This document shows, one piece after another, positions 1 to 64,000 of a stretch of DNA of 64,000 bases. Position 1 is the first letter of the stretch, and every line of letters begins with the position of its first letter. The stretch is from Methylophilus sp. Leaf416 (GTDB lineage: Bacteria; Pseudomonadota; Gammaproteobacteria; Burkholderiales; Methylophilaceae). The stretch is taken from NCBI RefSeq assembly GCF_001424665.1, contig NZ_LMQS01000004.1, forward strand, positions 375,680 to 439,679, in the 5' to 3' direction. A program made the position numbers and the translations under genes. The notes under the pieces were generated by a model. It did not search any database and had not been told where the DNA came from. It saw nothing but the letters and a program-made list of their open reading frames with translations.

Positions 1-957
1 ATACGCGGCATTGAACACCAGCCGGTGCGAGATCACTTCGTGGAACACGGCATGAATATCTTCCGGATACAAACTGTCACGGCCATTCAGCCAGGCATTC
101 ACACGCGCCGCTTTCATCAGCATACCCATGCCGCGCGGGCTGGCCCCGGCCTGGATCAACCGCGAGATATCGACACTATCCATGGTCACGCCAAATTTTT
201 CCGGGTTCACCGTCGCATCCCACAAATCCATGGTGTACTCCTCCAGCACATCGCTGGATTGAATGTGGTCTTGCAAGCGGTCTGAAAACGCATTCAGCTG
301 GTCGAATTTGAGGATATCGCTTTCCACCTGTTGCGTCAGTTTTTCGGCATGCTGGAACTTGGTATTGAATACCAGTGATTTTTTCAGCTCGCGGTCAGCG
401 GGAATCTCAATCGGGATTTCCATCATGAAACGGTCACGCGCCGCAGAAGGGATTTCAAACGTCTCGTTCTTCTCCACCTGGTTACGGTCGGCAAACACAA
501 TCATGTGCGGCATGCGGTATTCTTTTTTGAACGCGCTGATATGACGCTCGGCCATCACCCGCAGCATCAGGGCATGCACCTGTGGCCGTGCACGGTTGAT
601 CTCGTTAAAGAAAAACACAGACAAGTTTTCACCCGCGCGCAACAACGGGCCTTCATCAATCTGCGGACGTCCGTCCGGGCCGAGGAAGGTGTGGTAAATC
701 AGGTCATTCGGCATCAGGTCCACCGTGCCTTCGATCCGCTCGTAAGCGCCACCGATACCGCGCGCAATGGATTGCAGCAAGGTGGTTTTACCCACGCCGA
801 CGCCGCCATCCAGCAACACATGACCACGGGCAAAAATCGCAATGTTCATCAAACGAATGGCTTTGCTCTGACCGACAATCACCTGGTTGACCTGCTTTTC
901 CAGGTTGAGTGCATGGTTACGCCAATCTGCCAATTGAATATCCAGAGGAGCTGACAT
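1..957 (-). CDS. MoxR-family AAA+ ATPase (3' end cut by window)
   Basis: An open minus-strand frame starts at ATG 957 (MSAPLDIQLADWRNH) and runs off the window edge after 319 codons. MoxR ATPases are usually about 330 residues, so only a short C-terminus is missing. The Walker A motif GGVGVGKTT lies at residues 51-59, and a Walker B-like FFFNEINRA and the sensor-type AARDRF follow. MoxR proteins are AAA+ chaperones that help mature or activate partner complexes, often with VWA-domain proteins; in methylotrophs one paralogue serves methanol dehydrogenase. Which partner this copy serves cannot be told, because the downstream genes are outside the window. It is divergent from the MocR-type regulator across a 193-bp gap. 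Confidence 0.85.
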   Translation of the reverse strand, partial: MSAPLDIQLADWRNHALNLEKQVNQVIVGQSKAIRLMNIAIFARGHVLLDGGVGVGKTTLLQSIARGIGGAYERIEGTVDLMPNDLIYHTFLGPDGRPQIDEGPLLRAGENLSVFFFNEINRARPQVHALMLRVMAERHISAFKKEYRMPHMIVFADRNQVEKNETFEIPSAARDRFMMEIPIEIPADRELKKSLVFNTKFQHAEKLTQQVESDILKFDQLNAFSDRLQDHIQSSDVLEEYTMDLWDATVNPEKFGVTMDSVDISRLIQAGASPRGMGMLMKAARVNAWLNGRDSLYPEDIHAVFHEVISHRLVFNAAY

Positions 958-1150
958 GAATGTTTCCTTTAATAGAATGTTTCAAAAATGTAACAGAATG
1001 TAACTAGTCCACAATCCTCCAGTTTTGAGAACATTGCTGGTCCAGTTAAATATGCGATATAGTGAAGGTTACATAGTCCAGATTTTTAGCAATAGCTAGG
1101 GATTTTTTCCCGCTGTTTGAAATGTTCAGGGGTCGAGGGAGGCGTGAAAA

Positions 1151-2608
1151 ATGCTACGTTCGTGGAGTCTTAAATTAACCATTACCGACACTTCCGGCTT
1201 GCCGGTCTATCTGCAGATTGCGCAGCAGATCATGGAAGAAATCCAGCGTGGCCGCCTGGCGCCCTCCACCGCCATGCCAGGCACGCGCGAACTGGCAGAG
1301 AAACTGCAGGTCAACCGCAAAACGGTGATCCTGGCCTATGATGAACTGATCGCCCAGGGCTGGCTGGTGTCCGAGCAACGCCGGGGCTCATTCGTTTCCG
1401 CCAACCTGCCCAACTTCAACGCACAACCGCAAACCGCCAAAACCAGCAAACAGCCCGCCAATGTGGTCGAAGGGCCAACGCATCCGCTGTTGAACTACCA
1501 GTCTCCGGAAGCCGGCGTGATTGATTTTAATGATGGCATCCCTGACTCGCGGCTGATCCCGTTCAATATCCTGTCCCGCGCCTTCCGCCATGCCTTGATC
1601 GGCTCCAGCAAAAATCTGGGTTACGGCGACCCGCGCGGCACGCTGGCATTGCGGCAATCGATTGCCACCATGCTGAATATGGAAAGAGGCCTGAGCGTAG
1701 CTATCGACCAGATCTGTATCGCGCGCGGCAGCCAGATGGGTATCTTCCTGGCGGCGCGTGTGTTAACCAGGCCGAATGATTATGTAGTGGTAGAACAGTT
1801 GAGCTACCCGGCGGCGAAAGAAGCCTTCAGGTCCTGCGGTGCCAATATCCTTACCGTAGGGCAAGACAAGCATGGCATTGATGTCGTCGCGCTGGAAAAA
1901 CTGTGCAAGCAGCACACTATCCGCGCCATTTATGTTACGCCGCACCATCAGTTTCCCACTACCGTGATCATGACGGCGGAACGCCGCCTGAAGTTGCTGA
2001 TGCTGGCCGAGCAATATGACTTTACGATTGTTGAGGACGATTACGACCACGAATTCCACTTCTCGCACCACCCGGTGTTTCCACTTACCAGCACCAACCA
2101 TGGTGGCCGCGTCATTTATGTCGGCTCCCTCTCCAAAGTGCTCGCTCCCGGTCTGCGTGTTGGTTACCTTGTGGCCACGCCCGGCCTGATAGACCGTTGT
2201 GCCAAAGAAGTCATGCTGATAGACCGGCAAGGCAATTCCATTACCGAGCTGGCAGTCGCCGAGCTGATGAATTCCGGCGAGATCAAACGCCATATCCGCC
2301 GCACATTCAAGATCTATAACGAACGCCGAACCCTGCTGATTGCGCTGATCAAAAAAGAACTCAAGGAATACGTCACCTTTGATGCACCCGATGGTGGGCT
2401 GGCAATCTGGTTGCGACTGAAAGAAGGTTTTGATGTAGAAAAAGTGGCTGAGCAGGCGTTAAAACACAAAGTGCGCATCCTGCCCGGCACCCTGTTTTCA
2501 GAATCGCAGCAAAGCGTACATGCGATCCGCCTGGGGTTTGGCAGCCTGACTACGGTGGAGCTGGAGAAAGGAGTGCTGGGCTTAAAAGCCGCTTTTACTG
2601 GCAGCTGA
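1151..2608 (+). CDS. MocR/PdxR-type GntR-aminotransferase regulator
   Basis: This 485-aa protein joins an N-terminal GntR-type winged helix (about residues 15-85, with GTRELAEKLQVNRKTV as the recognition region) to a fold-type I aminotransferase domain (about 120-480). The PLP-lysine region is visible as GSLSKVLAPGLRVGY, and the preceding VEDDYDHEF is typical of this family. MocR proteins sense PLP or amino-compound ligands and regulate vitamin B6, GABA, taurine or transport genes. The start is supported by GGAGG about 8 bases before ATG 1151. The divergent neighbour is the MoxR ATPase and the downstream gene is an unrelated c-di-GMP enzyme, so the target is not evident; self-regulation across the 958-1150 gap is plausible. 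It has no pdxS/pdxT neighbour, so I do not call it pdxR. Confidence 0.85.
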   Translation: MLRSWSLKLTITDTSGLPVYLQIAQQIMEEIQRGRLAPSTAMPGTRELAEKLQVNRKTVILAYDELIAQGWLVSEQRRGSFVSANLPNFNAQPQTAKTSKQPANVVEGPTHPLLNYQSPEAGVIDFNDGIPDSRLIPFNILSRAFRHALIGSSKNLGYGDPRGTLALRQSIATMLNMERGLSVAIDQICIARGSQMGIFLAARVLTRPNDYVVVEQLSYPAAKEAFRSCGANILTVGQDKHGIDVVALEKLCKQHTIRAIYVTPHHQFPTTVIMTAERRLKLLMLAEQYDFTIVEDDYDHEFHFSHHPVFPLTSTNHGGRVIYVGSLSKVLAPGLRVGYLVATPGLIDRCAKEVMLIDRQGNSITELAVAELMNSGEIKRHIRRTFKIYNERRTLLIALIKKELKEYVTFDAPDGGLAIWLRLKEGFDVEKVAEQALKHKVRILPGTLFSESQQSVHAIRLGFGSLTTVELEKGVLGLKAAFTGS

Positions 2609-2755
2609 ATCACTTCGCAAATCAGCTGTTGATGCATTTCCAACATATTGATATTTAAGAAAATTTAAATATGTCCGAAAACATATATTACAAGCAATTT
2701 AATTTTAATGGTGGGAAGATACACATAGATCAATATTGGAATATTCGGTCATGTC

Positions 2756-4786
2756 ATGAAAAATATTCAACATCAGCATATTGAGAGCGATCAATACATC
2801 CAGACATTGATCGATAACTTCCCTTTCATGGTCTGGCTCAAGGATGAGAACAGCCGCATCCTGGTGGCGAACACTGCCTATGCCAACATGGTAGGTGTAA
2901 CCTCAAGCGCTGAGTTGATCGGCAAGACGGATTTTGATTTTTTCCCGCCTGAGCTGGCGCAGGAATATGTCGATGGTGATCACTGGGCCATGCGCAGCAC
3001 CGCACCGAGTGCAGTGACGGTGCCGATCAAAAATTCCGAAGGTGAGTATTACTGGATAGAGTCTTACAAATCTGCGGTGGTGGTCGATGGTAAAGTGGTC
3101 GGCTCTCTTGGTTACGCCAGGGATGTCACCGAGAATATCCAGAAAGAGCACGAATACAAATCCATTGTAGAAAACTCATCCAATTGCATTGCCAAATACA
3201 ACAGCGATTGCCAGCGCATCTTTCTCAATAACGCCAACTCCGCATTTTATGAAGTCGATTGCGCCAGCCTGATCGGCAAAACCCCCTCGCAATATCCCGG
3301 TGGCGACTTCGCCACCGCCTTTGAGCAAAGTATCCGCGAAGTGTTTCAAAGCGGTGAAGACCAGCATGTTGCCTTCAGGCTGATCACCAGCAATGGCAAA
3401 CATAAAATCATGGATACGGTATTAACCCCCGAATTCAATGCCAACCAGGAAGTGAAAGCCGTGATCGCCATCGGGCAGGACATGACGCAGTCGTATGAAA
3501 ACCTCGACCGCATCCATCACCTGGCTTATTTTGATTCCATCACCAAACTGCCCAACCGCATTGCCTTGCTCGAAGTATTGAATCAATGCCTCAATCAATC
3601 GCCGTCAGAAGCTTCGTTTGCGTTTCTGATGCTGGACCTGGATGGCTTCAAGGCGGTGAATGATCTGCTCGGCCACGCCGAGGGTGATTTGCTGTTATAC
3701 GAGATGGCCAGGCGTATCGAACGCGCCGTGCGCCCGACTGACACTGTTGCTCGGCTGGGCGGCGACGAGTTTGCGATTTTGCTTTCTCAAGTGAAAGACC
3801 CGAAAAATGCCGGCATGGTTGCGAAAAAGATTCTTGAATCCATCAAACAGCCTATCCTTATCCGCGGCACAGAACTGTTTATTTCCGCCAGCATAGGCAT
3901 TGTCGTGTGCCCCGAGCACAGCAACGTGGTCAGCGATATCGTCAAATTCTCCGATATCGCCATGTACAAGGCCAAAAAGCACGGCAGAAACAACTACCAG
4001 TTTTATTCGTCTGATCTATCGCAAACCACGATTGAGCGCATAGACATCGAGCGCTCATTACGCACCGCCCTGCAAAACGATGAATTCCTGCTGCACTACC
4101 AGCCACAGGTGAATTTGGAGACCAACAAAATCGTAGGTGTAGAAGCCCTATTAAGATGGCACCGTAACCACAGCGAAATGATCCCGCCAAACCGGTTTAT
4201 CGGCATCGCCGAAGATTCAGGCTTCATCATCGAGATCGGCGAGTGGATTATGCAAACCGCATTTAAAGATGCCGTCAGGTGGAACACCGGCCGCGAAGAG
4301 CCCATCACCGTCGCCATCAACTTATCCAGCCGCCAGTTTATCCATAACAATTTGCTCAACTCCATCAAGCACCTGTTAAAGAAAACCCATTGCAACCCGG
4401 CATGGATCACCCTGGAAATCACCGAAAGCCTGCTACTGAGTGACAGCGCATACATTAGAAAAACCCTGAAAATCCTGGATAGCATGGGCTTTAGAATCTC
4501 TCTGGATGACTTCGGCACCGGCTATTCAGCACTCAGTTATCTCAGTAAATTCCCCGTCAGCGAAATCAAAATCGATCAGTCATTTGTGCAAGGCATTGCA
4601 GATAACAACGACCACCGGCTGATTGTGCAGGCGATTATTTCAATGGCGAAAAGTTTGGGTAAAGAGTTGGTTGCTGAAGGGGTGGAGACTGCTGAACAAG
4701 CTAAATATTTAGAAAGCTGTGACTGCAAAGTGGTGCAAGGATATTTCTTCAGTAAGCCTAAGCCGTTTGATGAGATTGATATGTAA
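2756..4786 (+). CDS. PAS-PAS-GGDEF-EAL c-di-GMP cyclase/phosphodiesterase
   Basis: A 676-aa cytoplasmic sensor enzyme without predicted membrane segments. Two PAS domains (about 15-125 and 135-245, each followed by a PAC-like stretch) precede GGDEF (about 255-415) and EAL (about 430-676). The cyclase signature is intact (RLGGDEFAILLS), and an RxxD inhibitory site (RPTD) sits five residues before it, predicting product inhibition. The phosphodiesterase core also looks intact: GVEALLRW, NLSSRQF, LEITES, DDFGTGYSALSYL, and VAEGVET near the end. It may therefore make or break c-di-GMP depending on the PAS signal. No strong ribosome-binding site precedes the ATG. It stands alone, with a weak hairpin terminator downstream at 4952-4981. 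Confidence 0.9.
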   Translation: MKNIQHQHIESDQYIQTLIDNFPFMVWLKDENSRILVANTAYANMVGVTSSAELIGKTDFDFFPPELAQEYVDGDHWAMRSTAPSAVTVPIKNSEGEYYWIESYKSAVVVDGKVVGSLGYARDVTENIQKEHEYKSIVENSSNCIAKYNSDCQRIFLNNANSAFYEVDCASLIGKTPSQYPGGDFATAFEQSIREVFQSGEDQHVAFRLITSNGKHKIMDTVLTPEFNANQEVKAVIAIGQDMTQSYENLDRIHHLAYFDSITKLPNRIALLEVLNQCLNQSPSEASFAFLMLDLDGFKAVNDLLGHAEGDLLLYEMARRIERAVRPTDTVARLGGDEFAILLSQVKDPKNAGMVAKKILESIKQPILIRGTELFISASIGIVVCPEHSNVVSDIVKFSDIAMYKAKKHGRNNYQFYSSDLSQTTIERIDIERSLRTALQNDEFLLHYQPQVNLETNKIVGVEALLRWHRNHSEMIPPNRFIGIAEDSGFIIEIGEWIMQTAFKDAVRWNTGREEPITVAINLSSRQFIHNNLLNSIKHLLKKTHCNPAWITLEITESLLLSDSAYIRKTLKILDSMGFRISLDDFGTGYSALSYLSKFPVSEIKIDQSFVQGIADNNDHRLIVQAIISMAKSLGKELVAEGVETAEQAKYLESCDCKVVQGYFFSKPKPFDEIDM

Positions 4787-4951
4787 CTTCATTCGGCAAG
4801 GCTTTCTTGGTTAATAAATACTTAAGTAGTCACTTTCTAGCAAATAACTTAAGAAACTTATTATTAAACCGATAATCTTAATTGCAGATTATTGTTTTTT
4901 ACCTGTATAGTTCGGTTTGTTCCTTTGCCTAAGGCTTTGGTACGTGGCAGC

Positions 4952-4981
4952 GCCTCAGTCGCCATAAGACTGGGGCATTTT
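4952..4981 (+). terminator. weak terminator-like hairpin after the GGDEF-EAL gene
   Basis: GCCTCAGTC (4952-4960) pairs with GACTGGGGC (4968-4976), giving nine pairs with one G-T, followed by a four-base T run. It lies between two convergent genes. The opposite strand has no T run, so it best fits rightward transcription. The remaining roughly 200-bp gap shows nothing else. Confidence 0.45.
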
Positions 4982-4986
4982 CATAT

Positions 4987-5502
4987 CTAGCGCTTTGGTT
5001 TTCTTGTCTCGAGTAAAACGCTCGTTTGCTTCAGTCTCGTCAAATAATCTAAATCTGTAATCGCGTATGCTGTTATAAACTCAAATGGCTTTCCGTTTTT
5101 AACAGGGTCATTTAGTACGACTAGGTAGTTTTCTTCATTGACCAAAAAAGTACGTCTTTTCAACGTTTGGCCACGGTCACTTTGTCTACTCGATCCATAC
5201 CTGAAAATAGTGCCCGCAGTTGCATCTAAAACTTGTTCAATCCATAGCATACGTTTTGCACGCTCTATTGAAAAATGCTCATGGTCCAAACCTTGGCGAT
5301 AGTTTTGCGTATCAGTAAAAGCATGATCAAAACGAAAGCTTGAGAACTTAATCTGAGCCCCTGTCCAGTCTGTCCATATTCTTGGTTGCCCACTCGCATC
5401 TTTTACGTAGTGCGACAGATAGACTTCCCGATATCTTGCAACTAAGGCATCACCTTCAAGCCCTTCAAACTCAAGAAAAGGCCACAGAGGTTGGTAAACC
5501 AA
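4987..5502 (-). CDS. hypothetical protein, possible BECR-fold nuclease
   Basis: A 171-aa protein, last gene of the hsd operon, starting 3 bp after the DUF3800 gene ends. I do not recognise it with certainty. Its second half contains an FSIERAKRMLWIEQVL stretch, then RRTFLVN, YLVVLND and FEFITAYAIT. This order (His-containing helix with 'RA..I.WI..L', then a beta-rich end with a 'TAY' strand) resembles the phage-type Barnase-EndoU-ColicinE5/D-RelE (PBECR) nuclease domains, which are often toxins or defence effectors. Candidate catalytic residues are His in DHEHF, the Arg pair in KRRTF, and Thr/Tyr in TAY. No signal peptide or membrane segment is seen. The nuclease assignment rests on remembered motif layout, not a search, and could be wrong. 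Transcription with a restriction system fits an anti-phage or guard role. Confidence 0.55.
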   Translation of the reverse strand: MVYQPLWPFLEFEGLEGDALVARYREVYLSHYVKDASGQPRIWTDWTGAQIKFSSFRFDHAFTDTQNYRQGLDHEHFSIERAKRMLWIEQVLDATAGTIFRYGSSRQSDRGQTLKRRTFLVNEENYLVVLNDPVKNGKPFEFITAYAITDLDYLTRLKQTSVLLETRKPKR

Positions 5503-5505
5503 GAT

Positions 5506-6207
5506 TTACCTCCCAATCCACTGAAAGATATTAAACTTCGGCTCCGCCTTTGCAGTTGAAAACCTCAAGTTGGCTTTCCCCAAACCTTCAGCCAACTGGT
5601 GGCAGAATTGTAATTTTGCCTCGCTGGTTTCCCGCTTATTCCACTGATAGCCAACGGCACCAATCAACAAATCTACCAATTGCGTTAATGGTTGCTCTTG
5701 AGAGTCCACTGGCTCCAGGCACTCAATACGCGCCCGTCCACTTAGCTTTCTTTTAAGCATTTCTCTTAAATTGGCAAAGCAGTTTCTATCCGAGTTTTGC
5801 TGCCAATCTAAATACAAGTAATAGACCTCTTGCGGCTCTAACCAATGTACAAGTAGTTGATAATAGAGCTTATAGAATCCCAGCTCCTTATCCCCCTCAT
5901 TAAACCTGTCGTGATCTAGCGTTGTTCTATCAATCACAATGCATCTAAAACTTAAATCTTGGCTATTGAGAAAATAATCAATCAATGCCAAATAAAATGC
6001 CAATTTATTGGGTGAAACCTTGCTCCAACCAAATTCACCTTGGGTTGCATATTGTTTTTTCAGAAGATGAATATCGTGAATAATTTCACGCTTTCTGTCC
6101 CGTGGACAGCACAAAGCACCAATCACCGCATATCTATCGGCTTTATCTGATGTATGTCTACTTTCATCACAATAGACGTTAAAAACACTTTGTTGCGCTG
6201 GTTCCAT
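5506..6207 (-). CDS. DUF3800 protein in hsd operon
   Basis: A 233-aa DUF3800-family protein. The N-terminal strand with YCDESRHT (acidic D14, E15) and the later acidic sites D134 (YLYLDWQQN) and D179 (QLVDLLIGAV) match the family layout, which is thought to be an RNase H-like fold with metal-binding carboxylates. Function is not established for the family; members are frequent on mobile elements and near defence genes, and a nuclease or nucleic-acid-processing role is an inference. It starts 9 bp after hsdS ends and is followed after 3 bp by the possible BECR nuclease, so all three are very likely co-transcribed. No signal peptide or membrane segment. Confidence 0.8.
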   Translation of the reverse strand: MEPAQQSVFNVYCDESRHTSDKADRYAVIGALCCPRDRKREIIHDIHLLKKQYATQGEFGWSKVSPNKLAFYLALIDYFLNSQDLSFRCIVIDRTTLDHDRFNEGDKELGFYKLYYQLLVHWLEPQEVYYLYLDWQQNSDRNCFANLREMLKRKLSGRARIECLEPVDSQEQPLTQLVDLLIGAVGYQWNKRETSEAKLQFCHQLAEGLGKANLRFSTAKAEPKFNIFQWIGR

Positions 6208-6216
6208 AAAACGCTC

Positions 6217-7998
6217 CTAAGCCACCGCCTGCGCCACAAAAGCATCTGCAATGACTTGTTTTTGCTGGTTGGCTTGTTGAATGCGGGTTTTGAGTTGGTC
6301 GCATAGTGCAATGAGGGCATCGACTTTGGCGACGATGCGGTGTTGTTCGGCTAATGGAGGTAAGCAAAAAATCATATTTGATACCTGTATCGTTGATATA
6401 TGGGGTACCCCATTACTTCTGCCAGGATCAATACTTTCCACAAAAAACTTTGATTTTAGCCATATAGCAAGATACTCAGTTATAACTGAATTTTGTAAAC
6501 TGGATATCCTTGCCACTCGCTGTAACAATAAGCAAGGTACATCTGCTTTTGAAATTACAGCGTACTTCAAACCTGTTGTAATAATTGGACGATCAAGACT
6601 TAGTACTATATCTCCGACTTCTAGGTTGTATTCTTTAAAATTCGCAGCACGTTCATCCGAAATTTTTACAACGTCATCCCAATTAGCTACTGAGTGAGAA
6701 ATATTTATATTTCGAAGTAGTCTTACTCCAGAAGCTTCAAACCACTCACTCTTAAAGGCATAGCCATTTAAAAATGATAAAACCTCAGCTTTTCGAACAA
6801 GCTCCCACGCTTTCGGCAATTCAAACGGTTTTTCATCCTCACCAATCGGCGCAAGCGGTTTTTCTTTTTTGAGTTTTCCTTCTGCAATTAATTTGGCTTT
6901 TTCGGCTTGGATGCGTTTGAGTAGTGCGCTGGCGGGTTCGTCGTTGGGGTCTTGCGGGACGAGTTTGCCCATGACGGCGAGTTGTAGCAGGGTTTGTTTG
7001 AGGGCGTCTATGCTGGCTTCGGTGGTTAAGAGCACATCAAAATGCGCGTAGATGCGTTGCCAGTTGGCGTTAAATTCTGCGGCGTTTTGGCTTTGGGTGA
7101 GCGTGGCAAGCAGTTGGCTCACCAAGATTTCATGCGCTTCTTGTGCGTTGCTGTATTGTTGCTCTAATTGGTCGCATAGTGCCATTAGTTCATCTACTTT
7201 GGCGACGATGCGATGTTGTTCGGCGAGTGGTGGAATTGGTAAATTTAGTAATATAAGTGAGCTTTTTTGAAGATTATTAATTCCAATACCCTTGCCGTAA
7301 CCAGCAACAACTTTTCTATAGTATGGAGTTTGAAAAAAATAACTAAAATAATTAAATAGCTCTATTGAATATGACCTAACCACGCCACAAAAGGCACCAA
7401 ATCCACCATCAAAATCAATTTGTGCTTGTGCCGCTTTACCAACAAGATCAGCGCTACCGCTCGACATTGCAATTACTATGTCGCCTTTTTTTATAAACTG
7501 ACTTTCACTTAAAAATTTTCTTGGAACATATACAGGCTTATCAAAATTCAAAATACGATCTATGTTGTTACCCCTTAATAAGGGCACATGCTCGTCGATT
7601 TGGTCGTCGCTTGCATCTGACCTCCCATAAGTAACACCGCGTATTACATCAGCCACCTCATTTAATTCTGTCCATTCCCATCCAATAGGCAATTCAAAAG
7701 GTTTTTCTTTCTCATTTCTCGTCGCAAAGGGCTTTTCTTTTTTGAGTTTTCCTTCTGCTATCAGTTTGGCTTTCTCGGCTTGGATGCGTTTAAGTAGTTC
7801 GCTGGCGGGTTCATCAGTGGGATATTGCGGCACCAATTTACCACGCACCGCCAACTCTAAAATTAACTCACGTAGTTTTTTTACACCATAGACACTGCCT
7901 GCATTGCCACTGGCTCTGCCACGGCCTGATTTTTTCTCAGTATCCGCCGCTGTCCAAATAGCCATATGTTGGGTGAGCAGGTTTGCAATATTTGCCAT
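6217..7998 (-). CDS. hsdS: type I restriction-modification specificity subunit S
   Basis: A 593-aa HsdS, the DNA-recognition subunit that directs both methylation by M2S and cleavage by R2M2S. Order: N-terminal extension (1-40), conserved segment with LRELILELAVRGKLVPQ, TRD1 (about 110-250), conserved PPLAEQHRIVAKVDELMALCDQLE, spacer, a second LLQLAVMGKLVPQ segment, TRD2 (about 400-540), and a second PPLAEQHRIVAKVDALIALCDQL. The two half-subunits are near-duplicates in their conserved parts, also at DNA level. TRD1 and TRD2 differ, so a bipartite asymmetric site is expected; the target cannot be read from sequence. It starts 2 bp after hsdM. The TRD regions look AT-richer than the conserved blocks, as is common for exchanged TRDs. 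Confidence 0.95.
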   Translation of the reverse strand: MANIANLLTQHMAIWTAADTEKKSGRGRASGNAGSVYGVKKLRELILELAVRGKLVPQYPTDEPASELLKRIQAEKAKLIAEGKLKKEKPFATRNEKEKPFELPIGWEWTELNEVADVIRGVTYGRSDASDDQIDEHVPLLRGNNIDRILNFDKPVYVPRKFLSESQFIKKGDIVIAMSSGSADLVGKAAQAQIDFDGGFGAFCGVVRSYSIELFNYFSYFFQTPYYRKVVAGYGKGIGINNLQKSSLILLNLPIPPLAEQHRIVAKVDELMALCDQLEQQYSNAQEAHEILVSQLLATLTQSQNAAEFNANWQRIYAHFDVLLTTEASIDALKQTLLQLAVMGKLVPQDPNDEPASALLKRIQAEKAKLIAEGKLKKEKPLAPIGEDEKPFELPKAWELVRKAEVLSFLNGYAFKSEWFEASGVRLLRNINISHSVANWDDVVKISDERAANFKEYNLEVGDIVLSLDRPIITTGLKYAVISKADVPCLLLQRVARISSLQNSVITEYLAIWLKSKFFVESIDPGRSNGVPHISTIQVSNMIFCLPPLAEQHRIVAKVDALIALCDQLKTRIQQANQQKQVIADAFVAQAVA

Positions 7999-8000
7999 GC

Positions 8001-9479
8001 TTAGTTGCCCTGTGTGCTTGAGGCTAAGGCTTCGCCCAAGATGGTTTTAAGCTGGTCACGCAAACTGGTTATATCTTGTTGCATGGTGTGGTATTGCGCT
8101 AACAGCACTTCAGGGTCGTGCGTGATTTGTTCGCCAACATGCGGGTTTTTACAATCGAGGTTGTAATTGCGGGCTTGAATATCGGCAAGACTGACTTTCC
8201 AAGCTTGTTCGTTTTCCTGTCTGGTGCTAAAGCTGTCCCTCTCATTGCCCCACCAGTTGGCGAGCGTTTCAAACTCTTCTACCTTCATGGGTTTGGTTTT
8301 ATTGTAGGCTTTAATCCCACTTGGAAGCTGTTGCTCGTAAAACCAGATGTGTTGCGTGGGGGTGCCTTTGGTAAAAAACAGCAGGTTGGTTTTAATGCTG
8401 GTGTAAGGTGCAAACACGCTATTAGGCAGGCGCACGATGGTGTGCAAGTTGCAATCTTGCAGCAGTTTTTCTTTGATGCGAGTTTTAATGCCTTCGCCAA
8501 ACAAAAAGCCATCTGGCAACACCAGTGCAGCACGGCCACCTGTTTTGAGCAGTTGCATAATCAGCACTAAAAACAAATCGGCGGTTTCGCGGGTTCTAAA
8601 GGTGGCGGGGAAGTTGGTTTCAATGCCGTCTTCTTCCATGCCGCCAAATGGTGGGTTGGTGATGACTACATTTACACGGTCTTTAGGCTCCCAGCTAATC
8701 AGTGGGCGCGCCAAGGTGTTGTCGTGGAGGATATTGCTGGGCACTTCGATGCCATGCAATATCATATTGGTGGTGCATAGCATGTGCGGCAGTGGCTTTT
8801 TCTCTATGCCGTGAATGCTGGCTTGCAGCTTGGCTTCGTCTTCCACCGTTTTCACATCTTTTTTACGAATATGCTCGATGGTGCAACTTAAAAAGCCGCC
8901 TGTGCCACATGCAGGGTCCATCACTTTTTCACCCAGACGTGGGTTAGCCATACGCACCATAAACTCAGTCACGGCGCGTGGCGTATAAAACTCACCTGCA
9001 TTGCCTGCCGCTTGCAAATCGCGCAGGAGTTGTTCGTACATATCACCAAACAAATGGCGCTCTTTTGCTTTGTTAAAATCCACGCCCTCCTGAATTTTAT
9101 TAATCACCTGGCGCAAGAGTTGGCCAGATTTCATGTAATTGTAGGCATCTTCAAACACTGACCGCATCACGTAAGCACTCTGATCGTTGCCTTTGGCTGT
9201 GAGATTTTGCAAAGCTGGGAATAGCTCGTTATCGACAAACTGTTTCAACGCATCGCCTGTTATGCCTTCGGGATTTGCTGCCCAGTTACGCCACCGGAAT
9301 TTCTCGGGCAATGGTGATTGATAATCATCATTTAAAAGCTCCCACGTGAGTTCACGGTCATCGAATATCTTTAAAAACAGCATCCAGACCAATTGGCCTA
9401 AACGTTGCGCGTCGCCATCGACGCCCACGTCTTTGCGCATGATGTCTTGAATGGATTTAATAGTGCTAGAAATGGACAT
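8001..9479 (-). CDS. hsdM: type I restriction-modification DNA methyltransferase subunit M
   Basis: A 492-aa N6-adenine methyltransferase. The N-terminal HsdM helical domain (about 1-135) is followed by the catalytic domain with SAM motif I DPACGTGGF (188-196) and catalytic motif IV NPPF (275-278). Both are intact, so an active modification enzyme is expected. With HsdS it methylates host sites; with HsdR it forms the restriction complex. It begins directly after the stop of the membrane-anchored protein gene (start 9479, stop 9480) and is followed by hsdS after 2 bp, which implies tight translational coupling. Confidence 0.96.
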   Translation of the reverse strand: MSISSTIKSIQDIMRKDVGVDGDAQRLGQLVWMLFLKIFDDRELTWELLNDDYQSPLPEKFRWRNWAANPEGITGDALKQFVDNELFPALQNLTAKGNDQSAYVMRSVFEDAYNYMKSGQLLRQVINKIQEGVDFNKAKERHLFGDMYEQLLRDLQAAGNAGEFYTPRAVTEFMVRMANPRLGEKVMDPACGTGGFLSCTIEHIRKKDVKTVEDEAKLQASIHGIEKKPLPHMLCTTNMILHGIEVPSNILHDNTLARPLISWEPKDRVNVVITNPPFGGMEEDGIETNFPATFRTRETADLFLVLIMQLLKTGGRAALVLPDGFLFGEGIKTRIKEKLLQDCNLHTIVRLPNSVFAPYTSIKTNLLFFTKGTPTQHIWFYEQQLPSGIKAYNKTKPMKVEEFETLANWWGNERDSFSTRQENEQAWKVSLADIQARNYNLDCKNPHVGEQITHDPEVLLAQYHTMQQDITSLRDQLKTILGEALASSTQGN

Positions 9480-10322
9480 TTAATTATTCCAACCCAACTT
9501 ATGCCCAATAAATGTTGATAGTAAAGAAAAGACTATGCCCGCTAGAGTGATCATAATTGTTAATTTTATATTTTGATTTTGATGCCGCTCAGCAATAAGT
9601 ACGCTCTCTTTAAAATGTAGAAGGCTTTGCATTGCCTCAAGTTGACGTAACAACTCATCATTTAATCTTGATATTTGCCACTGACCTTCAAATGCCTCCC
9701 AAAATGCTCTCAACTCCGCGTTTTCCAGTTTAATTGGGTATCTTGAATAATACTGTATGTTGAATTTAGCGGCGCTTTCACAAACATTTAGAATTCTGGT
9801 GTTATTCTCCTCACTTACTGAGCGAGCACTTTCGGATAGTTGATTCATCACCAGCTTATATGCATGTGCAAGACCACTAATTAACACCGCTCTTTCAAAT
9901 TGTCCTGGGGTTTCAGAGGCATAAATAAAACCTTTTCTCACGGTTGCTATATGCCCATTCGAAGACGTTTTAACAAAATCCTCTTTCGTTAGACTCTTAG
10001 TTTCCAACATTTCATTAGAGTATTGAACTATTTCATCCGACAGTTCTTTCTCATGGCAAAGAAACCCTTCACCGAGATTCCGAACCTTCGGCTTTTCATC
10101 AGAAAACTTCACTTGAATGATTTTTTTGTATGGCGAATCTATGAAGAAAACTAAGGTCCAATTTTTGTTTTTATCCTCATAGAACTTAAACGACTTTGCT
10201 AGTGACTCATCAAAAAATACAATTTTATTTCCACTAATTTTTAATTCTGTGTAACTTTGTTCTTTCAGGAGATATTCAGGATTGTATTGGTAATAAGCTA
10301 CTTTATTTTTAATTTCCGTCAC
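9480..10322 (-). CDS. unrecognised protein with C-terminal membrane anchor, between hsdR and hsdM
   Basis: A 280-aa protein I do not recognise. Residues 1-80 are rich in beta-type hydrophobic patterns (KIVFFDE, WTLVFFIDS, KIIQVKFSD), residues 90-245 look helical with a possible coiled coil near 205-245 (LNDELLRQLEAMQSLL), and residues 252-273 form one clear hydrophobic membrane segment followed by a short positive tail. There is no signal peptide, so a tail-anchored inner-membrane protein with a cytoplasmic body is predicted. It lies 9 bp after hsdR and abuts hsdM, placing it inside the restriction operon. Its base composition is visibly AT-richer than the flanking hsd genes. Possible roles are tethering the complex to the membrane, an independent defence effector, or cargo; none can be shown here. 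Confidence 0.75.
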   Translation of the reverse strand: MTEIKNKVAYYQYNPEYLLKEQSYTELKISGNKIVFFDESLAKSFKFYEDKNKNWTLVFFIDSPYKKIIQVKFSDEKPKVRNLGEGFLCHEKELSDEIVQYSNEMLETKSLTKEDFVKTSSNGHIATVRKGFIYASETPGQFERAVLISGLAHAYKLVMNQLSESARSVSEENNTRILNVCESAAKFNIQYYSRYPIKLENAELRAFWEAFEGQWQISRLNDELLRQLEAMQSLLHFKESVLIAERHQNQNIKLTIMITLAGIVFSLLSTFIGHKLGWNN

Positions 10323-10331
10323 TTCATTTTC

Positions 10332-12701
10332 CTACGCGTATAGTTGCTGCTCAAGTTCGATTACGGCATTGAGATAGCCTTGTTTACCACCAAAAGCTGA
10401 AATCAATTCCGGGGCGCTACCCATCGTTCTAAATGGATCAAGGGTCAGGATTTTAATATCTTCAATGTTCTCGACGCCAGTATCAGCGTATTTATCCAGC
10501 AAGGCTACTAATACTTGTCTGGCTTGCGCACCGTAGTTGGCAAAATAATTACGCTTTTTGACCTGCTCAGCCCGCTCTTTGCGAGTGAGTGGTGGCTGAT
10601 CAAAAGCGACATGGCATACCAAATCAAACGGGTCAAAATCTTTGCCAACTTCTTCGGCCAATGCATCGAGCAAAATGCCATGTGACTCAAATTCTTGAAT
10701 CAAAGCGGCTTTACGCTCAGCACTGCTCCATGTTTTTAAAAAGTCGTCCAAACTTTGATAATCTTTATGAACTTGATTTTTGGTGTAATCACGTATGGAT
10801 TCGGTGATTAACTTACCCTCTGGGCCGTAATACTGCACCCGTTGCGCAACCACGTGAACCGGCACATTATCGACAACATACTTCACACGCCCTTTTGATT
10901 CACCACCAACAGTAATATCCGGTTTTTCAGGATTGGGCAATGGTAAAGCTGGATCTTCAATTTCGTCCGGCGGCACTGGTAATTGCCCCCCATCAGGTTC
11001 AAAAATCACAACTGGCTCGCCATCAAAATTTTTATCCGCAAATAACTCGGTGGCTTTTTTGAAATCCATGATCGTGAACCAAAATTTGCCGTAGTCTTCA
11101 TTGATACGCGTACCACGACCAATAATCTGCTTGAACTCAGTCATGGATTTGATGTGCTGATCCAAAACTACCAATTTGCAGGTTTGTGCATCCACCCCTG
11201 TGGTCATGAGTTTGGAGGTGGTGGCAATGACAGGGTAACGCTCTTCTGGATTGATAAAGTTATCTAGCTCAGCCTTACCTTCGTTTTCATCCCCCGTAAT
11301 ACGCATGACGTATTTACGATTTTCTCTGACACGATCAGGATTTAAATTCACCAGCGCCTGGCGCATACGCTCGGCATGGTCAATGTCGTCACAAAAAACG
11401 ATGGTTTTCGCAAATGGATCTGTTTCAGTTAGAAACTCGGTAATTTTTTGCGCCACTAATTGAGTGCGCTTTTCTAGGACCAGTGTTTTATCCATATCAG
11501 ACTGATTGTAGATACGGTCTTCAATAACTTGGCCCCTTTTATCGATCTGTCCTGCAGTTGGACGCCATCCTTGAAGATCTTTATCTATGTCTATACGCAC
11601 AACTTTGTATGGCGCAAGAAACCCATCTTCGATACCTTGTTTTAGCGTGTAGCTATAAACAGGATCACCAAAATAGGTAATGCTCGAAACCTCTTTGGTT
11701 TCTTTGGGTGTGGCCGTGAGGCCAATGTGCGTAGCATTGCTGAAGTATGCCAATACATCACGCCATGCTGAATCCTCTGCCGCACTGCCTCGATGACACT
11801 CATCTATCACGATTAGATCAAAGAAGTCTGGACTGAATTGTTTGTAGATATTTTTGTCTTCTTCGTTACCTGTAACCGCTTGATAAAGTGAAAGATAAAT
11901 CTCATAGGCTTTATCAATTTGGCGTTTACTGATTTTGGTCATGGCGGGACCAAAGGGCTTGAAGTCATTGTTTTTAGTTTGATCGACCAGGATGTTACGG
12001 TCTGCTAAAAACAAAATGCGCTTTTTAGCACCAGATTTCCAAAGGCGCCAAATAATCTGAAAAGCAGTATACGTTTTGCCTGTACCAGTCGCCATGACTA
12101 GCAAAACACGTTGTTGCCCTTTGGCGACAGCCTCAATTGTCTTATTGATAGCATTTGCTTGATAGTAGCGTGGTGCTCGCCCTGTGCCATCATCGTAATA
12201 TGGCATCTCAACAGTAGCTTTAGCCTCTTCTGTGACAATGCCTTTCCAATCACAATAGCGTTGCCACAACTCCTCAGGATTGGGGAAGTTATCTAAAGCG
12301 AGTTCTAGCTCTACAGCATGACCATTTCCTGTTCGATCATGCATCAAAAATGCATCCCCATTGCTACTAAATACAAATGGGATTTCCAGGATTTCAGCAT
12401 AATTAAGCGCTTGTTGCATGCCAGCGCCTACGCTATACGAATTCTCTTTGGCTTCAATGATAGCAATAGGAATATTGCTTTTGTAATAGAGAATGTAATC
12501 AGCGCGTTTGCGTTCACCACGGCTATGCAGCTTGCCTCGCACAATAATTCGGCCATTGGTAAAGCTCACTTCTTCACGTACTTGCGTTTGGATATCCCAG
12601 CCAGCATTTTGAATCGCTGGAGTAATAAACTTGGTACAGATGTCGCGTTCGGACAGTTTCTGAGCCACCACATCCTCCCCTTGAATTAGTTTTTTTGACA
12701 T
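10332..12701 (-). CDS. hsdR: type I restriction enzyme subunit R (EcoEI/EcoAI-like)
   Basis: A 789-aa motor-nuclease subunit. The N-terminal PD-(D/E)XK nuclease shows D68 and E83-A-K85 ([10 protein letters not shown]). The SF2 translocase carries Walker A ATGTGKT (204-210), DECH (300-303) and TATPK (about 330-333), with a C-terminal helical region like that of EcoEI R; its length (about 790-810) also fits that type IB-like group. All key residues are present, so restriction should be active. The annotated ATG 12701 has no good ribosome-binding site, whereas a strong GGGGAGG lies just before GTG codons 11-12 (about 12671-12666), so the true start may be there. It is the first gene of a six-gene operon, with its promoter presumably in 12702-12752. 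Confidence 0.94.
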
Positions 12702-12714
12702 CGTAACAAAAATG

Positions 12715-12734
12715 AAAGCCCGCTGTCGGGCTTT
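12715..12734 (-). terminator. terminator after the thioesterase gene
   Basis: AAAGCCCG (12715-12722) pairs perfectly with CGGGCTTT (12727-12734) around a 4-base loop. On the minus strand the stem is followed by a T-rich stretch. It lies between the thioesterase gene and hsdR, separating the two leftward units; the hsd operon therefore probably has its own promoter. Confidence 0.75.
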
Positions 12735-12752
12735 TATTTGATGGCAATGCTT

Positions 12753-13199
12753 CTATTGGTATAGCACAAAGACACCTTGAAACTTAGATGTCGCTTTTGA
12801 TTCACTGATAATCTGCGCAGTGACTATAATTTTTGCCCTGCACTTTTCCTGATAAGTCCTTTCAAAACTCTCCCAATCATCCGCTGATTGAAAACTCGCC
12901 AAACATTCAAAATCGGTTTTCACCGGCAATAGATAATCAATCTCCTGGCGCTTGATCACCAGGTTACCTTTTAAGCCTGCTTGCTCAATTTTTGACTGCA
13001 CTAACGACCAGGCCGTGGTGATTGAAATAGCCGCAATGCTGCCGCCAAACACGATATCGAGATGGTTTTTGTTTAAGGCATAAGAGCCTTGCACGGTGAG
13101 TTGGTGATCTTCGATTCTTGCGATTTTTATCCCCAGGTTTTTGGTTTGCGGGATAAGCTTGAATAAGGTGTTTTCAAAGTTTTGTTCCAGTTGGCCCAT
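12753..13199 (-). CDS. YiiD C-terminal-type thioesterase domain protein
   Basis: A 148-aa single-domain protein resembling the hotdog-fold YiiD_C thioesterase family. The region FGGSIAAISITTAWSLV (about residues 51-67) matches the family's conserved 'FGGS' helix, and the rest follows the alternating strands of a hotdog fold (QEIDYLLPVKTDFEC, RAKIIVTAQI). Such enzymes probably hydrolyse acyl-CoA or acyl-ACP thioesters in the cytoplasm; the substrate here is unknown. It is downstream of the LysR gene on the same strand with a 27-bp gap, so they may be co-transcribed. Confidence 0.7.
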   Translation of the reverse strand: MGQLEQNFENTLFKLIPQTKNLGIKIARIEDHQLTVQGSYALNKNHLDIVFGGSIAAISITTAWSLVQSKIEQAGLKGNLVIKRQEIDYLLPVKTDFECLASFQSADDWESFERTYQEKCRAKIIVTAQIISESKATSKFQGVFVLYQ

Positions 13200-13226
13200 G
13201 GTGTTTCCTTTTCTAACTATTGTTAT

Positions 13227-14159
13227 TTAAATTTTTTCATTCAACTTTGGCTGGCTTTGCAGCAAACGGCATTCGGCAAATAACTCGGCGACCCATTCAA
13301 TAAATGTGCGCACTTTGGTTGAGAGGTGCCGGTTTTGCGGGTAGAGCGCATTCAGCGGCAGGCTGCCAGTGGGGTAATCACCCAGCACTCTCTCTAACTT
13401 ACCTTCATTTAAATAGCCTTGCACCATAAAAGTGGGTACCTGACATACCCCTATACCCGCCAGTGCGGCGGCGACGATCGCATCGCCATTGTTGATGGCG
13501 AGTTTGCGGTTGGTGGGGACTTCTTGCTCTTCGCCTGCGTGTTCAAGGATGAAATTGCGCACTTTGCCGGTTTTGGATGAAAAGAAGTGTACGGCCTGAT
13601 GGCGTTGCAGGTCGTCATGATGGGTGGGCCTGCCGTAGGTTTGCAGGTATTCCGGCGAGGCGACCAGCAGGAATTGCATGGTGCCTACCCGCCTGGCGAC
13701 CAGGGTGGAATCCAGCGGATGACCGACGCGGATCACGCAATCGACGCCTTCTTCCAGCAGGTCAATTGGCCTGTCGTCACACCCGATTTCGAGCTGGATT
13801 TCAGGGTAGCGTTTTAAAAAGTCTTGCAGCGCGGGGATGATTACCAGCCGGCCCAGCGGCGTCGGCACATCTACCCGCAGGCGGCCTTTGGGGTTGCTGG
13901 TGGCCTGGTGCAGGGCCGCTTCGGTTTCTTCCAGCTCGTTCAACAGCCTGATTGCCCGTTCGTAATAGGCAGCGCCATCGGTGGTGACGCTGATGCGGCG
14001 GGTGGTTCTGTGCAGCAGCTTGACCCGCAGGCGTTTTTCCAGCGCCAGCACTTGCGCGGAGACCGTGGTTTTGGGCAGGTTTAATGACATGGCGGCTTTG
14101 GTGAAGCTTTCCAGCTCCACTACCCGCGTGAATGCCAGCATGGTGTCGAATCTATCCAT
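13227..14159 (-). CDS. LysR-family transcriptional regulator
   Basis: A 310-aa LysR regulator. The N-terminal winged helix (FTRVVELESFTKAAMSLNLPKTTVSAQVLALEKRLRVKLLHRTTRRI) is followed by a periplasmic-binding-like effector domain (about 90-300). I chose ATG 14159 (MDRFDTMLAF) because LysR proteins of this CrgA/DsdC-like subgroup begin there; the upstream in-frame ATG at 14201 would add 14 atypical residues. It is divergent from the SDR-GST-hydrolase set across about 150 bp, the usual arrangement for a LysR protein controlling its neighbour. The effector is unknown; a xenobiotic or electrophile is an inference from the targets. Confidence 0.9.
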   Translation of the reverse strand: MDRFDTMLAFTRVVELESFTKAAMSLNLPKTTVSAQVLALEKRLRVKLLHRTTRRISVTTDGAAYYERAIRLLNELEETEAALHQATSNPKGRLRVDVPTPLGRLVIIPALQDFLKRYPEIQLEIGCDDRPIDLLEEGVDCVIRVGHPLDSTLVARRVGTMQFLLVASPEYLQTYGRPTHHDDLQRHQAVHFFSSKTGKVRNFILEHAGEEQEVPTNRKLAINNGDAIVAAALAGIGVCQVPTFMVQGYLNEGKLERVLGDYPTGSLPLNALYPQNRHLSTKVRTFIEWVAELFAECRLLQSQPKLNEKI

Positions 14160-14312
14160 CAATGCCTTAAATGACTTATCGATTGTGCAATAAATTAACA
14201 CAGTGATTGCTAATTTAGTCTATTTATCTCGGATTTTTAATTATTTATAGTGGTTACCAGTTTCAAACAAGCTTATAAACAAGCATTCACATTTTTAATT
14301 AAGGAGATTTTC

Positions 14313-15062
14313 ATGAGCAAGAAACTTGAAGGTAAAGTCGCAGTCGTTACTGGTGCATCTAAAGGCATAGGCGCAGAAATCGCCAAACGGTTTGCGCAGG
14401 ATGGCGCGGCGGTGGTGGTCAATTATTTTTCCAGCAAGGCGGGTGCCGATAAGGTAGTCGCAGAAATCACCCAGGCCGGTGGCAAAGCAGTGGCAGTCGG
14501 CGGTAACGTCGGTGAAGCGGGTGCGGCTGAAGCGATTATCAATGCGGCGATTACTAACTTCGGCAGGCTGGATATCCTGGTGAATAACTCCGGTATCTAC
14601 GAATTTGGCACCATTGAGCAAATCACGCCTGAACACTTTCACAAACAATTCGATACCAACGTATTGGGCTTGTTGTTAACTACCCAGGCAGCGGTGAAAC
14701 ATCTCGGCGAAGGCGGCAGCATTATCAATATCGGTTCTGTGGTGAGCCGTTTAACACCTCCTGGTGCTGCGGTGTATACGGCTACCAAAGGCGCAGTGGA
14801 TGCGATCACCGGTTCATTGTCCAAAGAATTGGGGCCACGCAAGATCCGCGTGAATGCCCTGAACCCTGGCCTGGTCAAAACCGAAGGCACACAAACGGCT
14901 GGCGTGATCGGCTCAGAAATGGAAAGTGGTTATGTGGCGCAAACACCATTGGGTCGCACCGGGCAGCCAAGAGATATTGCCGCGATTGCATCTTTCCTGG
15001 CTTCGGATGACTCATACTGGTTAACCGGCGAACAGTTGCTGGCTGGTGGCGGTTTGCGCTAA
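14313..15062 (+). CDS. short-chain dehydrogenase/reductase (SDR)
   Basis: A 249-aa classical SDR. It shows the NAD(P) motif TGASKGIG, the NNSGIYEF variant of NNAG, the catalytic Ser in NIGSVVS, the YxxxK motif (YTATK), and the PG motif (NPGLVKTEG). This suggests 3-oxoacyl-ACP-reductase-like or general carbonyl reductase activity in the cytoplasm. ATG 14313 (MSKKLEGKV) is preceded by a strong AAGGAG; the longer frame starting at 14250 would add a non-conserved tail. It is first in an apparent rightward set with the GST and hydrolase genes (gaps 38 and 51 bp), opposite the LysR gene that probably controls it. Confidence 0.9.
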   Translation: MSKKLEGKVAVVTGASKGIGAEIAKRFAQDGAAVVVNYFSSKAGADKVVAEITQAGGKAVAVGGNVGEAGAAEAIINAAITNFGRLDILVNNSGIYEFGTIEQITPEHFHKQFDTNVLGLLLTTQAAVKHLGEGGSIINIGSVVSRLTPPGAAVYTATKGAVDAITGSLSKELGPRKIRVNALNPGLVKTEGTQTAGVIGSEMESGYVAQTPLGRTGQPRDIAAIASFLASDDSYWLTGEQLLAGGGLR

Positions 15063-15100
15063 GACTGAAAGATTTAAGGTAGCACTGAAAGGCAAAACAA

Positions 15101-15736
15101 ATGATCAACTTATATACATGGGCGACACCAAATGGCCGCAAGATTTCCATCATGCTGGAAGAGCTAGGCGTGGACTATGAGGTGAGCCCGGTTGATCTGG
15201 GCAAGCTGCAACAATACTCGCCGGAGTTTGGGGCGATTTCGCCCAACCACAAAATTCCGGCGATTGTCGACACCGAACCAGGCAAAGATCCTGTGGTGAT
15301 TTTTGAGAGTGGTGCCATCCTGACCTACCTGGCCGAAAAACACGGCCAGTTTCTGGCCCCGTCAGGCCAGGCGCGTTACACCACGTTTGAATGGTTGCAC
15401 TGGCAGACCAGCGCTTTGGGGCCCATGCTGGGCCAGCTGGGTTTCTTTGCCGTGCGCAGCCAGGAAAAAGCACCGCTTGCGATTACCAGATTTACCGAAG
15501 AAGCGGACAGGCTGCTGAACGTGATGGACAAGCAACTGCAAAGCAACACTTACCTGGCGGGTAGCGAATATTCGATTGCCGACATTGCCAGTTATGCGTG
15601 GACACTGGCGGCGACCGGTTACCTGAAAGAGGTGCTCAAGGACTCTCTGGCGACCAAACCGGCATTGCATCGCTGGCTGCAAACCGTAGGCGAAAGGCCT
15701 GCGGTACAACGGGGGATGGCGATCCCCCGAATTTGA
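15101..15736 (+). CDS. glutathione S-transferase family protein (YfcG/Nu-like)
   Basis: A 211-aa GST with a thioredoxin-like N-terminal domain (INLYTWATPNGRKISIMLEELGVDYE) and an all-alpha C-terminal domain (about 85-205). The TPNG turn, the SPNHKIPAIVD cis-Pro region and the ESGAILTYLAEK glutathione-contact segment match Nu-class enzymes such as YfcG/YghU, which have disulfide-bond reductase or peroxidase activity toward glutathione substrates. Its location between an SDR and an alpha/beta-hydrolase homologue under a LysR gene suggests detoxification of reactive carbonyls or peroxides; the substrate is not readable. Confidence 0.9.
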   Translation: MINLYTWATPNGRKISIMLEELGVDYEVSPVDLGKLQQYSPEFGAISPNHKIPAIVDTEPGKDPVVIFESGAILTYLAEKHGQFLAPSGQARYTTFEWLHWQTSALGPMLGQLGFFAVRSQEKAPLAITRFTEEADRLLNVMDKQLQSNTYLAGSEYSIADIASYAWTLAATGYLKEVLKDSLATKPALHRWLQTVGERPAVQRGMAIPRI

Positions 15737-15787
15737 AACCGGTTAACATTTAAAAATGGATTTTGAAATCATCGAGGTGATTAAGCT

Positions 15788-16621
15788 TTGTCGAATAAAG
15801 CATTGATGTGGACCACCACTTTTCAAACACCTGCAACCAGCCAACCGGTGACGTTGCAGGGTTTCGGCACGCCAGGTAAAAGACCCGGTCAAACCAGATC
15901 ACCGGTAGTGATTTTTTTCCACGGCGGGCTGTTTAATGCGGGCAATATAGAGGAAGCTTTTGCGCTGGCGACTGCGCTCACCGATCAGGCGCTCACCGAT
16001 CAGGCAAATCAGGCGCTTGTGGTGTGTGTGGATTATCCCTTAGCCCCTGAAGTGAAATTCCCCGCCACCATTGAAGTCGCCTTCGCTGCACTCCAATGGG
16101 TAGTTGACAATGCCAGGCAGATTGGCGCAGACAGCAAGCGGATATTTGTTGCCGGTGAGCATGCGGGTGGCAACCTGGCAGCGGTAGTTGCCATGCTATT
16201 TCGCGACCGTGCGATGACCTTTAACAAGCAAACAATTTTGGCGGGCCAAGTACTGATCAACCCGATGCTGGATGCGCTACAGACTTCGAAATCGATGGGC
16301 AATGCGGCCGATAGCCCATGCCGGCGTGCCTGGGCGGAATATATTCCCACCGCCAGTGATTGCACCCACCCTTACGCTTCACCGTTGCACTCATGCCGCC
16401 TGGGCGGGCTGGCGCCTGCAACCATTATGACGACTGAATCTCACCCGCTGCGGGATGAAGCTGAAGCGTATGCGGCGAAATTGTTACTGGCGGGGGTGCC
16501 GGTGCAGGTGCGCAGGTTGGGAGATAGTACACACCCTCTGACTTCACCGCTGCACCCTTGTTTCAACAATTTGACCCAGCTGATCCGGCAAGTACTGCTG
16601 GATAAAAGTATTGCTGGATAA
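15788..16621 (+). CDS. HSL-type alpha/beta-hydrolase homologue with His in place of the nucleophile
   Basis: A 277-aa hormone-sensitive-lipase-type fold. The oxyanion-hole motif HGG is at 45-47, and VDYPLAPEVKFPA precedes the nucleophile elbow. That elbow reads GEHAGG (123-128) instead of the canonical GDSAGG: codon 16160-16162 is CAT, so His125 replaces the Ser nucleophile. A late Asp and His are possible (ESHPLRDEAEAY; DSTHPLTSP). Ordinary esterase chemistry is therefore doubtful; it may be a pseudo-enzyme or use other chemistry. The TTG start at 15788 is chosen because GAGGTG lies 8 bases upstream; ATG 15806 is the alternative. A 15-bp tandem duplication (15974-16003) doubles the residues ALTDQ. 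Likely co-transcribed with the SDR and GST genes. Confidence 0.8.
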   Translation: MSNKALMWTTTFQTPATSQPVTLQGFGTPGKRPGQTRSPVVIFFHGGLFNAGNIEEAFALATALTDQALTDQANQALVVCVDYPLAPEVKFPATIEVAFAALQWVVDNARQIGADSKRIFVAGEHAGGNLAAVVAMLFRDRAMTFNKQTILAGQVLINPMLDALQTSKSMGNAADSPCRRAWAEYIPTASDCTHPYASPLHSCRLGGLAPATIMTTESHPLRDEAEAYAAKLLLAGVPVQVRRLGDSTHPLTSPLHPCFNNLTQLIRQVLLDKSIAG

Positions 16622-16646
16622 AAGCTAGCCAACAAGGCTGATATTG

Positions 16647-16847
16647 TTAAATGTCATTCTCGCTACTCAACTCCCCTGGCGATAATTGACCCTCTTCAAC
16701 TTCTGCTGCGATTTCAGCCGAGTGTGACCCGGGTGGCTGCTTGTCATTTTTCTTGTGGGTTTTGGGCGGTAACAGCGAGGTTTCATCCAGGACTGGTGTT
16801 TCAGGTGGGTGTGCATGGTTATTGGATTTATCATTCTTGTCTGGCAT
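16647..16847 (-). CDS. small hydrophilic hypothetical protein
   Basis: A 66-aa, highly charged, Pro-rich and probably disordered protein (PPETPVLDETSLLPPKTHKKNDK, then an acidic C-terminus). No domain or function recognised. Support for it being a gene is a good ribosome-binding site (AGGGAG about 7 bases before ATG) and its position in an otherwise empty gap between oppositely ending neighbours. It has no signal peptide or membrane segment. Confidence 0.5.
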   Translation of the reverse strand: MPDKNDKSNNHAHPPETPVLDETSLLPPKTHKKNDKQPPGSHSAEIAAEVEEGQLSPGELSSENDI

Positions 16848-16960
16848 ACGGTTCTCCCTCTAATTTCTAAACAAAAAGCTTACTCACTGGTCAGACAAGG
16901 CATCCGCGTTTGTGTTTCATGGTAAGTGTATTCTATTGCCTAAATTTACTGTCTTAACCT

Positions 16961-17884
16961 ATGTCATCACCCACTTTGCAGTTACACAGTTTGCCATTGC
17001 AGCGTTTGCCTTTACCGAATGGATTCCGGCCGCAGGATTTCCTGACTTTTCATGGTCGGGACAAACTGGCGGTATCGGAGAAAGTCACCGGCAACACGCT
17101 GGAAAAAGCGATTGTGTGGAGAGACCGCCCTGCCCTGTTAACGCTAGTGTTTGATTTGCCTGTAGTGAAATATCAACTGGCGCTGGATGACCCGCTGCTG
17201 GAGATTAGTGAGGAAGAAACACTGCAGCTGGTGCAACATATACTGGGGCTTACGCAAGCGATTGCCGGGTTTGAACAGGCCTTTGCAACGCACCCATTGC
17301 TTAGTGCAATAATTGCCGAGCAAGCAGGGCTACGCGTGCCGGTAAGTGTCAGCCCGTTTGAAGCGCTGACGTGGGCGATTATCGGCCAGCAGGTGAGCTT
17401 GAGTGCGGCGATTGCCATGCGGCGTAAATTTATCCAGCAGGCAAATATCAGGCATTCTTCAGGTTTTTATTGCTACCCTTCACCAGCGAAGGTTTCGCAA
17501 ATGTCGGTCGAATCATTGCGGCTGGCAGGTCTGTCACAAAGCAAGGCGAATACGCTGTTGAAAGTGAGTGAGCTGATGCTTACCGGGCATTTACCACTGG
17601 ATGACTGGCTGCATCACCAGGCATCGCCCGAGCTGATCGCTAATAGCCTGGCTGCCATCAAAGGCATTGGGCCGTGGACTATCAGTTACGCACTACTCAG
17701 GGGCTATGGCTGGCTGGATGGCTCGTTACATGGGGATGCCGCGGTACGGCGCGCGATCAGGGGATTGATGGCACTGGAGCAGTTGAGCGATAAAGAGGCT
17801 GAGCAATGGCTCAAACCTTTCAGCCCGTGGCGCGCTTTGCTGGCTGCACATTTATGGGCCTGGCAATCGCGCTCACCTGGCTGA
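16961..17884 (+). CDS. AlkA-like DNA-3-methyladenine glycosylase II
   Basis: A 307-aa HhH-GPD superfamily base-excision repair enzyme. An N-terminal beta-rich AlkA-type domain (about 1-110) is followed by the helical glycosylase domain. The helix-hairpin-helix is visible as LAAIKGIGPWTISYALLRGYG, and the catalytic Asp follows in LHGDAAVRRAI. AVSP-FEALTWAIIGQQVS is the typical family core. It removes alkylated bases (3-methyladenine and others) from DNA. It lacks the Ada-type methyltransferase fusion seen in some relatives. It appears to be a single-gene unit. I leave the symbol blank because several AlkA-like paralogues exist. Confidence 0.88.
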   Translation: MSSPTLQLHSLPLQRLPLPNGFRPQDFLTFHGRDKLAVSEKVTGNTLEKAIVWRDRPALLTLVFDLPVVKYQLALDDPLLEISEEETLQLVQHILGLTQAIAGFEQAFATHPLLSAIIAEQAGLRVPVSVSPFEALTWAIIGQQVSLSAAIAMRRKFIQQANIRHSSGFYCYPSPAKVSQMSVESLRLAGLSQSKANTLLKVSELMLTGHLPLDDWLHHQASPELIANSLAAIKGIGPWTISYALLRGYGWLDGSLHGDAAVRRAIRGLMALEQLSDKEAEQWLKPFSPWRALLAAHLWAWQSRSPG

Positions 17885-17930
17885 TTCAATGATCTGGGAT
17901 TTAAAAAGTTAGGGCTTGATGATATTCAAA

Positions 17931-18503
17931 TCAAGCCGGGCAAGGCATGCCTGCATTTACCCATTGTTTCACTGCTGCGACCGTTTGCTCTTTGGTGAGC
18001 GGCGGCACACTGCGGTTGCCACCCGGGTTCCAGCCCCAGGCGACCAGCTTGTCATCAGCAAAGTGAGTAATCAGTTTCTGGCCGTCTTTACCGCCATTGC
18101 GGGCCGGATCTTTCAGTACCATGCACAGGTCTTTGGGTGAAAGACCGATAAATACCATTTTGTTTTCCGGTGACGGCAATTGCCAGTGTGGCGCACCCGG
18201 TGGCGCATGCATGCCCATCACGGCGGGGGAGTTTTTTTGCTGGTGGCAGGAGCTGCATTCCATCGCTGGCATGCCTTTACCATCCATCCCGCGCTGTACC
18301 AGCATGGCGTGCGGTTTGCCCTGGTCATATTGCAAGGGCTGATCACCGGGAATATGGCAGTTTTGGCAGCGTGGGTGTTGCAGGACAGAACGGATAGGCT
18401 CAAACAGTTGTGCCGGCTCGGCGCCGATGACGGCTGCAGCATATAGTGCACTATACACCACCAGGAGTCCGGACCATAAGTTGTTGTTTTTTGGGCGGTA
18501 CAT
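17931..18503 (-). CDS. periplasmic diheme cytochrome c-like protein
   Basis: A 190-aa protein with an N-terminal hydrophobic signal (about residues 9-28, ending near VIGAEP) and two c-type heme motifs, CQNCH (46-50) and CSSCH (83-87). It resembles proteins annotated as the cytochrome-like 'isoquinoline 1-oxidoreductase subunit', small periplasmic electron carriers; that name says little about function. A Met-rich stretch (MGMHAPPGAPHW) could supply an axial ligand. It stands alone, convergent with the AlkA-like gene, so its redox partner is not indicated by context. Confidence 0.82.
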   Translation of the reverse strand: MYRPKNNNLWSGLLVVYSALYAAAVIGAEPAQLFEPIRSVLQHPRCQNCHIPGDQPLQYDQGKPHAMLVQRGMDGKGMPAMECSSCHQQKNSPAVMGMHAPPGAPHWQLPSPENKMVFIGLSPKDLCMVLKDPARNGGKDGQKLITHFADDKLVAWGWNPGGNRSVPPLTKEQTVAAVKQWVNAGMPCPA

Positions 18504-18606
18504 ACAGTCTTCTCCTTGGCCGGTTCAAATCTATCAGCTGGTGCAAAGGCCTGACATCAATGCCAGGCCAGTCATGATTATTTTTTATACGTCTCCGCCA
18601 TGCAAA

Positions 18607-18978
18607 TCAGGCGAACGAAAGCTCGTGCCAGATAGATTTGTCATTGGCGGCAACGGGATCGTCAAAGCTATTCTGGTGTGATTTGATCTTTCCATTTTCT
18701 GTGTAGAAAGTCAGCTCGAACTTGTTAGTCACCGGCAAGTTCTGGAAAGGACCTGAAGGGTCAAATGAGCGGTATTGCAGGCACAGGTAGATACCAGGTT
18801 CGATCAGCAGGTCAAACCGTTGACCATAGGCTGAGTTAGTGGATACATCTGTTTGCTTGAAACCGTAGGCTAGCGCATCCCGTCTGACGTGATACCAATC
18901 CTGCTCGTTGCATGCCTGATTAATCGAGAAACTCAATACTTCAAATATTTGTTCTGCAAATTCGTTCGGGGTACGCAT
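18607..18978 (-). CDS. hypothetical protein, 123 aa
   Basis: An unrecognised 123-aa soluble protein. The first half looks helical (EFAEQIFEVLSFSINQACNEQDWYHVRRDALAYGF), the second half beta-rich (RFDLLIEPGIYLCLQYRSF; NKFELTFYTENGKI). No signal peptide, membrane segment or known motif. AGGTTG about 9 bases upstream of ATG 18978 supports the start, and the codon pattern matches neighbouring genes. It is a single-gene unit between the cytochrome and signalling blocks; the 180 bp before the next gene show no clear element. Confidence 0.6.
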   Translation of the reverse strand: MRTPNEFAEQIFEVLSFSINQACNEQDWYHVRRDALAYGFKQTDVSTNSAYGQRFDLLIEPGIYLCLQYRSFDPSGPFQNLPVTNKFELTFYTENGKIKSHQNSFDDPVAANDKSIWHELSFA

Positions 18979-19158
18979 ACTCGTTCAACCTGTTTTTATT
19001 AATTAAAATCACTACTGAAGATGGCGGTAGTGTAGGTTGAAATTTGTAGGATAAAAACTGGCGGAAATCTGATTTTATTGTCAGATAAATCTGGCAAAAG
19101 CCTGGCGGGATATTGTGCGGAGTTTGCTGATGCCGAAGAGATTGATGGGCGAGTAATT

Positions 19159-19482
19159 TTATGGGGTAGATATGAGCTGCAATGCAGCCTTCAGTTCACC
19201 TGCATTGATCTGCCTGACCAGTCGCTCTTGCTCAATGCCGTCTTTTAAAAAAATTAGCGTCGGCCATAATTTAACCTTGAATGAACGGCCCAGCCTGCGG
19301 CCTTTGCCATCTTCGATTTTAATATGCTGCACCTGCGGAAACTGGCTGAGGCCAGATGTGATCGCTGGTTGCGCGGCCTGGCAGTGACCACACCAGCCGG
19401 TACCGAATTCGAGTACCACTGCACCTATCAATGCATCGACTTGTTCACGGCTTGGTTCTGGTAAAGGCTGTGCTTCAAACAT
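19159..19482 (-). CDS. thioredoxin-family protein with CGHC active site
   Basis: A 107-aa thioredoxin fold without signal peptide, so probably cytoplasmic. The active site is WCGHC (C31, C34), more oxidising than the CGPC of classical thioredoxins, and the cis-Pro region (LWPTLIFLKDG) is present. It probably reduces or isomerises disulfides of an unknown client. It follows the 209-aa kinase-like gene after 17 bp on the same strand and may share its transcript, which is an unusual partner for a two-component operon. Confidence 0.85.
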   Translation of the reverse strand: MFEAQPLPEPSREQVDALIGAVVLEFGTGWCGHCQAAQPAITSGLSQFPQVQHIKIEDGKGRRLGRSFKVKLWPTLIFLKDGIEQERLVRQINAGELKAALQLISTP

Positions 19483-19499
19483 GAATCGAGTAACTAAGT

Positions 19500-20129
19500 T
19501 TAAACGGCGACGTTTTTAAAGTTGAACTGAACGCCCGAGTCACTTTGCACGATCTCGCATTGCTCAGAAATATTGGCTACCCAATCCCAATTTTTTAACA
19601 GGCCGGTGTTGATGGTCTGCGTGCCAGCGCATGCCTTGTTCCAGGTGAACTGGATGCTGTTTCCCTGCGCCCTGATCTGCAGTTTTTTCTCTGTGCCTTG
19701 TTTGTCCGCCAGAAGGATGATGCCTGCACACAGGAGTACCCTGGCTTCCTGTGCCGGCAACATCTGCTGTTCAGACACATGATTAGCAATAATAAGATTG
19801 TTGGTATAGCACTCCATCTTGAGCAGCTCTACACACTCACTGACCAGCTCATCGGCGGGCAATTGAAACGGACTATCCTGGGCAACCCAGGTGAACAAAT
19901 TCTGGGTGGCGTTGGTTAAAATCTTGGCATTGAGTTTGATTTCATCGACTTGTGTCTGAATATATGCCGCATCTGCGCTGCCAGCATGTACTTTTCTGCT
20001 CAGCACATGCGAGAGCAGCGTGATCGGTTGTAATTTACCGAGCATCTTGTGGCGAAGGCCGGGCATTACGCGGTTGATCACTTCGTTTCTCAACTGATCG
20101 AATAATGCGGTGTCGGCCACTATGCTCAT
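19500..20129 (-). CDS. ChpT-like histidine phosphotransferase/kinase relic
   Basis: A 209-aa protein with a DHp-like helical hairpin: LRHKMLGKLQPITLLSHVL (His27 candidate), then a second long helix (DEIKLNAKILTNATQNLFTW). The C-terminal half (about 90-205) resembles a degenerate HATPase domain but lacks recognisable N, G1 and G2 ATP-binding boxes. This is the architecture of ChpT-type phosphotransferases, where a dead kinase domain passes phosphate between receivers; that role is inferred. Its start overlaps the stop of the upstream receiver gene by 4 bp (ATGA), so the two are translationally coupled. Likely donors or acceptors are the receivers encoded just upstream. Confidence 0.6.
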   Translation of the reverse strand: MSIVADTALFDQLRNEVINRVMPGLRHKMLGKLQPITLLSHVLSRKVHAGSADAAYIQTQVDEIKLNAKILTNATQNLFTWVAQDSPFQLPADELVSECVELLKMECYTNNLIIANHVSEQQMLPAQEARVLLCAGIILLADKQGTEKKLQIRAQGNSIQFTWNKACAGTQTINTGLLKNWDWVANISEQCEIVQSDSGVQFNFKNVAV

Positions 20130-20482
20130 TGCCTGGTCCCGGAAAAGCGCTCAATGGCGGCCATAAAAGCATCCATCTCGAGCGGTTTTTGGCTCCACTC
20201 TACCGAAAACGGCAACGCTTCACAGTGCTGCTCGCCATAGCCGGAACAGACCATAATGCCAATGGCCGGCTGGATAGTTTTCGAGATTTTTGCCAGTTCA
20301 ATGCCCGACATCCCGGGCAGGCTGACGTCTGTGATCAGCAGGTCAATGGCGGATGGCTGCCGCAAAATATCCAGCGCATGATGAGCCTCGCTGGCAGTGA
20401 CGATGGCATGCCCCTGCAATTCCAGCAATTCGCTCAAAATTTCCCGCGTATCGAGATCGTCTTCAACAATCAGTATATTCAT
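20126..20482 (-). CDS. single-domain response regulator
   Basis: A 118-aa CheY-like receiver with no output domain. The acidic pocket is present (VEDD near residues 7-9), the phospho-acceptor is Asp52 (LLITDVSLPGMSG), the conserved Thr/Ser is in VCSGYG, and Lys is in SQKPLE. It would act by protein-protein contact or as a phosphate shuttle. It overlaps the kinase-like gene downstream by 4 bp and lies 56 bp from the receiver-kinase gene upstream on the same strand. Confidence 0.88.
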   Translation of the reverse strand: MNILIVEDDLDTREILSELLELQGHAIVTASEAHHALDILRQPSAIDLLITDVSLPGMSGIELAKISKTIQPAIGIMVCSGYGEQHCEALPFSVEWSQKPLEMDAFMAAIERFSGTRQ

Positions 20483-20538
20483 GCATAGTTTTCTATTGAT
20501 TAACTTAAAATTGATCGTTTAGTTTTGGGTACATTTAT

Positions 20539-21753
20539 TCATTCGCTGTGCCCGGCTACGCTTTGCAGGGGCAAACGGAGGGTAAATGTACTGCCGACAT
20601 CTTTCTGGCTGAGCACAGTGATTTCACCACCATGCGCTTCAGCTAATTTACGCGAAATATACAGACCCAGGCCTAAGCCGGCTCTCACTTCGTTACCAGA
20701 GGCGCGTTCAAATGCCTCGAATATATTCTTTTGCTCATGTTCGGAGATACCAATCCCCTGGTCAGTGACTTGTACGATAGCTAACTCGCCTTCGCGTTTT
20801 AAAGCCACCTGCACCGGCTTACCTTTGCCATACCTAATGGCATTCGTGATCAGGTTGATAATAATCTGTTCTATGCGGAATGCATCCCAATAACCGGCCA
20901 CTTCTGTTTCTGCTTCCAGCTGGATTACTGTACCAGCCTCTTTTGCGAGCGGCGTCAGGTCTTCAGCAACTTGCCTCACCAGTACCGACAAATTCGCATC
21001 GCTCGGCTGGATGGAAAGTTTGCCATTTTTGATCCGGGAGACATCCAGCATATCTTCAATCAGCCGGATAATGCTTTTTATTTGCCGTTCGCCGCGTCCT
21101 AGCATTTTGTGCAGGTTTTCAGGCGTGAATGCCGAGAGATTATTCTTGGCTAATTGCGCGCGCCTGACCTGTACTTCCATGAATAGCGTATTCAGCGGCG
21201 TGCGCATTTCATGCGCCACCAGGGACATAAACTCCTCACGCATGTTCAGTGAATGTTGCAGCTCCTGCTGGGTAGATCTTAGCTGGCCCAACAAAAACTC
21301 CTGCTCGCGCCGGCTTTCTTCCAGGGCCTTGACCTGGTGCTCAAACGCCACGCGGTGGCGGAACAACTCGACAAATACGTTCGCTTTGCTTTGGACCGCA
21401 TTGATGTCTAATGGTTTATACAACACATCCACCGCACCCGCGCCATAGCCTTTAAAAGCGTAATTCAGCTCCATGCCGGCGGCGGTGACGAATACGATAG
21501 GCACATGTTTTGTTTTTTCGGTGCCGCGCATCAGCTCGGCCAGCTGGAAGCCATCCATTTCCGGCATTTCGACATCGACCATTGCCAGTGCGAAGTCATG
21601 TGCCAGTAACAGCTCCAGCGCGTCGATACCACTACTGGCCTGCATGATGATCCGGTCAGGCGCACGCAGGATGGCATCCAGTGCCCGCAGGTTTTCAGGC
21701 AGGTCATCGACGATCAACAACTTGATTTTTTCGTTACTATCTCGCATGTCCAT
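20539..21753 (-). CDS. receiver-histidine kinase (REC-HisKA-HATPase)
   Basis: A 404-aa soluble kinase with an N-terminal receiver (about 8-125: LLIVDDLPENL, phospho-Asp in MVDVEMPEMDG) joined by a coiled coil to HisKA (His in LVAHEMRTPLNT) and HATPase (NLITNAIRYGKG; DQGIGISEHE; GLGLGLYISRKL). With the receiver in front, an upstream kinase can control it. I chose ATG 21753 (MDMRDSNEKIK); the longer frame from 21798 would overlap CheB by 62 bp. Even so it overlaps the end of the CheB gene, indicating coupled translation in the hybrid kinase-cheR-cheB-kinase order. Confidence 0.88.
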   Translation of the reverse strand: MDMRDSNEKIKLLIVDDLPENLRALDAILRAPDRIIMQASSGIDALELLLAHDFALAMVDVEMPEMDGFQLAELMRGTEKTKHVPIVFVTAAGMELNYAFKGYGAGAVDVLYKPLDINAVQSKANVFVELFRHRVAFEHQVKALEESRREQEFLLGQLRSTQQELQHSLNMREEFMSLVAHEMRTPLNTLFMEVQVRRAQLAKNNLSAFTPENLHKMLGRGERQIKSIIRLIEDMLDVSRIKNGKLSIQPSDANLSVLVRQVAEDLTPLAKEAGTVIQLEAETEVAGYWDAFRIEQIIINLITNAIRYGKGKPVQVALKREGELAIVQVTDQGIGISEHEQKNIFEAFERASGNEVRAGLGLGLYISRKLAEAHGGEITVLSQKDVGSTFTLRLPLQSVAGHSE

Positions 21754-22345
21754 CCATAAATTGCAGCAATAACTGCCTAATGCCGGATAATCCTTCAATC
21801 AGATCCGGCGTTTGTAATTTGATGGCTTCGCTCGGCATAGTACCCGATTTTGCTTCCCCCGGTGTTTGCACCACCGTAAAGCCACCGTACTGCTTAATCG
21901 TTTTCATGCCCATGGCTCCATCCAGATTTGCCCCGGTCAATAATATTCCCAGCAGGCCAGGGCCATAAGCCTGCGCTGCACTTTCCATCAGGAGGTCTAT
22001 CGATGGTCTTGAATAATTCACCGGCCTTTCACAACTCAGGGAAAATGTGGCGTCACCCTCTACCAGTAAGTGGTAACCGGCCGGTGCAAAATAGAGCCTG
22101 CCATTGAGGATAGTGGCTTTATCCTCGGCATCCATTACTTTAATGCGTGTCCATTGCTGGAAAACTTCAGCCAGGTTACTTTCATGGTGATCAGGCAGGT
22201 GGATGACACAGATGATAGGCAAGGGATAATCTGGTGGCAGAGGACAGAATAATTTCATCATGGCTTCTATGCCACCGGCAGAAGCCCCCACTACCACGGC
22301 TTTAATCGCCTGCAGCCGCGCTTTTGCCTGATGGTCACTGTCCAT
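21737..22345 (-). CDS. CheB-type methylesterase domain, no receiver
   Basis: A 202-aa stand-alone CheB catalytic domain. The expected triad is visible: Ser22 (VVGASAGG), His49 (CVIHLPDHH) and Asp142 (TGANLDGAM). The regulatory receiver of classical CheB is absent, so control must come from elsewhere. The classical substrate is a methylated glutamate of a chemoreceptor, but no receptor or CheA/CheW is nearby, so the target may instead be the hybrid kinase. Its ATG overlaps the CheR stop in TAATG. Confidence 0.88.
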   Translation of the reverse strand: MDSDHQAKARLQAIKAVVVGASAGGIEAMMKLFCPLPPDYPLPIICVIHLPDHHESNLAEVFQQWTRIKVMDAEDKATILNGRLYFAPAGYHLLVEGDATFSLSCERPVNYSRPSIDLLMESAAQAYGPGLLGILLTGANLDGAMGMKTIKQYGGFTVVQTPGEAKSGTMPSEAIKLQTPDLIEGLSGIRQLLLQFMDGHAR

Positions 22346-23163
22346 TAGAGCTTCCTGAACAGCTTATCTTTTTTCACGATCGCTTCAAACTGATGTGAAC
22401 AGGAGGAGAAGTCCAGGCTTTCTTTATGCCCTAGCCCAAGGAAACCGCGCCTGCACAATGACTCGTGAAACAGGTTATAAGCTCGGCTCTGCAAAGCCTT
22501 GTTAAAGTAAATAACCACGTTACGGCATGAAACAAAATGGGTTTCCGAGAACACTGAATCGGTCGCCAGGCTGTGATCGGAAAAAGTGATTTTTTCTGCC
22601 AGGGCTTTATCAAACAAGGCTCCGCCATAAGCGCCGGTATAGTATTTTTCCAGGGTAAATTTACCGCCCGCTGCCTGGTAATTTTTGGTGTAAAGCGCCA
22701 TTTTATCCAGCGCGAATACGCCTTTTTTGGCTTTTTCCAGCGACACAGGATTGATGTCGGTGGCATAGATAATACTGCGCTCCAACAAGCCTTCTTCCTG
22801 TAACAAAATCGCCAGCGAGTAGGCTTCTTCACCCGTGCTGCAACCTGCCACCCAGATCTTGAGTGAGGGATAGGTTTTTAAAACCGGCACCACTTGTTCG
22901 CGCACCGACAGGAAATATGAGGGATCCCTGAACATCTCGCTGACGGGAATGGTGAGATATTGCAGCAACTGCATAAACACGGCCGGGTCATGCAGTACCT
23001 GGTCTTGCAGCTGTGAGATGGACTCGCAGCGCAACGCACTCATGCCCTGCTCTATCCTTCTCTTCTGCGAGGCTTTGGAGTAGTTCCTGAAATCATAGTT
23101 GTACTTGAGATAAATCGCCTCAATCAACAACTTGATTTCAATGTCTGCGTCCGGCAACTGCAT
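22345..23163 (-). CDS. CheR-type protein-glutamate methyltransferase
   Basis: A 272-aa CheR: an N-terminal helical domain (about 1-80, YDFRNYSKASQKRRIEQGM) and a SAM-binding domain with IWVAGCSTGEEAYSLAILL and ATDINPVSLEKAKKG. The HFVSCRNVVIYFN stretch is the usual late motif. It methylates glutamates on receptor-like proteins using SAM. It starts 2 bp after the hybrid kinase gene and overlaps cheB by 1 base. No tetratricopeptide extension is present. The most likely partner is the CHASE3 hybrid kinase encoded just upstream. Confidence 0.92.
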   Translation of the reverse strand: MQLPDADIEIKLLIEAIYLKYNYDFRNYSKASQKRRIEQGMSALRCESISQLQDQVLHDPAVFMQLLQYLTIPVSEMFRDPSYFLSVREQVVPVLKTYPSLKIWVAGCSTGEEAYSLAILLQEEGLLERSIIYATDINPVSLEKAKKGVFALDKMALYTKNYQAAGGKFTLEKYYTGAYGGALFDKALAEKITFSDHSLATDSVFSETHFVSCRNVVIYFNKALQSRAYNLFHESLCRRGFLGLGHKESLDFSSCSHQFEAIVKKDKLFRKL

Positions 23164-23165
23164 GC

Positions 23166-26100
23166 TTACAAGCGCTCCAGGTTTGGTATCCAGATGCGTA
23201 GCAGGGATTGCAGCCTGTCTATATCCAGCGGCTTAGCCAGATAGTCACTGGCACCGGCCTTCATACATAGTTCCTGGTCATCCTTCATCGCTTTTGCTGT
23301 CAAGGCGATAATAGGCAGACGGGCAAATTCAGGCTTTTTCCTGATCTCGCGCATGGCTTCGTAACCATCCATTTCCGGCATCATGATATCCATCAGCACC
23401 AGGTCGATATCTTGCAGCTGCTGCAGTTTTTCAATCGCTTCCCGCCCGTTGCGCGCAATATCCACATGCAGGCCCTTATGTTCAAGGACTTTGGTCAGCG
23501 CAAAAATGTTGCGTACATCATCATCCACCACCAGAATTCTCCTGCCTTCAAACACGCGGTCACGGTTCCTGATGGTTTTGAGCATGGATTGATGTTCAGC
23601 CGATAGCTGAGATTCGACTTTATGCAGGAACAAAGTGACTTCATCCAGCAGGCGTTCAGGAGACCTGGCACCCTTGATGATGATGGAGTTGGAATATTTG
23701 AGTAATTCCATTTCCTCTTCCCGCGTCAGGTTACGGCCGGTGTAAACAATCACCGGCGGGTACGAGAGAATTTTCTCGGTGGACATGCGCTGTAGCAGCT
23801 GGTTGCCCTTCATGTCCGGCAGTTTCAAGTCGATGATCATGCAATCAAATACTTGTGTTTGCAGTTGTTGCAGGGCTTCTTCACCCAGCTCAACCGCCAC
23901 GATCTCGATATCGTCATCGGCTAGTAACTGGATGACGCTTTCACGCTGCCTTGCATCATCTTCAACCAGCAGCACGCGTTTGATCTGCTGGGTATATTTT
24001 TCTTCCAGCTTTAAAAACACTTCTTTTAACTCGGCCCGTGATTTTGGTTTCAGGGCAAAGCCAATCGCTCCCAGTTGCAAGGCCGCATCCTGTTGCTCAG
24101 CCGCGGAGACGGCGTGCACGGGAATGTGCCGGGTTTCAGGGTTTTCCTTGAGCTGTTGCAATACCGTCAAGCCAGAAGCATCCGGCAAGCGGATATCCAG
24201 CAGGATCGCCTGTGGTTTATGGGTTTTTGCCAGCCACAAACCCTGGGAAGCGTTATTTGCCACCAGACAGCTGTACTGCATTTCATGCGCGATGTCATAC
24301 AGAATCTTGGCGAAATCCTTATCATCTTCGATCACCAGCGCGAGTCGGTTAGCATGTTGGATATTGTTGCGGTCATCGGGGAACGCAGGCAGGGCCATGG
24401 CCTCTGGTTCCGACGTTTTCGGCGCTACCGCTACCGGCGCGGCCGCTGGTTTTACCTCAGCGACACGTACCGGTGTGTCTGCGGTTTCGCTGACCACCAG
24501 CGGACAAGTTAGGGTAAATGCGCTGCCACTGCCGGGCGTACTTTCCAGCGTCAGCTCGCCACCGAGTAACCTGGCCAGGTCACGCGAGATGGATAAGCCA
24601 AGGCCGGTGCCGCCGTATTTACGGCTGATCGAGCCATCCGCCTGATGGAATGCTTCAAAGATATTTTGCTGCTGGTCTTTGGCAATGCCAATGCCGGTAT
24701 CACGCACCGTAAAGGCAACCTGGTCATTGCCATGCGCTGCAATCGACAGCGTTACTTCGCCATTTGCCGTAAATTTAAAAGCATTGGAAAGCAGGTTTTT
24801 TAATATCTGTTCCAGCCTGAATTTATCGGTGGTAATGCTCAGAGGTGCATCCTGGCTGACCGTTACCTGGAATTGCAATTCCTTTTCTTTGGCGACAGGC
24901 TCAAAACTTATTTTCATCGCGTCTGCCACACTTTGCGTGGTGACCGGCAGAAGATTCAGCTCCAGCTTGCCTGCCTCCACCTTGGAGATATCCAGGATAT
25001 CGTTGATCAGGTTAAGCAAGTCATTGCCTGACGCATAAATGGTTTCAGCAAAAGTCACCTGTTCTTCATTCAGGTTGCCTTGCGCGTTATCCGCCAGCAA
25101 TTTTGAAAGGATCAGCGCACTGTTCAGCGGCGTGCGCAGCTCGTGCGACATATTCGCCAGGAACTCGGATTTATACTGGCTGGATGACTGTAATTCTTCG
25201 GCTTTTTTCTCTAATTCTTTTTGTGCCGCAATCAGGGATTCATTCCGTTGATCAATCAATGTTGCCTGGTGCGCCAGCTGCTCATTGGTTTGTTCCAGTT
25301 CCGCTTTCTGGTTTTCCAGCATGGAATGGGATTCTTCGAGGATAGTCGATTGTTCCTCCAGCTCTTCATTCGCCGTTTTGAGCTCTTCCTGCTGGACCTG
25401 AAGTTCCTCATTCAATTGCTGCACTTCGGCATAGGCACGTTGCAGGCGTTGTTTGGCAATCGTGGCCTCAATCGCCGAGCCCAGATTATTGGCAATAAAC
25501 TCCAGCAGGGCCAAATGCTTTTCCGGGATTGCTTCCAGGAAGCCCAGTTCCATGACCGCATTTACCTGTCCGTCACTTTTCAACGGAATGATGACAATGC
25601 CGTTGGCCGGAGCCGAACCCAGCGCAGAATGGATGCTGAGGTAGGTTTCGGGCAGATTATTCAGCTGCATGATCTCGCCGGTAAGCGCCACCTGCCCCAC
25701 AAGGCCTTCATGTTTGAGTATATGCTCGGCAGGCAAGCCAGAATTGTCCGTGAAGCCGTAGGCAGCGAACAGGCTCAGCGTGCCATCCTCCTTGTATTCG
25801 TAGAGGGCGCCGACCTTCATAGGCACATATTTGGACAGAATGGCCAGCGCTGTTTTACCCAGTTCCGGCAATGCAAGTTGCCCTAGCCCGCTTTGCACGA
25901 TTTCCGCCTGCCCCTGGCGCAGACGGCTTTGTTCCTGCAGATACTCAGCATGCTCGGCCTGCTTATTCAATATTTCGCTGTAATTTCTGGAAAGTCCCAT
26001 CAGGTCTTTGCGACCCATCAGGGCCAGCACGCCGCTGACCAGCAGGCTGATAATCAGGAAAGCAACCACACTCGTGTACGTGGTGCTGATGGCCTTGTCA

Positions 26101-26630
26101 TTTCTTTCCTTGAGCAGGCGTTGCTCGGCTTCCAGCGTCTGGCTCAGGTCTTTTCGCAACTCATCAAACTGCACCTTGCCGCGTTGCGAGCGGACCACGG
26201 ATAAATAGTCCTGGTTATTCTGGCGCAGCTCTATCATGGATTGCGCATATTTATCCCACTCGGTAATCTGGCTCTTGATCTTGCGGAAGCGGGCCACCTG
26301 GTAATCGTTATCCACCACCATCTTGATCAGGCTATCCAGCTCGGCTTGCACCAGCGGACGGGCCACCTGGTAAGGCGTCAGGAACACTGGATCGCCCGCA
26401 AGCAAATAACCTCGCATGCCTGACTCCATATCGGTAGAAAGCTTGGCAGTTTCATTGATTTTGCCGATGACTTTCTGTGTATGCTCCACCCAGTTCAAGG
26501 CGGATAGCAGGTTGAAAATCAGCACAACAAATATAATCGCGCTCAGGACACCAAGCGCTAAAGGCAATGTGATATTGCGGATAAGAATCCTGCGGAAACC
26601 GATTTGGTCTACTTGTTGCTGTTCTGTCAT
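23166..26630 (-). CDS. CHASE3-GAF hybrid histidine kinase with three receivers
   Basis: A 1154-aa inner-membrane sensor. TM1 (about 20-43) and TM2 (about 186-206) flank a periplasmic CHASE3 domain (KLSTDMESGMRGYLLAGDP). A GAF domain (about 240-390), a long coiled coil (about 390-490), HisKA (His in ANMSHELRTPLNS), HATPase (NLLSNAFKFTANG; GTGLGLSISRDL) and three receivers follow: Asp in LLDIRLPDAS, in IIDLKLPDMKG and in LMDIMMPEMDG. An Ala/Pro-rich linker separates the kinase from the receivers. CHASE3 kinases joined to CheR/CheB are known in proteobacteria, often for biofilm or stress control. It is first of the signalling operon; the roughly 300-bp upstream gap must hold its promoter. Confidence 0.93.
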   Translation of the reverse strand: MTEQQQVDQIGFRRILIRNITLPLALGVLSAIIFVVLIFNLLSALNWVEHTQKVIGKINETAKLSTDMESGMRGYLLAGDPVFLTPYQVARPLVQAELDSLIKMVVDNDYQVARFRKIKSQITEWDKYAQSMIELRQNNQDYLSVVRSQRGKVQFDELRKDLSQTLEAEQRLLKERNDKAISTTYTSVVAFLIISLLVSGVLALMGRKDLMGLSRNYSEILNKQAEHAEYLQEQSRLRQGQAEIVQSGLGQLALPELGKTALAILSKYVPMKVGALYEYKEDGTLSLFAAYGFTDNSGLPAEHILKHEGLVGQVALTGEIMQLNNLPETYLSIHSALGSAPANGIVIIPLKSDGQVNAVMELGFLEAIPEKHLALLEFIANNLGSAIEATIAKQRLQRAYAEVQQLNEELQVQQEELKTANEELEEQSTILEESHSMLENQKAELEQTNEQLAHQATLIDQRNESLIAAQKELEKKAEELQSSSQYKSEFLANMSHELRTPLNSALILSKLLADNAQGNLNEEQVTFAETIYASGNDLLNLINDILDISKVEAGKLELNLLPVTTQSVADAMKISFEPVAKEKELQFQVTVSQDAPLSITTDKFRLEQILKNLLSNAFKFTANGEVTLSIAAHGNDQVAFTVRDTGIGIAKDQQQNIFEAFHQADGSISRKYGGTGLGLSISRDLARLLGGELTLESTPGSGSAFTLTCPLVVSETADTPVRVAEVKPAAAPVAVAPKTSEPEAMALPAFPDDRNNIQHANRLALVIEDDKDFAKILYDIAHEMQYSCLVANNASQGLWLAKTHKPQAILLDIRLPDASGLTVLQQLKENPETRHIPVHAVSAAEQQDAALQLGAIGFALKPKSRAELKEVFLKLEEKYTQQIKRVLLVEDDARQRESVIQLLADDDIEIVAVELGEEALQQLQTQVFDCMIIDLKLPDMKGNQLLQRMSTEKILSYPPVIVYTGRNLTREEEMELLKYSNSIIIKGARSPERLLDEVTLFLHKVESQLSAEHQSMLKTIRNRDRVFEGRRILVVDDDVRNIFALTKVLEHKGLHVDIARNGREAIEKLQQLQDIDLVLMDIMMPEMDGYEAMREIRKKPEFARLPIIALTAKAMKDDQELCMKAGASDYLAKPLDIDRLQSLLRIWIPNLERL

Positions 26631-26927
26631 TGCTGTTCCTGGAAATATCTCTGCTTAACCCAATAAAGATACCGTAGATAGCATGGTATGGCTAGCCATA
26701 GCCACGATTTGGCCGGAAAAGATTTGTTTGCAACATCGCCGCTAAAATCTGTCAGTCATTTTGTGTACAAAAATCCGCGTTTATTATTCAGCTAAGGTAA
26801 GGATAATAATGGCTTCCATGATTCGGGCTTGTGTGATAATTTCCCCTAAAAAATTAACGTGAACTTGGCTGGTCGGCATTCAGTTGATGTATCACAACCA
26901 GTAGAAACTCATCATTAAGGCCCCTCC
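26631..26927. other. divergent intergenic region, hybrid kinase / antiporter
   Basis: About 297 bp without a gene between two divergent units, so it must carry two promoters. I saw no clear consensus promoter, tRNA, or repeat; TTTGTGTACAAAAAT near 26760 is a short palindrome-like element. Nothing else is supportable. Confidence 0.4.
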
Positions 26928-28694
26928 ATGGATTCTTCCCATTTTCTCGTCCAAGCAGCAATATATCTGTCTGCCGCCCTCATTCTGGTCCCCATCTTCA
27001 AAAGGCTGGGCCTGGGCTCGGTACTCGGTTATTTAATTGCCGGCATCCTGATTGGCCCGTATGCGATGAAACTGATTGCAGATCCGGAGCATGTGCTGCA
27101 CTTTGCTGAGTTTGGGGTGGTGCTGATGCTGTTCCTGATCGGCCTTGAACTCGAATCGCAAAAGGTATGGGAATTACGCAAGCTGTTATTTGGCCTGGGC
27201 GGTATGCAGGTAACACTGACCATACTGGTAGTGACAGTGATTGCTCACACCCTGAGGTTTAGCTGGAGCGAATCCATTATTATTGGTATGGGGGTGGCGA
27301 TGTCCTCGACCGCGATTGGACTCACCGCGCTGATTGAAAAGAAGCAGTTGCACACCTCAGGCGGGCAAGCTGCTTTTGCGACTCTGCTGTTCCAGGATTT
27401 ATCTGTCATTCCCTTATTTATGTTGCTGGCATTTCTGGCGCCCGACCGTTCTGCCTCCAGCTTTGATCTGCTGGCAGTCACTAAAGCGATCGCCGTGATT
27501 GTCGCCATCGTTCTTGCCAGCCGGACGGTATTGCGCCCCATTATGCGTGCCATCGCGCAGACCGGCGTGAGGGAAATTTTTGTCGCCTTTTCACTGTTGC
27601 TGGTGATCGGTATTTCGCTGGCGATGGAATCGGTGGGCTTATCAATGGCTCTCGGAACCTTTTTAGCTGGCGTACTACTGGCTGATTCGGAATACCGCTA
27701 TGAGCTCAGGCTGGATATTGAGCCGGTGAAAGGTTTGCTGTTGGGCCTCTTTTTTATTGCGGTCGGCATGACGGTGGATTTATCACTGGTGGCCAATCAG
27801 CCTCTGCTGATTTTCGGCTTCGCATTATTGATTGTCGCCATCAAAATTGGCGTGCTGATGGGGCTGGGCTGGGTGTTTAAATATTCCCTGCGTGACAAAT
27901 TATTGTTCGGTTTTTCCATTTCGCAAATCGGCGAGTTTGCTTTTGTTATTTTTGGCCTGGCCTTGGCGCAAAACTCTATTTCACGCGAAACCTACAATAT
28001 CCTGAATGCGATTGTCGCCGTCTCCATGCTGACCACGCCTATCCTGCTGTTACTGTATGACCGCTTTCTAAGCCTGCAATGCAGTGAACGGCCTAAAGAT
28101 GCTATCCCGGAAAATAACAGTGTCATCATTGCCGGCTTCGGACGTTTTGGCCAGATCGTGGGCCGCGTGCTGGTTGCCAAAGGGATTACGCCGACCTTGA
28201 TTGATAATGACCCTAACCAGGTCGATTTGATGCGTGATTTTGGCTGGCGTTGTTATTACGGTGATGCGTCGCGACTGGATTTGCTGGAAGAAGCAGGTAT
28301 CGCCGAAGCGAAATTGCTGGTGATTGCCGTGAATGATTCTGCCGCTGCGCTGGAGATGGCGAAACTGGTCAAGGAGCGCTGGCCTGCCGTGGCGATTGTC
28401 GCCAGGGCCAGAAGCCGTACCGACGCGTTTGATTTGCGCGAACTGGATTTAAACCCGATCCGGGAAACCTTTTATTCTTCACTGGAAGCCGCCAGACAAT
28501 CTTTGCTGGCGATTGGCGAAAGCGCCAGCGTGGCTGAAAAAGTCGTCAGGCAATTTGAAAAGCATGACCTGGATCAGCTTGAGGCTACATTGAAAATCCG
28601 CCATGACCGCAAAGCCATTTCCAGTCTGATGGAACAGGGCCGGCAGGATTTGAAAACTTTACTTGAGCTGGAAAGCCCTAATACCGAGACGTAA
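26928..28694 (+). CDS. KefB/KefC-type monovalent cation:proton antiporter (CPA2)
   Basis: A 588-aa protein with about twelve membrane helices (1-385; starts AAIYLSAALILVPIFKRLGLGSVLGYLIAGILIGP) and a cytoplasmic RCK/TrkA-N domain (about 400-515; VIIAGFGRFGQIVGRVL) that binds nucleotides. Such proteins exchange K+ (or Na+) for H+ and in the Kef group are gated by glutathione conjugates. The C-terminus has a short helical tail. It is a single-gene unit; no KefF/KefG ancillary gene is adjacent. The GST gene elsewhere in the window is not enough to infer glutathione gating. Confidence 0.92.
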   Translation: MDSSHFLVQAAIYLSAALILVPIFKRLGLGSVLGYLIAGILIGPYAMKLIADPEHVLHFAEFGVVLMLFLIGLELESQKVWELRKLLFGLGGMQVTLTILVVTVIAHTLRFSWSESIIIGMGVAMSSTAIGLTALIEKKQLHTSGGQAAFATLLFQDLSVIPLFMLLAFLAPDRSASSFDLLAVTKAIAVIVAIVLASRTVLRPIMRAIAQTGVREIFVAFSLLLVIGISLAMESVGLSMALGTFLAGVLLADSEYRYELRLDIEPVKGLLLGLFFIAVGMTVDLSLVANQPLLIFGFALLIVAIKIGVLMGLGWVFKYSLRDKLLFGFSISQIGEFAFVIFGLALAQNSISRETYNILNAIVAVSMLTTPILLLLYDRFLSLQCSERPKDAIPENNSVIIAGFGRFGQIVGRVLVAKGITPTLIDNDPNQVDLMRDFGWRCYYGDASRLDLLEEAGIAEAKLLVIAVNDSAAALEMAKLVKERWPAVAIVARARSRTDAFDLRELDLNPIRETFYSSLEAARQSLLAIGESASVAEKVVRQFEKHDLDQLEATLKIRHDRKAISSLMEQGRQDLKTLLELESPNTET

Positions 28695-28809
28695 AGATAT
28701 TCCTACAAAACTTAGAGTATTTGCCCTATAAATTTTTCTATTTTTTGCCGTTAATGTTCATATATCACGAGCAGCGGAATTAACGCTAATTTTGCTAAGG
28801 AACAGTGCA

Positions 28810-29091
28810 GTGGCTTCTACGGAAGCCCCTTTTTATGCCCAATTGATGAGCGAGCCTTTCATGAAAATAGAATTCAAAAAATCAGAAATGCAATCCAGCC
28901 TGGATTTTGTATATATCAACGGTGTATTAGCAGGTGAGTTTATTTCTGATGTGGAAAAGGAATCCTATTTGTTTGTGCCTGACGAAGGCGATCGCATATT
29001 GCTTACGCGTGTTGCTTATGACGAGGCATGCAAACTTCTCACTGGTGAATTGACGCAGTTGTATATTTATCGTGGGGCGAAAGCCGCGTGA
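28810..29091 (+). CDS. small hypothetical protein
   Basis: A 93-aa soluble protein of unknown function. The conserved-looking part begins at MKIEFKKSEMQSSLDFVYINGVLAGEF and alternates short strands and turns. I chose GTG 28810 because AAGGAA lies 7 bases upstream; TTG 28792 lacks a ribosome-binding site, and ATG 28846 or 28861 are possible later starts. It is flanked by the antiporter and the convergent UdgX gene, with no clear operon partner. Confidence 0.5.
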   Translation: MASTEAPFYAQLMSEPFMKIEFKKSEMQSSLDFVYINGVLAGEFISDVEKESYLFVPDEGDRILLTRVAYDEACKLLTGELTQLYIYRGAKAA

Positions 29092-29156
29092 TGACTTTGT
29101 GGATAGCCTCTGGATTTATAACTTCAGGATCTTACTCAATTTCCGAAAATAAGTTG

Positions 29157-30695
29157 TCACTCGCTAGCTGCAGCACTGACTATTGTCAGTCCCAGTTTAA
29201 GATCGTTCACTAACTGTTCATAGTATTGCTGTTTCGCCGCTTCATCCTTTGTACGCAGGATAAATGATGGGTGATAAGTCACTAGCGCCTGCCTACCCTC
29301 TGGCAAAGTAAACAGTTTTCCCCGATTGCTTTCCATCTCCAGCGCTACGCCAGTAATTGCATGTGCCGCGACCGTTCCCAACGCAATCACAACCCTTGGC
29401 TTTACAATGGCCATTTCCCCTTGTAACCACGGCCAATAAGTCTTGATATCACCGATACCAGGCAACATACGCACCCGGCGCGTGCCTTGCAGCTTGAATT
29501 TATAGTGCTTGAGTGCATTGGTGATATAAGTGTCTGATCGCTGTATACCTGAATGCAGTAAAGCCTGGTTCAGCAGTTTCCCGGCCGGACCAATAAACGG
29601 CTCACCCGCCAGATCTTCCTGTTCGCCCGGTTGTTCTCCCAGCAGCATCAGAGAAGCTGGCACCGCACCAATGCCTAATACCGCTTGCGTGGCATGCACC
29701 GCAAGCGGAAATTCTTGCGCCAGCATACTTTCATTCCATCTGCGTAATGCAGCGATTGCCTGTGTTTCGTCTACAGGGATGGCGCTCTGCCTGCTGCCTA
29801 CATACTTGACTACTTTACGCTGCGGCACCGTCGGTTCGGCTGCAATCATGCTATCCATGCGTTGCGAGGAGTTCGCTATCAACTCGGCTATCAACGGCGC
29901 TTCCGGCAGATTGCGCCAGTATTTTTTGGGCATTTGCGACTGCATGGCTGATATTTTGAGCCTTGCCGGGTTAAAGATACTGCGGTAATACGAGCGCCAT
30001 AAGTCCTCGCCGGCATCATCAGCCGGTGCATCGGCTTTGCTAGCCCCCGGACTATAACTTAATGCTGTGCCATCCCAATGCATGCAGATGGAAGGCGTAA
30101 GTATGGACCAGCGCATATTGGTAAATCGCCCGGTGAAGAACGGTGCTGAAGCTTCGACGATGTGATGACTGGGCTCAAACCAGGCCACAAACTCGGATTC
30201 TTCACCCTCAATCTCTATTTCGCGGAATCGTACAAAGGCCTTCATTTTATGCAGATCACGGCGTACGGCTTTGATCATGAATTGAATGCGCGCTACATCC
30301 GGATCGAATGAAATCCGCAATAGTTTCTGCTCTTCTCTCAATCGCCACAACAGACGGTACAACAAGCCAAAACGGGTCGGGTCGCTGTGCAAGATGGCTT
30401 TACGGCAAAGCTCGATAAAATCGCGTGGGACCTTGAATTGAGTGACTGGAAACTGACTAACCTGTGGTTGGCTAATTTGTGATTGGCTGGAATGGAGAGG
30501 GACTGATGGCGATTGATCAAATAACTGATTATGCTGCCTATCCGGCTTGAATTCAGGGCTATCGAATAAACCGCCGCCCTCATCACCCACCCGCCATTCG
30601 ATATTTTCAGGTGCGATGCCTTGAGCTAGCAAAGCCCGGGCAGCGTTGCGCCAGCCTTCAAAATCGGTTTCATTGGCTAGCCGGACTACCTGCAT
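29157..30695 (-). CDS. DUF4130-UdgX fusion, uracil-DNA glycosylase family
   Basis: A 512-aa fusion. The N-terminal half (about 1-240) is a DUF4130/'DNA metabolism' domain; a Gln/Ser-rich linker lies at about 60-90. The C-terminal half (about 300-505) is a UdgX-type uracil-DNA glycosylase with GEQPGEQEDLAGEPFIGPAG (353-372) and HPSFILR (475-481). UdgX of Mycobacterium smegmatis binds uracil-DNA covalently through His in its KRRIH loop. Here the loop reads TRRVR (405-409): Arg409 (codon 29469-29471, CGT in coding sense) stands where that His is expected. Fe-S ligands typical of family 4-like UDGs should be elsewhere. It follows the radical-SAM gene after 48 bp, the usual genomic pair. Confidence 0.85.
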   Translation of the reverse strand: MQVVRLANETDFEGWRNAARALLAQGIAPENIEWRVGDEGGGLFDSPEFKPDRQHNQLFDQSPSVPLHSSQSQISQPQVSQFPVTQFKVPRDFIELCRKAILHSDPTRFGLLYRLLWRLREEQKLLRISFDPDVARIQFMIKAVRRDLHKMKAFVRFREIEIEGEESEFVAWFEPSHHIVEASAPFFTGRFTNMRWSILTPSICMHWDGTALSYSPGASKADAPADDAGEDLWRSYYRSIFNPARLKISAMQSQMPKKYWRNLPEAPLIAELIANSSQRMDSMIAAEPTVPQRKVVKYVGSRQSAIPVDETQAIAALRRWNESMLAQEFPLAVHATQAVLGIGAVPASLMLLGEQPGEQEDLAGEPFIGPAGKLLNQALLHSGIQRSDTYITNALKHYKFKLQGTRRVRMLPGIGDIKTYWPWLQGEMAIVKPRVVIALGTVAAHAITGVALEMESNRGKLFTLPEGRQALVTYHPSFILRTKDEAAKQQYYEQLVNDLKLGLTIVSAAASE

Positions 30696-30743
30696 GTGGC
30701 CTTCTGAATACGTTGAGTCTGCAAGAAGAGATAGCTCGATAAG

Positions 30744-31982
30744 CTAGAACGGTTCGAACAGGCCAAACTGTTGCGGGGCTATCGATTGCTGCAAGCGCTG
30801 TTTCAGGTTGTTGTCATCCAGGCTACGGCCAGGATGATAATCAGGCAGCATCACGAACGGCAGCACTTTTTTCAGTGAAACGCGCAAACGCGCCAGATCC
30901 TCGTAACGGATGGGTCGTACTCTGCGAGCAGTGACAATGCGGGCAACGCTGGTCACCCCCAACCCAGGTACGCGCAACAACATCGCCTTGGGTGCACGGT
31001 TAAGGTCAACCGGAAACTGCTCGCGATGCTGCAATGCCCAGGCTGTTTTCGGGTCGACATCGAGATCGAGCATACCATCCTGGCCGGTCACTATCTCTTG
31101 AGCATCAAACCCGTAAAAGCGTAACAACCAGTCGGCCTGATATAGCCGGTGCTCGCGTACCAGCGGTGGCGCTTTCAGCGGCAGCACTTTACTGGCATCA
31201 GGTATCGGGCTGAAGGCCGAGTAGTAGACACGCCGCAAGCGGAACGCACCATAGAGGTTGGCGCTGGTATCGAGAATGGCGCGATCGTCTGTCGTATCCG
31301 CACCGACGATCATCTGTGTGCTCTGGCCGCCGGGGGCGAAGCGCGGGGGCTTTTTGCCAGTCAGCGTTTTATCTTTGCTCTCGTCTATCTTGAGCCGCAA
31401 ATGACCCATGGAACGGCGTATGGCCTGCCCATCTTTTTCAGGCGCCAGCGTACGCAGGCTGGCGATAGTAGGCAGCTCGACATTGATACTGAGGCGGTCA
31501 GCATACAAACCGGCGCGGGCCATCAGTTCAGGGCTGGCATCGGGAATCGTTTTCAGGTGGATATAACCGCGAAAGTCGTGCTCTTCGCGTAGTACCCGCG
31601 CCACCTCCACCACTTGCTCCATGGTGTAGTCCGGATTGCGGATAATACCTGAACTCAGAAAAAGTCCTTCAATGTAGTTGCGCCGATAAAAGCTCAGCGT
31701 GAGGTTAACAACTTCCTTTATACTGAAGCGTGCACGGGGCACATTGCTGCTGACGCGGTTAACGCAATAGACGCAGTCATACACACAGAAATTGGTTAGC
31801 AAAATTTTCAGTAGTGAAATACAGCGGCCATCAGGCGCGTAGCTGTGACATATGCCCATGCCAGTAGTTGAGCCTATGCCTTTGCCGCCTGTCGAAGTAC
31901 GCTTGTCGGTACCGCTGGAGGCACACGAAGCATCGTATTTAGCGGCGTCAGCCAGTATTTCGAGTTTTTGCTTAAGCTCCAT
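30744..31982 (-). CDS. putative DNA modification/repair radical SAM protein
   Basis: A 412-aa radical SAM protein. The 4Fe-4S motif is CVYDCVYC (CX3CX2C), followed by a TIM-barrel-like core, and the C-terminal part carries a helix-hairpin-helix element (RVPGLGVTSVARIVTAR) suggesting DNA binding. Families of this type occur beside UdgX/DUF4130 and are thought to act in DNA repair or base modification; the reaction is unknown. I chose ATG 31982 (MELKQKLEILADAAKYD) since it begins the conserved part; a TTG at 32021 would add 13 residues. It is first of the two-gene leftward unit with the UdgX fusion. Confidence 0.85.
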   Translation of the reverse strand: MELKQKLEILADAAKYDASCASSGTDKRTSTGGKGIGSTTGMGICHSYAPDGRCISLLKILLTNFCVYDCVYCVNRVSSNVPRARFSIKEVVNLTLSFYRRNYIEGLFLSSGIIRNPDYTMEQVVEVARVLREEHDFRGYIHLKTIPDASPELMARAGLYADRLSINVELPTIASLRTLAPEKDGQAIRRSMGHLRLKIDESKDKTLTGKKPPRFAPGGQSTQMIVGADTTDDRAILDTSANLYGAFRLRRVYYSAFSPIPDASKVLPLKAPPLVREHRLYQADWLLRFYGFDAQEIVTGQDGMLDLDVDPKTAWALQHREQFPVDLNRAPKAMLLRVPGLGVTSVARIVTARRVRPIRYEDLARLRVSLKKVLPFVMLPDYHPGRSLDDNNLKQRLQQSIAPQQFGLFEPF

Positions 31983-32202
31983 GCCGGTCTTTTTGAGTGG
32001 GTTTCTTAAATGAAAGTACAACAGAAATATGACCCGGCAACGGCTCCTTGGTTCTGGATTTAGCCATTTAGAATTATGTTTTTCTATAAGCTAGTCGCGC
32101 GTACCGCAAGTGTGACGTCTCCCTTCAAAACCCTAACCAATATCTAAAAGTACGAGTTCATCATTCATCATATTGACGAAAAACTACTTATATCCTCAAC
32201 AA

Positions 32203-32227
32203 GAAAAAGGCCCCATGAGGAGCCTTT
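32203..32227 (-). terminator. terminator downstream of gyrB
   Basis: AAAGGCCCC (32206-32214) pairs with GGAGCCTTT (32219-32227) with one mismatch, around an ATGA loop. On the minus strand it ends in a T run (positions 32208-32204). It sits about 50 bp past the gyrB stop and ends the leftward dnaA-dnaN-gyrB unit. Confidence 0.7.
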
Positions 32228-32278
32228 AACTTATTACCATTTGATCGGATTTTTTATTTGATCAGACGCTAGATGCTG

Positions 32279-34705
<2,427 letters not shown>

Positions 34706-34735
34706 TTAAAAGACGATTGAAACCAATACATTCCC

Positions 34736-34751
34736 TGTTTCACGTGAAACA
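34736..34751. promoter_or_regulatory. parS centromere site 1 (dnaN-gyrB gap)
   Basis: TGTTTCACGTGAAACA matches the conserved parS sequence bound by chromosomal ParB (TGTTNCACGTGAAACA in Bacillus). Flanking bases extend the perfect palindrome to 22 bp (34733-34754). It is within 7 kb of an intact parA-parB pair. ParB binding here would nucleate spreading and origin segregation. Confidence 0.92.
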
Positions 34752-34764
34752 GGGTAATCCTGCA

Positions 34765-35868
34765 TTATATGCGCATTGGCATCACAACGTATTTATAGTT
34801 GGTATCGCTGGCAGTGGTGATCAGGCAACTGCTATTGGCATCAGCAAACGCAAACTGGATGTTTTCATCGCCCAGATTGTTCAAGACATCAATCAGGTAA
34901 GTGACATTAAAACCAATATCCAACGCTGCTTTGCTGTAATCAATATCCAATTCTTCTTCGGCTTCTTCCTGCTCAGTGTTGGTGCTGATCAGCTTAAGCT
35001 GCCCATCGGTGATCACCATGCGGATACTGCGATATTTTTCGTTAGATAAAATTGACGCACGTTGCAAGGCACTCAAAATTGCCTGGCGATTGACTTCAAA
35101 CGTATTCTGGTGACCATTGGGGATTACGCGGTTGTAATCAGGGAATTTGCCATCGATCACTTTACTGATCAGTTGAATATCACCAAATTCAAAACTAACC
35201 TGGCCATTCAATAAATCAATCACTACCGGTGAATCAGATTGTTCATCCAGTAATTTGGTTAATTCCAACACGGTCTTGCGCGGCAGGATTACTTCAGTTT
35301 TTTCAAACTCCTGGTCCAGTGTTGTATTGGTATAACTCAGGCGGTGACCATCGGTACCCACTACATGCAACTGGTTACCTTGCACTTCCATCAACAGGCC
35401 GTTCAGGTAATAGCGGATATCCTGTTGCGCCATAGCAAATTCAACCTGTTTCAACAGGCGTTTCAGTTCTGATTGCGCCAGGCTGAAACTGATGTTCTGG
35501 CCGCTGGCTTTGCTCATTAAAGGATAATCCGCAGCAGGCAAGGTTTGCAGGTTAAATCTGCTCTTGCCTGCTTTCAGGGTGATGCGGTTATCCTGGTTAT
35601 TCATTTCTATCGTGGTGCTGTCAGGCAATGAACGGCAGATATCCAGTAATTTCTTGGCAGAGATGGTAGTACTCAACTCACCCTCAACGCCACTATTTAC
35701 TTTTAGCGAAATCTGCATTTCCAGGTCGGTCGCCGTCAAATGCATTTCCTGTTGTTTGATGTTAATCAACAAATTGGAAAGTATCGGTAACGTATGTCTG
35801 CGTTCTACGATTCCGGTGACATTGTTAAGTGGTTTTAGCAATACTTCACGGCTGATTTTGATTTGCAT
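34765..35868 (-). CDS. dnaN: DNA polymerase III beta sliding clamp
   Basis: A 367-aa beta clamp with the usual three-domain length. Conserved segments include NVTGIVERRHTLPILSNLLI near the N-terminus, FSLAQSELKRLLKQVEFAMAQQDIRYYLNGLL, GTDGHRLSY, and the C-terminal YKYVVMPMRI that forms part of the clamp-binding pocket. It encircles DNA and tethers Pol III and repair proteins. It lies downstream of dnaA, from which it is separated by about 270 bp containing DnaA boxes; no recF follows. Confidence 0.98.
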   Translation of the reverse strand: MQIKISREVLLKPLNNVTGIVERRHTLPILSNLLINIKQQEMHLTATDLEMQISLKVNSGVEGELSTTISAKKLLDICRSLPDSTTIEMNNQDNRITLKAGKSRFNLQTLPAADYPLMSKASGQNISFSLAQSELKRLLKQVEFAMAQQDIRYYLNGLLMEVQGNQLHVVGTDGHRLSYTNTTLDQEFEKTEVILPRKTVLELTKLLDEQSDSPVVIDLLNGQVSFEFGDIQLISKVIDGKFPDYNRVIPNGHQNTFEVNRQAILSALQRASILSNEKYRSIRMVITDGQLKLISTNTEQEEAEEELDIDYSKAALDIGFNVTYLIDVLNNLGDENIQFAFADANSSCLITTASDTNYKYVVMPMRI

Positions 35869-36137
35869 GGCCTGACCTAATTAATAACTTTATTTCAATA
35901 TATAAAAGATAAGAATAATAGTAATGATACGATTATTTGTGGGTAACTTAAAAACCTATTAAAATTCAACCACTTGTTGCACTGTTAGCTTGTGCATAAA
36001 TTGCGGTTTAAACCTGCATTGTTTGTGCCTGGTATTGTAAACTGAATTTATCCTGGCTTTACGCAATATTTAAACACAGTTCATTCGCATCTTATCCACA
36101 GCTTTTGTTTTCAATCTGTTGCTTTAATCCCTGATGA
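35869..36137. other. dnaA-dnaN intergenic region, candidate oriC
   Basis: About 269 bp, strongly AT-rich at the dnaN side (35881-35930, a possible unwinding element). DnaA-box matches: TTATCCACA at 36092-36100 (exact), TGTGCATAA at 35991-35999 (reverse of TTATGCACA), and a one-mismatch TGTGGGTAA at 35938-35946. Gene directions reverse across the dnaA/rpmH interval nearby. Box clustering plus AT-richness makes this the best oriC candidate; the dnaA-rpmH gap is the alternative. Confidence 0.6.
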
Positions 36138-37568
36138 CTAATCTCTAATTACCTGCGTTAAAAAACCGATATCTCTAGCGAGTGTCTGGTCATTTAAACG
36201 CAATTGTTCAATTTCGTCACAGGCATGCATCACTGTTGTATGGTGACGTCCGCCAAAAGCTTCGCCTATCTCCGGAAAGCTGTGATTGGTTAGTTCCCTG
36301 GCTAATGACATGGCTACCTGGCGTGGCCGAGCCACATTGCGTGAGCGTTTTTTGCTGAACATATCACTGACTTTAATCTTGTAATAGTCAGCCACCGTTT
36401 TTTGTATGTTCTCTATGGTAATCTGGCGGCCACGCACTGCGATCAGATCACGTAAGGCATCTTTGGCCAAATGTACATCGATGGCATGGCCGGTAAAGTT
36501 AGCCATGGCGATAATACGGTTGAGTGCACCTTCAAGTTCACGTACGCTGGAACGGATCTGTTTGGCAACAAAAAACGCCACATCTTCATGCAGGTTGATT
36601 TTGAGCGTCTCGGCTTTTTTACGCAGGATGGCTACGCGCATTTCCAGTTCCGGTGGCTCAACAGCCACGGTCAGGCCCCAGCTGAAGCGCGTGCGCAAAC
36701 GTTCATCCATATCCACGATTTCTTTTGGATAGGTATCACAGGTGATTACGATCTGTTTTTTTTCTTCAATCAAGGTATTGAACGCGTAAAAAAACTCTTC
36801 TTGCGTCCGCGTTTTCTTGGCGAAGAATTGAATGTCATCGATCAGCAATAAATCCAGGGAATGGTATTGCTGTTTAAATTCATCAAACGCTTTATTTTCG
36901 TAAGCTTTCACCACATCCGATACATAGCGCTCGGCATGCAGGTAGCGGATATTGGCATCCGGTTTAACTTTTTTCAGCTCGTTACCAATCGCCTGTAGCA
37001 AATGCGTTTTACCCAGCCCTACTCCACCATAAATAAATAGCGGGTTATAGGCTTGGCCCGGATTACCGGCAACTTGTATCGCGGCCGCACGTGCCAATTG
37101 ATTGGCGCGCCCCGTCACATAGTTATCAAACAGGAAACTGTTATTCAGCCCGCTGCTCTTTTCAGCTTTTAAATTTTTAACCGGCGCACGGCTAGGCAGT
37201 GGTTTCTTTTCTGCAATTCTTTCCAGTGCTCTTGGCGGGAGTTTCGCTGAAGGTTTTTCACTAGTACCAGAATCAATTTTTATAGAAGGCATACCTGCGG
37301 CTGGATTCACCAAACCCGGTTCGGTTTGCAAAATGCTGCTATCGACAATCAGTTCAACCACGACTGAGGTGGAGAGTTCGTGTGCAATGGTTTCAATGCG
37401 GGTGAAGAACTTGCTTTTCACCCATTGCATCACAAACTTGTTAGGCGCAACAATTTGCACAGCCTGACCATTCACGCGTGCTCGCAGGGGTTTAATCCAG
37501 GTATTGTATTGTTGTGCGGACAGTTCCTGTTCGAACTTCAGCAGACAATGCGCCCAAAAATTTTCCAT
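36138..37568 (-). CDS. dnaA: chromosomal replication initiator protein DnaA
   Basis: A 476-aa DnaA. Domain I (about 1-85, FWAHCLLKFEQELSAQQYNTWIKPL), a variable linker, the AAA+ domain with Walker A GGVGLGKTHLLQAIGN and Walker B LLLIDDIQFF, and domain IV with the DnaA-box-binding signature (GGRHHTTVMHACDEI). It opens oriC and regulates its own gene. I chose ATG 37568 (MENFWAHC), matching betaproteobacterial homologues; ATG 37592 with AGGAG 12 bases upstream would add eight residues. A DnaA box at 37736-37744 upstream suggests autoregulation. Confidence 0.97.
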   Translation of the reverse strand: MENFWAHCLLKFEQELSAQQYNTWIKPLRARVNGQAVQIVAPNKFVMQWVKSKFFTRIETIAHELSTSVVVELIVDSSILQTEPGLVNPAAGMPSIKIDSGTSEKPSAKLPPRALERIAEKKPLPSRAPVKNLKAEKSSGLNNSFLFDNYVTGRANQLARAAAIQVAGNPGQAYNPLFIYGGVGLGKTHLLQAIGNELKKVKPDANIRYLHAERYVSDVVKAYENKAFDEFKQQYHSLDLLLIDDIQFFAKKTRTQEEFFYAFNTLIEEKKQIVITCDTYPKEIVDMDERLRTRFSWGLTVAVEPPELEMRVAILRKKAETLKINLHEDVAFFVAKQIRSSVRELEGALNRIIAMANFTGHAIDVHLAKDALRDLIAVRGRQITIENIQKTVADYYKIKVSDMFSKKRSRNVARPRQVAMSLARELTNHSFPEIGEAFGGRHHTTVMHACDEIEQLRLNDQTLARDIGFLTQVIRD

Positions 37569-37735
37569 TGCTCCAGTGTTTTTCAATATCATGCAAAAAG
37601 CTTACTCCTGCTAGTCAGCCTTGGAGAAGTTTGCGTTTTATTCTTTATAATTGCCAGGAAAGAGTGGCAGAAGTGGGAATCAGAGCTATTCAACTGCATG
37701 ATTCACGGGGAACATTCTAAACGTTTTAGCATGAG

Positions 37736-37744
37736 TTATCCACA
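37736..37744 (+). promoter_or_regulatory. DnaA box upstream of dnaA
   Basis: TTATCCACA, an exact 9-mer DnaA box, 168 bp upstream of the chosen dnaA start and 32 bp before the rpmH -35 element. It may serve dnaA autoregulation. Confidence 0.7.
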
Positions 37745-37775
37745 GCCTGCACCGATAAAAATATAAAAAAAATCA

Positions 37776-37805
37776 TTGACATAGTCTGTCGAAATCATGT
37801 TTAAT
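37776..37805 (+). promoter_or_regulatory. predicted sigma-70 promoter of rpmH
   Basis: TTGACA (37776-37781), 18-base spacer, TTTAAT (37800-37805). The -35 is exact and the -10 has one mismatch. It is about 100 bp before the rpmH start and the only strong candidate in the gap. Confidence 0.6.
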
Positions 37806-37906
37806 TAAGGGTTTTCGAAATCGGCAAAATTCAGCTGGGAAATCAGCAGAGCCGAAACAGATTTTAACTGCCGGGATTATTCCCTACTTGGCACAGGAGC
37901 TAAATA

Positions 37907-38041
37907 ATGAAACGTACCTACCAACCATCTAAAACACGTCGTGCCCGTACCCATGGCTTTCTGGTGCGCATGAAAACCAAAGGTGGCCGTGCAGTCATTG
38001 CTGCCCGTCGCGCTAAAGGCCGTAAACGCCTGGGTCTGTAA
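37907..38041 (+). CDS. rpmH: 50S ribosomal protein L34
   Basis: A 44-aa, very basic protein beginning [18 protein letters not shown] and ending GRKRLGL, the standard L34 sequence and length. It binds 23S rRNA in the large subunit. An AGGAG sits 7 bases before the ATG. It is first of the rightward rpmH-rnpA-yidD-yidC-mnmE group; a strong terminator-like hairpin 66 bp past its stop probably limits read-through. Confidence 0.98.
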
Positions 38042-38087
38042 TCCCCGGTATGGCATTGCTTAGTCAATGCATGACATTATAAAAGCC

Positions 38088-38432
38088 ATGACATTGTACA
38101 ACCTTAGAAAAACGGATGAATTTTCATCCGTTTTTACTTTCAGGAAACGGTTATATGGCGAGTGGTTGCTTGCGAATATAAAACCAAACCAGCAAGCGCA
38201 GCACCGTTACGGTCTGGTGGTCTCAAAAAAAATTGCCAAGCTCGCGGTCAGCCGTAATTACATGAAGCGCGTACTGCGCGAGTTGTTAAGAAATCAACCA
38301 TCACCGGCAACAAGCGGTTATGATGTCGTGCTTCAGGTACGGAAGAAATTTCAGCACGCGGATTTTCCTGCAGTACAACGAGATCTTTCGCTTTTGCTGG
38401 TTAAGCTAAAAAAAACGGCTGTTGTTTCCTGA
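38088..38432 (+). CDS. rnpA: ribonuclease P protein component
   Basis: A 114-aa RNase P protein that assists the catalytic RNA in 5' tRNA maturation. The RNR signature is present (KLAVSRNYMKRVLREL), as is LRKTDEFSSVF at the N-terminus. I chose ATG 38088 (MTLYNLRK); ATG 38067 would add seven residues, and neither has a good ribosome-binding site, consistent with low expression. Codons about 7-16 form a perfect terminator-like hairpin (38108-38135). The gene is followed by yidD after 8 bp. Confidence 0.95.
   Translation: MTLYNLRKTDEFSSVFTFRKRLYGEWLLANIKPNQQAQHRYGLVVSKKIAKLAVSRNYMKRVLRELLRNQPSPATSGYDVVLQVRKKFQHADFPAVQRDLSLLLVKLKKTAVVS
38108..38135 (+). terminator. terminator-like hairpin inside rnpA 5' end
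   Basis: AAAAACGGATGAA (38108-38120) pairs with TTCATCCGTTTTT (38123-38135), up to 13 pairs with a tiny loop and a T-run at the 3' side. It lies 66 bp after the rpmH stop and within the first rnpA codons. It would allow many L34 messages for few RNase P messages. Prediction from sequence only. Confidence 0.65.
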
Positions 38433-38440
38433 TAAATCCG

Positions 38441-38650
38441 ATGAAAATGGTACTGATTACTTTGATTAAGTGTTACCAGTGGGGCTTGAGTCCCTGGCTG
38501 GGGCGTCAATGCCGTTTTCATCCAACCTGTTCACACTATGCGATTGAAGCTTTAGAACGCTATGGCGCTGTTAAAGGCTCAAGATTGGCATTGGCACGTA
38601 TTGGCCGCTGTCATCCTTGGCATCCCGGTGGTGTGGATCCTCTTCCTTGA
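38441..38650 (+). CDS. yidD: membrane protein insertion efficiency factor YidD
   Basis: A 69-aa YidD with the family hallmarks: WGLSPWLG, CRFHPTCSHYAIEALERYGAVKG and the three cysteines near C-R-F-H-P-T-C and GRCHPWHPGG. It is a small amphipathic membrane-associated protein that supports YidC-dependent insertion. It sits between rnpA (8-bp gap) and yidC (19-bp gap) in the standard order. Confidence 0.95.
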   Translation: MKMVLITLIKCYQWGLSPWLGRQCRFHPTCSHYAIEALERYGAVKGSRLALARIGRCHPWHPGGVDPLP

Positions 38651-38669
38651 CTTGTAAAAACGAAACCTT

Positions 38670-40277
38670 ATGGATACTCGCCGTTTAATTCTGTTCGTCA
38701 TTTTTTCTTTCTCCATCATGCTGCTATGGGATGCCTGGCAGAAAGAACACGCGCCTGAAACCCCTGCGACGCAAACTGCCGCGACCCCACAAGGTGCCCC
38801 TGCGGATAAGCCGCAAGAAAATGGCGGCTTCAGCCTTAAAAAAGGTGAACGCATTACGGTAAAGACCGATCTTTATTCAGCGGTGATTGATACCGTTGGT
38901 GGTGATTTGCGTCAGTTGTCTTTACTTGAACATAAAGCAGATGACAACTCAGGCCCCTATGAGCTGATGAGTGATCAAAGCAAGGAAAAACTCTATGTCG
39001 CACAGACCGGCCTGAAAGGTAATGGCCTGCCTACGCATTACGAGACGTTTACTGCAGCCAATACCAGCTATGTGATGCAAGAGAGTGAAAACTCACTTGA
39101 AGTGCGTTTGACTGCGCCGGAAACTAATGGCATTGCAGTAGACAAGATTTACATTTTCCATCGTGGCCAGTACCAGATTGATGTGCGCTACGAGATCAAA
39201 AACAACAGTGCACAAGCGATTTCTCCTTCAGTGTATTACCAGATTATTCATGACCGTGAATCTAACCAGGGCTCAAAAATGATGCCAACCTTTACCGGTG
39301 GCGCCTACTTCAATGAGGCTGATAAATATAACAAGGTCAAATTCGATGACATGGCGAAAAAGGATATCTCCCTTACCGCCAAAGATGGTTGGGTTGGCTT
39401 GGTTCAGCACTATTTTGTGAGTGCCTGGATTCCGCAATCCAAAGCAGAACAGAAGTTCTACACTACCAAACTCAGTGAAAGTGATTTTTCAATCGGTACT
39501 ATTTTACCGGTGGGGGAAATTGCTGCCGGCAGTAGCAAAACAGTCGATGCAAGATTATTCACAGGCCCGCAGGAGCAGGATGCTCTGGAAGCAGCTGCAC
39601 CTGGCATGGAATATGTGGTTGATTACGGTATTCTGACCATCATTGCCAAACCATTGATGTGGTTGTTGACCCATATATATGACCTGGTCAAAAACTGGGG
39701 TGTAGCTATTATTATCCTGACAGTATTAATCAAGGCTGCTTTCTTCAAGCTATCTGCCTCCGGTTACCGCAATATGGCCCATTTGCGTGAAATGGCACCA
39801 CGCATGCAGGCGTTAAAAGACAAGTTTGGCGATGACAAACAAAAGCTCCAGCAAGCCATGATGGAAATGTATCGTACTGAGAAAATTAACCCTATGGGTG
39901 GCTGTCTGCCTATTCTGGTGCAAATTCCGGTATTTATTTCCCTTTACTGGGTATTGCTGGGCTCAGTGCAACTCCGTCACGCCCCTTTCTTCGGCTGGAT
40001 ACAGGATTTGTCAGCGACTGATCCGTACTTCATCCTGCCTATCCTGATGGGTGCGACCATGATTATTCAAACCACTTTGAATCCACCACCTACCGATCCT
40101 ATCCAGGCCAAGGTCATGAAAATCATGCCGGTGCTGTTCAGTGTGTTCTTTTTCTTCTTCCCGGCCGGTCTGGTGTTGTATTGGCTGGTGAACAATATTC
40201 TTTCCATCTGGCAACAATGGGCGATTAACCGCATGATACATGCGGAAACAATTGCCAAAAAAGGGCATGGCAAGTAA
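38670..40277 (+). CDS. yidC: membrane protein insertase YidC
   Basis: A 535-aa YidC/Oxa1-family insertase. TM1 is at about residues 5-22 ([18 protein letters not shown]), a large periplasmic beta-domain spans about 55-330, and the conserved five-helix core begins near [19 protein letters not shown]. The core Arg region and [30 protein letters not shown] are conserved. It inserts membrane proteins alone or with Sec and should serve ATP synthase subunits encoded nearby. The downstream mnmE frame begins about at its stop. Confidence 0.97.
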
Positions 40278-40320
40278 TCAACAACCGGGTAACGTAAACT
40301 TAGGAAATGCCAGTGCAGAA

Positions 40321-41703
40321 ATGACTCCGGCTGGCCTTAAGCTACCAAACCCTCCCCCTATTGATACAAGCACCGAAACCATTGCCGCTATTGCCACCGC
40401 ACCCGGTGCCGGGGGCATTGGTGTTGTCAGGGTCTCAGGTCCATTATCCAGGCAGATAGCTGAACAAGTCCTTGGTCACTGCCCTGCTCCAAGGCTAGCT
40501 GCCTATTTACCTTTTCTGCAAGCTGATGGCAGCCTGATTGATCGCGGCATTGCCATTTATTTCCCTAATCCACACTCTTATACAGGTGAAGATGTACTAG
40601 AGCTACAGGCTCATGGTGGTACAGCGCTGATGCAAATCCTGCTGGCGCGTTGTGTAGAGTGTGGAGCACGCCATGCGTTGGCAGGTGAATTTACCCAACG
40701 AGCTTACCTGAATGACAAAATCGATTTGGCGCAAGCCGAAGCAGTGGCTGATTTAATCAACGCCGCTACCGCTGAAGCAGCACGCAGTGCCGTTCGATCA
40801 CTATCCGGCGAATTTTCACAAGCTATTCAAACACTATTGCAGCAATTGATAGACTTACGGATGTATGTAGAGGCTTGTTTAGATTTCCCTGAAGAGGATA
40901 TAGATTTCATTAGTCAGGGTCGTGTATTGGAAAAGCTGCAAGCCAATCAGCAAACTTTACATACTATCCATACCAAAGCCAGGCAAGGTGCCCTCTTACG
41001 CGAGGGTTTAAATGTCGTCTTGATAGGTCAGCCCAATGTAGGGAAATCCAGCTTACTGAATGCCTTATCTGGTGAAGATATTGCTATTGTGACGCCAATC
41101 GCCGGCACCACGCGCGATACGATTAAAAACGTCATTCAAATCCAAGGTGTGCCGTTACATATCATTGATACGGCAGGTCTGCGCGAGACTGAAGATATCG
41201 TTGAACAGGTAGGTATTGAACGCACCTGGAAAGCCATCGAATCCGCGCAAGTGGCTTTATTGCTGATAGATAGCCAGCATGGCATTGGGCCATATGAAAC
41301 CAGGATTCTTCAAAAGTTACCAGCTGAAATCCAAAAAATATGGGTACATAACAAGATAGATGTTTCACGTGAAACATCTCGTGTAGAAAATCGAGAAAAA
41401 GAGACACACTTGTTTTTATCAGCCAAGACAGGCGAAGGTATTGCTGCCTTGCAAGAAACGCTTCTTAAAATTGTAGGTTATCAACCGGGAAGTGAGGGTG
41501 TGTTTATGGCGCGCGCACGACACCTTCAAGCATTGCAACAAGTGGAGTTACATCTGGATTTCGCATCAAAACAAATGCATGCTGCTGAACTGATTGCCGA
41601 AGAATTGCGTAGTGCACAGGAGGCGCTGGCATCAATCACCGGCGAATTTACTCCTGACGATTTGCTGGGCGAGATATTCAGCAGATTTTGTATTGGTAAG
41701 TAA
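40321..41703 (+). CDS. mnmE: tRNA uridine-5-carboxymethylaminomethyl modification GTPase
   Basis: A 460-aa MnmE (TrmE). N-terminal folate-binding domain ([22 protein letters not shown]), helical domain, and an inserted G domain with [26 protein letters not shown] and NKID. The C-terminal CIGK is intact, as needed for the modification. With MnmG it forms cmnm5U34 in tRNA anticodons. The start is unsettled: ATG 40321 gives normal length, while ATG 40267 overlaps yidC. A parS site lies inside the gene at 41361-41376 and a bidirectional terminator follows. mnmG is separated by the two cytochrome genes. Confidence 0.96.
41361..41376. promoter_or_regulatory. parS centromere site 2 (inside mnmE)
   Basis: The same 16-bp TGTTTCACGTGAAACA, here within the mnmE coding frame (reads VSRET). 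The flanks extend the palindrome to 22 bp (41358-41379) with bases different from those at site 1, so only the 16-bp core is shared. Confidence 0.92.
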
Positions 41704-41710
41704 AACAAAT

Positions 41711-41736
41711 AAAAACCCGCCTTAGCGGGTTTTTTT
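41711..41736. terminator. bidirectional terminator, mnmE / cytochrome b
   Basis: ACCCGC (41715-41720) pairs with GCGGGT (41725-41730); A-run before and T-run after make it usable from both strands. The stop codon of the convergent cytochrome b gene (41722-41724) lies in the loop. Confidence 0.85.
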
Positions 41737-42309
41737 CTGTCGGGGAAACGGCGTATTTCTCCGGCTGTAGCGTTCATCAATCAGGCAAACGCGCTTGGAC
41801 CCGGTAATCATGGCCCAGATCAAATTGTCTTTATGAATAAAGCTTTCAAACAAGACACCTAATACATGAATGACAACTACACCTAACCAGGTCCAGGTAA
41901 CATAGTGGTGTATTACTTTGGCTAATTCATCATCTATGAATCCCCAGCCGCTGTTATAGACGATACAACCTGAACCTACTGCCAAAATACCTAAACCCAG
42001 CATCGCATAAATTGCAATTGAACCTACGGGATTATGGCCCACATAATGCCTGGCTGTGCCTTTAAGCAGTTTGAATAGGTGCTTTACTGCCCAGACAGGG
42101 TTTAACGGGAAGCTTTGGAAATTGGCGTAGCCAGTAGCGACTACGCCCCAGATAATGCGCGCAATGATTAGGGTGCCGGCGACATAGCCTGCATAAGCAT
42201 GGTGTAACCTATCCCACATGGAGCTATGGGTATAAAACGCATAAGCAAAAGCCGCCACCAGGGACCAGTGGAATATACGTATAAATGGATCCCAAACGTA
42301 GCGTAGCAT
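41722..42309 (-). CDS. cytochrome b561-type membrane cytochrome
   Basis: A 195-aa integral-membrane b-type cytochrome with about four helices and heme-ligand His candidates in IRIFHWSLV, LHHAYAGY and IHHYVTWTWLGVVVIHV. It resembles the small b561 proteins that pass electrons between the quinone pool and periplasmic c-type cytochromes. The upstream gene on the same strand (gap 23 bp) encodes a DUF1924 c-type cytochrome, so the pair probably forms a short electron path. It is inserted in opposite orientation between mnmE and mnmG. Confidence 0.85.
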   Translation of the reverse strand: MLRYVWDPFIRIFHWSLVAAFAYAFYTHSSMWDRLHHAYAGYVAGTLIIARIIWGVVATGYANFQSFPLNPVWAVKHLFKLLKGTARHYVGHNPVGSIAIYAMLGLGILAVGSGCIVYNSGWGFIDDELAKVIHHYVTWTWLGVVVIHVLGVLFESFIHKDNLIWAMITGSKRVCLIDERYSRRNTPFPRQKKTR

Positions 42310-42332
42310 TCCGTGAGGTTACCCTGGCTTAA

Positions 42333-42767
42333 TTATTTAGTTGGTTTTGTTTCTGTTAACAGATAAGCAATAAAGTTGGCCTTTTCGGCTGGTGCGCAAT
42401 CTGCGCCTAAAATATCATTGCAGTGTTTGGTAAACTCTTCTTCTACTTTATCAATATCAGTGAAGCGTTTAGTGTTAACACGTGGTGCTAATGGAGGAAT
42501 TTCTTTATTGGTGACAATGTTCTTACCCACGTTAGCAGGATTGTTGGTGTGGCAGGATGCGCACGCAGCCTCACGGCCACTTGCCGTTTGGAATTTACGG
42601 TTAAAAAATATTTTCCCATCCGTAATTGATGGCGCTTTGAACGATGGGTTAACTGACTGCGCAATATTGGTATATTTATAGACCAATTTTTCAGCATTAG
42701 TAACATCAGCCAACGCGTTTACAGAAAAAAGTACCCCGAATACAGCAATAATTGTTTTGATTTTCAT
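42333..42767 (-). CDS. DUF1924 (SHP-like) cytochrome c
   Basis: A 144-aa secreted protein: signal peptide (1-20, IIAVFGVLFSVNALA/D) and one heme motif CASCH (69-73). The layout, with FNRKFQTASGREAACASCHTNNP, matches DUF1924, which includes the sphaeroides heme protein (SHP), an oxygen-binding c-type heme protein with an unusual Asn axial ligand. Family members often pair with a cytochrome b like the one encoded downstream. Function is not established; an oxygen- or NO-related redox role is inferred. The 230-bp upstream gap contains 21-bp repeats. Confidence 0.85.
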   Translation of the reverse strand: MKIKTIIAVFGVLFSVNALADVTNAEKLVYKYTNIAQSVNPSFKAPSITDGKIFFNRKFQTASGREAACASCHTNNPANVGKNIVTNKEIPPLAPRVNTKRFTDIDKVEEEFTKHCNDILGADCAPAEKANFIAYLLTETKPTK

Positions 42768-42837
42768 GGTAAGAGCTCCTTTGGTTATTATTGGAACGAA
42801 TTTTATTAGTTTTATGTTAAGTAAATATGGCTTGCTT

Positions 42838-42879
42838 GTAATTGATTTGTATTAAACCGTAATTAATTTGTATGAAATC
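42838..42879 (+). repeat. two tandem 21-bp repeats plus partial third
   Basis: GTAATTGATTTGTATTAAACC (unit 42838-42858) is followed directly by a second unit (42859-42879) identical at 18 of 21 positions, then a partial third (TGTATTAAAA, 42880-42889). The period equals two helical turns. It lies between the divergent DUF1924 and mnmG genes and could bind a regulator. Confidence 0.6.
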
Positions 42880-42997
42880 TGTATTAAAAGCCAGTACATA
42901 TGTAACTTGGAACTGATTAAGTGTTAATTAAATATCAGTCAGGCCTAGTTTACGCTAAAATCTCATCTCTTTTAAAATCAAATAGTTTAATCACTTT

Positions 42998-44938
42998 ATG
43001 ATGGATTTTCCTGATAAATTCGATGTGATTGTTGTCGGTGGTGGCCATGCCGGTACCGAAGCAGCGTTGGCAGCTGCACGCATGGGTCAGAAAACGCTGC
43101 TGCTGACCCATAACATTGAGACGTTGGGACAAATGTCCTGCAATCCATCGATTGGTGGGATTGGTAAAGGTCATTTGGTTAAAGAGGTGGATGCACTTGG
43201 CGGCGCCATGGCTGCCGCCACCGATATTGGTGGTATTCAATTCCGTATCCTGAATTCAAGCAAGGGCCCTGCTGTGCGTGCAACACGTGCACAGGCTGAC
43301 CGTATTCTCTATAAAGCTGCAATACGCTATCGTCTGGAAAATCAACCTAACTTGTGGCTGTTCCAGCAAGCGGTGGACGATATCATTTTAGAAGGTGAAA
43401 AAGCGGTTGGTGTGGTAACCCAGATCGGGCTCCGTTTTCATTCAAAATCTGTGGTGCTGACAGCCGGTACTTTTCTGGGTGGTTTGGTGCACGTTGGTTT
43501 ACAGAACTACAGTGCCGGACGCGCCGGAGACCCGCCATCTATTTCACTGGCTGCCAGGTTGCGTGAGATTGGACTCCCCGCCGGTCGCCTTAAAACAGGT
43601 ACCCCACCCCGTATTGATGGACGCACTATTAATTACAGTGTCATGACCGAGCAACCTGGTGATACGCCGGTGCCAGTCTTTTCGTTTTTGGGTAATACAG
43701 CACAACATCCACAACAACTACCCTGCTGGATTACACATACCAATCAGCAAACACACGACATTATACGTAGCGGTCTGGATCGCTCACCCATGTATACGGG
43801 CGTGATTGAAGGTGTGGGTCCTCGTTATTGCCCTTCCGTTGAAGATAAGATTCACCGTTTTGCAGACAAAGAGTCGCATCAGGTATTTTTAGAGCCTGAA
43901 GGTTTGACCACGCATGAGATTTATCCCAATGGTATTTCAACCAGTTTGCCGTTTGATATCCAGTTGTCTCTGGTACGTTCCATCCGTGGATTAGAGGGTG
44001 CACATATCCTGCGCCCCGGATACGCCATAGAATATGACTATTATGACCCTAGGGGTTTGAAATCTACCCTGGAAACTAAAACAGTAAATGGCTTGTTTTT
44101 TGCCGGCCAGATTAATGGCACTACCGGATATGAAGAAGCTGCGGCTCAAGGATTATTGGCAGGTGCCAATGCTGCATTGTATGCGCAAGATAAAGAAGGC
44201 TGGTGCCCTTCCCGTGAGCAAGCGTATTTAGGCGTGTTAGTAGATGACTTGATCACAACCGGTGTAAATGAGCCATACCGCATGTTTACCAGTCGTGCAG
44301 AGTATCGTTTGCAACTGCGTGAAGACAACGCAGATATGCGTTTGACTGAAATAGGTCGCAAGCTCGGGTTGGTGGATGATATGCGTTGGGAAGCTTTCAG
44401 TAAAAAGCAGGAAGCGGTAGAGCGTGAGCAGGCAAGATTAAAACGTACATTCCTGCAACCAGAAAATGGACAAGCAAATACTTTAAGCCAAAATAAAATT
44501 GTTTCACGTGAAACACAATTGGAAGTTTTTGGGAAGGCGTTGGAGCATGAGTATTCATTGTTTGAATTATTACGTCGGCCAGAAATTACTTATCAGTCTT
44601 TATTAGACATTGTTCCATCTCCTGAGTCATTGGCCGATGAGGTTATTGAGCAGGTTGAAATTGCAGCCAAGTATCAAGGATATATTGACCGGCAGAATGA
44701 AGAAATCGCGAGACAGAAAAATAGTGAACACATTAAGTTGGGTGAGGCTATTCAATATGATGATGTGCATGGCTTAAGTAATGAAGCGCGGCAAAAACTA
44801 TTGGCGCAGAAACCTGAAACGATAGGTCAGGCCAGCCGTATCCAAGGTATTACGCCAGCAACAATTTCATTACTGTTGGTTTATCTCAAACGCAAGCAGA
44901 AAAAACAGAGTCTCTCTGGCGATATCGCTGCTGCATGA
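42998..44938 (+). CDS. mnmG: tRNA uridine-5-carboxymethylaminomethyl modification enzyme MnmG
   Basis: A 646-aa MnmG (GidA). FAD-binding motif [19 protein letters not shown] at the N-terminus, [18 protein letters not shown] with a catalytic Cys region, and the C-terminal helical domain used to contact MnmE and tRNA. Normal family length is about 630. With MnmE it modifies U34 of several tRNAs. Its gene carries parS site 3 (44500-44515). Its end overlaps the rsmG start by 4 bp (ATGA), so they are coupled. The promoter presumably lies in 42768-42997. Confidence 0.98.
44500..44515. promoter_or_regulatory. parS centromere site 3 (inside mnmG)
   Basis: A third exact TGTTTCACGTGAAACA, within the mnmG coding region (reads VSRET, as in mnmE). 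It is about 1.1 kb from parA. Confidence 0.92.
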
Positions 44939-45561
44939 CAAGTTTGGATTCGAAATTAGCGGAAGGCGTGGTAGCGCTGGGTTTGGAGTCGGTTGTCACA
45001 ACCGATATGCAGGCGAAATGTTTGGCCTATATGGCTTTACTGCAAAAATGGAACAAAGTCTATAACCTGACCGCAATCCGCGATCCACAGGAAATGCTGG
45101 CACTGCATATACTGGATAGCTTAAGCGTGTTGCCATATGTGGAGTCAGGAAATTTGCTGGATGTAGGCAGTGGCGGTGGTTTGCCGGGGCTGATCATTGC
45201 AATCACGCGACCAGACGTGCAAGTGACCACCATTGATACCGTGCAGAAAAAAGCCATTTTTATGCGCCAGGTTAAAGCTGAGTTAGGGTTGGAGAATGTG
45301 CAGGTGGTGCATAGCCGTGTTGAGGCTTATCAGCCACCCTCACCTTTTGGACAAGTGATTTCCAGGGCGTTTTCAGACATTGCCTTGTTAAGAAGATTGA
45401 CTATGCATCTAGTGATGCCGCATGGTCGCTGGCTGGCAATGAAGGGGGTAATCCCTATAGAAGAGTTGCAACTCGCCAGTATTATCCCCTCAAAAGTTAT
45501 TCGTTTGCAGGTGCCAACACTGCAAGCGGAAAGACATTTAATTGTGTTTGAGAATTCATAA
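44935..45561 (+). CDS. rsmG: 16S rRNA (guanine-N7) methyltransferase RsmG
   Basis: A 208-aa RsmG (GidB), which methylates N7 of G527 in 16S rRNA using SAM. Visible motifs are [28 protein letters not shown] and the SAM motif [27 protein letters not shown] is the usual late motif. It overlaps mnmG by 4 bp and its stop shares one base with the parA start (TAATG), making mnmG-rsmG-parA-parB one translation-coupled block. Confidence 0.96.
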
Positions 45562-46319
45562 TGAAAATAATTGCGATCACCAACCAAAAAGGCGGCGTCG
45601 GTAAAACAACTACTTGCGTAAATTTGGCAGCCAGCCTGGCCGAACATGGTAAAAAAGTGTTGTTGGTCGACCTTGATCCGCAAGGTAATGCCAGTACCGG
45701 TAGTGGAATAGACAAGGCGCATCTAAAAGGCAGTATTTACCAGGTGTTGATCGGCAATAATACTTTGCAGGAGGTCATCCTGCGCGCAGAAGCGGCGAAG
45801 TTTGATGTGGCGCCTTCTAACCGTGATCTGGCTGGTGCCGAGGTTGAGCTGGTGAATGAAATGGCGCGTGAAACCCGCTTAAAGAATGCCATTTTAAAGC
45901 TCGGCGATAGTTATGAATATGTATTGCTGGATTGTCCACCCTCTTTAAATCTTGTAACGGTGAATGCATTAACTGCTGCGCATTCGGTGATGATTCCAAT
46001 GCAATGTGAATACTATGCTTTGGAGGGTCTTTCAGACCTGGTCAACACTATCAAGAAAGTGCGCGCTCACTTAAACCCGGTTTTGGAGATCGAAGGTTTG
46101 TTGCGTACCATGTTTGATAATCGCAATATGCTGGCGCAGCAGGTGTCTGCGCAACTGGTCAACCATTTCGGTAAAAAAGTCTACCAAACCATCATTCCGC
46201 GGAATGTGCGTTTGGCAGAGGCGCCAAGTTACGGCATGCCGGTGCTACTCTATGATCGGGCATCCAAAGGTGCCCAGGCTTATCTTGAGTTGGCCCAGGA
46301 ACTCATCCAGAAAAATTAA
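45561..46319 (+). CDS. parA: chromosome-partitioning ATPase ParA (Soj)
   Basis: A 252-aa deviant-Walker ATPase: [18 protein letters not shown] near the N-terminus, DLDPQGNAS and [13 protein letters not shown]. It cycles between nucleoid-bound ATP dimers and monomers, moving ParB-parS complexes. It lacks a long N-terminal DNA-binding extension, so it is the chromosomal (Ib-like) type. parB follows after 42 bp, and three parS sites lie within about 11 kb. Confidence 0.97.
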
Positions 46320-46361
46320 ATTTATAAACTTTAAAGACATTCAATACGAGGAATCAGCAGT

Positions 46362-47210
46362 ATGGTGAAGCTCAAAGGACTAGGACGGGGATTAGATGCA
46401 TTGTTATCCGGTGATGTAGAAACCATCGCTCAATCGGATAGCTTACGCACGTTGCATGTCAGCCAGCTACAACCGGGCAAATATCAGCCACGCTCTTACA
46501 TGAACGAAGAAGCCTTGCAAACTCTGGCAGACTCCATCAGTACGCAAGGCATTATGCAACCGATTCTGGTGCGCGAGATTGCCGAAGATAAGTTTGAAAT
46601 TATTGCCGGTGAACGCCGCTGGCGCGCATCGCAAAAAGCCGGTTTGACAGAAGTCCCGGTGCTGGTGCGTGACATTGCTGATGAAGCTGCCCTCGCAATG
46701 GCACTGATTGAAAATATCCAGCGCGAAAACCTGAACCCGCTCGAAGAAGCCATGGGTATCAAACGACTGATTGACGAGTTCGATATGACGCATGAAAAAG
46801 CGGCAGAAGCAGTAGGTCGTTCTCGGGTGGCAGTGTCAAACTTGTTGCGTTTACTGACACTTACACCTATGGTCCAGGATATGCTGCTGGATAACCAGAT
46901 TGATATGGGTCATGCGCGTGCTTTAATCGGTGTTGAACCTGCTCAGCAAATTCTGCTGGCTAATAAAGTGGTTCAAGATGGTTTATCGGTACGTGAAGTT
47001 GAGCGCCTCATGCAGCAAGCGCCTGGTGCAAAAAAGAAAGCCCAGGAAAAAGTTCAGCCGGATATTGCTACCTTGCAGACTGAATTAAGTGAACAGCTGG
47101 GTGCTGGCGTCAATATCAGTGCTAAAACCAATGGTTCGGGTGTGTTGAAACTGAGCTATGCAAATTTAGACCAGCTGGATGATTGGATAGCAAAACTCAC
47201 CGGTAAATGA
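46362..47210 (+). CDS. parB: chromosome-partitioning protein ParB (Spo0J)
   Basis: A 282-aa ParB. N-terminal LGRGLDALL (ParA-stimulating tail), CTP-binding motifs (QPGKYQPR; GERRWRAS), the helix-turn-helix region MTHEKAAEAVGRSRVAVSNLLRLLTL that binds parS, and a C-terminal dimer domain after a flexible linker. ParB loads at parS, then slides as a CTP-dependent clamp. The three parS sites in this window are its predicted loading points. Confidence 0.97.
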   Translation: MVKLKGLGRGLDALLSGDVETIAQSDSLRTLHVSQLQPGKYQPRSYMNEEALQTLADSISTQGIMQPILVREIAEDKFEIIAGERRWRASQKAGLTEVPVLVRDIADEAALAMALIENIQRENLNPLEEAMGIKRLIDEFDMTHEKAAEAVGRSRVAVSNLLRLLTLTPMVQDMLLDNQIDMGHARALIGVEPAQQILLANKVVQDGLSVREVERLMQQAPGAKKKAQEKVQPDIATLQTELSEQLGAGVNISAKTNGSGVLKLSYANLDQLDDWIAKLTGK

Positions 47211-47293
47211 ATAAAAGTTCCAGCGGAAAGCAAAATTTTATCGACGAAAACGATTTTTCCAGCACATTCAGATAGTTATGTTGTAATGGGCGC

Positions 47294-47322
47294 TTGACTT
47301 CATACGGTGAATAATTCAAAAT
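47294..47322 (+). promoter_or_regulatory. possible sigma-70 promoter of the atp operon
   Basis: TTGACT (47294-47299), a 17-base spacer and CAAAAT (47317-47322), about 48 bp before atpI. The elements each have one or two mismatches. No terminator was seen after parB, so read-through is also possible. Confidence 0.4.
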
Positions 47323-47369
47323 CTCGCGTCTTTGTAGCAATTTGCCTTGATTTTTAACATTCAAACCCC

Positions 47370-47762
47370 ATGACCACCCCGGAAACCACTCAGTCCGATG
47401 CGCAGATGTATCGCAATATGCTGCGCTGGCAGATGATGGCAACTGTAGTAGTGATAGTAGCGGCGGTTTTGATTTCTGGCATTCCAGCAGGTATTTCAGC
47501 TTTACTTGGCGGCGCGGCTGTCATTCTGGGCGCCTGGTTTGCTGCGAAAATTGCAGTACGGGCAAAGGCAAAAGCCGACCCGACTGCGGTGTTGCTGAAC
47601 ATGTTGAAGGCTGAAGCAGTAAAAATTTTGATTATCGCGGTTTTACTATTTGCGGTATTCAAGTTGTATCAATCGTTGGTGCCGTTTGCACTGATTGCCG
47701 GTTTGGCGGCCGCTGCCCTGTTCTCTGGTGCTGCCCTGGCAAAAGTGCAAACACCCGTGTAG
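47370..47762 (+). CDS. atpI: ATP synthase accessory subunit I
   Basis: A 130-aa membrane protein with four hydrophobic segments (MMATVVVIVAAVLISGIPAG; SALLGGAAVILGAWFAAKIAV; VKILIIAVLLFAVF; LIAGLAAAALFSGAALA). AtpI is a non-essential factor thought to help c-ring assembly. It opens the atp operon in the standard place before atpB (28-bp gap). Confidence 0.92.
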   Translation: MTTPETTQSDAQMYRNMLRWQMMATVVVIVAAVLISGIPAGISALLGGAAVILGAWFAAKIAVRAKAKADPTAVLLNMLKAEAVKILIIAVLLFAVFKLYQSLVPFALIAGLAAAALFSGAALAKVQTPV

Positions 47763-47790
47763 ACAAGATTATTTAAAATAGTTTGAGATT

Positions 47791-48666
47791 ATGACAACCG
47801 AACACACACAACAAGCCGAGCACGCGTTGACCCCTTCCAGCTACATCCAGCACCACCTGGGTTTCAATGCGCAATCTGTAGGTGATACCAGCTTTTGGAC
47901 ATTGCATGTGGATACGCTGGCGATGTCGGTCATTCTGGGTTTGGTGGTGATGGGTTTGGTCTGGCTGGTTGCTCGCGGTGCCACTTCTGGCGTGCCTAGC
48001 AAGGGTCAGGCATTTGTTGAATTGGTATTTGGCTTTATTGATGACCAGGTTAAAAATATTTTCCACGGTGATCGTCACAAGTTTATTGCGCCAACAGCGC
48101 TGACTGTGTTCTTGTGGGTATTTGCCATGAACGCCATGGACTTCCTGCCGGTAGATATTTTTGCAAAAGGCATTCATGCACTGGGTTTTGAACACTGGCG
48201 TGCAGTCCCTACTTCAGACATTAATACTACATTTGCGTTGGCATTGGCTGTCTGGTTCCTGATGATTTTCTTCTCAATTAAAGCCAAAGGCCTGGGTGGC
48301 TGGATCCACGAATTGTTCTGTGCGCCGTTCGGTTCTGCCAAGTTTTTCAAACCAAAAAGCTTTCTTGGCTTTGTTGGTCTCGTTTTAAGCCCTTTGTTGT
48401 TCGTCGCAAACTTCGCTTTTAACCTCATCGAATACGTTTCAAAACCACTTTCCCACTCATTGCGTTTGTTCGGCAACATGTATGCCGGCGAAGTTATTTT
48501 CCTGTTGTTAGGCCTGTGGGCAGCAACCGGCGTGACTGGCGCAATTGCAGGGGCAATTCTGGGTGCTGGCTGGTCTATCTTCCACATCCTGATCGTGGCG
48601 TTGCAAGCATTTATTTTCATGATGTTGACTGTGGTGTATTTAGCCATGGCACATGAGTCGCACTAG
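47791..48666 (+). CDS. atpB: ATP synthase F0 subunit a
   Basis: A 291-aa integral-membrane subunit forming the proton half-channels. The essential Arg is in the helix with [20 protein letters not shown], and the C-terminal helix [23 protein letters not shown] is conserved. The first about 40 residues are a soluble leader. A U-rich 59-bp gap separates it from atpE. Confidence 0.96.
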
Positions 48667-48992
<326 letters not shown>

Positions 48993-49057
48993 TTAACGCC
49001 AGGTAGGGTTTAAGTAGTGACTTAAACCTTTCAACAACCCAGTAAGATGGATCAAAA

Positions 49058-49528
49058 ATGAATATTAATTTCACACTCATCGCGCAAGCTATCGCATTTG
49101 CAGTGTTGATTTGGTTCACAGTGAAATTCGTTTGGCCGCCGCTGTTAAAAGCGATTGAAACACGCCAAAAGGAAATTGCAGATGGTTTAGCTGCTGCACA
49201 AGAAGGCAGAAGTGCCTTGGAAGTAGCGGCTAAAAAATCTGACGCGACACTGAATGAAGCAAAACAAAAAGCAAGTGAGATTATTGGGCAAGCTGAAAAA
49301 CGCGCTGCACAAATCATCGATGAAGCTAAGGGTAATGCCAAAGCTGAAGGTGAACGCATCATAGCTGGTGCTAAGGCCGAGATTGATCAGGAAGTGAACC
49401 GCGCTAAAGAAGGCCTGCGCGCTCAAGTTTCTACACTGGCTGTAGCCGGTGCAGAAAAAATCCTGCGTAAAGAGATCGATGCCAAAGCACATAGCGAGAT
49501 GTTGTCTAAACTTGCTGCGGAACTATAA
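49058..49528 (+). CDS. atpF: ATP synthase F0 subunit b
   Basis: A 156-aa peripheral-stalk subunit: one N-terminal membrane helix ([25 protein letters not shown]) then a long charged, Ala-rich coiled coil. The length equals the E. coli subunit. It holds F1 delta/alpha to the stator as a homodimer; no b' gene is present. It is followed by atpH after 9 bp. Confidence 0.96.
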
Positions 49529-49537
49529 GGATAAAAC

Positions 49538-50074
49538 ATGGCTGAACTCTCAACCATTGCAAGGCCTTATGCTGTTGCCGCCTATAAGTTGGGCAAAGAA
49601 AAAAAGGCACTGGCAAAGTGGTCTGAAATGCTGGCATTTGCTGCCGGGGTTGCATCAGATGTATACATGAAGACGCTGATTGATAGTCCCAAACTGAACG
49701 CTGCTGATATTGAAGCGGCGTTCCTTAAAGTGGGCGGTGACAATCTCGACGATCATGGGCAAAATTTAATCAAAATCTTGGTTGAATACGGCCGTTTATC
49801 CTTATTGCCTGCCATTGCTGAAGCTTTTGAGGCTTTGAAAGCACAAGATGAAGGCACGCTGGACGCTGAAATTATTGCTGCTGCAAAACTGACAGCTGCG
49901 CAGACTAAAGATTTGGTCAAACGTCTGGAAGCCAAGTTCGGCAAGAAGATTGAAGCAAGCGTTTCCGTAGATCCGGAAATCATCGGCGGCATCAAAATTA
50001 TTGTTGGCGACACGGTCATCGACGCGTCTGTCCAAGGTCAGTTACAAAATTTAGCCTATACGCTAACAGCATAA
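49538..50074 (+). CDS. atpH: ATP synthase F1 subunit delta
   Basis: A 178-aa delta subunit connecting the peripheral stalk to the F1 head. N-terminal helical bundle (STIARPYAVAAYKLGKEKKAL) and the conserved C-terminal block (KIEASVSVDPEIIGGIKIIVGDTVIDASVQGQLQNL). It starts 9 bp after atpF and precedes atpA by 16 bp. Confidence 0.97.
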   Translation: MAELSTIARPYAVAAYKLGKEKKALAKWSEMLAFAAGVASDVYMKTLIDSPKLNAADIEAAFLKVGGDNLDDHGQNLIKILVEYGRLSLLPAIAEAFEALKAQDEGTLDAEIIAAAKLTAAQTKDLVKRLEAKFGKKIEASVSVDPEIIGGIKIIVGDTVIDASVQGQLQNLAYTLTA

Positions 50075-50090
50075 GGCATAGGAGATTTAA

Positions 50091-51632
50091 ATGCAGTTAT
50101 CAACATCAGAGATTAGCGAGCTCATCAAGAGCCGTTTGGAAAACTTCTCTACTACCGCTGAAGCGCGTACCCAAGGTACTGTGATTTCTGTGACAGACGG
50201 CATTGTGCGTATTCACGGTTTGTCCAATGTTATGGCCGGCGAGATGATTGAGTTTCCAGGCAACACATTTGGTCTGGCATTGAACCTGGAGCGTGACTCT
50301 GTAGGTGCCGTGGTGCTGGGTGATTATGAGCACATTACCGAAGGTGACGTTTGTAAATGTACCGGTCGTATTCTGGAAGTCCCAGTAGGCCCGGAACTGA
50401 TTGGCCGTGTAGTGAACTCACTGGGTCAACCTATTGATGGTAAAGGTCCGGTTAAAACCAAGTTAACCGACAAGATTGAAAAAATTGCGCCAGGCGTGAT
50501 TGCACGTAAATCTGTATCACAACCTGTACAAACCGGCCTGAAATCTATCGATTCCATGGTTCCAGTTGGTCGCGGCCAGCGTGAATTGATCATTGGTGAC
50601 CGTCAGACTGGTAAAACAGCGGTTGCTGTAGATGCAATCATCAACCAGAAAGGTCAGAACATGACCTGTATCTACGTAGCGATTGGCCAGAAAGCCTCTA
50701 CCATTGCTAACGTGGTGCGTAAGCTTGAAGAGCATGGTGCGATGGCTTACACCATTATCGTAGCTGCTTCTGCTTCTGACTCTGCTGCATTGCAATTCCT
50801 GGCACCTTATGCCGGTTGTACCATGGGTGAATACTTCCGTGACCGTGGCGAAGACGCATTGATCGTTTACGATGACTTGTCCAAACAAGCCGTTGCTTAC
50901 CGTCAGATTTCCCTGTTGCTGCGCCGTCCACCAGGCCGTGAAGCATACCCAGGTGACGTGTTCTACATTCACTCACGTTTGTTAGAGCGTGCTGCACGTG
51001 TAAACGAAGAATATGTAGAGAAATTCACTGAAGGTAAAGTTAAAGGCAAAACAGGTTCATTGACTGCATTGCCAGTGATTGAAACGCAAGCCGGTGACGT
51101 ATCCGCATTCGTGCCAACCAACGTGATCTCGATTACCGATGGCCAGATCTTCCTGGAAACTGACTTGTTCAACGCAGGTGTGCGTCCAGCGATCAACGCC
51201 GGTATTTCCGTATCCCGCGTGGGTGGTGCTGCACAAACCAAGATCATCAAAAAACTGGGTGGCGGTGTGCGTCTGGCATTGGCACAGTATCGTGAACTGG
51301 CTGCGTTTGCGCAGTTCGCGTCCGACCTGGATGAAGCAACTCGTAAACAGCTGGACCGTGGTCGCATGTTTACCGAGTTGATGAAACAGGCGCAATACTC
51401 GCCATTGAGCGTTGCGGCGATGGGCGTAAGCTTGTTTGCAGCAAACAAAGGTTACTTTGACGATGTACCTACCAACAAGGTACTGGCATTTGAAAATGCG
51501 TTGCATGGCTTCTTGAACTCCAAGTACAAGAACATCATTGATGCGATTGATTCCAGTAAAGATCTGAGTGGCGACAACGAGAAAGCATTGGAAGCTGCGA
51601 TTCAAGATTTCAAAGCAACCAACGCTTATTAA
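50091..51632 (+). CDS. atpA: ATP synthase F1 subunit alpha
   Basis: A 513-aa alpha subunit, same length as in E. coli. The non-catalytic nucleotide site has Walker [11 protein letters not shown], and the family signature [24 protein letters not shown] is present. It forms the alpha3beta3 head with AtpD. It has a normal spacing in the operon and no visible anomaly. Confidence 0.98.
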
Positions 51633-51661
51633 TCTCTGACACTTCGACTTAGGAACCTAAT

Positions 51662-52531
51662 ATGGCAGGTAGTAAAGAGATTAGAACCAAGATCAAGAGT
51701 GTAGAAAATACACGCAAGATCACCAAGGCGATGGAGATGGTGGCCGCTTCTAAAATGCGTAAAGCGCAGGACAGAATGCGTGCTTCCCGCCCTTATGCGG
51801 ATAAAATCCGCAATGTGGCGGCTCACCTCTCTTTTGCACAATCTGAGTATAGGCATCCGTTTCTGATTAAGCGTGATGTGGTGAAAAATATCGGTCTGAT
51901 TGTGGTCAGTTCAGACAAAGGCCTGTGCGGCGGTTTGAATACCAACGTCTTGCGTTTGTCGCTGAACCAGATGAAAGCCTGGGAAGCTGAAGGCAAAGGC
52001 ATCAGCGTCAGCGCGATAGGTAACAAAGGCTATGGCTTTATGAACCGCATCGGCGCACAGGTCAAATCACATATCACAGGTCTGGGCGATACACCGCAAT
52101 TGGAGAAACTGATCGGCAGCATCAAAGTGATGCTGGATGCTTACATTGCCGGTGAAATTGATCAGTTATACATCTGCTATACCAAGTTCATTAATACCAT
52201 GAAGCAAGAGCCGACCATGCAGCAACTGCTGCCATTGTCTGGTGAGCAACTGGGCAGCCCTAACGGCCATTGGGATTACATCTATGAGCCGGAAGCTAAA
52301 CCAGTGGTGGATGAGTTGATGACACGTTACATTGAGTCACTGATTTACAACGCAGTGGCCGAAAACATGGCATCAGAGCAATCTGCACGTATGGTGGCGA
52401 TGAAGTCTGCGTCCGACAACGCGAAGAGCGTGATTGGCGAACTGAAACTGGTGTACAACAAAGCCCGTCAGGCTGCGATTACCAAAGAGATTTCAGAAAT
52501 CGTCGGCGGTGCGGCAGCGGTTTCATCCTAA
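51662..52531 (+). CDS. atpG: ATP synthase F1 subunit gamma
   Basis: A 289-aa central rotor shaft. The N-terminal helix ([32 protein letters not shown]) and C-terminal helix ([37 protein letters not shown]) pair as the coiled coil inside the head, with a Rossmann-like middle domain ([13 protein letters not shown]). It rotates with AtpC and the c ring. Confidence 0.98.
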
Positions 52532-52588
52532 GGCGTGCGCTTTAAGCGTAAGTGAAAGAATTCAATTAGATCTGACTCATACAGTTAG

Positions 52589-54034
<1,446 letters not shown>

Positions 54035-54049
54035 TCATTTGGTATGCAG

Positions 54050-54074
54050 GCAGGTGGTTTTCACCTGCTTGTTT
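54050..54074 (+). terminator. intercistronic hairpin atpD-atpC
   Basis: GCAGGTG (54050-54056) pairs with CACCTGC (54062-54068), loop of five, followed by TTGTTT. It is too weak for a full stop and may partly limit atpC expression or mark an RNA-processing site. Confidence 0.4.
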
Positions 54075-54107
54075 AATGAATTTCAGTGAAACAGAAAAGA
54101 GAACATT

Positions 54108-54533
54108 ATGGCAAATACTGTGCATATCGATGTAGTAAGCGCTGAAGAGTCTATCTTCTCCGGCGAAGCTGAATTTGTCGTGGCACCAGCAGGCGGCGGT
54201 GAAGTAGGTATCTACCCAAACCATGCCCCTATGATTACTACCATCAAGCCAGGTGCTTTGCGTATCAAGCAAGCTGCTGATCAAGAAGAAACCCTGATTT
54301 TTATTTCTGGCGGCATGCTGGAAGTGCAACCAGGCGTGATCACTGTGTTGGCTGATACTGCGATTCGCGGCCAGGATTTGGACGAAGCCAAAGCCATTGC
54401 TGCTAAAGAAGCGGCTGAAGAAGCATTGAGAAATCGTTCTTCAGAAATTGACTATGCAACAGCACAAGCTGAACTGGCTGAAGCGGTGGCTCAAATACAG
54501 GCAATCCAAAAATTACGTAAATCTGTACATTAA
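54108..54533 (+). CDS. atpC: ATP synthase F1 subunit epsilon
   Basis: A 141-aa epsilon subunit: beta-sandwich domain ([38 protein letters not shown]) and a two-helix C-terminal domain that can inhibit ATP hydrolysis. It is the last gene of the atp operon and is followed by a strong terminator. Confidence 0.96.
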
Positions 54534-54553
54534 GAAATAGCAAACAAAATAAC

Positions 54554-54578
54554 AGGCGACTCTCGAGTCGCCTTTTTT
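54554..54578 (+). terminator. terminator of the atp operon
   Basis: AGGCGACTC (54554-54562) pairs with GAGTCGCCT (54565-54573), followed by a T-run (54573-54578). Perfect nine-pair stem 20 bp after the atpC stop. Confidence 0.9.
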
Positions 54579-54600
54579 GTTTCTGAGCTAAAATAACACT

Positions 54601-55971
54601 ATGACCGACCTGAACATTATTATCCTGGCCGCCGGTAAAGGCACGCGCATGCGGTCCGACCTGCCTAAGGTATTGCATGCCATCGGTGGCAAGCCGATTT
54701 TGCATCATGTGATTGATGCGGCACGACAACTTGATCCTAAGAAAATCATTGTTGTGTATGGTTTTGGTGGTGAGCAGGTGCAGCAGCAAACGCCTGGTGA
54801 AGATTTGAATTGGGTGTTACAGGCAGAACAATTGGGCACCGGTCATGCCGTACAACAAGCCCTGCCCTTGCTGGCAGATAACGGTTCTACGTTGATACTG
54901 CTAGGCGATGTGCCTTTAGTAGATGTAGATGCTTGCCGTGAAATGTTGCAACAGGCAGGTCAGCATTTAGTCGTGCAGACTTTTATCAAGGATGACCCGA
55001 CCGGCTATGGCCGTATCGTGCGTAATGCCGATGAGCAAGTGCTGGCGATTGTTGAGCATAAAGATGCCAGCGAAGCACAACGGGCTATTCAAGAGGTGAA
55101 TACCGGCATCATGGCGATGCCGAATGCGCAGCTAAAAAGCTGGCTGTCACAAATTTCTAACCACAATGCACAAAATGAATATTATTTGACCGATATTATT
55201 TCGCTATCTGTGAAAGAAGGCCGCACGGTTTTACCACAAGTGGTCGCAGATGCCTGGTCGGTGACCGGTATCAACTCCAAGCTGGATTTACATGATATTG
55301 AGCGTGAATTCCAGAACCGTAAAGCCAGAGCATTAATGACGCATGGAGTGACTTTGCTGGATGCCAAACGTATTGATATTCGCGGTGATTTAACTTGCGG
55401 CCGTGATGTGATTATCGATGTGAATTGTATCTTTGAAGGCGATGTAACGCTTGAAGATGGTGTCCATATCGGCTCGAATTGTGTGATTAAACAAGCCTTC
55501 ATTGCAAAAGGCACCAGGTTGGCCGCTTTTACGCATATTGAAAATGCAACTGTGGGCGCGGAGAGTAGCGTAGGTCCATTTGCTCGCTTGCGCCCAGGTA
55601 CAAAGTTATCTGAAAAAACCCATATTGGTAACTTTGTAGAACTGAAAAATGCGCGAGTTGGCATTGGCAGTAAAGTAAATCACCTGAGTTATGTCGGCGA
55701 TGCAGAAGTCGGTGCCAACGTGAATATCGGTGCCGGTGTCATTACTTGTAATTATGATGGCGCGAACAAACATAAAACCATCATAGAAGACGATGTATTC
55801 GTAGGCTCGGATACCCAACTGGTGGCGCCAGTCACAGTAGAAAAAGGCGCAACCATTGCAGCAGGTTCTACCATTACTAAAAATGTCCCGGCTGACTCGC
55901 TGACCCTGTGTCGTGCAAGAGAGCAACGTTCAATTCAAGGATGGAAACGTCCACAAAAGGTGAAAAAATAA
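54601..55971 (+). CDS. glmU: bifunctional UDP-GlcNAc pyrophosphorylase / GlcN-1-P acetyltransferase
   Basis: A 456-aa GlmU making UDP-GlcNAc for peptidoglycan and lipopolysaccharide. The N-terminal uridylyltransferase has [19 protein letters not shown] and GDVPLVD; the C-terminal left-handed beta helix has hexapeptide repeats (about 255-450, e.g. [15 protein letters not shown]) for acetyl transfer. The length matches E. coli. glmS follows after 1 bp, so the two steps of hexosamine synthesis are coupled. Confidence 0.97.
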
Positions 55972-55972
55972 G

Positions 55973-57808
55973 ATGTGTGGCATCGTCGGTGCGGTTGCAA
56001 ACAGGAATATCGTTCCATTATTGATCGAGGGTTTGAGCCGTCTTGAGTACAGGGGCTATGACTCAGCAGGCATAGCCGTGCTAAACAACCAAATTGAGCG
56101 CGTACGCTCGGTTGGGCGTGTGGCCGAACTTGAGAACAAATCCCGTGGCTTGGAAAGCCATATTGGCATCGGGCATACGCGTTGGGCTACCCATGGTGGC
56201 GTCACCGAGCAGAATGCGCATCCACATGTCTCGCCAGCGCAGGACAATGCGCAAATTGCTGTGGTACACAACGGCATTATTGAAAACCACGATGAGCAAC
56301 GCGATCGCCTGATTGCTTTGGGCTATCAGTTTTATTCACAAACAGATACCGAAGTGATTGCGCATTTGGTGCATCACTACTATCAGCAAACCAAAGATTT
56401 ACTGAAAGCGGTTCAACAAGCAATTACAGAATTAACCGGCGCTTATGCCATCAGCGTGGTCGCCCTGGATAATCCCCGGCAATTAGTGGTTGCCCGCCTC
56501 GGTTGCCCGTTACTGATTGGATTGGGAGAACAGGAAAATTTTGTAGCCTCTGACGTGTCTGCGGTTTTATCTGCGACACGTAAAGTCATTTACATGGAAG
56601 ACGGTGACGTCGCTACTTTAAGCACAGATGCTGTAGTCATCTATGACAAGCAAGGTGACATCGTCCAACGTAAAGTGCATATGAGTGATGTTTCTCTCGC
56701 CTCACTTGAGCTTGGCCCGTACAGTCATTTCATGCAGAAGGAGATCCACGAACAACCTCGCGCAATCAGCGATACCATAGAGGCGCTGATTGATGATGGA
56801 GCCTTTAGAAGTGAGTTGTTTGGTACTGCAGCTTCCGCGACGTTCCAGCAGGTAGATAGCGTTTTGATCCTGGCCGCGGGTACTAGTTATTACGCGGGTT
56901 TGACAGCCAAATACTGGCTGGAAAGCATCGCTAAAATCCCGACATCGGTAGAAATTGCAAGTGAATATCGTTATCGCGAGTCAGTACCTAATCCTAAACA
57001 GTTAGTGGTCACTATCTCGCAATCCGGTGAAACACTGGATACCATGGAAGCCCTCAAGCATGCTCAGAAACTCGGGCATACGCATACCCTGGCGATTTGC
57101 AATGTCCAGGAAAGTGCCATCCCGCGTGCTTCTTCACTGATTTTTTACACACGTGCCGGCGCTGAAATTGGTGTCGCCAGTACTAAAGCTTTCACAACAC
57201 AGTTGATCGCTTTGTTTGTGCTCTCGGTAACGCTGGCTAAAGAACGCGGTTTACTGGCAGCGGAGCAAGAACAGGCTTACCTGACCGACTTGCGCCAATT
57301 AACAAGCAGCGTGCAGATTGCGCTTAACCTTGAACCGCAAATCCGCGAATGGGCGGCTAGATTTGGCGATAAGGAGCATGCTTTATTCCTGGGGCGTGGC
57401 ATCCATTTCCCGATTGCAATGGAAGGTGCGCTCAAGCTTAAAGAAATTTCGTATATCCATGCCGAAGCTTACCCGGCAGGTGAATTGAAACATGGCCCGC
57501 TGGCTTTGGTCGATAGTAATATGCCGGTGGTAGTGATTGCGCCTAACGATGCACTGCTGGAAAAAGTGAAATCCAATATGCAGGAAGTCAAAGCACGCGG
57601 TGGCGAATTGTTCGTATTCGCGGACGCTGACAGTCATTTCCATGGCTCCGAAGGCGTGCATGTGATTCGTACACCCCGCCATGTCGGGGTGTTATCACCA
57701 ATCTTGCACGTGATTCCGGTGCAGATACTGGCGTATCATGCGGCCTTGCTTAAAGGTACTGACGTGGATAAACCCCGCAATCTGGCCAAGAGCGTCACAG
57801 TAGAATAG
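55973..57808 (+). CDS. glmS: glutamine-fructose-6-phosphate aminotransferase
   Basis: A 611-aa GlmS that makes glucosamine-6-phosphate from fructose-6-phosphate and glutamine. The N-terminal nucleophile Cys2 follows Met in [11 protein letters not shown], and the glutaminase domain (1-240) is followed by two SIS domains (about 285-425 and 455-600) with SQSGETLDT and [13 protein letters not shown]. The C-terminus KSVTVE is standard. No ribozyme element is seen upstream, in keeping with its place 1 bp after glmU. Confidence 0.98.
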
Positions 57809-57822
57809 TTACAAACCGTGAA

Positions 57823-57847
57823 AAGCCCCTGCAATTGGGGCTTTTTT
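57823..57847 (+). terminator. terminator after glmS
   Basis: AAGCCCC (57823-57829) pairs with GGGGCTT (57837-57843) around a 7-base loop, with a T-run to 57847. Confidence 0.9.
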
Positions 57848-57923
57848 GCGGATAAGAAATAGATTGCTCTCAATTAGACTTGTCACCGGGCACTGGAAAG
57901 CGGTGCTAATGAGGAATGTAGTC

Positions 57924-59144
57924 ATGACCACAACACATCAAAGTATTATCGGGCGCCAGCCTATTGTTAATGATAAGCAGGAAATCATTGGCTATGAATT
58001 CTTTTTCAGAAAAGAGTCTGATGGCAGTGATACACCATTTGAAGAAGATATTCAGACCTGCGCCAAAATTCTCTCCACCGCCATGGATGAAATGCATGAA
58101 AGCTGGCTATTGGGCCAGCAGCTGGCATTTATCAATGTCGATCACGTCATGCTGGCTAGCGAGTTTCTGGAGTTGATGCCTGCTGAAAAAACGGTGCTGG
58201 AGATTGTGCACGAGGTCAATATCACCTCAGAAATTATCGCACGCTGCCAGGCATTGAAAACAGCCAAATTCAAAATCGCGCTGGATAACCCGCAACGCCA
58301 TCCACACCTGGAAGCACTGGTGCCGATCGCCGATTACATCAAGCTGGATATGCGCGATGTGGATATTGAAGAAGCCAGGACTTGGCTGAAAAAATACCAA
58401 AAGCCAAATTGCAAATTAATCGCAGAAAAAGTTGAGCAAAATGCCCAATTCAAGAACCTGCAAGAGGCAGGTTATCAGCAGTTCCAAGGCTACTTTTATG
58501 CCAGACCGGAAAACCTGAATGCGAAGGTGATCAACCCCAGCTTTGAGGGCGTACTGAATTTATTAAACCTGGTCAGCCAGGATGCGGACAATAAATCGAT
58601 AGAAAACGGTTTTAAGCGCGACACTACCCTTAGCTACAAATTACTACGTTACATTAACTCAGTGGGTTTTGGCTTGTCCTGTGAAGTGCAGTCGATTGGC
58701 CACGCTTTAACCATACTCGGTCGTAACCAGTTGTATCGCTGGCTGACGCTGCTGATGGTCACGGCGGGTAATAACAGCACCTCCCCCGCATTGATGAAAA
58801 CTTCCATTACCCGTGGTCGCCTGACCGAATTGCTGGGTGAGCCTTTCTTCGAGAAAAGCGATCGCGACAACCTGTTTGTGGTTGGCGTATTTTCTTTGCT
58901 GGATGTTATGCTAAAAGTCCCGATGGAAGACATCCTGGATAAGTTACAGTTACCAGAGTCAATCATGGATGCATTGACCAGGCGCGAAGGTATTTTCGGC
59001 CCTTTCCTCAAACTGACCGAAGCCTGTGAAGACGCTAATAGCAAGGAAATACTGCACCTGGCAGAAATGCTGCAGCTGAATCCGGATAAGGTCAACCAGT
59101 GCCATATGGAAGCCCTGGCCTGGACAGAAAAGTTGGGCGTTTAA
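57924..59144 (+). CDS. EAL-HDOD protein (degenerate EAL)
   Basis: A 406-aa YuxH-like signalling protein. The N-terminal EAL-type fold (about 1-200) begins SIIGRQPIVNDKQEIIGYEFFFR, where the catalytic EAL tripeptide is replaced by YEF, so c-di-GMP hydrolysis is unlikely. The C-terminal HDOD domain spans about 200-390 (FKRDTTLSYKLLRYINSVGFGL). Such proteins act as adaptors in motility and stress control. I chose ATG 57924 (MTTTHQSIIG), preceded by GAGGA; longer frames start inside the glmS terminator. It is a single-gene unit. Confidence 0.85.
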   Translation: MTTTHQSIIGRQPIVNDKQEIIGYEFFFRKESDGSDTPFEEDIQTCAKILSTAMDEMHESWLLGQQLAFINVDHVMLASEFLELMPAEKTVLEIVHEVNITSEIIARCQALKTAKFKIALDNPQRHPHLEALVPIADYIKLDMRDVDIEEARTWLKKYQKPNCKLIAEKVEQNAQFKNLQEAGYQQFQGYFYARPENLNAKVINPSFEGVLNLLNLVSQDADNKSIENGFKRDTTLSYKLLRYINSVGFGLSCEVQSIGHALTILGRNQLYRWLTLLMVTAGNNSTSPALMKTSITRGRLTELLGEPFFEKSDRDNLFVVGVFSLLDVMLKVPMEDILDKLQLPESIMDALTRREGIFGPFLKLTEACEDANSKEILHLAEMLQLNPDKVNQCHMEALAWTEKLGV

Positions 59145-59165
59145 AAAGCAGATACGTTTTATCCT

Positions 59166-59193
59166 CTTGAAAAAAACCAGCGAATTCCCATAT
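59166..59193 (+). promoter_or_regulatory. heat-shock (sigma-32) promoter of hsp20
   Basis: CTTGAAA (59166-59172), a 14-base spacer and CCCATAT (59187-59193) match the sigma-32 consensus CTTGAAA-N13-14-CCCATNT without mismatch. It lies about 70 bp before the Hsp20 gene, giving a leader of about 65 bases. Confidence 0.85.
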
Positions 59194-59265
59194 TGAAAGT
59201 ACAGATGCTTGCAGTTTGAGGTCTGTGAATCAGTTAATCGCTTAATTTTTTAAAAGGATAAACTT

Positions 59266-59730
59266 ATGCGTACTTATGACTTAACTCCTCTCTATCGCAC
59301 CGCTATTGGTTTTGATCGCTTGGCAAAAATGCTTAATGACGGCCAGCGCAGTGAAAACGAAATCAGCTATCCACCCTATAACATCGAACTGGTCGATGAA
59401 AATGCCTACAAAATCGTGATGGCCATCGCCGGCTTCCAGCTAAACGAGCTGGAGATCGAAACCGAACATCAAACCTTGCGTGTGACTGGCCGTAAAGCCA
59501 AGAAAGAACAGGAAACCACTTTCCTGCACCGTGGTATAGCCAATCGCGATTTTGAACATAAATTCCAATTGGCAGACCATGTCAAAGTGACCGGCGCCAA
59601 TCTCGAAAACGGTTTATTGAGTATCGCTCTTGTGCGTGAAATTCCGGAAGCGCTCAAGCCGCGCAAGATTGAAATCGGCACGCAGGTGCAATCCAATGTT
59701 TCAAATTTCATTGAGCAAAAAGCTGCCTGA
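59266..59730 (+). CDS. Hsp20/IbpA-type small heat-shock protein
   Basis: A 154-aa alpha-crystallin-domain chaperone. The IbpA-like N-terminus (MRTYDLTPLYRTAIGFDRLAKMLND) is followed by the crystallin domain (about 35-125; YPPYNIELVDENAYKIVMAIAGF, HRGIANRDFEHKFQLADHVKV, GLLSIALVREIPEALKPRKI). IbpA/IbpB-type proteins hold unfolding proteins for DnaK/ClpB. The heat-shock promoter and an AAAAGGAT ribosome-binding region lie upstream. It is a single gene ended by a strong terminator. Confidence 0.92.
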   Translation: MRTYDLTPLYRTAIGFDRLAKMLNDGQRSENEISYPPYNIELVDENAYKIVMAIAGFQLNELEIETEHQTLRVTGRKAKKEQETTFLHRGIANRDFEHKFQLADHVKVTGANLENGLLSIALVREIPEALKPRKIEIGTQVQSNVSNFIEQKAA

Positions 59731-59743
59731 TTAGCGGCTAGTT

Positions 59744-59770
59744 AAAAAAGGGCCCGCCGGGCCCTTTTTT
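59744..59770. terminator. terminator after hsp20
   Basis: A-run plus GGGCCC (59750-59755) pairs with GGGCCC (59759-59764) plus T-run; perfect 12-pair stem with a 3-base loop, symmetric, so functional in both directions. Confidence 0.9.
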
Positions 59771-59875
59771 CATATCTGCACTTCAATACCCGGATTCGGT
59801 TACGTTTAAGCAAGCGCACTTCAGTGATGCGTATTAAAATACGTTTTTAGAAAATTTTGAAGGCTTGTCAATCTT

Positions 59876-61540
59876 ATGGCCCAATATGTCATGTCCATGC
59901 TCCGCGTGAGCAAAATCGTGCCTCCTAAGCGGCAGATTATTAAAAACATTTCCCTGTCATTTTTCCCGGGCGCCAAAATTGGCCTGCTGGGCCTGAACGG
60001 CTCCGGAAAATCGACTGTATTGCGCATCATGGCAGGTGCCGACAAAGAATACGAAGGCGAAGTGCAATGGCAGCCCAATCTGTCGATTGGCTATTTACCG
60101 CAGGAGCCTGAGCTTGACCCTGAAAAAACGGTGCGCCAGGAAGTGGAATCTGGCCTTGGCGCTGTGATGGAAGCCAAGCAAAAGCTGGAAGAGATCTATG
60201 CAGCCTATGCCGAGCCGGATGCGGATTTTGACAAGCTGGCGGAGGAACAAGCCAAGTATGAAAATATACTGACAGCTAGCGGCAGTGATGTTGAGCAGCA
60301 GCTGGAAATTGCCGCCGATGCGTTGCGACTGCCACCGTGGGATGCCAAGATAGGTCCATTGTCTGGCGGTGAAAAGCGCCGTGTCGCTTTGTGCAAGCTG
60401 TTGTTATCCCGGCCGGACATGTTACTGCTGGACGAGCCGACCAACCATTTGGATGCCGAATCTGTCGATTGGCTGGAGCAGTTCCTGGTGCGCTTCCCTG
60501 GAACTGTGGTTGCCGTCACGCATGACCGTTACTTCCTGGATAATGCCGCTGAATGGATTCTGGAGCTGGATCGCGGCGAAGGTATTCCCTGGAAAGGCAA
60601 CTATTCAAACTGGCTGGAGCAAAAAGAAGATCGCCTGGCACAGGAACATAAACAGGAAGATGCCCATCGCAAAGCCATGAAACAAGAGCTGGAATGGGTG
60701 CGTCAAGGTGCGAAAGCCCGCCAGTCAAAAAGCAAGGCGCGTCTTGCCCGTTATGAAGAAATGTCCAGCGTCGAATATCAGCGCCGCAACGAAACGCAGG
60801 AAATCTTTATTCCGCCAGGTGAGCGCCTGGGCAACCAGGTCATTGAATTCAATAATGTCTCCAAAGGTTTTGGCGACCGCCTGCTGATTGATAACCTGTC
60901 TTTCAGTATTCCTCCCGGCGCGATTGTAGGGGTGATCGGCCCTAACGGTGCCGGTAAATCTACCCTGTTCCGTATGTTGCAAGGCCAGGAGCAACCGGAT
61001 AGCGGCGAGATCATCACCGGCCCTACCGTAAAATTAGCCGCTGTAGATCAAAGTCGCGAGGGCCTGGATAATAACAAAACGGTATTTGATGTGATTTCAG
61101 GTGGCCTGGATATGCTGAATGTTGGCAAATTTGAAATGCCAAGCCGCGCGTACATTGGGCGTTTTAACTTTAAAGGCGGTGACCAGCAGAAAATCGTTGG
61201 TCAACTTTCCGGTGGTGAACGTGGCCGCTTGCATCTGGCGAAAACCCTGATTTCCGGTGCCAACGTGTTGCTGCTGGATGAACCTTCAAATGACCTCGAT
61301 GTGGAAACGCTACGTGCACTGGAAGATGCGTTGCTGGAGTTTTCTGGTTGCGTACTGGTGACCTCGCATGACCGCTGGTTTCTGGATAGGATTGCGACTC
61401 ACATTCTGGCTGCGGAAGGCGACTCGCAATGGACGTTCTTCAACGGTAACTATCAGGAATACGAAGCCGACAAGAAAAAACGTCTGGGCGAAGAAGGTGC
61501 CAAACCTAAACGCATCCGTTACAAACCAATTGCTCGTTAA
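59876..61540 (+). CDS. ettA: energy-dependent translational throttle protein EttA
   Basis: A 554-aa ABC-F protein without membrane segments that binds the ribosomal E site and gates elongation by cell energy. It aligns closely with E. coli EttA from start (MAQYVMSMLRVSKIVPPKRQIIKNISLSFFPGAKIG) to end (KPKRIRYKPIAR). Two ABC domains: Walker A GLNGSGKST and GPNGAGKST, signatures LSGGEKRRVALCKLLL and LSGGERGRLHLAKTL, and Walker B LLLDEPTNHLD and LLLDEPSNDLD. The arm and linker (WVRQGAKARQSKSKARLARYEEM) are conserved. A strong terminator follows. Confidence 0.97.
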   Translation: MAQYVMSMLRVSKIVPPKRQIIKNISLSFFPGAKIGLLGLNGSGKSTVLRIMAGADKEYEGEVQWQPNLSIGYLPQEPELDPEKTVRQEVESGLGAVMEAKQKLEEIYAAYAEPDADFDKLAEEQAKYENILTASGSDVEQQLEIAADALRLPPWDAKIGPLSGGEKRRVALCKLLLSRPDMLLLDEPTNHLDAESVDWLEQFLVRFPGTVVAVTHDRYFLDNAAEWILELDRGEGIPWKGNYSNWLEQKEDRLAQEHKQEDAHRKAMKQELEWVRQGAKARQSKSKARLARYEEMSSVEYQRRNETQEIFIPPGERLGNQVIEFNNVSKGFGDRLLIDNLSFSIPPGAIVGVIGPNGAGKSTLFRMLQGQEQPDSGEIITGPTVKLAAVDQSREGLDNNKTVFDVISGGLDMLNVGKFEMPSRAYIGRFNFKGGDQQKIVGQLSGGERGRLHLAKTLISGANVLLLDEPSNDLDVETLRALEDALLEFSGCVLVTSHDRWFLDRIATHILAAEGDSQWTFFNGNYQEYEADKKKRLGEEGAKPKRIRYKPIAR

Positions 61541-61547
61541 AAATAAA

Positions 61548-61575
61548 AAGCCCATTCACTCGAATGGGCTTTTTT
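61548..61575 (+). terminator. terminator after ettA
   Basis: AAGCCCATTC (61548-61557) pairs with GAATGGGCTT (61562-61571), 4-base loop, then T-run to 61575. Confidence 0.9.
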
Positions 61576-61623
61576 GTAATCGGCTACGAAGATTTCCGCT
61601 TTATATTGTTCAAAGTAAGATAG

Positions 61624-62421
61624 TCAAAGCCTCGCCTTGTGCGGGGCTTTTTTCATAATAAAGTCCCACAAACCCGCAGGCAGTAAACGTATCAGTCTGG
61701 CGACAATCCCCATTTGCCAGGGAATCACGGTAAAGCGTTTTTGTGCAGCGATAGCATGGATAGCTTTGTTGGCAAATACATCTGCCTCCATCAGGAATGG
61801 CATGGGATAAGTATTAATATCCGTCATAGGGGTACGGATATAGCCGGGTGCGATGGTAGTCACGGAGATATTGTTTAACTGCATTTCCACGCGCAAGCTT
61901 TCAAGGTAGGTAATCGCTGCGGCTTTACTTGCACTGTAAGCCCCTGACCCCGGCAAGCCACGGATGCCAGCCACGCTCGCGATGCCTACCAATTGCGCCA
62001 GTTCACCTTGCCTTGCGGATTTTTTCATTGCGTTGATAAAGGGCTGGAAGGTATGGACCAGGCCCATGACATTGGTATCAAACACGGCCTGGAAGGCGGG
62101 AATGTCCTCCTGGTATTCTGTCAGCGTACCGCGGCTGACACCGGCATTGCCGATCACAATATGCGGTGTGCCAACATTTGCCAACAACTCGCTGGCAATT
62201 GTTTGCATGCGCTCAACATCACGCACGTCTGCGACATAGGCATGCACCTGGCTGCCATACGCAGTCATTATTTCATTTTGCAGGCTATCCAGCGCGGATT
62301 GTTTACGGCCTATGAGTGTCAGTATGCATTGTGCGCCATAATGCCGGGCATACGCCTTTGCCAGGGCTTGCCCAATACCGCTGGAGGCGCCGGTAATAAC
62401 GATATGAAGTTGAGAAGGCAC
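61624..62421 (-). CDS. SDR family oxidoreductase (sorbose-dehydrogenase-like short-chain reductase)
   Basis: A 265-aa classical SDR. TGASSGIGQALAKAYA binds NAD(P), NAGVSRG replaces NNAG, the Ser-Tyr-Lys residues are in GIASVAGIRG and YSASKAA, and PG is in IAPGYIRT. The C-terminus has a hydrophobic stretch (RLIRLLPAGLWDFIM), as in membrane-associated SDRs acting on lipids. I chose GTG 62421 (VPSQLHIVITG) because no ATG lies closer; the open frame runs on to 62592 but its extra residues lack family similarity and overlap the divergent gene. Substrate unknown; start uncertain. Confidence 0.82.
   Translation of the reverse strand: MPSQLHIVITGASSGIGQALAKAYARHYGAQCILTLIGRKQSALDSLQNEIMTAYGSQVHAYVADVRDVERMQTIASELLANVGTPHIVIGNAGVSRGTLTEYQEDIPAFQAVFDTNVMGLVHTFQPFINAMKKSARQGELAQLVGIASVAGIRGLPGSGAYSASKAAAITYLESLRVEMQLNNISVTTIAPGYIRTPMTDINTYPMPFLMEADVFANKAIHAIAAQKRFTVIPWQMGIVARLIRLLPAGLWDFIMKKAPHKARL
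61626..61653 (+). terminator. second hairpin terminator, within 3' end of SDR gene
   Basis: AAAGCCTCGC (61626-61635) pairs with GCGGGGCTTT (61641-61650), ten pairs with one T-G, T-run to 61653. It backs up the ettA terminator and overlaps the end of the convergent SDR gene. Confidence 0.75.
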
Positions 62422-62487
62422 TGGCTTAAATCTTACAGAAAAAAATGGTTGGGTTAGAATGCCATAAAACAACACGGGGAAACAATC

Positions 62488-62862
62488 ATGAATCTGGAAA
62501 AAGTGATTTTTGGGTTTTTTATTATTTTGGCCATGACGCTCAACTTCGGTTTTTTTGTCGGCCAGATTGATAATCCCCAACACCATTTGCACTATGAGTT
62601 ATATGCGGCCATTGTGGTCAACCTCATTGCGACCGTACTTAAGTTTGGAGACCGTACCCAGATTGGCGCCATTCACCTGGCGACCAGCCTAGTGGCAGAT
62701 CTGCAGCTGATTGCCGCTGCCATTATCTGGACCGCAGCCGGCACCCAGTCCGCAGCGCCAGAAGTGATCGTCGGCGTTGTATCACTGTCGGGTGGTGCTT
62801 TTCTGGCCAATATCACATCCGTGATTCTACTGATCTACGAAACCGTCACCCTGCGCCGCTAG
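62488..62862 (+). CDS. DUF6394-like small membrane protein
   Basis: A 124-aa protein with four hydrophobic segments (VIFGFFIILAMTLNFGFFVG; YAAIVVNLIATVLKFG; LVADLQLIAAAIIW; EVIVGVVSLSGGAFLANITSVILLIYETV). I recognise it as resembling DUF6394, which occurs next to ion-channel/TrkA genes; function unknown. It is followed after 10 bp by the potassium channel gene, suggesting it is an accessory or partner membrane subunit. Confidence 0.75.
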   Translation: MNLEKVIFGFFIILAMTLNFGFFVGQIDNPQHHLHYELYAAIVVNLIATVLKFGDRTQIGAIHLATSLVADLQLIAAAIIWTAAGTQSAAPEVIVGVVSLSGGAFLANITSVILLIYETVTLRR

Positions 62863-62872
62863 TATCTCAGCA

Positions 62873-64000
62873 ATGAACCTCAATCAGATCATTTTCCTGA
62901 TTTTGCGGCGCATGCGTGCGCCGCTGTTGATGGTGATCATCAGCTACGCCATTGCACTGATTGGCTTTGTGCTGATTTCCGGGATTGATGATCAAGGCCG
63001 ACCTTATCACCTGAGCTTTTTCGATGCATTTTATATCCTGAGCTATACCGCCACCACGATAGGTTTTGGCGAAATCCCCTACCCGTTCACCGGTCACCAA
63101 CGCATGTGGATGACCTTCTCCATTTATTTCACTGTGATTGCCTGGTTTTATGCCATCGGGGCGATTATTGGTTTGTTCCAGGAGGCTTCCCTGCAGCAGG
63201 CAATCAAAACCGCCAGATTCCAGCGCGATGTCTGTAATCTGATGGAACCTTTTTACCTGATTTGCGGCTATGGTGAAACGGGCAGTGAGCTGGTGCGTGC
63301 GCTGGATAAAAATGAACTACGGGTAGTGGTACTGGAAATCAATCCCGAACGGATAAATGAACTTGGCATGAATGAATACCAGTTCTATGTGCCCCATTTG
63401 TGCGCAGATGCGAAATTGTCAGAAGTTTTGCTATACGCCGGAATCAAAAATCCTATGTGCAGGGGCGTGGCGGCATTAACTGATGACGATCATGCCAACC
63501 TGGCCATTTCAGTGGCAGTGAAATTGATCAAACCAGAGCTGCCGGTGCTGGCCAGGGTAGAAAATGATGTGGTGGCGGCCAATATGGCATCATTCGGTAC
63601 CGACCATATTATCAATCCATACAAGATTTTTGGTGAGCATTTGGCGATGCGCTTGAATGCGCTGGGCACTTACCTGTTGCACGAATGGCTGACCAGGGCA
63701 CCGGGCGATGCGATAGAACCACCGGCGGCGATCCCTAAAGGCAAATGGATTGCCTGTGGCTTTGGCCGTTTCGGCAAATCGGTAGTCAATAGCCTGCAAA
63801 AGGATGTTGTGGATGTCACCATTATTGAAGCGGATCCTAAAGGTACCCAATGCGAGCACTGTATTGTTGGCAGCGGCGTAGAGTCACATATCCTCCAGCA
63901 AGCAGGTGTGGAGCAGGCAGTTGGCATTGTGGCTGGGACTGACAATGATATTAATAACCTGTCGATCGTCATGACGGCGCAGGAGGTGAATCCGGAATTG
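62873..64000 (+). CDS. potassium channel with two RCK (TrkA-N) domains (3' end cut by window)
   Basis: An open frame of 376 codons from ATG 62873 to the window end. Two membrane helices (about 16-38 and 78-103) flank a pore loop with selectivity filter TIGFGE (62-67), a variant of TVGYGD. Two cytoplasmic RCK domains follow: ICGYGETGSELVRAL and ACGFGRFGKSVVNSL. Channels of this kind pass K+ under nucleotide or ligand control. The stop lies beyond the window. It is in an apparent two-gene unit with the DUF6394-like gene. Confidence 0.88.
   Translation, partial: MNLNQIIFLILRRMRAPLLMVIISYAIALIGFVLISGIDDQGRPYHLSFFDAFYILSYTATTIGFGEIPYPFTGHQRMWMTFSIYFTVIAWFYAIGAIIGLFQEASLQQAIKTARFQRDVCNLMEPFYLICGYGETGSELVRALDKNELRVVVLEINPERINELGMNEYQFYVPHLCADAKLSEVLLYAGIKNPMCRGVAALTDDDHANLAISVAVKLIKPELPVLARVENDVVAANMASFGTDHIINPYKIFGEHLAMRLNALGTYLLHEWLTRAPGDAIEPPAAIPKGKWIACGFGRFGKSVVNSLQKDVVDVTIIEADPKGTQCEHCIVGSGVESHILQQAGVEQAVGIVAGTDNDINNLSIVMTAQEVNPEL

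What the first reader, a model, noticed from the sequence alone, without database searches (positions are those of the whole stretch)
4987..12701. Expanded type I restriction operon with three non-canonical co-transcribed genes
The order is hsdR, 280-aa membrane-anchored protein, hsdM, hsdS, DUF3800, possible BECR nuclease, with gaps of 9, 0, 2, 9 and 3 bp. Classical type I loci need only R, M and S. Inference: the extra proteins may form a layered defence in which the accessory pair or membrane protein acts when restriction fails or is inhibited.
Basis: partly seen in the sequence, partly recalled or inferred. Interest (0 to 1): 0.75.

Follow-up and report, generated by a model that had tools for sequence, protein, structure and literature searches.

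The report
Restriction operon carrying extra nuclease genes
A bacterial DNA-cutting defence operon also carries a mobile pair of likely RNA-cutting genes, a pair also carried by phage P1, plus one rare membrane protein; such add-on genes are common in these operons, so this is an instructive but not exceptional example.

Summary
The six-gene operon is real, with the gaps stated. hsdR/M/S are an ordinary type I system with an EcoAI/FtnUII-family HsdR. The last two genes, DUF3800 and a 171-aa protein, are PADLOC's candidate pair PDC-M04A/B, the same pair as phage P1 rlfA-rlfB. The pair is a tight module: 38 of 46 loci found with a DUF3800 profile carry both genes side by side. Of these 38, 19 show type I genes nearby and in 14 the pair directly follows hsdS; the rest, many on viral contigs, show none. 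The DUF3800 model matches RNase HII/H2 structures and keeps four acidic residues; the 171-aa model has the layout and invariant His/Thr described for phage BECR RNases, but no fold search confirmed it. Most likely the pair is a second-line RNA-targeting defence module co-expressed with restriction; coupling to the RM complex is not shown. The 280-aa membrane protein was found in no other hsd locus, so the full six-gene order is not conserved. Other accessory genes fill the same slots in related operons, and the site is a defence hotspot in the genus. Verdict: observation correct, interpretation partly supported, new member of a known kind.

The parts
10332..12701 (-). hsdR, 789 aa, EcoAI/FtnUII family type I restriction subunit (translation start probably at the GTG at 12668)
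   Evidence: NF046051 1219.9 bits, cut-off 550; HSDR_N, ResIII, EcoEI_R_C; 11 of 14 other matches begin at residues 8-17
9480..10322 (-). 280-aa protein with one C-terminal hydrophobic segment; rare; function unknown
   Evidence: no family at E <= 0.1 in four libraries; KD19 2.24 from residue 254; partial relatives: Hydrogenophilus plasmid protein 31% over residues 121-235, E 9e-8, and a 143-aa orphan, E 5.7e-5
8001..9479 (-). hsdM, 492 aa, N6-adenine methyltransferase subunit
   Evidence: PF02384 7.1e-80, PF12161 2.5e-14
6217..7998 (-). hsdS, 593 aa, specificity subunit with two target-recognition stretches
   Evidence: PF01420, two stretches; PDLC03179 619 bits
5506..6207 (-). DUF3800 / PDC-M04A / RlfA-type protein, 233 aa, RNase HII-like predicted fold
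   Evidence: PF12686 1.7e-12; PDC-M04A 1.2e-75; AF2 pLDDT 90.2, first 16 PDB matches all RNase HII/H2, best E 2.9e-6
4987..5502 (-). PDC-M04B / RlfB-type protein, 171 aa, predicted PBECR-like RNase; TTG start with GGGAGG six bases upstream
   Evidence: PDC-M04B 7.1e-54; H60, R81, W87 in 36 of 36 and T or S at 144 in 36 of 36; AF2 pLDDT 86.2
4952..4976 (.). terminator-like hairpin after the last gene (listed on the + strand; palindromic)
   Evidence: 9 pairs, 6 GC; consensus match only
12715..12734 (-). terminator-like hairpin between the thioesterase gene and hsdR
   Evidence: 8 pairs, 5 GC, T-rich tail; consensus match only

Best explanation
This is an ordinary EcoAI-family type I restriction-modification operon that has taken up accessory defence genes. 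The last two genes are a mobile two-protein module, PDC-M04/RlfAB: an RNase HII-like DUF3800 protein and a small protein that is probably a metal-independent PBECR-type endoRNase. The module is co-expressed with the RM system and most likely works as a second layer that attacks RNA, or RNA in RNA:DNA hybrids, when a phage replicates despite restriction; this halts the infection, possibly at the cell's expense. Shown: the module and its linkage to hsd genes. Inferred from predicted structure and conservation: nuclease chemistry. Inferred from precedent only (PrrC): the RNA target, the trigger, and any restraint by the RM complex. The 280-aa gene between hsdR and hsdM is a separate, rare insertion, perhaps a membrane-acting effector (weak inference).
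For: Spacing. Pair = PDC-M04A/B; P1 RlfA/RlfB match the same models at 1e-95 and 1.3e-51. Pair adjacency in 38 of 46 DUF3800-profile loci, window included (36 by ORF, two more by six-frame search); 38 of 39 if loci under 230 bits are set aside. M04B-profile search: 3 of 369 class genomes hit, own included, all three beside DUF3800. 19 of 38 with hsd genes, 14 directly after hsdS, 8 of these with a 4-bp overlap. On the DUF3800 tree the RM label needs at least 8 changes, 5 forced by well-supported branches, so the association arose or was lost repeatedly. D14, E15, D134, D179 in 36 of 36 pair-linked DUF3800; RNase HII/H2 fill the first 16 PDB matches. Accessory genes in the slots of related operons: HipA_2 + DUF3037, Schlafen AlbA_2, HATPase_c, AAA_21, AAA_16, YhcG, Abi_C and Fic. 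Experimental precedents, read as passages: PrrC (PMC12707154; PMC3710099), TgvAB (PMC11411939), DarTG2 between hsdS and hsdR (PMC12255303).
Against: 19 of 38 pair loci show no hsd gene on the fetched stretch (some contigs are short), so RM is not required. Foldseek gave no PDB or viral match at E <= 0.001 for M04B, and its top PDB rows are unrelated proteins. The RNase HII matches of DUF3800 have TM-scores of only 0.35-0.52 and rmsd 5-12 A over gapped alignments, and profile-profile alignment with 23 RNase HII sequences found nothing. P1 rlfA/rlfB are annotated 'possibly associated with lytic replication' and scored non-essential, not as defence. Two of the 36 tree rows have identical DUF3800, so loci are not all independent. 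No phage, toxicity or expression data.
Confidence: 0.5

Rival explanations
1. Independent co-cargo: the pair is a complete defence system in its own right with its own trigger; the hsd operon merely supplies expression and mobility, with no layering logic.
For: 19 of 38 pair loci without hsd genes on the stretch seen, including P1 and other viral contigs; repeated gain/loss of the RM label; TgvAB inside a type I operon protects without HsdR activity (PMC11411939, passages), though the same passages report 10- to 100-fold less protection by tgvAB alone than by the whole cluster; unrelated genes occupy the same slots in kin operons.
Against: The position directly after hsdS recurs in 14 of 19 RM loci on several branches, more regular than random insertion would suggest, though expression alone could explain it.
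Confidence: 0.3
2. Toxin-antitoxin-like pair: the 171-aa BECR-type protein is the toxin and DUF3800 its restraint.
For: In the one M04B-profile search it never occurred without DUF3800 (3 of 3 matches), while distant DUF3800 homologues occur without it (L045-L048, L072, L074, L075); pairwise distances of the two proteins correlate, r = 0.92 over 36 loci (shared ancestry inflates this).
Against: DUF3800 keeps D14, E15, D134, D179 and K198 in 36 of 36 pair loci and its model matches RNase HII structures, which suggests an enzyme rather than an inhibitor.
Confidence: 0.12
3. Replication or RNA-processing helper of phages (RlfAB beside repL and the lytic origin in P1), later captured by RM loci for a non-defence role.
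For: In P1, rlfA follows repL, with a C1-repressor operator (Orlf) in front of it; an RNase HII-like fold suits RNA-primer or hybrid processing.
Against: Scored non-essential for P1 in a CRISPRi screen (PMC10695390, table passage); repeated presence in chromosomal and plasmid RM operons.
Confidence: 0.06

Closest known systems
PADLOC PDC-M04 (PDC-M04A + PDC-M04B), uncharacterised phage-defence candidate
   Same: both proteins match, adjacent and on the same strand
   Different: no functional study of it was found; the window pair sits in an EcoAI-family operon with a third extra gene
Phage P1 rlfA-rlfB
   Same: same two families at 1e-95 and 1.3e-51, same order, adjacent
   Different: in a phage next to repL, no hsd genes within the 5.7 kb seen
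EcoPrrI-PrrC (type IC RM with embedded anticodon nuclease)
   Same: nuclease-type accessory gene in a type I operon; layered logic
   Different: PrrC is ABC-ATPase + HEPN (PMC3710099, passage); neither domain was found here; restraint by RM is not shown here
TgvAB (Vibrio type I-embedded GmrSD-like pair) and DarTG2 embedded in an E. coli type I system
   Same: two accessory genes inside a type I operon (PMC11411939, PMC12255303, passages)
   Different: different protein families; the nature of DarTG2 as a DNA ADP-ribosylating toxin with antitoxin is recalled
RNase HII/H2 and RlfA/NamA-type RNase H-fold domains
   Same: predicted fold and acidic tetrad pattern; RlfA given as RNase H fold in a table of PMC3710099
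   Different: no sequence-profile similarity to RNase HII; substrate unknown

Membership tests
Type I restriction-modification operon, EcoAI/FtnUII family | HsdR of the EcoAI/FtnUII equivalog, with HsdM and a two-TRD HsdS in the operon | tested here: met
   NF046051 1219.9 bits over cut-off 550; N6_Mtase, HsdM_N, two Methylase_S stretches
Type I restriction-modification operon, EcoAI/FtnUII family | active methylation and restriction | not testable with these tools
   needs methylome data and plating tests
PDC-M04 (PADLOC candidate) | adjacent PDC-M04A and PDC-M04B genes, same strand | tested here: met
   1.2e-75 and 7.1e-54, 3-bp gap
PDC-M04 (PADLOC candidate) | anti-phage activity | not testable with these tools
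   listed only as a candidate; no paper with 'PDC-M04' in the held library
RNase H superfamily, RNase HII-like | RNase H fold | tested here: met
   predicted model only: AF2 pLDDT 90.2; first 16 PDB matches RNase HII/H2, 15 at E <= 0.001, TM 0.35-0.52, rmsd 5-12 A
RNase H superfamily, RNase HII-like | four acidic active-site residues | tested here: met
   D14, E15, D134, D179 in 36 of 36 pair-linked homologues; equivalence to the RNase HII tetrad judged from secondary structure with the motif recalled, not superposed
RNase H superfamily, RNase HII-like | detectable sequence-profile similarity to RNase HII | tested here: not met
   hhalign of A5 against 23 RNase HII sequences: probability 0.1%; both alignments are shallow
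PBECR / BECR endoRNase | N-terminal helix with His, then four or five strands with Thr/Ser in strand 4 (PMC5512222, passage) | tested here: met
   H60 in helix 55-61; strands 99-107, 114-122, 126-131, 140-147 with T144 in the fourth (two short strands 42-44 and 50-52 precede the helix and are not counted); H60 in 36 of 36, T in 34 and S in 2 of 36 at 144
PBECR / BECR endoRNase | structural or profile match to a known BECR protein | tested here: inconclusive
   no Pfam PBECR match at E <= 1; no PDB match at E <= 0.001 and unrelated top rows; viral library: no match at E <= 0.001, rank 10 a MuF C-terminal domain protein at E 0.08
PrrC-like RM-guard system | ABC-ATPase + HEPN nuclease | tested here: not met
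   no such domains in the accessory proteins
PrrC-like RM-guard system | nuclease held inactive by the RM complex and released by anti-restriction | not testable with these tools
   needs experiment

The most novel reading that the evidence does not exclude
DUF3800/RlfA and its partner form a two-part RNA or RNA:DNA-hybrid nuclease that hosts and phages share: type I operons repeatedly recruit it behind hsdS as a guard that fires when restriction is blocked, while P1-like phages carry the same weapon beside their replication origin to exclude rivals. In this lineage a third, membrane-acting effector (280 aa) has been added between hsdR and hsdM, giving a DNA, RNA and membrane three-tier operon.
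Probability: 0.12. Interest if true: 0.7.

Novelty: new member of a known kind. Interest (0 to 1): 0.42.

Why it matters
It ties an uncharacterised defence candidate, a neglected gene pair of the model phage P1 and the accessory slot of type I restriction operons to one testable module with specific predicted catalytic residues. P1 rlfAB in E. coli is an easy place to test it. Slots behind hsdS look like a general place to find second-line defence genes.

Tried and rejected
Rejected: a conserved six-gene operon. The 280-aa gene: 0 of 60 other relatives, 1 weak orphan among 398 other order genomes, 0 of 228 other class genomes with a three-sequence profile, none on viral contigs, one plasmid record with no hsd gene in the 11.4 kb seen. 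These genome samples overlap. Of 14 other EcoAI-family operons none has the 280-aa gene at the hsdR-hsdM junction; L097 and L102 end within hsdM, so the pair could be judged absent only in the other 12. 13 of the 14 have nothing between hsdR and hsdM; L102 has a 399-aa ORF there that looks Fic-like by its motif (motif recalled).

Led nowhere: Rfam around the operon, 0 matches (tried because PMC10910872 says DUF3800 is linked to ncRNAs). tblastn of P0001 in plasmids and phages, no match; profiles were needed. tblastn of P0002 hit 112 plasmid records (89 Escherichia, 12 Salmonella) and 18 phage records; I opened one of each (Phyllobacterium plasmid, P1), so the rest are not in the counts. Solved-structure sequence searches gave nothing meaningful. 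PBECR3 in relatives rang nowhere, not even in the 14 controls, so it is uninformative. PHROGs: an unnamed family for DUF3800, a weak 'replication protein' for two viral M04B.

Rows and counts: I dropped L049 (same contig as L005) and L069 (same DUF3800 and M04B scores and layout as L068). L066 and L068 have identical DUF3800 and both stayed. L037 was set to 'noRM' by hand because its only hsd-like hit is a 1354-aa methylase-like ORF. L067 and L070 (both RM) are not in the tree: their M04B was found only by six-frame search. L041 (contig start, partial DUF3800, beside HsdR) counts as lacking M04B. The DUF3800 profile was seeded with four pair members, so 38 of 46 is not an unbiased rate over all DUF3800. 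Hsd labels come from HMMs iterated from two seeds each on the same loci.
Full report
Observation. The six ORFs, order and gaps are as stated. The three core genes are a standard type I system whose HsdR is an EcoAI/FtnUII equivalog. G+C is 0.35-0.48 per gene against mostly 0.49-0.55 in the flanks, so the locus was probably acquired. The window's genome is probably of the family Methylophilaceae: same-family genome G923 holds a contig of the same length (15,568) and content as the named Methylophilaceae MAG contig of L005. One transcript is inferred from spacing; consensus scans for promoters and terminators are near or below chance and do not decide it.

The pair. The DUF3800 and 171-aa proteins match PADLOC PDC-M04A and PDC-M04B. 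Profile A2 found 19 of 398 phylum genomes and 4 of 187 family genomes, own genome included. The M04B profile PDLC04363 found 3 of 369 class genomes, own included, all beside DUF3800. Viral contigs gave 21 loci. One plasmid (Phyllobacterium, L053) and phage P1 (L052) were added. P1 RlfA and RlfB match PDC-M04A and B at 1e-95 and 1.3e-51. Over 46 loci, the window included and two copies dropped, 36 have M04B as an ORF directly downstream, and L067 and L070 have it by six-frame search: 38 of 46. The eight without are L041 (partial gene at a contig start), the four distant homologues L045-L048, and L072, L074, L075. In L072, L074 and L075 the residue at D134 is Ala, and one more of the loci without M04B has Arg there.

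Linkage to restriction. 19 of these 38 show hsd genes on the fetched stretch; in 14 the pair directly follows hsdS, with a 4-bp overlap in 8. Examples: window, L005, L007, L043, L050, L051, L053, L059, L064, L067. HsdR partners are of at least two kinds: the 789-aa EcoAI type here and 1,037-1,081 aa where whole elsewhere. On the DUF3800 tree (36 rows, 35 different) the RM label needs at least 8 changes, 5 of them forced by well-supported branches, against about 12 with shuffled labels. So the module moves between contexts, with some clustering. Short contigs may hide hsd genes in the 'no RM' rows.

What the proteins probably do. DUF3800: AF2 model pLDDT 90.2, pTM 0.89. The first 16 PDB matches are all RNase HII or RNase H2, 15 of them at E <= 0.001, best 2.9e-6, but with TM 0.35-0.52, rmsd 5-12 A and 8-14% identity. 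D14-E15 end the first strand, D134 ends strand 128-134, D179 lies in helix 173-189; all four are kept in 36 of 36 pair-linked homologues. This fits the RNase HII acidic pattern as I recall it; residues were not superposed, and profile alignment with 23 RNase HII sequences found nothing. Earlier work gave RlfA (a table entry in PMC3710099) and DUF3800 (PMC10910872) an RNase H fold; the RNase HII resemblance is the refinement here. M04B: model pLDDT 86.2; helix with invariant H60, then four strands with T144 in the fourth. [quoted passage not shown] Foldseek did not confirm it in either library.

The 280-aa protein. One hydrophobic C-terminal segment, G+C 0.353, no family. The part from about residue 121 to 235 has two distant relatives, a 176-aa plasmid protein and a 143-aa orphan, both with a hydrophobic C-terminal end by eye and neither near an hsd gene in the stretch seen (the second judged by reading the ORFs). 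It is a rare insertion, not part of the conserved association.

Slots and site. In the order, 15 of 200 genomes had an EcoAI-family HsdR, own included. Of the 14 others none has the 280-aa gene between hsdR and hsdM; of the 12 whose stretch runs past hsdS none has the pair. Ten of their extra genes, from seven operons, were scanned against Pfam: HATPase_c (just at its cut-off), AAA_16, HipA_2, DUF3037, YhcG/DUF1016 (two), AAA_21, Schlafen AlbA_2 (two), and one without a family. At the window's own chromosomal site, 10 other same-genus genomes (of 21 others searched) have a close relative of the flanking GGDEF/EAL gene; I fetched eight of these ten. Three hold other type I systems (L119, L121, L125), L118 an MmeI-like enzyme, L120 a Schlafen-type helicase, L122 an SNF2 helicase, L123 is nearly empty, L124 is cut by its contig end. 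In L119 the genes between HsdS and HsdR are Abi_C and Fic proteins; in L125 a Schlafen AlbA_2 protein lies there. So accessory genes in type I operons, and defence cargo at this site, are common.

Literature. Embedded accessory systems in type I operons are documented: PrrC (PMC12707154, PMC3710099), TgvAB (PMC11411939), DarTG2 (PMC12255303), all read as passages. Payne et al. [quoted passage not shown] it may already describe PDC-M04. The search 'DUF3800' gave 11 papers, of which I opened one (PMC10910872) and saw the rest as a listing; 'PDC-M04' gave none; 'rlfA/rlfB/phage P1' gave 5, of which I read passages of two (PMC3710099, PMC10695390). None of what I saw is a functional study of the pair. 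P1 rlfA and rlfB are scored non-essential in PMC10695390.

Conclusion. A correct observation of an expanded type I operon. The last two genes are a known candidate module with a good case for being two RNases; the layered-defence reading is plausible and has precedents but is untested; the membrane protein is an unexplained local insertion.

Noticed in passing
window 4786-13227: Defence hotspot: next to the GGDEF/EAL gene, same-genus genomes carry different cargo (three other type I systems, an MmeI-like enzyme, Schlafen and SNF2 helicase genes) or almost nothing.
   Followed up: partly
window 12539-12701; L123 about 10132-9975: G012 keeps a degenerate stretch similar to the first about 160 bp of this hsdR beside the thioesterase gene (part of an 855-bp alignment at 78%), at an otherwise nearly empty site: probably the scar of a lost EcoAI-type operon.
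   Followed up: partly
L005 2710-9069: The closest relative of the pair (86% and 72% identity) lies in a Methylophilaceae MAG next to Tn7-like transposition genes (TnsA, TnsB, TniB/TnsC and TniQ types by my reading of the sequences; no family search was run on them).
   Followed up: no
L032, L035, L036 upstream of DUF3800: Three pair loci without hsd genes have an upstream gene of 334-345 aa with weak double-zinc-ribbon matches below the Pfam cut-off, perhaps another partner of the pair.
   Followed up: no
L119 4561-6522, L121 4136-6330: Type I operons of the same genus carry an Abi_C protein (L119) or an unassigned 330-aa protein (L121), then a 362-aa ORF (Fic family in L119, not scanned in L121), between hsdS and hsdR.
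   Followed up: no
   Followed up: partly
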